Virus record (IMG/VR): IMGVR_UViG_3300021964_000192
Span: 1 to 37,416 of that record
DNA: 37,416 nt
Source of the DNA: a virus
Strand: one strand, 5' to 3'
How positions within the stretch are numbered: position 1 is the first letter of the stretch; the number at the start of each line of letters is the position of its first letter. Both the position numbers and the translations under genes were made by a program. Positions 1-37,416 of the stretch are shown one piece after another. Under the pieces are notes generated by a model. The model did no database searches. It worked only from the letters and a program-made list of their open reading frames with translations, and was not told the origin of the DNA.

Positions 1-1615
1 CCATCGCGACATTCTGATTCACCCACTTATCATAATAATCATTGACATCATCAATTTGGTCTTTTAGTGTGGATGTTGATGCGGTCGTATCGACATATCC
101 CTCATTGTTACCATCACCGTCCTCATAGTAATATGGGAACATTCCCGTTGCCTTCACGGTGGTGTACTTTGTTTTTCCTGATGCTATTAAAGAACCACTG
201 GTTGGTTGTACAAAAGGAACTGGTGTTACAATCTTATGTCCAACATTAAATGTTCCATTTGTCAGACCCGTTAGTGATGTCCCATCTAACTTGTTTAAAG
301 TAACCTCACCAGAAGTGTTGACTGATGCAACTCTATAGATTCCAGTATCGGTAAATCCAGTAATTATACCAATACCAGCAGCAGAATCATTCTTATAAGA
401 AACATACTGCCCAGTCGATAATCCGACTGCGGTTCCACCAGAAACATAGAATGTCGGAACAGTGGAAACACCAACATTGACGGTAAATGAAGTTGTTGAG
501 TTTACCTGAATAACATTAAAACCAGTGTTTCTATTCGGATAAATTTTTGGAGTTACTGAATCCAAATAGCAAGTCATTGCTATTCCACTTAGTGTAATAT
601 ACTTTCCCCTTTCGAATCCGTGTGCCGAGGAAGTTGTAACAACCATCAGACCAGTGTCTATATCATAGACTGCATTGCTGACATTTTTTACAATATCAGG
701 AACGAAAATGGTATTACCACCACTTACAGTAGTAATACCAACTTTTGTTTCGTTCTGGAGTAGTGAAGGGTCATACACACCAGCATGTGTCATCATAAGA
801 TTATCTCTTACAATGACGAGATCACCAAACTTTTTGGGTGTTGCCGCAGGGTTTGCCTGTGCCGTAGAGTCGTCCTCAGATTCAGAACCTCTTGCATCAA
901 AAGGATCGGTTGGATTTGTTCTTCCGTAGTCCTCTTGCTGTCCGCCAGCACCAGTTCCAAATGTAAGAGGATTTTCGTAAATTAATGATTGAGTTCTTCT
1001 GACGACACAGAAATTATCTTCTTCCCCATTATTTCTGGTTTCCCAATAATATCCATCAAACTTATCAAAGATTCCATACTTACGAACCGCAGGGTTCTGA
1101 ATTGCCGCACCAGTTCCCTCTGCGGTTGTTGCATTAATTAGTGTTGTTTTAACACCAAATGTTGCCGAAGAAACACGACCAGGTTGATATCTAAAGAATC
1201 TTTTTGATGTTAATACGGCAGTTTTATCTGCTGGTGCTTCTACAAGTGCTCCAGATTCTTCTGGAACATGTGATAAACCCCATCCCATTGATGAACCACC
1301 AATGCCAGCATATGCACCAGTATTATCAACGGTTGTAAATTGCTCTGGTTCTGATGTCCATTCGGTTGGATTTACATCATAGGTATTAACATCGGCAAAA
1401 ATACCAAGAGCAACTTCAGATCTGGGAATTCCTAATAATGAAAGTGCAACTTCGGATTGAACTTTATTCTGTTCGGCAACTGGAAGTGTTGACTGATCAC
1501 TCGCAATAACAACTGGAATGGATTTTTCAGATCTCTGTTGACCAGGAGGAACTGGAGCGGTTCTACCTACAACGACTACTGCTGCATTATTATTAACATT
1601 AGTGTTATCAGGCAT
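1..1615 (-). CDS. Large virion structural protein, 3' part missing
   Basis: The frame opens at an ATG two bases after the stop of the 728-residue gene and stays open to the left edge, so the protein has at least 538 residues and its C-terminus is outside the window. It begins MPDNTNVNNNAAVVVVGRT. The middle is rich in Tyr, Gly and Asn (for example KYGIFDKFDGYYWETRNNGE, residues about 190-210), followed by beta-rich Thr/Gly/Val sequence. There is no signal peptide or membrane segment. I do not recognise a T4 counterpart with confidence. Position at the distal end of the hub and fibre operon, and composition, suggest a baseplate-wedge or fibre-attachment protein in the virion; this is inference. 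Confidence 0.75.
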   Translation of the reverse strand, partial: MPDNTNVNNNAAVVVVGRTAPVPPGQQRSEKSIPVVIASDQSTLPVAEQNKVQSEVALSLLGIPRSEVALGIFADVNTYDVNPTEWTSEPEQFTTVDNTGAYAGIGGSSMGWGLSHVPEESGALVEAPADKTAVLTSKRFFRYQPGRVSSATFGVKTTLINATTAEGTGAAIQNPAVRKYGIFDKFDGYYWETRNNGEEDNFCVVRRTQSLIYENPLTFGTGAGGQQEDYGRTNPTDPFDARGSESEDDSTAQANPAATPKKFGDLVIVRDNLMMTHAGVYDPSLLQNETKVGITTVSGGNTIFVPDIVKNVSNAVYDIDTGLMVVTTSSAHGFERGKYITLSGIAMTCYLDSVTPKIYPNRNTGFNVIQVNSTTSFTVNVGVSTVPTFYVSGGTAVGLSTGQYVSYKNDSAAGIGIITGFTDTGIYRVASVNTSGEVTLNKLDGTSLTGLTNGTFNVGHKIVTPVPFVQPTSGSLIASGKTKYTTVKATGMFPYYYEDGDGNNEGYVDTTASTSTLKDQIDDVNDYYDKWVNQNVAM

Positions 1616-1616
1616 A

Positions 1617-3803
1617 TTACAGAACCCCTACCCGCCCTTTTGCTATGGTAAATATTTTCCTTATACTTATATATCCACTGTCCTGTCCATCAGTCACCGA
1701 AGTTGTTGTAAATCCTGTCAAGACTAATTCTTTTGTAATTGCAGAAACATCATTCTTTTGATATACGGTTAATTCATATGATGAAAGGTCGGGAGTTACG
1801 GAGTGATTTACTAGTTTTACAACATCTCCAGTCGAAATACCAGAGAACTGGTTTGGTTCCGAAAGTGTTACTGTATATGTTGTTGCACCAGAACCAATAA
1901 GATTAAATTGACCAGTGCTAATTCCAACATAGGTTGAGAATCCAGCTGGTTGAGTCAAGTATTCTTTAGCAATAATATTATATCCAAGAGAAGATGTAAG
2001 ACCAAGAGTATTAGTTTGTGCCGCAGTCAGATTTAGTTGAATATATCCTTCCTCTCTACCAAATATTCCAGAATCTGGTGTTGGTATATTGAAGGTCATG
2101 AACCTATCACCAAGCGTTTCTGTCGATGTTCCTTCATCAATGATGGTTCCAATACCAGCAGATGTAATAGTAACTGCAGAACTACTGATATCTTTTGGAT
2201 CACCATCTTCAAGATACTGAAGAACGGGACCATAGAAATCAACACCTCTTTCAACACTAATGTTTATTGAGTTATAATCACTATCATAAATGTCTGGTGA
2301 TGGAATATATTCATCCGAAGGACCAAGAATGATATTATTTGTTGTGGTAATCTTTCCAGTCGCAAATACTCTTAATCCAGTTCCACAATTACGAATAATA
2401 TTTCCACCAGTTGCAACAACAGATGTTACAGAGAAATCTACTGGACCAGAAAAGTTCTCGAATAAACAATCATTAACTCTTAAAGTGTCAGATTCCTGAA
2501 CATTCAAAGGATAATATGTGTATCTATCGGTAAGGGAAGAGTCTACAAAGGTTGAACTTTCAACCAGTACTCTTGATGAATCATAAAGATACAAACCATG
2601 AGCAGGAGAATTTCTAATTTCGACTCCTTTAAAGAGTGATGAACTTGTTTCTGGAAAATACATGATGTAATTATCAAGGTCATCATCAAACATGATATTA
2701 TTACCACTGTTACCATCAATGGTTAGGTCCATAACGGTAATATCTCTACCAGAAGTTGTGCCTAATCCAACAATATTACCATCAAATGCTAATAGATTTC
2801 CTTCACCATCCGATTCATCGGTTGCAAAATACTGAGTTTTAATAATGGAATTTTTTCCATTTCCCCTCAAAGTGAATCCACTGGGTATTAAAAGTTTATT
2901 TGTCAGGAATGTTCCACTCGGAAGAGTAATATAATTTAATCCACTTTGAAGCGCGGCATCAATGGCAACCGTGAATGCATTGGTATTGTCATGTACAACC
3001 TTTACCTGGTTTGTGGTTCCAATTCCAATGTTTGTATTATAATTTCCAGCAACTTTTATTGAATTAGTCCCAACTGCCGTAACAGTATCAATCGACCATC
3101 CTCTTGCTCCTGTTGTAGTTCCCACTCCAGGAAAATGTATTTGATCTACATATTCATTTTTTGTTCCTTTCGTGGACCACTCTGTTTGGTCATAGGTTCC
3201 ATAATCTCTCCAGGTAATTCCAGAAGTATCCGATTTTAGTTCTTTTGGACCCAAAATGGCGATTAATTTCGAATCTTCAATATCGGTGCTTCCAGCACCT
3301 ACACTTTCCTGACGGAAAACAAGGAGACCATGATTTGTATCGGTTCTTGCAAGAGTGAGTGAAACGTGATTCAAATCATTGAAGTCAGCAATATCAACAT
3401 GTCCAATTCCATTTGTCGGTGTAATTTGTGATGATACACCAACTTTTCCATTTCTGTAGTGATACTGGGAAACCCAATAGCGATATGTATTTACAGTAGC
3501 CGCAGTTCCAACTTTAGTCGCACTTAGTGAAGACAGAACTGGAGCAGGAACCAGTGTTGAATCTGATGTGGGTGTTACACCAAAGACTTTAACTTTCTGG
3601 TCAACTTCAAATGTTGCTGTTGAAATACCACTAATTTCAAAATTAGATCCCACATTAGAACCTATTCCAATATAAACATTTCCATCTGGACTGAAATTAG
3701 AATTACTAAATTCAAAAGTCGTCGCAATAATTTTACCAGATACCTCTAGATCGGTAATCTCAATCGGTGGTGCATTTGTGAAATACTGATATAACTTTGC
3801 CAT
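1617..3803 (-). CDS. Tail spike-like protein with right-handed beta-helix
   Basis: A 728-residue protein. The N-terminal ~240 residues are Thr/Gly/Ile-rich beta sequence with repeated GIGS/GIST turns. Residues about 270-500 read like a pectate-lyase-type parallel beta-helix: an opening of the form INAAL..G..ITLPSGTF, then FTLRGNGKNSII, ITVMDLTIDGNSGNN and LYLYDSSRVLVESSTF, with regular short strands and Asn ladders. The C-terminal ~200 residues are again beta-rich. In phages this fold usually forms trimeric spikes that bind or degrade surface polysaccharide, but I cannot identify catalytic residues. It lies 2 nt after the 292-residue gene in the late tail operon, so a virion role is likely. 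Enzyme versus plain adhesin is undecided. Confidence 0.7.
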   Translation of the reverse strand: MAKLYQYFTNAPPIEITDLEVSGKIIATTFEFSNSNFSPDGNVYIGIGSNVGSNFEISGISTATFEVDQKVKVFGVTPTSDSTLVPAPVLSSLSATKVGTAATVNTYRYWVSQYHYRNGKVGVSSQITPTNGIGHVDIADFNDLNHVSLTLARTDTNHGLLVFRQESVGAGSTDIEDSKLIAILGPKELKSDTSGITWRDYGTYDQTEWSTKGTKNEYVDQIHFPGVGTTTGARGWSIDTVTAVGTNSIKVAGNYNTNIGIGTTNQVKVVHDNTNAFTVAIDAALQSGLNYITLPSGTFLTNKLLIPSGFTLRGNGKNSIIKTQYFATDESDGEGNLLAFDGNIVGLGTTSGRDITVMDLTIDGNSGNNIMFDDDLDNYIMYFPETSSSLFKGVEIRNSPAHGLYLYDSSRVLVESSTFVDSSLTDRYTYYPLNVQESDTLRVNDCLFENFSGPVDFSVTSVVATGGNIIRNCGTGLRVFATGKITTTNNIILGPSDEYIPSPDIYDSDYNSINISVERGVDFYGPVLQYLEDGDPKDISSSAVTITSAGIGTIIDEGTSTETLGDRFMTFNIPTPDSGIFGREEGYIQLNLTAAQTNTLGLTSSLGYNIIAKEYLTQPAGFSTYVGISTGQFNLIGSGATTYTVTLSEPNQFSGISTGDVVKLVNHSVTPDLSSYELTVYQKNDVSAITKELVLTGFTTTSVTDGQDSGYISIRKIFTIAKGRVGVL

Positions 3804-3805
3804 CT

Positions 3806-4684
3806 TTACCTCTTATCGTAGTCCCATCCAGCAAGAGAATATTGACTATTATCTCCTGGATAATCTAGTGGCGTTGTTCCTTCATACTCTGGTGTTAATT
3901 TATCACCCAAACGGTCTGCCCAGACCTGATAATAACAATTTATATGAGAAGCACTACCAGACTTTACGAAAACACCATCTTCGGTAATTTTATCTATGAC
4001 TAAATCTTGAATGGTTCCAATTTGAGTTAGGTTTACAGTGATTGAATCATAATCAACCAGTCCTTTCCAATAATTAGGTAGTTTAATAACGTTTTGACCT
4101 GTTAATTTACCTCTGATGTAAATTGCAGATTCTGGTCCCTCAACACAAATATGTCTGAGTCTCCATCCCTCCCTATTTGGATGCTTTATATCAAATCCTT
4201 TTTTACTATTGATGGCAATCGCAACATCACCAACACCAGTAAGATTTAATAAACCATTTATTTTTGTGACTGCTCCAGAAATAATATTAACAGGGGCAAC
4301 TAATTTATTTGATGTTGCAGCAGTCATAGTATTATGTGTTGCGGCAACTAAATTATTTGTCACACCATCAAGATCATTATTGACAACAAAAGTTCTTAAT
4401 TCAGTTCCAGTAACCAAATGTTGTCCGACTGTGGTGTGTGTTCCAGTTTGAGTTGTTGAACCAGTAAGACTATTAATTCCTGTTCCAAAAATACTAATTG
4501 GACTTGTGATGGAAGGTCCAACAACTAGTGCTCCGGCAAAAGGTGTTAGTGTTGATCCAGCACCAAAATGCCCCTTATGAGCAGATAATGACCCTGGTTC
4601 CCAGAGACCAACTGGTAATTGTAAGGCACCTCCACCAAGAGGTGTCATAACATCAATAGATCCTAACGAAAGACTATCTAACAT
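3806..4684 (-). CDS. Virion fibre-type structural protein
   Basis: 292 residues. Residues 1-60 are Gly/Leu/Pro-rich (LGGGALQLPVGLWEPGSLSA). Residues about 60-150 hold Asn/Thr/Ala-rich repeats such as NNLVAATHNTMTAATSNKLV, typical of a trimeric shaft. The C-terminal ~120 residues form a distinct conserved-looking domain with HPNREGWRLRHICVEGPES, a YIRG strand, LPNYWKGLVDYDSITVNLT and YYQVWADR. I know this C-terminal pattern from cyanophage and marine-virus structural proteins without an assigned function. It begins 1 nt after the needle-like gene stop, so it is probably co-translated with it and sits at or near the baseplate spike; that placement is inference. Confidence 0.65.
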   Translation of the reverse strand: MLDSLSLGSIDVMTPLGGGALQLPVGLWEPGSLSAHKGHFGAGSTLTPFAGALVVGPSITSPISIFGTGINSLTGSTTQTGTHTTVGQHLVTGTELRTFVVNNDLDGVTNNLVAATHNTMTAATSNKLVAPVNIISGAVTKINGLLNLTGVGDVAIAINSKKGFDIKHPNREGWRLRHICVEGPESAIYIRGKLTGQNVIKLPNYWKGLVDYDSITVNLTQIGTIQDLVIDKITEDGVFVKSGSASHINCYYQVWADRLGDKLTPEYEGTTPLDYPGDNSQYSLAGWDYDKR

Positions 4685-4685
4685 T

Positions 4686-5261
4686 TTATTTACAAGATTG
4701 TGAAATTGCAGTAATAATACTTGCCCAGTTACCAGACAAGATTGAACTTAGAAATCCAGCACTAGCAACGGAACTTCCCTTACTCAAAGAACCAGAAATC
4801 ATCATGTCCCCAACAAAATTCATATTACCTTCACTCCTAAAACACATTCTACCAGCTGCAACTCTAAATTCACCACCAGTGCTTAACTGTAAGAATCCAT
4901 TACAGTTTGCCATAATGTTACCCTGACCCTCCTCACCAGCAGAAGCTTCAAAATAAATATTTTTTGCTTTTAAATGAATATTGCCAGATTCTGCTGTTAG
5001 TACAATATCGCCAGATTTTGCAACAATTGCCTTACCGATTCCACCCTCTTGTGAGGGATCACCAGCAATTCCAACAACTTCGCCACTAAAACCTTGGATT
5101 CTTTCTACTTTATTACCACTTTTAGCATGAATAATCTGATTATTTCCAGACGTAATAATAGTTAAATCCCTTTTATCATCTACATCGTCAGTTGCAACAG
5201 GACCACAATGTATAAATGCATGGGGATTTTGTGCAATTGTATAATCTGGTGCGTTTGACAT
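4686..5261 (-). CDS. gp5 C-terminal needle-like (beta-helix) baseplate protein
   Basis: 191 residues starting MSNAPDYTIAQNPHAFIHCG. From residue about 85 to 155 the sequence is a run of short beta strands with Gly/Ser/Asn turns (KSGDIVLTAESGNIHLKAKN, then IYFEASAGEEGQGNIMANC), the pattern seen in the triple-stranded beta-helix of T4 gp5C and VgrG spikes. No lysozyme motif is present. It is transcribed in the same operon as the OB-domain protein (7652-8173) and gp27-like hub (8177-9499). The simplest reading is that it supplies the membrane-piercing needle as a separate polypeptide. A late-type AATAAATA element overlaps the end of the upstream gene, 21 nt before its start. It could instead be a tip protein binding another needle. 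Confidence 0.6.
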   Translation of the reverse strand: MSNAPDYTIAQNPHAFIHCGPVATDDVDDKRDLTIITSGNNQIIHAKSGNKVERIQGFSGEVVGIAGDPSQEGGIGKAIVAKSGDIVLTAESGNIHLKAKNIYFEASAGEEGQGNIMANCNGFLQLSTGGEFRVAAGRMCFRSEGNMNFVGDMMISGSLSKGSSVASAGFLSSILSGNWASIITAISQSCK

Positions 5262-5276
5262 TGAATATCAACTTTA

Positions 5277-7640
5277 TTATGTATTTATTGACTGACTCGG
5301 AACCGTATTACCAATACAATCAATCACCTTAACTAATTTATTCGGGTCAATTACCTGCAGTTTTTCAATCTCCAAAAAACGATTTAGTGGAGTAAAGTTC
5401 AAATTCGCTCTGAATTTAGCACCGACTCCAGTTTCACTATTAATTGTGATATTTGGAATTGTCGTATACCCATATCCAGTTTGTAGAACATTGAATCCAA
5501 CAATTTGTCCCAACTGATTAACTTCAATCTCGAACTCTCCACCGTCTCCATCATCAATTAATACAGTATCACCATCGCTATATCCAATACCAGTGTCGAT
5601 AATATCAACATCACCAATTGTAGATACGGAATCATTGGATGATTGATCAGAATCTCCCGTATCCGTCGTAGTTGTCGATGTGGATGTGGATGTTGAATCT
5701 TCCTCATCATCATCTACACCATCTCCACCACCAGAACCCAGAGTATTTCCATCGGTTGCAACTTCATTTTTTGTAACCGTCACTTTAATTGTTTTTGTTA
5801 CTGTTTTTGTAATAGTACCATCATCATTCTTTTCTGTTGCATCATCATTTTTTGCCGTTAATTTGTAGGATAATTTCGCACCAGAACCGTCCGATGGGAA
5901 TTCTATATCAGATGGAATAACAACAGACAAGGAACCAGTTTTTGGTAGGGAACTGGCGTTGTCCACATTCGACATCGATACTGTTTTTGCATTTTTGGTT
6001 TCCCAACTCAGTGTAAGAACACTTCCAGGAGTTAAATTTGTTGAAGATGCAGTAAAACTTATAATTTCTGGTGAATTTGTATTAAGTGTGGTACTACTCT
6101 CTACTTTTTCTTTTACAACGGTCAATATAAAAGTTTTTTGTATGGTTTGGTCTGAAGAATCTTTATTTTTCTTTATTGCCGTCAGAGTAAATGTTTTTGT
6201 CGTTTCGGTTTCACCTGGACCAAAACTTACATCATCATCGGTGATGGGAACACTTGCCGAACCAGATAAACCAAGTTTTGTTAGTCCACTAATTCCTAGA
6301 GATACCTCATCGGCATTAACAACATTCCAACTCAAACTCACAGAACTATTCACGGATATTGGATTTGGAGCTCCATAGAATGATGTGATGACAGGAGCAC
6401 CACCAGTAAATGTATTGTCATAATCAGAACCAGGATTTTCAATTTTTATTTTTTCAATTTCTCCAGTTTCATATCCATTTTCATCTACTTTCATGACGGC
6501 AAATGCGGATGCATTAGAACCACAACCCGCTGGATCGACAATCTGAACAAATGGTGTTGTTTTATAGTCTTGACCAGGATTCAATAAATTAGTCCCAACA
6601 ACTTGCCCTACATTATTCACAACTGCCTGAGCAACTGCACCTGCACCTCCACCACCAAAAATTACAACTTGTGGTAAACCACATTCAAAGGTTCCAGTAT
6701 AACAAGAACCAGGTGATTGTGAAGAATTTGAATCTGGTCCAAAGAAGTCATTCAACCATCCGTTCGCAGTATCTGTGATTTCACCAGCAAAATTGGGAGA
6801 GATTCCAAAATTGAAATTTGAAAATGAATCCGTTTGTGACTTTGTTGGTCCTCCCCAAGGAGAAAGTGCAAACTCTTTAATTTCTGGACACTCTGGACCA
6901 CCACAAAGAAACCCTTGGAAACCTAGAATTGTATCGATTGCACTCGAAACAGAACCAAAGATTTTACCAACTCCACCAAGAATATCATTAATTTGCTCAA
7001 AAATTGGTTCTAGTGCTTTATCAATATCACTGACCAACTTGTTAATCATTGCATTTGCCCATTGTTCTGCGGCACAGAATGGAGTTTGTATAATTTGACC
7101 AATTAAGGCATATAAGAAGTCACCCACAAGTCCAAATAGACCTTTGATGATTTTTTCGAATGCACAAAAGATTTGATCAACAATTGCGGCAACAATTGAT
7201 TCCTTGATTGATTTCAAGAAATTAGTCATAATCATTTCAAGTGCATCAATGATTAATTTTTTTAATTTGTTTAGAACCCAATTTCTTAGTCTCTGAACAA
7301 GTGTTTTAAGAACACCAGCAATTGCACTTGTGATGGCACTGATTGTACTTTTTAAATTCTGAACTTTATTAATAGCACCATTAATATAAAAATTGCCGTA
7401 TTTTTGAACTCCTCTTAAAACAACAAAAAGTTTTTGTAAATTCGTATTAATCTCGCCAAGAGTTCCATCTGCTTTACAAGGATCTCCTTTTGAAAAGATT
7501 TCTTCCGATGCAATTTGCTCTAAATTCCAAGAAACTGTTTGATAATATTGAATACCAAACTTTTCTTTAGCTTCTGCTGCTGTCCCAGATCCACCAAGAT
7601 TTACATCACTTATTCTAGCTTTTGCCTTCTTTGCTGCCAT
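5277..7640 (-). CDS. Large baseplate/tail structural protein with two Ig-like domains
   Basis: 787 residues. Residues ~75-245 are a long hydrophobic and amphipathic helical region (ISAITSAIAGVLKTLVQRL, LKSIKESIVAAIVDQIFCAF). Then comes a Cys-containing segment (FLCGGPECPEI; SCYTGTFECGLPQ). Two Ig-like domains follow at ~415-510 and ~523-625; each opens with P.I.SF.....N and contains SLSW or TLSWET, ending in TKTF.L or TKTI.V strands. A highly acidic Ser/Thr linker (GVDDDEEDSTSTSTSTTTT) leads to a final beta domain with GIGYSDGDTVLIDDGDGG and GYGYTTIPNITIN, the latter resembling a repeat at ~330-410. It lies between the gp5 OB and needle-like genes, so a hub-proximal virion role is likely. Ig-like domains on phage virions often bind the cell surface weakly. 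Exact function unknown. Confidence 0.65.
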   Translation of the reverse strand: MAAKKAKARISDVNLGGSGTAAEAKEKFGIQYYQTVSWNLEQIASEEIFSKGDPCKADGTLGEINTNLQKLFVVLRGVQKYGNFYINGAINKVQNLKSTISAITSAIAGVLKTLVQRLRNWVLNKLKKLIIDALEMIMTNFLKSIKESIVAAIVDQIFCAFEKIIKGLFGLVGDFLYALIGQIIQTPFCAAEQWANAMINKLVSDIDKALEPIFEQINDILGGVGKIFGSVSSAIDTILGFQGFLCGGPECPEIKEFALSPWGGPTKSQTDSFSNFNFGISPNFAGEITDTANGWLNDFFGPDSNSSQSPGSCYTGTFECGLPQVVIFGGGGAGAVAQAVVNNVGQVVGTNLLNPGQDYKTTPFVQIVDPAGCGSNASAFAVMKVDENGYETGEIEKIKIENPGSDYDNTFTGGAPVITSFYGAPNPISVNSSVSLSWNVVNADEVSLGISGLTKLGLSGSASVPITDDDVSFGPGETETTKTFTLTAIKKNKDSSDQTIQKTFILTVVKEKVESSTTLNTNSPEIISFTASSTNLTPGSVLTLSWETKNAKTVSMSNVDNASSLPKTGSLSVVIPSDIEFPSDGSGAKLSYKLTAKNDDATEKNDDGTITKTVTKTIKVTVTKNEVATDGNTLGSGGGDGVDDDEEDSTSTSTSTTTTDTGDSDQSSNDSVSTIGDVDIIDTGIGYSDGDTVLIDDGDGGEFEIEVNQLGQIVGFNVLQTGYGYTTIPNITINSETGVGAKFRANLNFTPLNRFLEIEKLQVIDPNKLVKVIDCIGNTVPSQSINT
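5282..5289 (-). promoter_or_regulatory. Late-type promoter element AATAAATA
   Basis: Minus strand AATAAATA 21 nt before the needle-like gene start, overlapping the last codons of the Ig-domain gene. Confidence 0.45.
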
Positions 7641-7651
7641 AGTTTATAAGT

Positions 7652-8173
7652 TTATAATAGTGGATTTTTCTTGAAAAAATCTTGTGTTGGAAGTTGAACT
7701 GGTTGCTGAGAATCTGGTTCATCACCACCCTGTGTTTGATATGATTGTGGCTGAATTAGACTCCAGAAAGGAAGTATTCTTTTAAACTCCGTACTTTTTT
7801 GTTTCAAAACAGAATCTGCTGTTACATCATAATCATCTTTGGTTCTTGCCAGTACACCTAAAATAAATGGATTTTTTAGTGTTGTTCCATCAGTATGAAG
7901 ATACATTCCAAAAACAATTTCACCACCAACAATTCCTGTCGATGTCATATTTAGGGTGCCATGTGATGTTGGAAGTAATACCTGAGCAGAGGTCAATCCA
8001 GAATCTGGAGTCGATGTTCCATTGGGAGAATGAATTCCCATAATTCTAACCTTTACTCTACTTCCCCATCTATTTTTATCTCTTTTGTTTATCTCCTGAT
8101 ATGGAGGAACCTGTCCAATCCAGAAAACTGGGGAACTAGAAATATATCCTTGACGATTTCCAAGATCTGTCAT
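7652..8173 (-). CDS. gp5 OB-domain baseplate hub protein (no lysozyme domain)
   Basis: 173 residues. The N-terminal ~120 residues have the OB-fold pattern of the T4 gp5 N-terminal domain: WIGQVPPYQEI, RWGSRVKVRIMGIHS, AQVLLPTSHGTL, VGGEIVFGMYLHTDG, PFILGVLARTK. T4 gp5 is 575 residues with OB, lysozyme and beta-helix domains; here the protein ends after the OB domain and a short Gln-rich tail. It follows the gp27-like gene by 3 nt with a strong ribosome site (GGAGG, 8 nt before ATG), matching the physical gp27-gp5 partnership in T4. The lysozyme part is missing and the needle part appears to be encoded at 4686-5261. Confidence 0.7.
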   Translation of the reverse strand: MTDLGNRQGYISSSPVFWIGQVPPYQEINKRDKNRWGSRVKVRIMGIHSPNGTSTPDSGLTSAQVLLPTSHGTLNMTSTGIVGGEIVFGMYLHTDGTTLKNPFILGVLARTKDDYDVTADSVLKQKSTEFKRILPFWSLIQPQSYQTQGGDEPDSQQPVQLPTQDFFKKNPLL

Positions 8174-8176
8174 TTA

Positions 8177-9499
8177 TTAAACCTCCGTATTCTTATATAT
8201 TCCATCAGTATCACGAACAATTGTCATATGAGTGGTTGAACCAGTTTGTCCGTCCGATGTAAATTTATGTGATAGGTGTAATATCAAATAATTTCCACTC
8301 ACAGTTTCATCAGAAACACCTTGTTCTGGTTGGTCTGTTTTCTTTGGAAATGCACATTGAATAATTTGTCCAGCACGAAGTTGAAGATTGCACGGAACAA
8401 CAATATCAATAATTTTAGAGAACAATGTATTGTATCTCATTAAAGATTTTGGTCTCCAGAAATCTGGATTATTATTTGTTTCTGTTCCTATTCCAGATGA
8501 TGTGTTGCCAATGTCCAAAAAGTCAACAAATGTGGTGTATTCATTCAGAGAATTATCACTGTATAGTTTTTCCACATCAATTTCATTAGAACCAAGAGTA
8601 TATCCCAAATTCAAATCAACAAAATTTGATTTAACATCAAATGTATAAGGATTAAAAGTTAGTTCATTTATAGATTCTCCAGTCTTAAATGAACTGAACA
8701 TGTTTCTCATACTAGAACGAACATTGTATTCTAATATTCTAAAGTTTGATCCCTCACAAAAAGTTGCAACATCACCATAAGTATATCCAAATTTACTTGG
8801 TTGACTAATAAGATCATCTACACCCCTAAAATGAAATCCATCAAGTGTTTCGTAGAAGAAAAATCCAGGAGATGCATTTGCTGGAGTCACTGGAGTTGCC
8901 TCTCTTGCCATATCAAGAATTACATCAAAAGGATTTCTACCCTGCCCTTCAATGGTTAATGATGTCGCTGTATCAGTAAAAACTCCTATAAAAAAAGTCT
9001 CAAGCTTTGAAGTTAAAATTTGTTCTACACTGTTTTTTACGTTACCGGTATATGTTTCATTGACTTTTATTTGTTTGTTATCACGACCCTCTTTTGATAT
9101 TAACTGCAATCCAATAAGTTCAACTTTTGTTCCTTCAATTCTTGTTATGACATCGGATATTATAAGTGGCAATTGCCCAAAGGGTGTTAGTGTTGTGGAA
9201 GGATGCTCAATTTCTATCTTTAAATTTTTATTTTTCAATGTTGGAACAGAAGAATATAATGTTCCCATTCTTTCTGCAGCATCCTGTGTGGGTCCAGCCA
9301 AAACTGCATATCCAGTATCAATGAAATGAATTTTTGCGGTAATATGAGGAGACAATAAAGACTCATAATATTCAAATGACACAAATCCACCACTCAGATC
9401 AATACCATTGGTAGAATCGGCAGTAACATCAACAGTGGTATCTTCTTGGATATCAATCTCTAAAGTTTCTAATATGGCAGGTCTTGTCCAGTTTGACAT
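8177..9499 (-). CDS. 27: gp27-like baseplate hub protein
   Basis: 440 residues, somewhat longer than T4 gp27 (391). It opens MSNWTRPAILETLEIDIQED, then SGGFVSFEYYESLLSPHITA and VELIGLQLISKEGRDNKQIK, in the beta-barrel style of gp27/gpD hub proteins. The C-terminal LRAGQIIQCAFPKKTD ... GNYLILHLSHKFTSDG ... THMTIVRDTDGIY is a typical hub ending in which the protein receives the spike. The trimeric hub joins tail tube to gp5 spike. It has an AGGAGA ribosome site and is followed at 3 nt by the gp5 OB-domain gene. Assignment rests on pattern and neighbourhood rather than strong residue identity. Confidence 0.7.
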   Translation of the reverse strand: MSNWTRPAILETLEIDIQEDTTVDVTADSTNGIDLSGGFVSFEYYESLLSPHITAKIHFIDTGYAVLAGPTQDAAERMGTLYSSVPTLKNKNLKIEIEHPSTTLTPFGQLPLIISDVITRIEGTKVELIGLQLISKEGRDNKQIKVNETYTGNVKNSVEQILTSKLETFFIGVFTDTATSLTIEGQGRNPFDVILDMAREATPVTPANASPGFFFYETLDGFHFRGVDDLISQPSKFGYTYGDVATFCEGSNFRILEYNVRSSMRNMFSSFKTGESINELTFNPYTFDVKSNFVDLNLGYTLGSNEIDVEKLYSDNSLNEYTTFVDFLDIGNTSSGIGTETNNNPDFWRPKSLMRYNTLFSKIIDIVVPCNLQLRAGQIIQCAFPKKTDQPEQGVSDETVSGNYLILHLSHKFTSDGQTGSTTHMTIVRDTDGIYKNTEV

Positions 9500-9505
9500 T
9501 TGCTA

Positions 9506-11305
9506 TTATCTCCTAATGTATCTAGTAGGTCCAGGTACAATAATTGGTTGGGTACTATTAATAACAAGAACCTCAGTCATACCCTCACCATCAAAGAATT
9601 GTGTAAGCATATCTAATCCACCTTTTCCATATCCTGTTTGTTTTAGTGGTGTAACTGGACCTTGACCCTGCTTTTTTTGTTTCTTGACTAACTCATTTAT
9701 ATTTGTTGGTCCAGCATTCAAGTGATTCAATGAGTAAATTACACCATCTGGTGCTTCAATTAAAACTCTATTACCATACCCATCACCCTGATCGGGAATG
9801 AACTGTTTAAATTTAAGACCGCCAGTTAGTGTAATTGATTGATTTGGGTTTCCAGCATAATCTTCTCCTCGGTGCATTTTACCCCATCTCAAACCAATAC
9901 CAGAAGTAAATTTTAATGCCTGAGGCATTGGCATACCATTAACTAATATACTATATTTCACTCCTTGAGGAATACCTGCTTTGTAGTTATTCATATTTTG
10001 AATATGAATATGAGAACCACCTGGTCCAGCAGGTACTGTATATCCTGTATATCCAACAGTTCCGACCACTTCATTCGGATCAATTTTGACTGCTGGTAAT
10101 CCAGCTGGTGTTGATATTACTGGACCAGGTGCATTTGGATCATTCGTAGTATACGGAGAAGATATTGCTGTTGATATTCCAGATTTTGAATATAATTCTT
10201 TAAAGTTGTCTATAAGAACTTTAAATCTTTTATTATTTTCTTCTTGAGAATCAATGATAAAACTCTGATCGGATGCATTATTTTCAAATGTAGAAAATGT
10301 CTGTACTGATGCTCGTGCTTTTTTGAGTTTTCCTGATTCTCCAGGAAATGCTCCACCAGAAGAACTTGATGCTGGACGAACAGTTCCACCCTGTGAAAAT
10401 CCAGGTATTTCTGCTGCTTTAAGATCTTTTACAATATCAGTATCAAATCCCTCAGCAACATTATAACCAATATCTGCCCTCCTCATAAATTCTTCAGGTT
10501 TTATATCATAACCATAAGTATCGGTTGCTGTTGTTTTTGTGCCTGCACCTATCCCTAAAAAACCACTAGTTTTCACCCTTTTAAAAGTTCCAACACCAGG
10601 AACATTCAAATTAACTGGTTCATTCTTGTCTCTCTGTGCTCCGGATATTGCAAGACGAGTTGTGGTAAAATTCTGTTCGGTAAGTTTTTGTTCTTTAAAT
10701 GCAGTTACAACATCACTTCTAACTTCTTCATCGGTTCTCTCACGCAATTCATCTCCAACAAAATCATTAACGGCAGCATCTGCTGCTTTTGCTTCTGATT
10801 CAATAGAACTTGTTTCTCCAACTAATGAATCTATTTTTTGCTCTAGTTCTTTTCTTTCTGCTTCTAGTTTTGCTTTTTGGGGATTGAAGAAATTGACAAT
10901 ATCAATTAAAACCATAAACAAATCACCAGTTATTTTTAGAGTTGTTTTTAAAGTTTCAATAATCCATTTATTTTTATCCAAGAAATTTTGAACTCGTCTG
11001 ATAATCGAAGGTAAATTATTTACTAATATTCCCAATAAAACGTTTCCAGCAAACTCCTTCAATCTATCAAATAAACCCATTGCAGGTGCAGATATTTTTT
11101 TTGCCGCACCTGCAACCATACCAGAACCAGGTATTCCCGTACCCTCCACAAAGTTCTCTTTTTGTATTCTTTTTGCTGCTACTTGCTGTCTTTTGAAAAG
11201 TCTTTTTTCTTCCGCACGAATTTTTCTTAGTGACTTATTACCACTAATTAAAGTACTTTTAATATTTCTTACATTAAGTTTTAAAGATGTTAATGCGGAT
11301 TCCAT
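9506..11305 (-). CDS. Tail hub/tape-measure-like protein with permuted M23 peptidase domain
   Basis: 599 residues. The N-terminus is a basic coiled coil (LRKIRAEEKRLFKRQQVAAK), then a hydrophobic segment LFDRLKEFAGNVLLGILVNN (~78-97) and a second one (GDLFMVLIDIVNFF, ~127-140), followed by coil. The C-terminal third resembles a LytM/M23 zinc endopeptidase: GIGLRWGKMHRGEDYAGN gives H478 and D482, and YGNRVLIEAPDG ... LNHLNA gives H528. The HxH zinc motif is not after these but before them: GGSHIHIQ, H432 and H434, preceded by VGTVGYTGYTVPAGPGG. All four expected ligands are thus present in permuted order. It is probably a virion-associated peptidoglycan hydrolase standing in for the missing gp5 lysozyme. 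The N-terminal ~130 residues are related to those of the next upstream gene. Confidence 0.65.
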   Translation of the reverse strand: MESALTSLKLNVRNIKSTLISGNKSLRKIRAEEKRLFKRQQVAAKRIQKENFVEGTGIPGSGMVAGAAKKISAPAMGLFDRLKEFAGNVLLGILVNNLPSIIRRVQNFLDKNKWIIETLKTTLKITGDLFMVLIDIVNFFNPQKAKLEAERKELEQKIDSLVGETSSIESEAKAADAAVNDFVGDELRERTDEEVRSDVVTAFKEQKLTEQNFTTTRLAISGAQRDKNEPVNLNVPGVGTFKRVKTSGFLGIGAGTKTTATDTYGYDIKPEEFMRRADIGYNVAEGFDTDIVKDLKAAEIPGFSQGGTVRPASSSSGGAFPGESGKLKKARASVQTFSTFENNASDQSFIIDSQEENNKRFKVLIDNFKELYSKSGISTAISSPYTTNDPNAPGPVISTPAGLPAVKIDPNEVVGTVGYTGYTVPAGPGGSHIHIQNMNNYKAGIPQGVKYSILVNGMPMPQALKFTSGIGLRWGKMHRGEDYAGNPNQSITLTGGLKFKQFIPDQGDGYGNRVLIEAPDGVIYSLNHLNAGPTNINELVKKQKKQGQGPVTPLKQTGYGKGGLDMLTQFFDGEGMTEVLVINSTQPIIVPGPTRYIRR

Positions 11306-11315
11306 ATCTTATTAC

Positions 11316-13700
11316 CTATAATACTATACCATAGATTGCATAGTTATTCATGATATATGGATTTGATTCGTCATAAGAACGAATAGTAATGGATGGAGAT
11401 GAAGATTGTGATGGTTGTATTGGTGGTGATTCTGGTGTTTGTTGACCAGCAAGATTGAGTGCTGGTTGAGTCATGTTAATTGTAGTGACTTTTCCTTCTC
11501 CAGATTTGGAAGAACCAGGACCACCTCTTCCTCTTCTATATGTTTGAATTTGTTTTGGCGTCTTTCTTTTTTGTGTTCTAACAATAGGAGTTGAACTACG
11601 ACCACCATCGCCAGCACCACCGAGACCACCACCACCAATATTCTTTAGTTTTTCTGCTTTTTTTTCATTGATTAAACCAATTAGTTCTCTGTTAAAAGAT
11701 TCGGTTAAACGACCAAATTCTTCATTAACAAGTTCTTGTTTTTGATTATTTTTTGTCTGCATTCCAATAGCATTAGAAAGTGCCGACCACATTCTTCCAG
11801 CATTATCATTAATGTCCTTCAGAAGTGGACGGAAAAGATTTGCTGCTGATGAACGAATAACTTCCTCACCAGGAGCAAGCATCGCAGGAACACTATCGGT
11901 TGTTTGAGAACCCTGACCGAATACTGTTCCACCTTTCGATCTACCCTGAACATTGGTATAACTCGTTACACCTTCACTAAGTTGTCTCTCAAGAGCTCTT
12001 GGATTTGCTCCTGGTTGAATTTCCGGCAAATTCATACCAAATCCACCATTTTCAGGTTTGGTATTCAAAATTCTTCTTGCAGATGCTCTATCAGTAAGAG
12101 TTTGATATTGAGAAGATCTTCCATGGTATATGTCAAGCAATCTTCTTTTAGTGCTTAACCTATTGGCACCAGTAGAAACATTGTAAATATTAGGATTATC
12201 CTTAAACTGTTTAGCTCTTATAGAAATATCTTTTGCAAACTGTTTATAATCTACTTGGGCTTCACTGCTTGTTGGGGTTTTAGTTTTAGTATTTCTTGCA
12301 CCCTGTCCAATATTTTCAAGTGGATTTTTACCTAGTGTAGATGATTTTGCACCTCTACCACTAGAAACAGAAGGTGTTGAACCTCTTGGGAATCTAGTTA
12401 GTGGTGAACTTGCTCCTACATCCAAATTTACAGCTGGTGGTCTTTCAGTAACTGAGAAATCAGCACCTGTTCTTCTTGCTTGTGGAGATATTGAAGAACT
12501 GGTACTACTTCCCAAATTTATTTGAGGTCTTTGCATCTTAGGTGTAGGTCTATTCAATCTCAGTGGCATTCCTCTTCCCCTAGACATTAGTCCTGCAGTA
12601 ACTAATGATTCAACAATAGGAATTGCCCATGATGGTAAATTGAGACTATTAAATAATCTTGTTGTAGCATCTGGAGTTTGTTGCTCAAATGATGGGTAGG
12701 GAATGTTAGTCCCCGGGAAAGTCATTGGAGCAGGAGTATTAATTGGAGGAGAATCCCCTGGTTTATAATTCTTTTGCCACTCTTCAAAGATTTCATCAAT
12801 AGATTGTCCAGTTTGGGTGCTAGGTGACGTGGGTGTTGGTTTAGCTCTTACAGGTTGTCCAAGTAAACCACCTTTTAGTAAATCAAGAGCACTTTTGGAA
12901 AGAATATACCCACCAGCAACCAGAGCAGCAGCAATTGTTCCAACAACACTTTTGACATTGTCAGCAACACACTTCATAACACCCTGACAAAAATCTGGAG
13001 ATCCTGGTTTTGGTCCTTGGTTTGTACCTCCCCTTCCTTTTAAACCTCGAAGACGATTAAATATTTTCCTTAATGTATTTGCAAATCCAACTAATTTTGC
13101 AATAGCACCAATTGCTTTTGCAATAAGAATACCACCAAAAATCTGCTTCCAATATGTTTTTAAGAATTGGAATATTTTAATTAACTTATCTCTATTTTCT
13201 TTTTTAGATAACCAATTCCAGGCATTATTAATTACAATTCCAGCACCAACTAAAGATAAAAATTCTAGTATTTTATCAAAAATACCTTTAACAGGTGCTA
13301 ACACTTTAGCACCCAAAGTACCAATTTTTGATCTATCTACCCCTCTTTCTACAAATGCTTCTTTTTTAACTAATTTTTGTCTTCTTAAGTTTTTCTTGGT
13401 GGCGAGTAAATTTTGCTTTCTCTCGGCAATTCTATTGGCAAAATCTAGTGCTAACTGCTTTTGTATTTCTATTAGTATGCGATTGGTTTCTGCAAGTACA
13501 ATAGTTTGATTAGTATCTACTTTTAACTGCTCACTTTTTTGTGCAGAAATTCTTCGGGGTCTTACAAATGAGACCGTCGACCTACCTAATTTTGGCTTAT
13601 CTCCAGTTTTTTCACGAGAAAATATTGAGGAAGATATTTTACTCTTCCCCATTTTTGGAATTGATGGTGCTTGGAATACTGGTTGATTTTCTAATGCCAC
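11316..13700 (-). CDS. Probable tail tape-measure protein (gp29-position)
   Basis: 794 residues from a GTG directly after the stop of the 56-residue ORF; an in-frame ATG at residue 17 is an alternative start. Residues ~60-110 are a basic coiled coil, followed by FDKILEFLSLVGAGIVINNA and a second hydrophobic helix IFGGILIAKAIGAIAKLVGF (~170-195), and another at GTIAAALVAGGYILS (~255-270). The centre is Pro/Ser/Thr-rich, and a segment KGGTVFGQGSQTTDSVPAML followed by APGEEVIR is a signature I associate with tape-measure C-terminal parts. The position immediately after gp26 and its frameshift ORF is where tape-measure genes lie in other tailed phages. T4 gp29 is 590 residues, so the 599-residue neighbour is a rival candidate. 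Confidence 0.6.
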   Translation of the reverse strand: MALENQPVFQAPSIPKMGKSKISSSIFSREKTGDKPKLGRSTVSFVRPRRISAQKSEQLKVDTNQTIVLAETNRILIEIQKQLALDFANRIAERKQNLLATKKNLRRQKLVKKEAFVERGVDRSKIGTLGAKVLAPVKGIFDKILEFLSLVGAGIVINNAWNWLSKKENRDKLIKIFQFLKTYWKQIFGGILIAKAIGAIAKLVGFANTLRKIFNRLRGLKGRGGTNQGPKPGSPDFCQGVMKCVADNVKSVVGTIAAALVAGGYILSKSALDLLKGGLLGQPVRAKPTPTSPSTQTGQSIDEIFEEWQKNYKPGDSPPINTPAPMTFPGTNIPYPSFEQQTPDATTRLFNSLNLPSWAIPIVESLVTAGLMSRGRGMPLRLNRPTPKMQRPQINLGSSTSSSISPQARRTGADFSVTERPPAVNLDVGASSPLTRFPRGSTPSVSSGRGAKSSTLGKNPLENIGQGARNTKTKTPTSSEAQVDYKQFAKDISIRAKQFKDNPNIYNVSTGANRLSTKRRLLDIYHGRSSQYQTLTDRASARRILNTKPENGGFGMNLPEIQPGANPRALERQLSEGVTSYTNVQGRSKGGTVFGQGSQTTDSVPAMLAPGEEVIRSSAANLFRPLLKDINDNAGRMWSALSNAIGMQTKNNQKQELVNEEFGRLTESFNRELIGLINEKKAEKLKNIGGGGLGGAGDGGRSSTPIVRTQKRKTPKQIQTYRRGRGGPGSSKSGEGKVTTINMTQPALNLAGQQTPESPPIQPSQSSSPSITIRSYDESNPYIMNNYAIYGIVL

Positions 13701-13871
13701 TTACTGTTGTTGTGCCTTAAGGTTTTCTTCTTCGATGTGTTGCTGAAGCATTGTTACATATACTTCTCGCTCCCACGGTATCATATTTTCAAGCTCTGTT
13801 AATGAGTATTTATGATACTGCATCAAGGCAAAATTAGTCTTGTAATACACCTCAAGGCTAGTATGTGACAT
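13701..13871 (-). CDS. gp51-position small tail-assembly ORF, probably reached by -1 frameshift
   Basis: 56 residues, reading MSHTSLEVYYKTNFALMQYH and ending EEENLKAQQQ. It is Tyr-rich and helical, with the IPWEREVYVTMLQQHIEEEN pattern familiar from the C-terminal parts of tail-assembly chaperones. It begins 2 nt after the gp26 stop and lies in the -1 frame relative to gp26. There is no ribosome site before its ATG (upstream bases are TTTTTTCAGTTAACG). A slippery heptamer sits 6 codons upstream, so the ORF may be expressed mainly as the C-terminal part of a gp26 fusion of about 298 residues. T4 has gene 51 directly after gene 26. Identity with gp51 is positional inference. Confidence 0.7.
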   Translation of the reverse strand: MSHTSLEVYYKTNFALMQYHKYSLTELENMIPWEREVYVTMLQQHIEEENLKAQQQ

Positions 13872-13873
13872 CG

Positions 13874-14596
13874 TTAACTGAAAAAAGATGCCAAGCCCTC
13901 AAGAACTACTTCATTATTCTTCTTGGTATTTGGATTCTTCACAGTAATCGTATGTGAAAGTTTTGGCATCGTTGTAAAGAACTCTTCAATTTCTTTGAAC
14001 TGCTTTGTATTCATTTGTTCAACGAATTCCATCATTTCTTTTTTAGTACAGTCCGCAGCAGACCAACATTCATCTTGATTATAAACCATCTCAATACAAG
14101 AAGAAATCATATCAAGAGATTGATCGACACCACTTCCAGCATCTTTCACTTCGAAGTTATTTTCAACAAATTGTTCCATTGATGGATACTTCATTTTCAT
14201 GGAAAGAGTATCATCTAATTTAATAATATTATTGTGGTTTTTATCTCTTTGAACCTTAATGGTATCAATATCAATTTCCATCTGAACTTCTGTTTCGCCA
14301 TCGTCTGGGCAAGTTACATTAACTTCAATTTTTTCACCAACAGACTTTGCACGAATGTTCAAGAACAAATATTCAATGTCAAATGTGGCAAGTTCTGATA
14401 CTTTAACGCCTTTGGTAATAATACAATCGGTCAAAATTTCAATAATGGCATTGGTAATCTGACCCATGTCTTCAGATTCTAGTGCCATCACTAGGATTTT
14501 TTCTTCTCTTACTAAGAAAGGACGATACTTAATTTTCTTTCCAGTAGAGGGAATCTCCAACTCATATGTTGGAGTATTAATTTTTGGTAAAGGCAT
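13874..14596 (-). CDS. 26: gp26 baseplate hub / tail-assembly protein
   Basis: 240 residues beginning MPLPKINTPTYELEIPSTGK, which I recognise as the T4_baseplate (gp26) family: KIKYRPFLVREEKILVMALE, then ITNAIIEILTDCIITKGVKV and SELATFDIEYLFLNIRAKSV. In T4 it acts in hub assembly together with gp51 and the tape measure. It follows the gp54-like gene by 32 nt; a late-type AATAAATA lies 27 nt before the ATG. The gene ends GLASFFS; the codons for SFF carry the sequence T TTT TTC in the correct phase for -1 slippage into the next ORF. Confidence 0.85.
   Translation of the reverse strand: MPLPKINTPTYELEIPSTGKKIKYRPFLVREEKILVMALESEDMGQITNAIIEILTDCIITKGVKVSELATFDIEYLFLNIRAKSVGEKIEVNVTCPDDGETEVQMEIDIDTIKVQRDKNHNNIIKLDDTLSMKMKYPSMEQFVENNFEVKDAGSGVDQSLDMISSCIEMVYNQDECWSAADCTKKEMMEFVEQMNTKQFKEIEEFFTTMPKLSHTITVKNPNTKKNNEVVLEGLASFFS
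13880..13886 (-). promoter_or_regulatory. Candidate programmed -1 ribosomal frameshift site
   Basis: On the minus strand the last sense codons of gp26 are TCT TTT TTC AGT TAA. This contains T TTT TTC as X XXY YYZ in the zero frame. Slipping back one base gives CAG TTA ACG ATG, entering the 56-residue ORF. A Shine-Dalgarno-like GAGGG (13896-13900) lies 9 nt upstream of the heptamer, the arrangement that stimulates -1 slippage in bacterial dnaX. The ORF itself lacks a ribosome site. Predicted products are gp26 (240 residues) and a fusion of about 298 residues. Confidence 0.7.
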
Positions 14597-14622
14597 AATC
14601 CCTGATGCAATTCAGATATTTT

Positions 14623-14630
14623 TATTTATT
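14623..14630 (-). promoter_or_regulatory. Late-type promoter element AATAAATA
   Basis: Minus-strand AATAAATA, one base from the T4 late consensus TATAAATA, 27 nt before the gp26 start and inside the 3' end of the gp54-like gene. Confidence 0.5.
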
Positions 14631-15486
14631 AACCAATTTGAGAATTAATTTGATTAAGTTCTTGGAAAGTTCCTGCTCCACTTAAACCAAAACTTGTTGT
14701 TCCCGGAATATTGCTATTAGTTGCGGCATCCAAGTTCAACTCAAATAATTGTTGCTGTTGTATAATCGAAGGATCACCACCACCAATTACATTTTGTCTC
14801 CATACTCTATATCTATCATAGTACATGGTAACAGTTACTTTCGTCACTTCTGCTTCACCATATTGTAATGGAATAGCAGAAACTGCCTTGGGAAAAGAAT
14901 CTATAAGTTGATATGTAATTTGAGTTGCACCAGGAACATTATAATTTTTTTCAAACTTTGTAATATAAAATCCCGATGCGTTTTTATAGTATTTTGGATA
15001 ATTAAAGCGGCGATAATAGTTACTACCAACTTTTTCATCATAAACACTTGGTTCCTGAAGATCAAAACTATTACCACCAGATATAAAGTTCATCCATGAC
15101 TCAAAGAACATTAAAATTTTATAATCTCTATCAACATAGAATGAAAAATCTATGTCGGTATTAATTCTGGTATGTGCATACTCCTGAACTACACCCTGAA
15201 AATTGTCTTTGATTTCTCCAGTTGCATACGTTGATGATGGAAGAGTTGCACTTGCACATGAAAATGATAACAACTTTTTAAAAGTATCTTTCCATTCAAA
15301 ACCATAAATTGGTTTTAGTGATGGTATTTTTAAATGTTCAATGAATGGTTGTTTACCACTAGTATCAGTTCCCCAACCATTTTCGATAAAAACCTGATAT
15401 AGATTTGACCGTGCAAATCCACCTTCCCCAAGTGTAGAACGAACATCTTTAGAAGTTAAAGTTTGAATATTGGGGATATTAGGCAT
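14629..15486 (-). CDS. 54: gp54-like baseplate tail-tube initiator
   Basis: 285 residues. It begins MPNIPNIQTLTSKDVRSTLG and shows the tail-tube type fold pattern: ARSNLYQVFIENGW, IDFSFYVDRDYKILMFFESW, YPKYYKNASGFYITKFEKNY, QITYQLIDSFPKAVSAIPLQ then YGEAEVTKVTVTMYYDRYRV, which is the conserved strand set of gp19/gp54 proteins. T4 gp54 (320 residues) polymerises on the baseplate with gp48 to start the tube. The gp48-like gene lies just across the divergent promoter, supporting gp54 rather than the tube protein gp19, which is shorter (163 residues in T4). Confidence 0.7.
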   Translation of the reverse strand: MPNIPNIQTLTSKDVRSTLGEGGFARSNLYQVFIENGWGTDTSGKQPFIEHLKIPSLKPIYGFEWKDTFKKLLSFSCASATLPSSTYATGEIKDNFQGVVQEYAHTRINTDIDFSFYVDRDYKILMFFESWMNFISGGNSFDLQEPSVYDEKVGSNYYRRFNYPKYYKNASGFYITKFEKNYNVPGATQITYQLIDSFPKAVSAIPLQYGEAEVTKVTVTMYYDRYRVWRQNVIGGGDPSIIQQQQLFELNLDAATNSNIPGTTSFGLSGAGTFQELNQINSQIG

Positions 15487-15487
15487 T

Positions 15488-15495
15488 TCTAAATA
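15488..15495 (+). promoter_or_regulatory. Late-type promoter element TCTAAATA (plus strand)
   Basis: TCTAAATA ends 30 nt before the gp4 ATG. It mirrors an identical element on the other strand at 15519-15526, so the 39-bp intergenic region has a divergent late promoter pair. Confidence 0.5.
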
Positions 15496-15518
15496 TTAAT
15501 ACAGCCTTTGTTATTAGT

Positions 15519-15526
15519 TATTTAGA
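15519..15526 (-). promoter_or_regulatory. Late-type promoter element TCTAAATA (minus strand)
   Basis: Minus-strand TCTAAATA lying 32 nt before the gp54-like ATG and touching the first base of the gp4 start codon. It is the inverted partner of the plus-strand element at 15488-15495. Confidence 0.5.
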
Positions 15527-15963
15527 TGTCATATAAGGGAAAATTTCAACCATCATACCCTAAAAAATATAAGGGTGATCCAACAAACATCATCTATCGT
15601 TCTCTTTGGGAGAGAAAATTTATGATGTACTGTGATTTGAATGAAAATATTATTGAATGGGGATCTGAAGAAATTGCCTTACCATATCGTTCTCCACTAG
15701 ATAATCGAGTTCATCGTTACTTTCCAGACTTTTATATTAAGGTAAAAGAAAATAATGGTATGGTTAAGAGATATTTAATTGAGATTAAACCAAAGAAACA
15801 AACTGTAGAACCAAAAGTTCAAAAAAGAAAAACAAAATCATATATCTATGAAGTCACAGAATATGCAAAGAATATGGCAAAATGGAAAGCGGCAGAAGAA
15901 TTTTGTAAGGATCGTATGTGGGAGTTTAAGGTTTTAACAGAAGATGAACTAGGTATTAAATAA
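15526..15963 (+). CDS. 4: gp4 head completion protein (nuclease-fold)
   Basis: 145 residues, close to T4 gp4 (150). It opens MSYKGKFQPSYPKKYKGDPT and has the motifs YRSLWERKFM (E29), HRYFPDFYIKV (P67, D68) and RYLIEIKPKKQT (E86, K88). Together these make a PD-(D/E)xK-type nuclease core as in TnsA/Vsr-like enzymes. In T4, gp4 closes filled heads before tail joining; why it keeps nuclease residues is not settled. It starts a plus-strand late operon and overlaps the next gene by one base (TAATG), suggesting translational coupling. Confidence 0.85.
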   Translation: MSYKGKFQPSYPKKYKGDPTNIIYRSLWERKFMMYCDLNENIIEWGSEEIALPYRSPLDNRVHRYFPDFYIKVKENNGMVKRYLIEIKPKKQTVEPKVQKRKTKSYIYEVTEYAKNMAKWKAAEEFCKDRMWEFKVLTEDELGIK

Positions 15964-16334
15964 TGGCAAATCCAACGGACGATAAATCAAATCGTATTCG
16001 TTCTGTGATGGATAATGTAATCGGGACTGAAGATCCTGATGACTTAATGCTCGAATTGATGGGTGTACTGGAAGAAGCAGGTAAAGTTCCAGAATCGGGT
16101 AGATACTATGTTTTTGTATATCAACCCAAGACTCCTAATATAAAATATGATCAAAATCCTCTTGTGGCAGTTAGCGATGTTTTCTCATGGGGATTCAGAG
16201 GTATTAACTTACACTGGGGCAAAGTGAGACAATATACATGGAACGAAATTGTTGGTCAAATTTATGAGATTACATCTGATGAACTTGCTGATGCACGAGA
16301 AATACCTTTTGCTAAATACCGTCTAAATAATTAA
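15963..16334 (+). CDS. Conserved hypothetical protein between gp4 and gp48
   Basis: 123 residues. The N-terminal ~45 residues are acidic and helical (IRSVMDNVIGTEDPDDLMLE). The rest is a compact beta-rich domain: GRYYVFVYQPKTPNIKYDQN, LVAVSDVFSWGFRGINLHWG, KVRQYTWNEIVGQIYEITSD. There is no membrane segment or obvious catalytic motif. Start at the TAATG overlap with gp4 argues for co-translation. I do not recognise the family. Its place between head-completion and tube-cap genes suggests a late role in virion assembly, by inference only. Confidence 0.8.
   Translation: MANPTDDKSNRIRSVMDNVIGTEDPDDLMLELMGVLEEAGKVPESGRYYVFVYQPKTPNIKYDQNPLVAVSDVFSWGFRGINLHWGKVRQYTWNEIVGQIYEITSDELADAREIPFAKYRLNN
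16322..16329 (+). promoter_or_regulatory. Late-type promoter element TCTAAATA
   Basis: Plus-strand TCTAAATA in the last codons of the 123-residue gene, 30 nt before the gp48-like ATG; the same octamer and spacing as in front of gp4. Confidence 0.5.
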
Positions 16335-16358
16335 TAATAAGATAACTGGTCATATTAA

Positions 16359-17372
16359 ATGGCATCAGAATCACCTACTCCTACGGGTATATTAAGATAT
16401 CCATATGAAGCAATAACGGAAACGACCGACTACTTGCAGTTGGTGATTTATAGTTATGATACTGCGGCAAATGGTGGTGATAATAACTTAATCTCTCAGA
16501 ATTTGACTAATAAAAATCCATTTTCGACATTATCAATTGCCAAAAATGTAGATAAGAAGAAGGTATTGGGACCTGATGGTGTTATTGCATTACCAATGCC
16601 TTCTAATATTGAAGACAGTAACTCAGTGTCTTATGAATTTGGTGAGTTGAATAGTCTTACTGCCGCTGGTCTAAATTTTAGTAAAGAAGTAATGAATGTG
16701 ACATCCCTAAAGGAGGCAGAAACACTTGGTAATAAAGCTCTAAACAAAGCTAATGAATTGTTGATCGAGAGTGGATACAGAGAATTAGCTCTTAAAGCAC
16801 TTGCAGCACAATCGGTTAATGTTTTTGGTGCAAATGTAAGTCTTAATCAACTACTTGCGCGTTCTGAAGGTAAGGTTCTTAACCCAAACATGGAGTTACT
16901 CTTTAATAATGTAACCTTGAGAAGTTTTAGATTCTCGTTCAAAATGACTCCACGAGATGAAAATGAGGCAACTTCAATTAAGTCTATTATTAGAACTCTG
17001 AAGAAAAATATGGCGGCAAAATCTGTTGAGAATGGTTTATTTCTAAAAACACCTAACGTTTTTGAACTACAATATAAAAAAGGTAATCGCCCACATCCTT
17101 TTTTAAATACATTTAAACCAGCGGTTCTCAGTGATATGAGTGTCAATTATACTGGAGAAAATGTTTATGCCACCTATGGTGATGGAACGCCTCTGGCTAT
17201 AATCATGACACTAACATTTAAAGAACTTGTTCCAATTTATGAAGATGATTATGATAATATCAACTTTGATGGAAAAAATCAACAATTTAGTGATAATGAT
17301 CTAGCTTATGGTCTTAATGGTCAACCAGGAAATAAGATTCAGAATGATAATGTTCAAGGAGTAGGTTACTAA
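16359..17372 (+). CDS. 48: gp48-like baseplate tail-tube cap protein
   Basis: 337 residues (T4 gp48 is 364). The C-terminal half carries the recognisable signature: FSFKMTPRDENEATSIKSII, RTLKKNMA, then FLKTPNVFELQYKKGN, HPFLNTFKPAVLSDMSVNYT and YATYGDGTPLAIIMTLTFKE. This matches the gp48/gp54 style of tube-like domain ending in MTYGDG.P.. and a final strand. gp48 caps the baseplate and, with gp54, seeds the tail tube. The start at 16359 follows an AT-rich spacer without a strong ribosome site. The stop is 1 nt before the gp53 ATG. Confidence 0.75.
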   Translation: MASESPTPTGILRYPYEAITETTDYLQLVIYSYDTAANGGDNNLISQNLTNKNPFSTLSIAKNVDKKKVLGPDGVIALPMPSNIEDSNSVSYEFGELNSLTAAGLNFSKEVMNVTSLKEAETLGNKALNKANELLIESGYRELALKALAAQSVNVFGANVSLNQLLARSEGKVLNPNMELLFNNVTLRSFRFSFKMTPRDENEATSIKSIIRTLKKNMAAKSVENGLFLKTPNVFELQYKKGNRPHPFLNTFKPAVLSDMSVNYTGENVYATYGDGTPLAIIMTLTFKELVPIYEDDYDNINFDGKNQQFSDNDLAYGLNGQPGNKIQNDNVQGVGY

Positions 17373-17373
17373 G

Positions 17374-18075
17374 ATGGGTTACTTTAGAGAACTACCAAAT
17401 ATAGAATATCTTTCACCTTTTTCGGAACGTAACTCTGCTTCCGAATATATTGAAGCAAAAAATCTTTTCAAACGTGTTAAACTTAGAGATGATTTTCAAA
17501 ATTCTCTAACCAACTTTGACAAATATTATATTAGAGATGGAATGAGACCCGACCAAGTTGCCGTTCAACTTTATGGATCACCACAACTTGATTGGGTTGT
17601 TTTAATTTCCGCTGGAATCACGAATATTAGAAATCAATGGCCATTGTCTGACCGTGATATCTATGATTTTGCTCAGGATGCCTATGGCACAGACATAAAT
17701 GCCACAAGATTTTATGAAACCAAGGAAGTGAAAGATAGTAGAGGGAGAATTATTCTTCCAAAAGGTCAGATTGTTGATTATAATTTCAAATCACCAAAAC
17801 CAAAGATTGATACTTCACCAACCACTTCCTATGTTCAGTTCTGGGATAGTGGACTGAATACGATGGTAACAAAAACAGACATCACGGTCCCAATCACCAA
17901 CTTTGAGTATGAAACAAGAAGAAATGATGAAAAGAGAGGGATTTACGTTTTGAGACCTAGTTATCTCCAACAATTCTTGGTTGATATGAGAAAGACTATG
18001 CAGTATACGAATTCCTCTCAATTTGTAAATAGAAAAATGAAGAGAGCGGAAAATATCAGAGTAACTTCACCATAA
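17374..18075 (+). CDS. 53: gp53 baseplate wedge protein
   Basis: 233 residues (T4 gp53 is 196). The diagnostic segment is RPDQVAVQLYGSPQLDWVVL at residues ~58-77, matching T4 RPEELANAIYGNPQLYWVLL, followed by ISAGITNIRNQWPLSDRDIY. The C-terminal ~80 residues continue with a beta strand set and a charged helix (YLQQFLVDMRKTMQYTNSSQ). gp53 joins the six wedges of the baseplate around the hub. The 3' end overlaps the convergent Mom-like gene by 9 bp, so there is no room for a separate terminator between the two operons. Confidence 0.9.
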   Translation: MGYFRELPNIEYLSPFSERNSASEYIEAKNLFKRVKLRDDFQNSLTNFDKYYIRDGMRPDQVAVQLYGSPQLDWVVLISAGITNIRNQWPLSDRDIYDFAQDAYGTDINATRFYETKEVKDSRGRIILPKGQIVDYNFKSPKPKIDTSPTTSYVQFWDSGLNTMVTKTDITVPITNFEYETRRNDEKRGIYVLRPSYLQQFLVDMRKTMQYTNSSQFVNRKMKRAENIRVTSP

Positions 18076-18654
18076 GAGTTCTAAACTTTTATCAAAAATC
18101 ATAACGTATCGGTGCTTACGAGAGCGGTCTTTCCATTCTCCTTTGGCACCTTTTATTTTGCCTCGTGAATGCTTTGTTCCATCTGCAAAGTAGAAATCTT
18201 TTTTTGGTTCTGATAGACCACAGTACCTAAAGTTACAAGCGCGATAGATTGTACCAGTATGATGGTCACTATCAGCGTATGAGATAATCCCCCTAACGCT
18301 GGTCTCTTTTCTAAGGCGTCTAATCGCTTTTGATACGAACCAAGAAGTGATATTATACTCGCTCTGCTGTGTAGTCGGGTGAATGCAGAGTCTTGAGAGT
18401 TCAAAAAGTCCTTGCTGTTCATGGCGTTCTAATCCAAAAGCACCTTTTGCAATTTCAGGAACAGGGAGACCTGTAAAAATACAGACTCCCTGAATGCCTC
18501 CAATATTTAGAGGTGAAAAATCATTTTTCTTGTATAGACCGTAATTATAACCTGATTTGAAAGTTTTAGAAACGTCCTTCAAATAATGAAACCGCAGAAG
18601 TAAATCTGCGGCTTCGGATTTGGTTACACGGTCTATTGTGTAATCAGATTTCAC
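18067..18654 (-). CDS. Mom-like DNA-modification acyltransferase (GNAT fold)
   Basis: 195 residues from a GTG that overlaps the gp32 stop (GTGA). The pattern is that of phage Mu Mom and related GNAT-fold proteins: LLLRFHYLKD near the N-terminus, LFELSRLCIHP (~83-93), RGIISYADSDHHTGTIYRAC then NFRYCGLS, and a basic end with RKHRYVMIFDK. Mom transfers a glycyl-derived group to adenine N6, protecting phage DNA from restriction; whether this enzyme does the same is inference. It is the last gene of the early/middle operon after gp32 and converges on gp53. Confidence 0.65.
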   Translation of the reverse strand: MKSDYTIDRVTKSEAADLLLRFHYLKDVSKTFKSGYNYGLYKKNDFSPLNIGGIQGVCIFTGLPVPEIAKGAFGLERHEQQGLFELSRLCIHPTTQQSEYNITSWFVSKAIRRLRKETSVRGIISYADSDHHTGTIYRACNFRYCGLSEPKKDFYFADGTKHSRGKIKGAKGEWKDRSRKHRYVMIFDKSLELLW

Positions 18655-19574
18655 TCTTCGGCAAGGCGAGCAAAGTAAGACATGGCATCATCGTCCTCAT
18701 CTTCATCAGCAGAAGAGGAGCGAGTGGGTTGCAGAGAGTTGAGGTCACTGCGGAGGTCTTCGGTGAGTTCACGAGCAGAACCACGAGTGTTCTCTTCTTC
18801 CTCATAGTCCTCATCTTGAAGACGAGGAGTGCCCTTGTTACCAAGCACATAGTCCAGACGCTTCTTCAGGGTATCGTAGTCCTTGAACTGATCGGCACCC
18901 ACGAAGTCTTGTAGGGAGTACTGCTTCTTCCAGATTGCCTCCATGGCATCATCATCATCGAGCAGTGCAGAGGGGCGTGCAAACTCACTAGAGTCGTAGT
19001 TACGATAACCAGCAACGTTCTTTGCCTTCAGTTTGAAGTTGGCACCTTGCCAGAAGTCAAACGGATCGATTGCTTCCTCATCCTCAAACTCAGGTTGCAT
19101 TGCAGCAGTCAGTTTGTCAAAAATCTTTTTACCAAATTTGTACAAGAACACCTTACCCTCATTCTCGGGATTGGCGGGGTCCTTCACCACATAGATGTTT
19201 GCGGTATAAGTCAGTTTACGCTTCTGCTTACGTGCCTGGTCCTTACCAGCATCGGTGCCATTGTTCCACAGCATCGAGTTATACTCGGACACAGGATCCT
19301 TCTGTCCCAGAGTGGTCAGAGAGTTCTCGATGTACCAACCGCCAGGACCTTGGAAGGCATGACTGTAGAGTTTCACGAATGGCAGGTCTTCGCCATTGGG
19401 AGCAGGCAGGAAACGGATAACGGCATAACCATTGCCGCTCTTATCACACTCCAGTTTCCAGAGACGGTCATCACCAGAAGACGAACCGTTATTGTTCATC
19501 TTTTCGACTTCCTTGACCAGTTTGGCGGTCAGAGAGCCCAGTTTGGATTGCTTTTTAAGGTCTGCGAAAGACAT
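18651..19574 (-). CDS. 32: gp32 single-stranded DNA-binding protein
   Basis: 307 residues (T4 gp32 is 301). It begins MSFADLKKQSKLGSLTAKLV, the cooperativity region, then LWKLECDKSGNGYAVIRFLP, the OB-fold core KRKLTYTANIYVVKDPANPE and KVFLYKFGKKIFDKL, and WQGANFKLKAKNVAGYRNYD. The C-terminus is acidic (EDYEEEENTRGSARE; ADEDEDDDAMSYFARLAEE), as needed for interactions with replication partners. The zinc ligands of T4 (H64, C77, C87, C90) correspond here to H72, S85, D93 and S96 with a two-residue shortening, so the zinc site is lost. The gene has its own promoter and a repetitive leader. Confidence 0.97.
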   Translation of the reverse strand: MSFADLKKQSKLGSLTAKLVKEVEKMNNNGSSSGDDRLWKLECDKSGNGYAVIRFLPAPNGEDLPFVKLYSHAFQGPGGWYIENSLTTLGQKDPVSEYNSMLWNNGTDAGKDQARKQKRKLTYTANIYVVKDPANPENEGKVFLYKFGKKIFDKLTAAMQPEFEDEEAIDPFDFWQGANFKLKAKNVAGYRNYDSSEFARPSALLDDDDAMEAIWKKQYSLQDFVGADQFKDYDTLKKRLDYVLGNKGTPRLQDEDYEEEENTRGSARELTEDLRSDLNSLQPTRSSSADEDEDDDAMSYFARLAEE

Positions 19575-19619
19575 TTGGATTACCTCGGATTAGTTTGGAT
19601 TCGGGGGATTTACTTGGAT
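19575..19619 (-). repeat. Five AUCC repeats at 9-10 nt spacing in the gp32 leader
   Basis: GGAT occurs on the plus strand at 19577, 19587, 19597, 19606 and 19616, that is AUCC in the minus-strand transcript at steps of 10, 10, 9 and 10 nt. The repeats run from about the transcription start to the start codon and interleave with the GAGG ribosome site. Possible translational operator for gp32 autoregulation. Confidence 0.6.
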
Positions 19620-19648
19620 AGTATAGCAAGGATGCCCTCAGGTGTCAA
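19620..19648 (-). promoter_or_regulatory. Sigma70-type promoter of gp32
   Basis: Minus strand TTGACA (19643-19648), 17-nt spacer, TATACT (19620-19625). It lies across the 3' end of the 110-residue gene and would start transcription near 19613, about 40 nt before the gp32 ATG. Confidence 0.75.
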
Positions 19649-19970
19649 TGTAGTCCTTGAGGGACTGTATGGTTTTATCCATACTATCAAAAAGTAAATG
19701 GAGATCGGTCTCTGGTGGGAATCCCATCAGGGCAACCGATTTGCGAAGGTTCTCTTTCATCTCAACCGCTTTGGGGTCGTCCGAAAGAGATAATCTAGTA
19801 TACATCACTTTTTGCTTTTCCAGCAAATTCTGAAGTTTTTCAACATGTTCCATCTTAGTCTCACGGTCCATCATACCGAAGGAGAGAAGACTTCCACAAA
19901 TTTGTTCTTGAAGTTGATTTATTTCACTCAATTCTTCTTGAATGATTTCGGAATCAAAAAAACTACTCAT
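19638..19970 (-). CDS. Hypothetical helical protein between gp59 and gp32
   Basis: 110 residues, almost wholly helical and charged: IIQEELSEINQLQEQICGSL, MEHVEKLQNLLEKQKVMYTR, DPKAVEMKENLRKSVALMGF. A coiled coil is likely over residues ~8-65. No enzymatic motif is visible. It overlaps the gp59 stop by 8 nt, and its 3' end contains the -35 box of the gp32 promoter. Its place inside the 33-59-32 replication cluster suggests a replication or late-transcription accessory, but I do not recognise the family. Confidence 0.75.
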   Translation of the reverse strand: MSSFFDSEIIQEELSEINQLQEQICGSLLSFGMMDRETKMEHVEKLQNLLEKQKVMYTRLSLSDDPKAVEMKENLRKSVALMGFPPETDLHLLFDSMDKTIQSLKDYIDT

Positions 19971-20562
19971 TTACAATAGACCGCAAAATCTTACGATAGT
20001 TGAACACATCAATATTTATTAGGAATGGAGAATATTTTTTCAATTTCAAACTTACGGTTTCCCAGATAGGATCATCAAGTTTTTTATCAAACGTATTCCC
20101 GAACTGGAATATTTTATCATATATCACCAGGGTTTCTAGGGAAATTTTCCCGCCCAGGAATTTTTTAAGAACGATTGGATGACCTTTCGAACAGTCGAAA
20201 ACACTCTCTAATTCGTTCTCCGAGAACAATTCGTTGCTTTGCTCTTTGAACAAGTACGTCAAACTCTGTTGACGTTTTGTCCACTCGGCGTAGGTCCTTT
20301 CGCCAGAATTGATAATTTCGCCAATCCATAAATTGCTCGGTGAATCTGTTGCTACAAAGTTTGATACAAGAAAATCTACGACTTCTTTATCAGAATATTT
20401 TCTTGAGGTCTTCTCAAAAAAATATTTGTCTTTCCGTTTATTGAAAGAAGTCATACTTGCACGGGTTTTCGCACCGTATTTGAAGAAGTCGTATTTTGGA
20501 TTTGTGAAGTGATTTTTGAGCGACAAATAATGTTGATAAGTATCAAAGGGAGTCACTTTCAT
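19963..20562 (-). CDS. 59: gp59 loader of the gp41 replicative helicase
   Basis: 199 residues from an ATG that overlaps the gp33 stop as ATGA; a longer frame to 20619 exists but its extra 19 residues run over gp33 and are not favoured. It aligns by eye along its length with T4 gp59 (217): TPFDTYQHYLSLKNHFTNPK, YDFFKYGAKTR, NKRKDKYFFEKTSRKYSDKE, VVDFLVSNFVA...NLWIGEI, and ISLETLVIYDKIFQF near the end, where T4 has IISFETFILLDSFLNI. The protein recruits helicase to forks coated with gp32. Gene order 33-59-32 is the same as in T4, with one extra gene between 59 and 32. Confidence 0.88.
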   Translation of the reverse strand: MKVTPFDTYQHYLSLKNHFTNPKYDFFKYGAKTRASMTSFNKRKDKYFFEKTSRKYSDKEVVDFLVSNFVATDSPSNLWIGEIINSGERTYAEWTKRQQSLTYLFKEQSNELFSENELESVFDCSKGHPIVLKKFLGGKISLETLVIYDKIFQFGNTFDKKLDDPIWETVSLKLKKYSPFLINIDVFNYRKILRSIVNE

Positions 20563-20819
20563 AAAGGCAGTTTTGCTCTCGAAGTTTTCTTCATAAAGTT
20601 GAGACGAATTGCATCCCACTTTAAACGCTCTTTCAAAGATTTTGAAATGAGTTTCGTTACCGATTCTACTTCAAGTTCATTGATTTCACAATAGTGACAA
20701 ATTGCATCAATATAGTTGAATTTTTCTTCGGCAACGATTTTTTCAATTTCTAGTGCAAATTTTGATGGCGTAAGAAATTTACTTTCTATTGCTCTTTCTA
20801 GTTCTTTATTGGGTTCCAT
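20559..20819 (-). CDS. 33: gp33 late-transcription co-activator
   Basis: 86 residues from the ATG of MEPNKELERAIESKFLTPSK, overlapping the nuclease gene by 14 nt; a longer frame to 20924 exists but its extra part runs inside the nuclease gene. The helical pattern FALEIEKIVAEEKFNYIDAI, then CHYCEINELEVESVTKLISK resembles T4 gp33 FIIEKMVEEFGMSYLEATTA followed by FLEENSIPETQFAKFI. gp33 links host RNA polymerase to the sliding clamp at late promoters. The C-terminus ends RAKLPL rather than the T4 LDFLL clamp-binding end. Confidence 0.75.
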   Translation of the reverse strand: MEPNKELERAIESKFLTPSKFALEIEKIVAEEKFNYIDAICHYCEINELEVESVTKLISKSLKERLKWDAIRLNFMKKTSRAKLPL

Positions 20820-21486
20820 AGAGTTCCAGTTTATCTCTAACAAACTTTCTAATGTATTTGTTGAGCAGTTTGATGTATTTTGATTTGTCTCGTTCTTCAT
20901 AGACGACGCATTCTCCATTTTCACATGCCATGATAATTACAAGTTTTTTGACGGAAATACCCGTCAGTTCGTACAGCATACAACCATATGCCATGCACTG
21001 TACAAAATAGTGTTCAATCCACTCGCGTGGTTTTGGTTTCTTAGAAGTCTTGAAATCTATTATTGCTAACTCACCGTCAAATTCGGCAATACAATCAACA
21101 GTTCCTGCTATTCCTAATACTTTACTATATAGGGAACCTTCAAGAGCGTGGATATTATTTATACGCTTTAGGTTGTTTTTTGAGATTTTAAATAAGAAAT
21201 CTGAAATTGGTTGAACCGTTGGAAGTTCTTCATTCTTTAGAAAATGTTCGGTAAGAGTGTGCATATCGGTTCCACGACTTGTTGCCGCTTTTGTAATCCG
21301 ATCTGCTTCCTCATTACCAACTTTCTTGCGCCAGTTGACAAAAATTTCCTTATTAAAATGACTGGTCACCGAAGTGATGGAGACCAGTCGGAGGAGTTCT
21401 TCTTCATCAGGAACCGAGTAATACCTTACTCCATCAATCGTCTCCCTCTCAAGTTGAGGGAGACTAATATCAACATGATTAAACAT
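20806..21486 (-). CDS. RecB-family PD-(D/E)xK exonuclease
   Basis: 226 residues. It carries the RecB/Cas4-like nuclease core: ATSRGTDMHTLTEHFL (H76), LEGSLYSKVLGIAGTVDCIA (E116, D131), LAIIDFKTSKKPK (D144, K146) and QCMAYGCML (Q163), the order and spacing expected for an exonuclease of this family. No Cas4-type cysteine cluster is seen. Cyanophages commonly carry such a gene beside phoH; host-DNA breakdown or recombination is the likely role. Its start overlaps the phoH stop by one base, so the two are co-translated. Confidence 0.75.
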   Translation of the reverse strand: MFNHVDISLPQLERETIDGVRYYSVPDEEELLRLVSITSVTSHFNKEIFVNWRKKVGNEEADRITKAATSRGTDMHTLTEHFLKNEELPTVQPISDFLFKISKNNLKRINNIHALEGSLYSKVLGIAGTVDCIAEFDGELAIIDFKTSKKPKPREWIEHYFVQCMAYGCMLYELTGISVKKLVIIMACENGECVVYEERDKSKYIKLLNKYIRKFVRDKLELYGTQ

Positions 21487-22244
21487 TAAAAACCTGCATC
21501 CATTTTTGCGACGAGATATTCCTTGACAAGACCAGAACGAACAATATCGTCAATACCAAATTCAATAACATCAAATGAAGGCATTGCTCTCAAAATACGC
21601 ATAAAATCAATAATACCATTACGCTCATTTGTTTTCTGAAGGTCAGACTGTGTTGCATCACCACAGAAACAAATTTTAGTGTTCTCACCAACTCGTGTAA
21701 TTATACTATCAAGTTCATGAAAATTCAAGTTTTGGAATTCATCAACAATTACAATTGCATTGTCAAGAGTTGTTCCACGAAGGAAAGAGGTTGACCAGAA
21801 CTTAATGGTTTCTTGTGCCTTGAGATTACCATAGAGCATCTCAAAGTCGGAATCGGTCGGCATCTGGAACATGTACTTGACCATATTCTTATAAGGAATC
21901 TGGTAAATATCAGACTTATCTTCATATGTTCCAGGAAGGAATCCAATTTCACGGGTGGAAACTAGTGAACGAACTAGATAGATTCTTTCATAAGGAGTAT
22001 TCTCGCTTAAAACATCTGCAAGAGCATTATAGAGAGTGATGAATGTTTTACCAGTTCCAGCACATCCATATGCAACGATGTGTTTATCATCCGAATAAGA
22101 GTTAAATAACCGTTTCTGATTGTCCGTAAGCGGGTCAATATCAATTAGGTAATCATTACCTAACGGTTTCTTCCTCTTCATTTGTTTTGCCGTCAAACCA
22201 ACTCCAATTGGTTGGTCTCCATTTCCTCTCTTTTTTCTTGCCAT
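21486..22244 (-). CDS. phoH: PhoH-like ATPase
   Basis: 252 residues with Walker A GCAGTGKT (60-67), Walker B IVIVDEFQN (D168, E169) and the PhoH segments RSLVSTREIGFLPGTYEDK, ICFCGDATQSDLQKTNERNG and VRSGLVKEYL. The N-terminus is basic. PhoH-like proteins are a hallmark auxiliary gene of marine myoviruses; the family includes RNA-linked ATPases, and its role in infection is not settled. I see no Pho-box type control next to the gene. Confidence 0.95.
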   Translation of the reverse strand: MARKKRGNGDQPIGVGLTAKQMKRKKPLGNDYLIDIDPLTDNQKRLFNSYSDDKHIVAYGCAGTGKTFITLYNALADVLSENTPYERIYLVRSLVSTREIGFLPGTYEDKSDIYQIPYKNMVKYMFQMPTDSDFEMLYGNLKAQETIKFWSTSFLRGTTLDNAIVIVDEFQNLNFHELDSIITRVGENTKICFCGDATQSDLQKTNERNGIIDFMRILRAMPSFDVIEFGIDDIVRSGLVKEYLVAKMDAGF

Positions 22245-22250
22245 AGGTGA

Positions 22251-22499
22251 TTAGATTTTTTTTACTCGTGAACCAGGTGCTTTTGATGCTTTATGTAAAA
22301 CGTCATTCCATCCAGGATTTTTGGCGACGAGTTTATCTCGCCACTCACCAACCTCTCCAGGTTGAGGGCAGGTTGATGGGTCCGACCAATCCCGTTGCCA
22401 ATCGGGATTGTCTTTACACCACTGAGACCAGTCATGAACACTCATCACTACTTCTTTTTGTTCACCAGTCTCCTTGTGAACTACAGGATATGTTGCCAT
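22251..22499 (-). CDS. FmdB-like small protein without zinc ribbon
   Basis: 82 residues: MATYPVVHKETGEQKEVVMS, then WSQWCKDNPDWQRDWSDPST and GEVGEWRDKLVAKNPGWNDV, ending SRVKKI. This is like the C-terminal region of FmdB-type proteins of cyanophages, with the PxWxxVL..SK.PGS.V ending, but the N-terminal CxxC zinc ribbon typical of bacterial FmdB is absent (only two isolated Cys). It sits between thyX and phoH, 33 nt after thyX. Function unknown. Confidence 0.7.
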   Translation of the reverse strand: MATYPVVHKETGEQKEVVMSVHDWSQWCKDNPDWQRDWSDPSTCPQPGEVGEWRDKLVAKNPGWNDVLHKASKAPGSRVKKI

Positions 22500-22532
22500 T
22501 GTTAGGAAATAATAATATTCAAGATAATTTAT

Positions 22533-23168
22533 TTAGACCCACTCCAGTGCTTCTGCAACTGTGGGGAACTGCTCGGCAAAGATCTTCTTACATGCCTCTG
22601 CGATTTCCATGTGCTCTTTCTGTGTGCCGTTTGCAGACCTCAGAGTTATATAATGGATCCATGACCTACATGAGCCTGACATGTAGAGTCTGGTGGGCGT
22701 AGCGAGGGGAAGCACAAAACGAGCACATTCCTTTGCGATTCCCATATCAAGCATTGATTGATAAAGCACCATTGCTTCATCAAAGTGCTTCCTCATCTTG
22801 ATTTCAAATTCTTGACGGGTAAACGCATCAACATCATCAATAGAATTCTGACGATTCTTGGTGTCTTGCCGACGAAGTTCGGGGAGAGGAATCGTCTCCG
22901 AGAGTAGGGAAGAATCAGCATAGCGTTGCGAAAATTCTTGATATGTGAAAGAACGGTGGCGCAAAATTTGAGCTGCCAGACCACGAGTGGTCTCAATCTC
23001 CAGAGTCATGAAACTCTGCTCAAACACAGACCAGTGGTTGTGTTTGATACAATAACCCAACAACTTGGCATAGTTGGGGTTTTCCTGATTGTTGGGATTC
23101 GAAACTCTGGCAACATATGCCATTGTCTTTTCTGCATCAGGAGTAACGCTTACAAGTTTAACAGTCAT
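22533..23168 (-). CDS. thyX: FAD-dependent thymidylate synthase ThyX
   Basis: 211 residues. The ThyX motif RHRxxSxNExSxRY appears as [14 protein letters not shown] at residues 70-83, with Thr and Gln at the usual Ser and Asn positions. Other family blocks are [10 protein letters not shown] (substrate loop), [40 protein letters not shown] and [20 protein letters not shown]. It converts dUMP to dTMP with methylene-tetrahydrofolate and reduced FAD, supplying thymidine for phage DNA. It starts 7 nt after a 59-residue gene and is the second gene of an operon driven by the promoter at 23378-23406. Confidence 0.96.
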
Positions 23169-23175
23169 TTAATTT

Positions 23176-23355
23176 TCAATCAGGGTAGCCGTCGTCATCA
23201 TCAAAAATCTCATCATAATCATGAAGAGCTGATGTAATTTCTTCGTAACTTGAAGGTTTGGTGTAGGCAGAAACATCAGAATATACTTCTGCCTTGAGAG
23301 AATCTACCAAAAGTTCAAGGTTACGGACAATCAGTTTTAGTTTGTCCTTATCCAT
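23176..23355 (-). CDS. Small acidic hypothetical protein upstream of thyX
   Basis: 59 residues: MDKDKLKLIVRNLELLVDSL KAEVYSD in the first half, a helix, and an acidic end DYDEIFDDDDGYPD. I remember similar short acidic proteins next to thyX in other cyanophages, without known function. It is the first gene after the terminator-promoter element, with an ATG about 16 nt downstream of the predicted transcription start, and 7 nt before thyX. Confidence 0.75.
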   Translation of the reverse strand: MDKDKLKLIVRNLELLVDSLKAEVYSDVSAYTKPSSYEEITSALHDYDEIFDDDDGYPD

Positions 23356-23377
23356 AAGATAGGTTCTTACTAGACCT

Positions 23378-23406
23378 ATTTTAGCATAAAAAAAGCGGGG
23401 TGTGAA
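23378..23406 (-). promoter_or_regulatory. Sigma70-type promoter of the thyX-phoH operon, inside a terminator
   Basis: Minus strand TTCACA (23401-23406), 17-nt spacer, TAAAAT (23378-23383) with an extended TGC before it. The -35 box is exactly the loop of the terminator hairpin and the spacer is the hairpin arm plus T-tract. Confidence 0.55.
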
Positions 23407-23414
23407 CCCCGCTT
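23388..23414 (-). terminator. Rho-independent terminator after the DUF4278 gene
   Basis: Minus strand AAGCGGGG, 6-nt loop TTCACA, CCCCGCTT, running into seven T. It follows the DUF4278 stop by about 20 nt and ends the riboswitch-controlled mini-operon. Confidence 0.9.
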
Positions 23415-23433
23415 CTATTCGTTTACAAGTAAC

Positions 23434-23583
23434 TCACTTATTATAAGTGTGACCACGATAGCAGAAGGTGCCGTGGGTTTCCCCTTCACCTTGCTTGCAC
23501 TCATACTGAACACCACGATAGGATGTCATATGAATTTGTGCATCGTGAAGTGCAGATGCTTTTTCAATCTGCTTCTTAATCAT
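23434..23583 (-). CDS. DUF4278-type small protein
   Basis: 49 residues: MIKKQIEKASALHDAQIHMT, then SYRGVQYECKQGEGETHGTF and CYRGHTYNK. The paired YRG..Y motifs are typical of DUF4278 proteins of cyanobacteria and their phages; function unknown. Its ATG overlaps the stop of a five-codon reading frame MNTLT (23580-23597) as ATGA, and the only good ribosome site (AGGAG, 6 nt before that upstream ATG) belongs to the mini-frame, so translation may be coupled. Confidence 0.8.
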   Translation of the reverse strand: MIKKQIEKASALHDAQIHMTSYRGVQYECKQGEGETHGTFCYRGHTYNK

Positions 23584-23639
23584 GTAAGTGTGTTCATGGT
23601 TGTCTCCTGAAATACTAAGGTTAATTAAAACCCGTTCCT

Positions 23640-23834
23640 TCAGTCGTTTGCGTCCTCGTTATCAAAACAGTGAGGGTCTGTATGATCCATCCAGTTGGTG
23701 AGAATTTCAAGTTTCTCACTTGGAGTGAAAAAGTCAACCGTCGCTAGACCATTTGCTAACCAATCAAAATCATCACACCGAAGATAATCTTTGGGTGGGA
23801 CATGAAGGGCAAAAACAGTCAATAATGATAACAT
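23640..23834 (-). CDS. Riboswitch-controlled small protein (downstream peptide)
   Basis: 64 residues: MLSLLTVFALHVPPKDYLRC, DDFDWLANGLATVDFFTPSE, KLEILTNWMDHTDPHCF and an acidic NEDAND end. The first 12 residues are hydrophobic but too short for a clear signal peptide. I recall similar short proteins in cyanophages, without a known function. It is preceded by a strong sigma70 promoter and a structured leader that matches the glutamine-II (downstream-peptide) riboswitch, so its synthesis probably responds to glutamine, the cyanobacterial nitrogen signal. GGAG lies 10 nt before the ATG, inside the switching region. Confidence 0.75.
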   Translation of the reverse strand: MLSLLTVFALHVPPKDYLRCDDFDWLANGLATVDFFTPSEKLEILTNWMDHTDPHCFDNEDAND

Positions 23835-23835
23835 A

Positions 23836-23907
23836 GGATGAACGCTCCGTTCCGCGACTTACTTGCGTCTCATTCGCTATTCGCAAACAGCGAATGGGAT
23901 GAACGTA
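23836..23907 (-). promoter_or_regulatory. Glutamine-II (downstream-peptide) riboswitch candidate
   Basis: The minus-strand leader reads ACGTTCATCCC, a hairpin with arms CATTCGCT/AGCGAATG (23871-23896), then GAGACGCAAGTAAGTCGCGG, AACGGAGCG and a second CGTTCATCC before the ATG. Conserved elements of the downstream-peptide aptamer are visible: 5' CGTTCA, GACGCAAGTAAGTC and GGAACG pairing with the 5' CGTTC. GAACG can instead pair with the downstream CGTTC copy (GAACG-GAG-CGTTC) around the ribosome site, giving two exclusive states. Confidence 0.75.
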
Positions 23908-23912
23908 GGTCT

Positions 23913-23941
23913 ATTATAGACCTTATACCGTATTTAGTCAA
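23913..23941 (-). promoter_or_regulatory. Sigma70-type promoter of the riboswitch gene
   Basis: Minus strand TTGACT (23936-23941), 17-nt spacer, TATAAT (23913-23918). The -10 box is the centre of a perfect inverted repeat GGTCTA-TAA-TAGACC (23908-23922), which could be an operator or chance. Confidence 0.8.
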
Positions 23942-24011
23942 GATTTTTTGAAAAACCCTACAGACTCAAAATTTTGCCGGAGAATTTTCCGCCGATATTG
24001 GGAATTAAAAG

Positions 24012-24209
24012 TCAATTTTGGTTTTCGGTGCTTTCAACAATGTCTTCAACACCATCAAGCAGTTTACTAATCACTTCTTCGTTCCCATCAAGTTTTTTTA
24101 TTTCGAATAACGAAGACTTCATATACTTTTTAAGTTTCTTATACTTCTTCATCACCTTTTGAAGTTCATCAGGATTGATGTTGACATTCAATTCATTTGG
24201 ATTGGTCAT
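24012..24209 (-). CDS. Hypothetical small helical protein
   Basis: 65 residues: MTNPNELNVNINPDELQKVM, then a Lys-rich helix KKYKKLKKYMKSSLFEIKKL and an acidic helix NEEVISKLLDGVEDIVESTE. It overlaps the 118-residue gene stop as ATGA and is the last gene before the intergenic region with the riboswitch. I do not recognise a family; the overlap and clean composition support it being real. Confidence 0.65.
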   Translation of the reverse strand: MTNPNELNVNINPDELQKVMKKYKKLKKYMKSSLFEIKKLDGNEEVISKLLDGVEDIVESTENQN

Positions 24210-24562
24210 TTTCTTTTCTTTTCCTTCTTTGGTTCAATTCCCCAGAGTTTCGGATTGTATCTACCATATCCAAACTCAATTTTTTTGATTCCTTCACGAA
24301 ACTTATCCCAGTACATATCAAAGATTCTTGAAACCTTTGAACTGCGGGTGAGGTCATAGCGTCGCTCACCATCAACATAATAGGTTACGATTCGTGCATC
24401 GTTTGGAAATTCTTTTCCAGTTACTTGCTCCCAAGTTCCGTTCTCAATTAAAATTTCACACCCGTACTTCTTTTTAGAACCTTCTTTTTCTGCTGGTGTC
24501 CACTCCATAGACTTCTCCTTTACGGATGCCTCGGTGGACATCTCAACAACATCTTTTGCCAT
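24206..24562 (-). CDS. Conserved hypothetical protein, cyanophage type
   Basis: 118 residues. The N-terminus is charged (KDVVEMSTEASVKEKSMEWT), the middle a small beta domain (KKYGCEILIENGTWEQVTGK, ARIVTYYVDGERRYDLTRSS) and then a helix with aromatic residues (SRIFDMYWDKFREGIKKIEF, GYGRYNPKLWG), ending in a Lys-rich tail (EPKKEKKRK). It lies 18 nt after the 187-residue gene. No catalytic motif. The basic tail may bind nucleic acid; this is a guess. Confidence 0.7.
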   Translation of the reverse strand: MAKDVVEMSTEASVKEKSMEWTPAEKEGSKKKYGCEILIENGTWEQVTGKEFPNDARIVTYYVDGERRYDLTRSSKVSRIFDMYWDKFREGIKKIEFGYGRYNPKLWGIEPKKEKKRK

Positions 24563-24580
24563 TACAATTACCTCAAATAT

Positions 24581-25144
24581 TCAACCGCGACCACCCCATT
24601 TAATATCGGGATATGCCTGACTTACAATTTCTTTTGTAATTTTATACTTTTCTTCAAGACGCTTATCCTTCACAAGACAAACAATTTCTGCTTCCAAAGG
24701 ATGAAGTCCTTGTAAAATATTGATGAACATCGTCTCCCTACGAAGATTGCTCAGTCCATCATTACCACCTTTAATAAAGTTATAGAACATTTTAAATTCT
24801 TTACGAATTGAAGAACGTCCCTGATCTTGTGAACCAAGAGAATTGGAACCAAGTTCATTCATCATACCAACAGCAGAATTAATCTTCTCGGATATGGTTC
24901 CACTGAAAGAATTCTGTTCACCAACACTTGCATAGGGAACTTCACCATCTGGAAGTGCGGAAACGATTGTTTCATCAAAGTTCCAAATGAAGATTGCCTT
25001 CAGTGAAGGGTCTTCGTACTTTTTAAGAACTTCTACTTTCTTTGCCTTTGTCCTTTGCTTTGAGGCAAGTTGTAAAACCTCAAAAGCAAAGGGGTTTCGT
25101 GCCAACTCAGGAATTGCAGTTGTTTTTGATTTTGTCGCAGTCAT
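24581..25144 (-). CDS. Conserved T4-like phage protein of unknown function
   Basis: 187 residues: NPFAFEVLQLASKQRTKAKK, VEVLKKYEDPSLKAIFIWNF, then RSSIRKEFKMFYNFIKGGND, RRETMFINILQGLHPLEAEI, VCLVKDKRLEEKYKITKEIV. It is helical throughout. I recall this protein from many T4-like and cyanophage genomes (I believe Pfam gives it a DUF number) but no function. The pattern of helices around I.....LHP.EA..V...KD...E.KY.I is distinctive. A TCTAAATA late-type element lies 33 nt before the ATG, so it may be expressed late. Confidence 0.75.
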   Translation of the reverse strand: MTATKSKTTAIPELARNPFAFEVLQLASKQRTKAKKVEVLKKYEDPSLKAIFIWNFDETIVSALPDGEVPYASVGEQNSFSGTISEKINSAVGMMNELGSNSLGSQDQGRSSIRKEFKMFYNFIKGGNDGLSNLRRETMFINILQGLHPLEAEIVCLVKDKRLEEKYKITKEIVSQAYPDIKWGGRG

Positions 25145-25176
25145 GATTTACAAATAATTTACGAATCAATTTAAAA

Positions 25177-25184
25177 TATTTAGA
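25177..25184 (-). promoter_or_regulatory. Late-type promoter element TCTAAATA
   Basis: Minus strand TCTAAATA in the 42-nt gap before the 187-residue gene, 33 nt upstream of its ATG. Same octamer as before gp4, gp48 and gp54. Confidence 0.45.
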
Positions 25185-25186
25185 AC

Positions 25187-25414
25187 TTATTCGTCGTCCT
25201 CTTCCATTTCATCAGAGAAAAATCCCTCTTCAAAACGAAGGGCAAGAACTTCATCAGGAACAACATTACCGTGCTCATCAAAGAACTCTGGATGCAGTTT
25301 TGGAGTATCTTGATAGTTCATCATGTATTCTCTGGCGACCCACCCTCCAATCAAACCTACAATCAGAAAGAGAAAGGTCATGAATGAACCGAATACTAAA
25401 CTTGTTGCTAACAT
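25187..25414 (-). CDS. Small single-pass membrane protein
   Basis: 75 residues. Residues ~5-27 (SLVFGSFMTFLFLIVGLIGG) form one membrane helix, followed by WVAREYMMNYQDTPKLHPEF and an acidic cytoplasmic-type tail (FFSDEMEEDDE). The RBS GGAG lies 7 nt before the ATG. Short N-terminally anchored proteins of this kind are frequent near nrdC in cyanophages. It could be involved in lysis or membrane takeover, but there is no specific evidence. Confidence 0.75.
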   Translation of the reverse strand: MLATSLVFGSFMTFLFLIVGLIGGWVAREYMMNYQDTPKLHPEFFDEHGNVVPDEVLALRFEEGFFSDEMEEDDE

Positions 25415-25431
25415 TGTCTTACTCCGGGAAA

Positions 25432-25653
25432 CTACTTAATTTTCCTGATTCTGAAGGAAAATTCAAGATAGATGTTTACTTCCCTTTTGAAGAAGCAAAC
25501 CATCTTATCTAAAACTATACGAAATGGTTTTGGTTGCCTCTTCTTACCTCCATTAAAAATAAGTTCAATACCACGATTACCATGGTTCTTAGACTTATTT
25601 ATAGTACTATCGGACGATTTGGTGTTCTTTGAGGAATTTGATTGTGTCAACAC
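25432..25653 (-). CDS. Small basic hypothetical protein, start uncertain
   Basis: The frame covers up to 73 residues; the only ATG lies inside the glutaredoxin gene, 47 nt before its stop. The last ~48 residues look coding: NRGIELIFNGGKKRQPKPFR, IVLDKMVCFFKREVNIYLEF, SFRIRKIK, a basic beta/helical mini-domain. The first ~25 residues are low-complexity Ser/Lys/Asn and are probably shadow of the overlap. A TATAAATA late promoter lies at 25596-25603, downstream of the ATG, so the late transcript would need another start, perhaps non-ATG near 25575. Real but uncertain. Confidence 0.45.
   Translation of the reverse strand: MLTQSNSSKNTKSSDSTINKSKNHGNRGIELIFNGGKKRQPKPFRIVLDKMVCFFKREVNIYLEFSFRIRKIK
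25596..25603 (-). promoter_or_regulatory. Exact T4 late promoter octamer TATAAATA
   Basis: Minus strand TATAAATA directly after the glutaredoxin stop. It would start a late transcript near 25590, reaching the small basic ORF and the 75-residue membrane protein. Confidence 0.55.
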
Positions 25654-25846
25654 ACCCTCCTAATTTTTGTTCATCACAAAGAACCTGTGGGAAGGTTGAA
25701 CCCTGACCAAACTTGTCATAAAACTCTTCCCGTGTAAAGTCCTTATCAAGTTCATATGATACAAACTTGCTTCCAGTCAATTCTAGCACTTGTTTGACTT
25801 TACTGCAATAGGGACAGTTCTCTTTTGAGTATACTGTGAAATTCAT
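25607..25846 (-). CDS. nrdC: Glutaredoxin/NrdC-type redox protein
   Basis: 79 residues, with active site CPYC (C11, C14) after a MNFTVYSKEN strand, the cis-proline TFPQV (P53) and GGCVD (63-67): a complete minimal glutaredoxin. CPYC is the glutaredoxin form, so glutathione is the likely reductant. Such proteins reduce ribonucleotide reductase, feeding dNTP synthesis. A sigma70-like promoter precedes it. No ribonucleotide reductase gene is in this window. Confidence 0.88.
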   Translation of the reverse strand: MNFTVYSKENCPYCSKVKQVLELTGSKFVSYELDKDFTREEFYDKFGQGSTFPQVLCDEQKLGGCVDTIKFLKEHQIVR

Positions 25847-25862
25847 TTTCGTTTTGTTTTCA

Positions 25863-25892
25863 ATAATATAATAGATTTATATCAAATGTCAA
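25863..25892 (-). promoter_or_regulatory. Probable promoter of the glutaredoxin gene
   Basis: Minus strand TTGACA (25887-25892), overlapping the stop of the upstream chaperone-like gene, followed at 16-18 nt by TATATT/TATTAT (25863-25870). ATG is about 17 nt further. Confidence 0.5.
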
Positions 25893-26617
25893 GCATTCAC
25901 TGCATCAATGACTTCTTGGGGGGTTGCATCAATCACTGCTTGTGCCGCTGCTCTTTCTTCCTCATCCTTAACAATCAATGGATTAGGAACCGTTGTTGTG
26001 GTTGACTCCATTGTTTCTTCATCATACTCTGTAACTTCTACCGTTGCTTCAAGAGGTTCAATAGCAGTTTGAGTAATCACATTCTCTGTGATGTTTACAG
26101 TTTCAAGTTCACCAGTTTCTTCATTGAAGACTTCTCTGGTTTCTACAACAACATCTTCACGAATCTCTGGACGACCTTCGGAGAGAATATAATGCTCTAA
26201 TCTCTCTACGGCAGCAACATACTCACGGAGTTGTTTGTTGAAAGTCCAGTTGTCTGCTGCTTCTTGTACCCAAGCAGGAACTTCACCAATCGTTGTACCA
26301 CCTGTGATGGTCTTTGGATACTTATCTTTGATTGCTTGGATAGTATCTTCCCATACTGTGGTTCCATTGACCTTATCCCAGTACATCATATCTAATTGTT
26401 CATCACGGGATGGGTATTCTTGTTGGCGAAGTCTATCATAAGAAAATTCTTTTACATCAGGACCTTCTACGATCTCAATACCTTGTTCGGCAACATCTTG
26501 GATGAATTGTTGATAATTTAAATTACTTTCACTCTTTGGAATACACGTAGTCCAAATTTCTCCATTATGATTTGATAATATTGAAGATTTAGATTTTGAA
26601 ATTTTATACATTGTCAT
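25889..26617 (-). CDS. Tail-fibre chaperone-like protein, cassette B
   Basis: 242 residues. The central part (RQQEYPSRDEQLDMMYWDKV, then TVWEDTIQAIKDKYPK) has the YPs..eQLDM.Y.D ... W...I..IKdkYPK pattern seen in small tail-fibre assembly proteins. The acidic C-terminal half ends in a segment nearly shared with the protein at 31507-32208: NVITQTAIEPLEATVEV, ETMESTT, VKDEEERAAAQAVIDATPQE. It is the third gene of a cassette (LamG fibre, MTVR fibre, chaperone) and begins 3 nt after the 378-residue fibre. Chaperone function is inference from pattern and position. Confidence 0.65.
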   Translation of the reverse strand: MTMYKISKSKSSILSNHNGEIWTTCIPKSESNLNYQQFIQDVAEQGIEIVEGPDVKEFSYDRLRQQEYPSRDEQLDMMYWDKVNGTTVWEDTIQAIKDKYPKTITGGTTIGEVPAWVQEAADNWTFNKQLREYVAAVERLEHYILSEGRPEIREDVVVETREVFNEETGELETVNITENVITQTAIEPLEATVEVTEYDEETMESTTTTVPNPLIVKDEEERAAAQAVIDATPQEVIDAVNA

Positions 26618-26620
26618 TGT

Positions 26621-27757
26621 TTATAACTCCGCATCTATAAAAAAGTTTCCATTTCCCTTAATAATTAAATGAGCACATTGACCTGCTGTCATACCACCAC
26701 CATTATCAACTAATAGACTAATTGCGTATATTGTAGAAGAAGAGTCTTGTATGGTAGTTGTTGAGTTATGTAAAGTAGTAGCTGTTATTAGTCTTAAATC
26801 AACACCACTCACCGTTGGTTTTGCTCTCATGGAAACTGGTAATGTAAAATGTATTCTAGCATCGTCGGCATCCAGAACAGTGCCAGTTCCTATTAACGTT
26901 GTGTAATTTACATTAGTTGCTCCTTCAGCATCATAATTTTCATATCCAGTGCTTGCACGTAAATCAGAAGTTGCTGCATTATATCCTTGGAAATACCTCT
27001 GACACAATGCCAGTTCCTCACCATAACTTCTGTGCTCAAACTCTGTGGCGTTTCTACCAAACTCAACTTGAACATTAGCAAGATTTAATTCCCAGGCACC
27101 AGTATTATTATCATTTTCATGCTGGCGGATGATTAAATCTACATTATGATCATTATTAGTTCCCAAAGTTTTTCCAGATACACTTTCTAATTCATACGTA
27201 AAAGTATATTTTTTCCATTCCGAAGTTACTGTTAGTTCTTTATCATTTCGTACTGCTCCCGATGGAGAACCACCAGTTCCAAATCTTTGCCATAATTGCA
27301 TTGCCCAGTATCCATATCCAGGTGGATTTGTTCCTTTTGCCCAAAAAGATACTGTTACTGGACCACCAGCGCCAGTTCTAACATCTTCAATTTTTTGATC
27401 TATTCCACAATTACCATTTCCAACAGAACAAGATTGTCGTAAGTAATAAACTGGATTTCCTGGTACTTCAGTTTGACCCAAAGTAAATGATTGTCTACTA
27501 ACTGTTGATGTTCCTCCCGATAACGCTTGACGCCATCTATCAGCAGTGTATTCGTCTCCAGTAAATGATGTCCCCCTTTGCCAAAAATCAAAACGTCCAT
27601 TAATAATTAAATTCTTCCGACCAGCACTGACAAAATCTCTAGCATCTTGTGCCGTCTCTGCCTTCATCAGTTCGGAACCTTTTAACCCAATAGGTCTTTC
27701 AAGTTCTGAAAGTTTCTCCCTGATATTAAAACTTGATTTATTAACTCTGACTGTCAT
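26621..27757 (-). CDS. Small tail fibre/adhesin, cassette B
   Basis: 378 residues. Residues 1-20 (MTVRVNKSSFNIREKLSELE) are shared in form with the 175-residue protein at 32205-32732, suggesting a common docking peptide. From ~45 on comes a widespread phage fibre domain: NLIINGRFDFWQRGTSF, YTADRW, VTVSFWAKG, WELNLANVQVEFGRNATEFE then HRSYGEELALCQRYF, a jelly-roll, carbohydrate-binding type module. The C-terminal ~100 residues are beta-rich. The gene begins 3 nt after the LamG fibre stop with GGAG overlapping the end of that gene. Likely part of a host-recognition complex with its neighbours. Confidence 0.7.
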   Translation of the reverse strand: MTVRVNKSSFNIREKLSELERPIGLKGSELMKAETAQDARDFVSAGRKNLIINGRFDFWQRGTSFTGDEYTADRWRQALSGGTSTVSRQSFTLGQTEVPGNPVYYLRQSCSVGNGNCGIDQKIEDVRTGAGGPVTVSFWAKGTNPPGYGYWAMQLWQRFGTGGSPSGAVRNDKELTVTSEWKKYTFTYELESVSGKTLGTNNDHNVDLIIRQHENDNNTGAWELNLANVQVEFGRNATEFEHRSYGEELALCQRYFQGYNAATSDLRASTGYENYDAEGATNVNYTTLIGTGTVLDADDARIHFTLPVSMRAKPTVSGVDLRLITATTLHNSTTTIQDSSSTIYAISLLVDNGGGMTAGQCAHLIIKGNGNFFIDAEL

Positions 27758-27760
27758 AGA

Positions 27761-30235
27761 TTATTGCTCCGCTACAAGACCATTGGATGCCGATATAGCA
27801 GTGGTCACGGCAGTTGTAGTATTATTTATTCTGCGTAGTCCTTGGAAATCACTGCGTCCTGATGAGGTTCCTGCGTATAGAAGATTGGTTGAGTCGTCAT
27901 AAGCAAGTGCCGTTACAGCGTCTGATGAACCGTATAAGGTACAAGCAGCGTTTTCTTGGAAGAGTACCTTTTCGTCCTCATAGATTTTTTTGATTTGTTC
28001 GGCGGAAGGTGCTGATGCTCCTGTTCTCAATAATGTAATACTTGTAGATGTTGCTGGATGAGACGAAAAATCATCAGCAAGAATACCAACTGTTAGAACT
28101 GCATTGGTACAAGTTACTGAATAATTAGTTCCAGTTTCCGAGTTCTTTACAACGCCATTAATATATAAATTAAAATCTGTTCCGCTTCTAACCACACAAA
28201 AATGATTCCACACATTTTGGGACCAACTAGTTGTAATTAAATCTTTATTAGTTCCTCCACCTTCTATTGAAAAAAAGAAATTTCCATTAGTTTCAAGAGA
28301 GCAGATTATTCTTCCAGCGGCTAAAGTTCCGTTAGTAAGATTTCTCCTAAAAATCATTTGTCTAGCTGAAACACTGGTATTATAAAACCATCCCATATAA
28401 TAGAAATCACCAGTGCCATAATCTAGGTCTGTATTGTTTGGTTGCAACAAGTAATTAGAAGTGCTGAATGGTCCATAAGCAACCAGTTCGGCAGCAGTTG
28501 CTCCAGAACCAGCAACAGGACTCTTGGTGATTGTTCCGAATACTTGGAGTCCGTTTTTGTTTACTGAACGGTCTGGGTCTGCTATACGGACTGATATATT
28601 ATCCAAGAAGCAATATCTACCAGTTGTTCCTGTTGAATGTCTAAAAGTTATATAAGTTGTGGTAGATGTTGCAATAAATGTTTTTGTATAAGGTGAAGAT
28701 GTAATAAATGTTTGAAATATTTGAGCACCATATAGAGATGTTCCTATATAAATTTGAACATTACTTTGAGTTCCAGCGGTAAAATCTAAATTGACGACAT
28801 ATGATTTTCCTACAACAGTTGTAACACCTTGTGAAACATATGCTGGTCCAGAACTATTAGATTGTTCAAATTTTAATCTTTGTGTGTCAACACTGATTGT
28901 TGCGTTTGAATTTGCAGTCCATCCAGTCGTATTACTATCAAAGGTTCCGTTAGTAACCAACTCTGTCCCAGTTACATTCGTATCATCAGTATCTGCCAAG
29001 AAAGCACCTTTGATGTTTCCGTGCATCCATCCAGTGTTGTAGGAGGTGGAAGCATAAGCGACCATTGATGACGATCTATTAGTTGTATTATCTTGTAAAA
29101 AAGTTAATCCGAGCGTAGCACCGTTAAAAATGTATTCTTTCCCTGCAGCGTGCTCATTCTGGAAACTTCCGTACCCTCCCAATATAAAAGGCCAGGAAGT
29201 GTTTCTACCATAAGCAGTTGTAGCCTGTGTTGTGAGTTGGTATCCAAGAGTTCCAGTACCAATATCTGCTACACTGGAATATGACAATGTTGAAAGAAGT
29301 TGAATACCTGGAGAATAATCAGTTCCCTCAACTCCCCAAATATTATAATATGAATCAATAAAAATTTTATTTACTTTCCAAGAAGAATTTGCTTCTCCGC
29401 CACTAACAACAGTCCCATCATCCTTAATAATACTTGTTCCACCATCAGTCGCAACGGCAATAGTGGGAACTGGAAGTCCAGTAGCAGAGTCAACGGGTGC
29501 GTTTGGTAGCACAGTCATTGCTACGTCGTTACAAGTATTATTAACAATACGTTTAGCATCAGATGTATTGATTACATCTCCTATCCTAATGCCAGTATCT
29601 CCTCTAAATCTACTTGCACTAGTTAGTATTTGTCTACATCTATCTTCAATATAGTTGGAATAATATAAACCATATTCTCCCGCCCAAGCAATTATGCCAT
29701 TTTTTGCGTATAATGCCTTTGGTGATTCACTATTGGAGTTCATACTTCCATAATTTAACCACATAGGCATATCTGGGTCATCACCATCGTATATTGTCAA
29801 CGTTGTGCTAGTTGAAACTAATACAGCAACAGCAGGAAACTCTCTTCTACTACCTCTGGTTGCTGTATTTAAGGTCTCATTATACCAAGAGGTGTGTTGA
29901 GTTCTTTTTCTCCAAGCACCACCATCAGAGTCCTTGCGAGTATCATATACAAAGACATCAACGGCAGTATCAGTAATAGATGAATCAATAGAACTTAATG
30001 AAAATTCTGATGCTGTTGATATACCACTGACTAATGTATCTCCAGCAACATCAAGTTTTGACTGTGGTATTGCACTACCAATACCAGTGTTGCCAGAAAT
30101 ATAAGAACCACCACTGACCTGAAGATTCTGATCGGCAGTTCCTGTAGATGTATCACTACCGATTACAAGATTACTTGAAGTGCTAATACCAGTGGTTGTT
30201 GTAGAACCACGAAGATAAGAAGAAAGTTTTGCCAT
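27761..30235 (-). CDS. Large tail fibre with jelly-roll and LamG domains, cassette B
   Basis: 824 residues, a paralogue of 32736-35159. Residues 1-85 are a shaft-like Gly/Ser/Thr region (GIGSAIPQSKLDVAGDTLVS). Residues ~88-420 hold the shared module DSDGGAWRKRTQHTSWYNET, LNTATRGSRREFPAVAV, then NDVAMTVLPNAPVDSATGLP and IAVATDGG. Residues ~425-552 are a CBM4/9-like jelly roll (NGTFDSNTTGW ... FLDNISV), ~558-740 a LamG/concanavalin-like lectin (TGDFYYMGWFYN ... WNHFCVVRSGTDFNLYINGV), and the end has SAEQIKKIYEDEKVLFQENA with a final GSSDAVTALAYDD ... YAGTSSG. Likely sugar-binding adhesin. Confidence 0.7.
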   Translation of the reverse strand: MAKLSSYLRGSTTTTGISTSSNLVIGSDTSTGTADQNLQVSGGSYISGNTGIGSAIPQSKLDVAGDTLVSGISTASEFSLSSIDSSITDTAVDVFVYDTRKDSDGGAWRKRTQHTSWYNETLNTATRGSRREFPAVAVLVSTSTTLTIYDGDDPDMPMWLNYGSMNSNSESPKALYAKNGIIAWAGEYGLYYSNYIEDRCRQILTSASRFRGDTGIRIGDVINTSDAKRIVNNTCNDVAMTVLPNAPVDSATGLPVPTIAVATDGGTSIIKDDGTVVSGGEANSSWKVNKIFIDSYYNIWGVEGTDYSPGIQLLSTLSYSSVADIGTGTLGYQLTTQATTAYGRNTSWPFILGGYGSFQNEHAAGKEYIFNGATLGLTFLQDNTTNRSSSMVAYASTSYNTGWMHGNIKGAFLADTDDTNVTGTELVTNGTFDSNTTGWTANSNATISVDTQRLKFEQSNSSGPAYVSQGVTTVVGKSYVVNLDFTAGTQSNVQIYIGTSLYGAQIFQTFITSSPYTKTFIATSTTTYITFRHSTGTTGRYCFLDNISVRIADPDRSVNKNGLQVFGTITKSPVAGSGATAAELVAYGPFSTSNYLLQPNNTDLDYGTGDFYYMGWFYNTSVSARQMIFRRNLTNGTLAAGRIICSLETNGNFFFSIEGGGTNKDLITTSWSQNVWNHFCVVRSGTDFNLYINGVVKNSETGTNYSVTCTNAVLTVGILADDFSSHPATSTSITLLRTGASAPSAEQIKKIYEDEKVLFQENAACTLYGSSDAVTALAYDDSTNLLYAGTSSGRSDFQGLRRINNTTTAVTTAISASNGLVAEQ
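27821..27847. repeat. 27-bp DNA repeat shared by the two LamG fibre genes (copy 1)
   Basis: Identical to 32796-32822. It codes for the near-C-terminal FQGLRRINNT region of both fibres. Confidence 0.8.
29495..29530. repeat. 36-bp DNA repeat in LamG fibres (copy 1)
   Basis: Identical to 34470-34505; it codes for the NDVAMTVLPNAP segment. Confidence 0.8.
29824..29888. repeat. 65-bp near-identical repeat in LamG fibres (copy 1)
   Basis: One mismatch against 34871-34935. It codes for WYNETLNTATRGSRREFPAV; the strongest DNA-level homology block between the paralogues. Confidence 0.8.
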
Positions 30236-30238
30236 ATC

Positions 30239-31495
30239 TTAAGTGCCTACTACCCAACCATCGGTGTCATTTGAATACGTAACCTTAAATGCTGCATCTA
30301 GAATATCTAAATCCAGATCATCTGCCACTCCCATAATGTTACTTCCATTGCGGGCAAGAACGGCAGATACAGTACCACTCCTATTTATTATCTCTATTCT
30401 ATCCCCTGCTGTTGGTGATGCTGGAAGTGTATAAGTTCCTGTTGAATAATAGATAAAAGTTCTTCCTGCTTCTAAAGTTAAGTTTGATGCCGTCGTTGTA
30501 ATGGCAACTCGATTCAGTTGAGATTGTCCGAAGACGTGAAGTGATGTTAATCCAGCACCGACTGTGGCATCGGTTCCAATACCAATAGAATTTGCAATTA
30601 TATCATCGGTACTAATCAGTGTGGTATTACCAGTTCTTCCATAGAATCCAGTAACCGCACTGGTTGTAGCACCAGCAAATCCAATATGACGAACCTGAAT
30701 ATCAACACCAAGACCAGGAGCACTGGCAAAGGTAATGATATTTGCCGTGACACTATATGCTCTGGTGGTTGTGGCATCAGAAGGATACTGAACAACACCA
30801 TCAAGAGTCACCAGAACATTATCATTATTTACTGCTGATTTTGAAAGTGTGAACTCTGTACTTGTTCCATCACCCTCAAAAGTATCAACAGTATTATCCG
30901 AAATATCAAAGGTTGAGGAGTTGTTTGCAAATGCATTTCCCCAGAAAACATCCGTAGAAATAGGAGCAGTCGAGAATACAATAACAGAATCTAAATCAGA
31001 ACCAAATCCAGCAGACGGTGTTTTAGTATCTTGTGGTTCCTGAATAACACCATTGATTGAAATCTGAAGTTGTGCCGCACGACTTACGGATACTTTTCTT
31101 CCACCACCATAAGTTGCAACGAATCTTGTATTGACTCCATCGAATGCAACGTTCAATGTATGAGAAGAACCGACTCCAAGTGATGTGAGATCTTCTAGAT
31201 TTGTATTTCCAATCGCATCGGCATAGGTCGGTGCAAGTTTAATCGTGTTCTGATCGTTCTTTACAATGTAATAGACACCATCAGAAAGACCACCGATTGC
31301 CGTTCCGCCACCATCATTATATGTAACTCTCTGTCCCGTTACAAAGCGATGGTTTAGAAAAGTAAGAGTATCATTTGCAATTGATACTACACCAGCAGAT
31401 GACCCATCAAACGTCAGTGTATATGATGATAGGTCATCGAGCACTCTGAATGAATTGTTCTCACCAGTTGCAGGTTGATTACCGTAGTATCCCAT
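30239..31495 (-). CDS. Tail fibre protein, 418 residues
   Basis: It starts MGYYGNQPATGENNSFRVLD. Residues ~30-120 form one beta module (VTYNDGGGTAIGGLSDGVYY IVKND). Residues ~120-275 hold two repeats of a small fibre domain: LQISINGVIQEPQDTKTPSA ... IVFSTAPISTDVFWG and VLVTLDGVVQYPSDATTTRA ... ITFASAPGLGVDIQVRHIG. Then comes FYGRTGNTTLISTDDIIANS and a C-terminal GIGTDATVG... VTYSNDTDGWVVGT part. These N..VLVTLDGV.Q.P repeats are common in phage fibre shafts. A GATAAATA late element precedes it at 31512-31519. It lies between the two duplicated cassettes and is unlike them. Confidence 0.7.
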   Translation of the reverse strand: MGYYGNQPATGENNSFRVLDDLSSYTLTFDGSSAGVVSIANDTLTFLNHRFVTGQRVTYNDGGGTAIGGLSDGVYYIVKNDQNTIKLAPTYADAIGNTNLEDLTSLGVGSSHTLNVAFDGVNTRFVATYGGGRKVSVSRAAQLQISINGVIQEPQDTKTPSAGFGSDLDSVIVFSTAPISTDVFWGNAFANNSSTFDISDNTVDTFEGDGTSTEFTLSKSAVNNDNVLVTLDGVVQYPSDATTTRAYSVTANIITFASAPGLGVDIQVRHIGFAGATTSAVTGFYGRTGNTTLISTDDIIANSIGIGTDATVGAGLTSLHVFGQSQLNRVAITTTASNLTLEAGRTFIYYSTGTYTLPASPTAGDRIEIINRSGTVSAVLARNGSNIMGVADDLDLDILDAAFKVTYSNDTDGWVVGT

Positions 31496-31506
31496 TATAG
31501 TGCTTT

Positions 31507-32208
31507 TTAGTTATTTATCGCATCAATAACCGCTTGTGGTGTTGCATCAACCACTGCTTGTGCCGCTGCTCTCTCCTCTTCATCTTTGACAACCAATGAA
31601 TTTCTGACACTCTCTGTGGTTGACTCCATTGTTTCTGGGTCTGTTGTGGTGACTTCAACAAACTCTTCTAGTGGTTCAATCGCAGTCTGGGTGATTACGG
31701 TTTCTGTAACATCGGACATTATTTGATTACCTTCATCATCAAATGTTGGCAATCCTTCCTCGTCTAATACTGGTTCTTGTCCAATTACAACTTCTTCCGT
31801 AACTTCTTCACGTCCTTCTAGTAAAACATATTGTGAGAGTCTTTCTGTTGCCTTGATATATCTTTCGGTTTGTAAATCAAAGATTGCTCTGTCTTGTCTT
31901 GCTTGAAGTTCATCAGCATCCATTGTTGCCTTTGGATACTTATCTTTAACTGCTTGAATAGATGCTTTCCAGGCATCTACACCTTCATGGTAGATTTGGT
32001 CAAACTGGGCAGCATAAGTAGGATATTCAGCAGCACGTTGTCTCTGATACTCGTTGACTTCTTCTTGGTATTCTAGTTCGGCAACCTTCTGGGCGATTTC
32101 TTCTTCTGAAATTGGAGTATATCCATCCATCCAAATAGTAGTGTCTCCATCCTGAATCCAACCACCAGAAGGAGCTAGTGCAAATAATGCGTGTGATTTA
32201 GTAATCAT
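31507..32208 (-). CDS. Tail-fibre chaperone-like protein, cassette A
   Basis: 233 residues, paralogue of 25889-26617. Centre: QRAAEYPTYAAQFDQIYHEG followed by DAWKASIQAVKDKYPKATMD, the same assembly-chaperone pattern. The C-terminal segment TVITQTAIEPLEEFVEVTTT ... ETMESTT ... VKDEEERAAAQAVVDATPQA is nearly that of the paralogue, while the N-terminal 70 residues are unrelated in sequence. It starts at an ATGA overlap with the 175-residue gene. Confidence 0.65.
   Translation of the reverse strand: MITKSHALFALAPSGGWIQDGDTTIWMDGYTPISEEEIAQKVAELEYQEEVNEYQRQRAAEYPTYAAQFDQIYHEGVDAWKASIQAVKDKYPKATMDADELQARQDRAIFDLQTERYIKATERLSQYVLLEGREEVTEEVVIGQEPVLDEEGLPTFDDEGNQIMSDVTETVITQTAIEPLEEFVEVTTTDPETMESTTESVRNSLVVKDEEERAAAQAVVDATPQAVIDAINN
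31512..31519 (-). promoter_or_regulatory. Late-type promoter element GATAAATA
   Basis: Minus strand GATAAATA overlapping the last codons of the 233-residue gene, 17 nt before the 418-residue fibre start. Confidence 0.4.
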
Positions 32209-32732
32209 TGTTTTATTTCTCTAATTCTAAAATAAGAAGTTGCTTGCGATCCATAAGTATGATACCAAACAAGTCCACTGCCAGCTTGATATATTCCTTG
32301 GTAATAATATGTTCTATTTTCATCAGAATTTGGATAGTAATAATGAGTCCAATTATTACGGGATGGAAAAGCATCTTGAATTTGATTATCGTCACTTAAA
32401 AATCTACCAGTCCTTTCTATCTCTACAGTTCCGATGTTAGGTTGTGAGTTTGTATATGCATATCTAAATACAACATCCACATTAGATTGAGCACCATAAG
32501 AAGCATCACTGTGCAATTCAATCAAAGAATTGCTAAAATATGGTTTAAAATCCATAGATAAAATGGTTGAAGTGCTATTTAAAGTGCTAGTGCTTAGATC
32601 AGATGATCTAGAAACAATTTTTGTCTGAATGATACTCCCAGCAGGCATCTTATCATAAGGAACGTGAGCGTAATCAAGTTCCTTTAACTTTTCTCTAATT
32701 GAAAATGCTGGTTTATTTGCTCTGACTGTCAT
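32205..32732 (-). CDS. Small fibre protein, cassette A
   Basis: 175 residues: MTVRANKPAFSIREKLKELD (shared in form with 26621-27757), then MPAGSIIQTKIVSRSSDLST and a compact beta domain (LIELHSDASYGAQSNVDVVF, RYAYTNSQ, HYYYPNSDENRTYYYQGIYQ). The N-terminal peptide is the only part common to the pair, so the downstream modules seem exchangeable. It begins 3 nt after the LamG fibre stop at a junction with the same bases as in the other cassette. Confidence 0.65.
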   Translation of the reverse strand: MTVRANKPAFSIREKLKELDYAHVPYDKMPAGSIIQTKIVSRSSDLSTSTLNSTSTILSMDFKPYFSNSLIELHSDASYGAQSNVDVVFRYAYTNSQPNIGTVEIERTGRFLSDDNQIQDAFPSRNNWTHYYYPNSDENRTYYYQGIYQAGSGLVWYHTYGSQATSYFRIREIKQ

Positions 32733-32735
32733 TGA

Positions 32736-35159
32736 TTATTGCTCCACTACAAAACTATCATACGCAGAAATAGCAGTGGTGACTGCCGTAGTTGTATTAT
32801 TTATTCTGCGTAGTCCTTGGAATTCTGAACGACCACTTGAAGTTCCAACGTGAAGTCTTTCGGTTACTTCATCATAAGCAAGTGCCGTTACAGTGTCTGA
32901 TGAACCATAGAGGGTTGCATTAGCATTCTCTTGGAATAGAACCTTCTCGTCCTCATAGATTTTTTTAATTTGTTCGGCGGAAGGTGCTCCTTGTCCAAAT
33001 CTCCATAATGATAAAGAACCTGTCCATGGTGATGCTCCAGATGAAGGAAGAGTATCTGACCTAGTACCAAGTCTCATAATACTATCAGTTTCTGTAAGAT
33101 TATCTGAATGAGTTCCAGCGTTTACTTCGGCACCTCCATTCATATAAATGTATTTTACACCACTTCTTCTTAAACAACATACAAAATTCCAAGTTGAATT
33201 ATCATCTATAAAGGGAACACCATTATTATTTTGATTCCATCCACCACTTGAGTTATTTCTTGTGTAAAATCTAAGTCCATTGTTAGTGTGTGGACCTACT
33301 AAAAGTAAAATACTACCAACACCATTAGTATCTACATTTGGTGAAGATATTTCAAATGGAGAATTATAAGTGCTGTCGTCTCCTTTGAACCATCCCATCA
33401 CATAAAAATCACCAGTTCCGACTTCTAGACCAGTATGGTGTGGTTGTTCTAGATAATTACTAGCACTAAACCCACTATAAGCAACCAGTTCGGCACCAGT
33501 GGCAACGGCACTCTTGGTGATTGTTCCGTAAACTGCGAGTCCTTTGCCTTTTACGGAACGGTCTAGTTCTCCTGCAAGTGATAAAGACACATTATCTAAT
33601 GATCCAGTCCAAGAAGTTCCAGATATACCAGCAAAATAAATTTGTTGTACTGATGCTGATGCAGTAAAAGATACTCCGTGTGTTCCAACAGTTCCTGGAA
33701 CAGTGGTCCAAGTTCCATTAAAATATGCTTGTAGTGTTCCAGATGTATATGCAGTAACTTCATAATTAAGGATATATTGTTTTCCAGCATCCATACTAAC
33801 TGCTTGGGATAATTGATTTGTCCCACCAGTGCCATTATTTGTTGCAACACCACCAGAAATTGTCCAACCAGATGCAACATTCCAATTAGATGCATCTGCA
33901 AACCCACCATTAATTATGAGATTATCACTAGTTGCAGTTACATTCGTAGCATCAGTATCAGACAGGAAAGCACCTTTGATGTCTCCGTGCATCCATCCAG
34001 TGTTGTAGGAGGTGGTGGCATAAGCAACTAAACTTTTTGTTGTATCTGCATCATTTATATGTAAAAAATTTACTCTGTCGTCATGATTGTTTTGTGCTGA
34101 TGGAACTCCTGATGATGAATCAAAATCAATTCCAAAATGCCTTCCACTATTAGCAACTGTGACTACACCACCAGTGTTTCCTGCAGCAGATCCTCCCATT
34201 CCAAGGTCTGAGGCGATATAACCATATGTAGTATCTAAAGAAGTTGATCCTACAAACGGGTTAGTAATTCTTGTTGCATGTCTATATCCACCAAGAGAAG
34301 TTCCCCAAGATATAATTAAATCATTAAGTTGATCAAAAGCAACACTTCCAGTATATTCATTACCACCGCGAGTATAATTTACAACAGTCCCATCATCCTT
34401 AATGACACTTACACCACCATCAGTCGCAACGGCAATAGTGGGGATTGGAAGTCCAGTAGCATCGTCAATGGGTGCGTTTGGTAGCACAGTCATTGCTACG
34501 TCGTTTACACTATGATTTACTAATTGATAGACAGTCTCTCCAATACTTGTCCCTCTATTTGATGCGTGAGTTCTTCTATTAACAATTCCCTCTACAATTC
34601 CATAATAATTATTTCCAGCGCCGTCCCCAGAAGAAATGATTTTATCAGAAACAAAATAATATAAATCTAATCTGTTTCTAGTTTCATATAGTGGTTGAGT
34701 ATCACTAGCAGAACCAAGAGCAATAATACCGTTCAATGCATAAAGTGATGAAAATTCTGTTTGTGGCCATTGTCCATCTGTAGTATCAATAACCATCCAC
34801 ATTGGAAGGTCTGGGTCATCTCCGTCATAGATATAAAGTTTTCTTGTTGTCGCAGCAGTAACAACAATAACAGCAACAGCAGGAAACTCTCTTCTACTAC
34901 CTCTGGTTGCTGTGTTTAAGGTCTCATTATACCAACTCAAATGAGAAGTGCGATGTCTCCAAGCACCACCATCAGAGTCCTTTGAAGTATCATAAATGAA
35001 AATATCACGAGCAGTATCAGCAATCTCTGAATTAATCTGCGATAGATTCTTAAGGTCTAAATCCTTAATGGATGCGTGGTCGGGTGACTGATATGCCAAT
35101 CCACCCAACATACCATTTGTTGGTACTTGATTTAATCCAGTTCCGACAAGATTTGGCAT
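32736..35159 (-). CDS. Large tail fibre with jelly-roll and LamG domains, cassette A
   Basis: 807 residues, paralogue of 27761-30235. The first ~45 residues are unlike the paralogue (MPNLVGTGLNQVPTNGMLGG), while the shared part starts at DTARDIFIYDTSKDSDGGAW and runs through TRGSRREFPAVAV and NDVAMTVLPNAPIDDATGLP. A jelly roll at ~413-525 (NGGFADASNW ... GSLDNVSLSLAG), a LamG domain at ~540-725 (TGDFYVMGWFKG ... WNFVCCLRRSGVKYIYMNGG) and the same C-terminal SAEQIKKIYEDEKVLFQENA end follow. Parts between shared blocks differ strongly, as expected for receptor-binding surfaces. Confidence 0.7.
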   Translation of the reverse strand: MPNLVGTGLNQVPTNGMLGGLAYQSPDHASIKDLDLKNLSQINSEIADTARDIFIYDTSKDSDGGAWRHRTSHLSWYNETLNTATRGSRREFPAVAVIVVTAATTRKLYIYDGDDPDLPMWMVIDTTDGQWPQTEFSSLYALNGIIALGSASDTQPLYETRNRLDLYYFVSDKIISSGDGAGNNYYGIVEGIVNRRTHASNRGTSIGETVYQLVNHSVNDVAMTVLPNAPIDDATGLPIPTIAVATDGGVSVIKDDGTVVNYTRGGNEYTGSVAFDQLNDLIISWGTSLGGYRHATRITNPFVGSTSLDTTYGYIASDLGMGGSAAGNTGGVVTVANSGRHFGIDFDSSSGVPSAQNNHDDRVNFLHINDADTTKSLVAYATTSYNTGWMHGDIKGAFLSDTDATNVTATSDNLIINGGFADASNWNVASGWTISGGVATNNGTGGTNQLSQAVSMDAGKQYILNYEVTAYTSGTLQAYFNGTWTTVPGTVGTHGVSFTASASVQQIYFAGISGTSWTGSLDNVSLSLAGELDRSVKGKGLAVYGTITKSAVATGAELVAYSGFSASNYLEQPHHTGLEVGTGDFYVMGWFKGDDSTYNSPFEISSPNVDTNGVGSILLLVGPHTNNGLRFYTRNNSSGGWNQNNNGVPFIDDNSTWNFVCCLRRSGVKYIYMNGGAEVNAGTHSDNLTETDSIMRLGTRSDTLPSSGASPWTGSLSLWRFGQGAPSAEQIKKIYEDEKVLFQENANATLYGSSDTVTALAYDEVTERLHVGTSSGRSEFQGLRRINNTTTAVTTAISAYDSFVVEQ
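32796..32822. repeat. 27-bp DNA repeat shared by the two LamG fibre genes (copy 2)
   Basis: Identical to 27821-27847, in the paralogous gene. Confidence 0.8.
34470..34505. repeat. 36-bp DNA repeat in LamG fibres (copy 2)
   Basis: Identical to 29495-29530. Confidence 0.8.
34871..34935. repeat. 65-bp near-identical repeat in LamG fibres (copy 2)
   Basis: One mismatch against 29824-29888. Confidence 0.8.
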
Positions 35160-35183
35160 TGCTTATGATACTCCTTATATCCC

Positions 35184-35191
35184 TATTTATT
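35184..35191 (-). promoter_or_regulatory. Late-type promoter element AATAAATA
   Basis: Minus strand AATAAATA 25 nt before the 807-residue fibre start, overlapping the end of the 632-residue fibre gene. Confidence 0.5.
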
Positions 35192-37085
35192 GTCTTGTGA
35201 GAGACTGTAGTTGTGCGTCTGTTAATGCTTTATTATAAGCAGCAAATCTCTTAAAGTGAATTAATCCACCAGTTTCGTTTTCTACTAGTCTAGTTGGACT
35301 AATACCAAGACCCAATCTAGTTACTGCTGGAACTGTTGTTCCCGGACCATCATTAACTACATCTATTGGTGATTCTCCACTGAAACAGAATGCCCATCTT
35401 CTAGATGAAGTATTAGAATAATCTGGCACACTCCAAGATGTTGCAAACTTTTGAGTTGCTGCTTTACTACTTGCACTCAATAAACCATTGTTAAAGATTG
35501 CGCTACCACCACCAAATGCTCTGGTTTCTATATGATATGGAGATTGGTCGTCTTTTGTTATACCTATGCGGTCATCATAACCAGTGCTCTCTCCCCAGAA
35601 ACTAAGTATTTCATAATAAGTTCCATCATTAGTTTTACTATTATCATAATCAACTAATAATGAAAACTCTCTAAAATTGGTGTCAAAAACATCTGTGAAG
35701 TTTGTTCCTTTAATAACTGCGATGTCTTTATTACGAGTCACTGTGCTTCCGCTGGTGGGAATGTAGGAGGTTGGGAATTCTCCTTCTTCTAGTTGAGCAC
35801 CCCAAATATAAACTCCACTTGTTCCGTCTCCATCATAGGTTGGAAGTTCCGCAGCAGAACCGTCTGCTAATCCAAGTAACCAACCTTCAGCGTCTCCAGG
35901 GGCAGTAAATGAAACCCAACATCTCCACCATCCATTTGGATACTCATCCATCCCGTGAGAAATTACCTGATTATTTGCAGAAGCGCCATCAGAACTGGTT
36001 CCTGTTGATAGATTATATTCAACATATACATCATCATTACCAGTTCCATATATTCTAGAGGCAAATAATCTACTTCCAGATATTAATTTAACAAATACTG
36101 AATGAGTCCAAACTGCAGTACTTTGTGTAAAAGTATCAATAACAGCATCTATTATAGTATGCTGAGTATTTGTTGATGTATCTTCAATTATGGCATCTGT
36201 AGTTGATGTTCCATCTGGTGTTATTGTAGCAGTTGACGCTGTTCTAATTACTGTTCCAGTGCCAGAAGAAGCAGTATATGCAGTATGTATTGATGATGAG
36301 TAGACCTCATAATTAGTCCTCCGCTCCTCAATCAACAAGCCAAGACTCTCACCAGTCTCTGGGTCGTGGTCAAATCTTGGCACATTATTTGGAACAGTTT
36401 GAATAATACCAAACTCATCAGTATAAGTTCCGATACTATCTCTGGTGAAAGTAATTCTACGGTCTAATGTTTTTGTCGCAGCAAAGTTAAGGTCTAGTGT
36501 GGGTCTGATGGTTGGGAAGTCTTGTGAACCATCAATCGTCGTTGTGGTTGTAGAAGAAGCACTACCTACGGTCAGAATACCAACGATTCTTGTATTACCA
36601 TCAACATCAAGTTTTGATTGTGGATTATCAGACCCGATACCAACATTGCCATCTCCCGTTATTCTTAATGCTTCAGATTCTCCAGTAGCACTAAAAATGT
36701 GATCCCTATTGACATTATCTGTTGTGTAATATAAATGTCCAGATAAACCTTCTATTTTAGATTCTGTAGATCCAGAATTGGCATCTTGAAAAAGAATGCC
36801 TGGACTATTTGCTGTAATTTGTAGACTTGCTCCTGGATTATCAGTCCCGATGCCAACAGATCCACCAGTAACATGAATACCAGACCTTGCCGTTACAAGA
36901 CCAATGGAATCAACGTTGGTGACATCTTCATAGGTTAAAACACCAGCAACATTTAAGTCGCCACTAAAGGTTCCAGTGGTGGCAGTAATTGATGATGCAC
37001 TTATAGCACCAACACTGTCAAGACTATCAACCGTGAGTGTTGATGTTGTACTAAGACCAGCAGGCAGAACCTTTGTAAATGCCAT
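35187..37085 (-). CDS. Tail fibre protein, 632 residues
   Basis: N-terminal ~190 residues are fibre shaft with repeats of the type GIGTDNPGASLQI and GIGSDNPQSKLDVDGNTRI, a form also present near the N-terminus of the 824-residue fibre. Next is ITFTRDSIGTYTDEFGIIQT then VPNNVPRFDHDPETGESLGL and LIEERRTNYEVYS, a phage fibre motif. Residues ~290-445 are a beta-sandwich, carbohydrate-binding type module ending VYIWGAQLEEGEFPTSYIPT. The C-terminal ~180 residues are another sandwich (FREFSLLVDYDNSK ... LIHFKRFAAYNKALTDAQLQ), LamG-like by its final strand and helix. First gene of the minus-strand adhesin operon. Confidence 0.7.
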   Translation of the reverse strand: MAFTKVLPAGLSTTSTLTVDSLDSVGAISASSITATTGTFSGDLNVAGVLTYEDVTNVDSIGLVTARSGIHVTGGSVGIGTDNPGASLQITANSPGILFQDANSGSTESKIEGLSGHLYYTTDNVNRDHIFSATGESEALRITGDGNVGIGSDNPQSKLDVDGNTRIVGILTVGSASSTTTTTIDGSQDFPTIRPTLDLNFAATKTLDRRITFTRDSIGTYTDEFGIIQTVPNNVPRFDHDPETGESLGLLIEERRTNYEVYSSSIHTAYTASSGTGTVIRTASTATITPDGTSTTDAIIEDTSTNTQHTIIDAVIDTFTQSTAVWTHSVFVKLISGSRLFASRIYGTGNDDVYVEYNLSTGTSSDGASANNQVISHGMDEYPNGWWRCWVSFTAPGDAEGWLLGLADGSAAELPTYDGDGTSGVYIWGAQLEEGEFPTSYIPTSGSTVTRNKDIAVIKGTNFTDVFDTNFREFSLLVDYDNSKTNDGTYYEILSFWGESTGYDDRIGITKDDQSPYHIETRAFGGGSAIFNNGLLSASSKAATQKFATSWSVPDYSNTSSRRWAFCFSGESPIDVVNDGPGTTVPAVTRLGLGISPTRLVENETGGLIHFKRFAAYNKALTDAQLQSLTRQ

Positions 37086-37106
37086 TTATATGACTTCTTT
37101 TTTACC

Positions 37107-37114
37107 TATTTATT
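37107..37114 (-). promoter_or_regulatory. Late-type promoter element AATAAATA before the fibre operon
   Basis: Minus strand AATAAATA 22 nt before the 632-residue fibre ATG, in the 141-bp divergent region shared with the oxygenase promoters. Confidence 0.5.
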
Positions 37115-37118
37115 ATAC

Positions 37119-37147
37119 TTGACAACTCCTTAAAATACAAGTAGAAT
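37119..37147 (+). promoter_or_regulatory. Sigma70-type promoter, distal, of the oxygenase gene
   Basis: TTGACA (37119-37124), 17-nt spacer, TAGAAT (37142-37147). It is the first of two tandem plus-strand promoters. Confidence 0.65.
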
Positions 37148-37178
37148 ACCTTTGTTAGGGTTGAAGAGAAAGATTAGC

Positions 37179-37207
37179 TTTACATAAAGCTCTTACTATC
37201 CTATAAT
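37179..37207 (+). promoter_or_regulatory. Sigma70-type promoter, proximal, of the oxygenase gene
   Basis: TTTACA (37179-37184), 17-nt spacer, TATAAT (37202-37207), about 20 nt before the start codon. Confidence 0.7.
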
Positions 37208-37226
37208 ACTTAAAAATCTCATTAGT

Positions 37227-37416
37227 ATGGCTCAAGACGAACTACTATCACTATTCCCGACACCAGTCCTGATTGCACAATACCCAATGCCTTATGATAA
37301 GGAGTTGGAGTTTATTCGTGAACTTCCTTGTCGCAGAGAAAACAAGGGTGGTGATGCAGGTAATGTGATTCACTATAACAGACAGTCAGAAGAGACTTTT
37401 GTATTGGATAAACCAG
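37227..37416 (+). CDS. 2OG-Fe(II) oxygenase family protein, 5' part
   Basis: The first 63 codons are in the window: MAQDELLSLFPTPVLIAQYP, then MPYDKELEFIRELPCRRENK and NVIHYNRQSEETFVLDK. The FPTPV opening followed by the DKELEFI helix is typical of the phage 2OG-Fe(II) oxygenases common in cyanophages. The catalytic HxD...H motif lies beyond the window and cannot be checked. No clear ribosome site precedes the ATG. The substrate is unknown. Confidence 0.75.
   Translation, partial: MAQDELLSLFPTPVLIAQYPMPYDKELEFIRELPCRRENKGGDAGNVIHYNRQSEETFVLDKP

Follow-up and report, generated by a model that had tools for sequence, protein, structure and literature searches.

In tail assembly chaperones (TACs) of the lambda G/GT kind, ribosomal slippage, at G_GGA_AAG in lambda itself, yields a few percent of a long form, whose C-terminal domain binds the tape-measure protein; the G/GT frameshift was reportedly described by Xu, Hendrix and Duda in 2004. 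Among T4-like phages, Vladimirov et al. are said to have found in 2022 that frameshifting is conserved in several groups, T4 having separate genes 26 and 51. The title of that work (Vladimirov, Gautam and Davidson, Virology 2022) states that the TAC genes of T4-like phages were identified, and the accessible parts of two later papers cite it: the PRFect paper for T4-likes that have both a short gene and a long, fused one (PMC10885494), and the phage Adele paper for poly-T -1 sites in T4-like TAC-N genes (PMC12846349). For the TAC locus of Vandenendeviridae/Andersonviridae, to which Adele belongs, the -1 extension is described as open in all genomes, with a conserved poly-T motif, GTTTTT (PMC12846349). 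Going by this title and the citing texts, the central TAC inference for T4-like phages has thus been published already, and the TAC identity of their gp26 and gp51 is known. No cyanophage case appears in the accessible part of the Atkins 2016 recoding review, and the cyanophage records examined here either list gp51 separately or leave it out. An earlier note, made from the sequence alone, had called the joining of the two genes absent from standard T4-like annotation, which is true of the annotated records examined, but the conclusion itself was published in 2022.

The window analysed here is a 37,416 nt stretch of viral DNA (IMG/VR record IMGVR_UViG_3300021964_000192), in which a 56-residue ORF follows gp26 at the position of gp51. 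We conclude, with a probability of about 95%, that the two ORFs are one TAC gene, in which a frameshift would yield TAC-N and TAC-NC, proteins that would coat the tape measure.

The gp26-gp51 junction and its conservation

The features of the junction and its flanks, with the evidence for each in brackets, are:

13874..14596, minus strand: gp26 ORF, read as TAC-N, the zero-frame product of 240 aa (PHROG 150, PF12322, AF2 model)
13880..13886, minus strand: slippery heptamer T_TTT_TTC, zero-frame codons TTT TTC (sequence, conservation, codon use)
13874..13876, minus strand: zero-frame stop TAA, one codon past the heptamer (sequence)
13701..13880, minus strand: -1 frame extension QLTMSHTSLEVYYKTNFALMQYHKYS..., read as the C-terminal domain of TAC-NC (PHROG 634, PHROG 150)
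13871..13701, minus strand: 56-aa ORF at the gp51 position, inside the -1 extension (open reading frame)
13869..13871, minus strand: ATG of the annotated-type gp51 start (Leu codons at the aligned position in many relatives)
13896..13900, minus strand: GAGGG, Shine-Dalgarno-like candidate stimulator 9 nt 5' of the heptamer (codon use, anti-SD pairing)
14629..15486, minus strand: upstream tail-tube-family protein, at the lambda V position (PHROG 45, E 2.7e-37; Pfam Phage_TTP_2, E 2e-21)
11316..13700, minus strand: downstream tape-measure-like protein of 794 aa, at the lambda H position (PHROG 25241, position, length)

The reverse strand reads GAG GGC TTG GCA TCT TTT TTC AGT TAA CG ATG at the junction, and rereading it bore out what the earlier note had described: the end of gp26 with T_TTT_TTC in phase, the entry of the -1 frame into the 56-residue ORF, and GAGGG at a distance of 9 nt. 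Read in the -1 frame from the heptamer, the fusion continues as FF-QLTM-SHTSLEVYYKTNF... and totals about 298 residues. Only one other ORF in the window ends with an in-phase heptamer from which the -1 frame stays open for a sizeable stretch, a 93-aa ORF at 22251-22532 (AAAAAAA, 31-codon extension).

The gene pair lies between tail-tube and tape-measure genes, as in the lambda G/GT kind, with a weak match for the tape measure: the 794-aa protein matches tape measure PHROG 25241 over about 54 residues (E 5.9e-7), and its assignment, weak by sequence, also draws on position and length. Relatives keep the order tube - gp26 - gp51 - tape-measure-like, and that of the window matches the lambda order V - G/GT - H. 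The 599-aa protein encoded after the tape-measure-like gene (9506-11305, minus strand) has a weak C-terminal peptidase M23 match.

Scanning viral contigs turned up 80 close relatives; in all 79 whose contig extends to the junction the sequence is TTT TTC NNY STOP and the -1 frame carries the small ORF. With further scans and annotated records the set grew to 201 loci, many of them redundant; scanning with the protein of the Agrobacterium phage yielded no relative. An in-phase T_TTT_TTN stands near the gp26 stop in 199 of the 201 loci and the small ORF is in the -1 frame in every one, counts that refer to related sequences and are inflated by phage kinship, not to independent events. Heptamer and phase, whose loss in relatives the earlier note had named as a refutation, are therefore conserved. 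The last base of the heptamer varies (C 135, T 35, A 28, G 1), so the final residue can switch from Phe to Leu with the six T staying in place. The motif is found in Kyanoviridae, Pootjesviridae (Agrobacterium phage), Menderavirus (Stenotrophomonas) and non-T-even Straboviridae, the last comprising phages of Cronobacter, Aeromonas and Vibrio, KVP40 (L204) included. In two loci (L119 and L121) it lies two codons further upstream with the phase kept (GGT TTT TTC GGT TTA GCA TAA). Two loci lack it. One is Salmonella phage S16, whose genes are arranged as in T4; in the other, Vibrio phage D510 (L093, about 3563-3600), CTT TTC AAG TAA, lacking the poly-T, is followed by an overlapping ATG (TAATG), and retention of the homologous -1 ORF there suggests that coupling has taken over or that the slippery site is a weak one.

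Codon use was examined in 60 gp26 sequences less than 95% identical to one another. The final Phe codon is TTC in 60/60, against 26% TTC among Phe codons there, an in-phase T_TTT_TTN occurs elsewhere in gp26 at 10 of 23,006 codon positions, and other Phe-Phe pairs are written in this way in 5 of 95 cases. On the final-codon and Phe-Phe counts we reject the view that the poly-T is a mere by-product of Phe-Phe. In gp26, the Leu TTA at codon 3 and the Phe TTT at codon 72 likewise show no nucleotide change in 60/60 sequences.

Relationship to T4 gp26 and gp51, and predicted fold

The gp26 protein matches PHROG 150 (E 5e-80) and Pfam PF12322 (E 3e-74); this is the single PF12322 match in the 37.4-kb record, which may be a fragment, so that a separate full-length TAC-NC gene of the T4 type may lie outside it. 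The small ORF matches PHROG 634 and also the C-terminal positions 239-280 of PHROG 150, the gp26 family, an initial sign that a single chain holds both parts elsewhere. Read from 13886, the -1 extension matches PHROG 634 at E 1.6e-28 and the C-terminus of PHROG 150 at E 1.2e-6, and inclusion of the -1 residues 5' of the ATG raised the scores from 94.8 to 100.3 and from 23.8 to 29.2 bits. A profile of the fusions aligned with T4 gp26 at positions 10-236, covering only the part before the junction, and with T4 gp51 at 24-281, spanning it (bit scores 79 and 39, which outweigh the E-values in a search of four targets only). T4 gp51, aligning through the junction, thus corresponds to the long form encoded by a single ORF, and T4 gp26 to the short form. 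The note had described T4 as having genes 26 and 51 in this order, a statement that fails, as they lie on opposite strands and are divergent, both in T4 and in S16.

The AF2 model of gp26 (mean pLDDT 87) best matched the solved structures 3fgx (Z 7.9), the HK97 TAC 2ob9 (7.7), 3klu (7.2) and 5ir0 (5.1), with the first unrelated structure at Z 2.7; residues 1-96 are the region matched by 2ob9, 3fgx and 3klu. We take 3fgx and 3klu to be TACs, or TAC-like prophage proteins. With three of the four top chains TACs, the model suggests a TAC fold for the short protein; the Z values are below 8 and the arrangement is possibly a common one, so the match is supportive rather than proof. Foldseek gave no significant match for the model in the PDB (2ob9, E 1.1, probability 0.72), and a sequence search for a solved structure found none. 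Compared with lambda, some members of the gp26 family presumably have a larger, zinc-ribbon-like second half, judging by CxxC motifs.

Because T4 gp51 spans the junction and T4 gp26 does not, and given the match to the HK97 TAC fold, gp26 and 'gp51' are assigned as TAC-N and TAC-NC. Of the claim that the pair is the G/GT counterpart, the chaperone assignment stands on the T4 alignments and the HK97 fold, but the equation of the two gp51s does not: T4 gp51, at 249 aa, represents the complete TAC-NC, and the 56-aa ORF matches its C-terminus only, being the C-domain alone.

Candidate stimulators and alternative readings

Within GAGGG, the Glu codon is GAG in 47/60 sequences against a background of 25%, and predicted anti-SD pairing of this stretch is stronger than in synonymous shuffles, both in cyanophage-type loci (-7.9 vs -6.0 kcal/mol) and in the others (-6.8 vs -5.7 kcal/mol). 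The upstream motif singled out in the note is, accordingly, selected at the codon level in relatives. Its spacing from the heptamer resembles that of dnaX, and it probably raises the slip rate. Most cyanophage-type relatives (L082, P-SSM2, at 3723-3753, and most of L003-L079) also have an 11-bp hairpin, AGTATGGCTCA-N9-TGAGTCATACT, that begins 5 nt past the heptamer. Downstream stability in cyanophage-type loci exceeds that of synonymous shuffles (mean z -4.0; 88% at p <= 0.05), hairpin codons are biased (TCA 34/34 vs 24% background, TAC 32/41 vs 22%), and 95.8% of the base pairs are able to form, compared with 28-40% in slid controls; double changes are few, and the case therefore rests on synonymous constraint, not covariation. 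An RNAalifold consensus across all cyanophage-type junctions showed no structure, the hairpin being seen in a subset by per-sequence folding, and no Rfam family matched the junction. The window junction lacks the hairpin of its close relatives (per-sequence folding z about 0), and may form a weaker structure further downstream (z -3.2 for nt 10 to 80). A tentative scheme, to which we give slightly less than even odds, is that the cyanophage frameshift has two drivers, the GAGGG that precedes the heptamer by 9 nt and an 11-bp hairpin that follows it after 5 nt and holds the pseudo-start ATG, and that the window lineage lost the hairpin, stimulators turning over with T_TTT_TTN fixed.

Most ribosomes would halt at the gp26 stop, giving the short form TAC-N, and a minority, we infer, move into the -1 frame at T_TTT_TTC as the tRNA-Phe in the P site and the one in the A site each re-pair with TTT; that two tRNA-Phe slip together in this way on such a heptamer is standard. 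Slipped ribosomes would bypass the stop and produce TAC-NC with its C-terminal domain, and both forms may then coat and fold the tape-measure protein from the next gene during tube assembly.

The start of the -1 ORF was compared in 98 nonredundant fusions. No ATG, GTG or TTG occurs within its first 14 codons in 25 of these, with the residues conserved all the same, and an SD-like tetramer at a suitable distance is found in one and absent from 97; in the window, the ATG of the 56-aa ORF has none within reach. The lack of a ribosome site, proposed for the window, extends in this way to its relatives, and the second ORF, in the -1 frame, appears not to need an independent start, as in the lambda G/GT kind. 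The ATG used by annotators for gp51 aligns with Leu codons in many relatives, and gp51 is left unannotated in S-CAM4, Cronobacter LPCS28, Aeromonas CC2 and Agrobacterium Atu_ph04, though the -1 frame codes for the same domain. Reinitiation (translational coupling) at the ATG 2 nt past the stop could make gp51 a separate small protein, the poly-T being a Phe-Phe by-product; this would fit the presence of that ATG in 39 of 43 cyanophage-type loci, the TGATG or TAATG overlaps of L090-L092 and the listing of gp51 as its own gene, but the fusions devoid of a start codon, the Phe and Phe-Phe codon counts given above and the presence of both parts in one chain in T4 gp51 make it very improbable. Absent starts and SDs, together with T4 gp51 colinearity, lead us to reject gp51 as a separate gene.

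With the ATG so widespread, reinitiation could occur as well, and frameshifting to TAC-NC might be accompanied by some free C-domain in cyanophages. The ATG is retained in most cyanophage-type loci, with Leu there in other clades, but it has no SD, may be just Met in place of Leu and is missing from L012, L033, L065 and L070, so that we consider this dual output unlikely. Slippage of RNA polymerase on the T run, in place of the ribosome, would yield a fused message and has in its favour the 7-8 T of some relatives (L085 type); the run in the window is only six T, it holds the ribosomal phase everywhere, even where displaced (L119, L121), and ribosomes would be the target of both the SD-like element and the hairpin, all of which renders it hardly credible.

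Significance and comparison with known systems

On the single-gene reading, an abundant group of marine phages has, in place of two mis-annotated 'baseplate hub' genes, a single recoded gene that probably helps to control tail length; the same reading makes sense of genes 26 and 51 of T4, which had been puzzling. Compared with the accessible text on Vladimirov et al. 2022, the hairpin and the codon-level tests may be additional, and the hairpin in many cyanophage relatives and the selected GAGGG have possibly not been reported before. The cyanophage gp51 annotation is still to be mended, and the cis elements are open to reporter tests.

The locus shares with lambda G/GT a short and a long chaperone, here predicted to come from one start by -1 slippage, between the tube and tape-measure genes, and differs in its slippery site, T_TTT_TTC. 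T4 gp26 is homologous to the TAC-N part and T4 gp51 to the whole fusion, but in T4 and S16 each has a complete gene of its own, the two being transcribed divergently and without a frameshift. As far as the accessible text goes, the TAC locus of Vandenendeviridae/Andersonviridae, e.g. phage Adele, has a similar -1 extension and conserved poly-T, in another phage group and with another motif. A further correspondence, going by the citing texts, is with Vladimirov et al. 2022, who reportedly treat the same genes 26 and 51, with the same TAC-N/TAC-NC assignment and poly-T frameshifting in T4-like groups.
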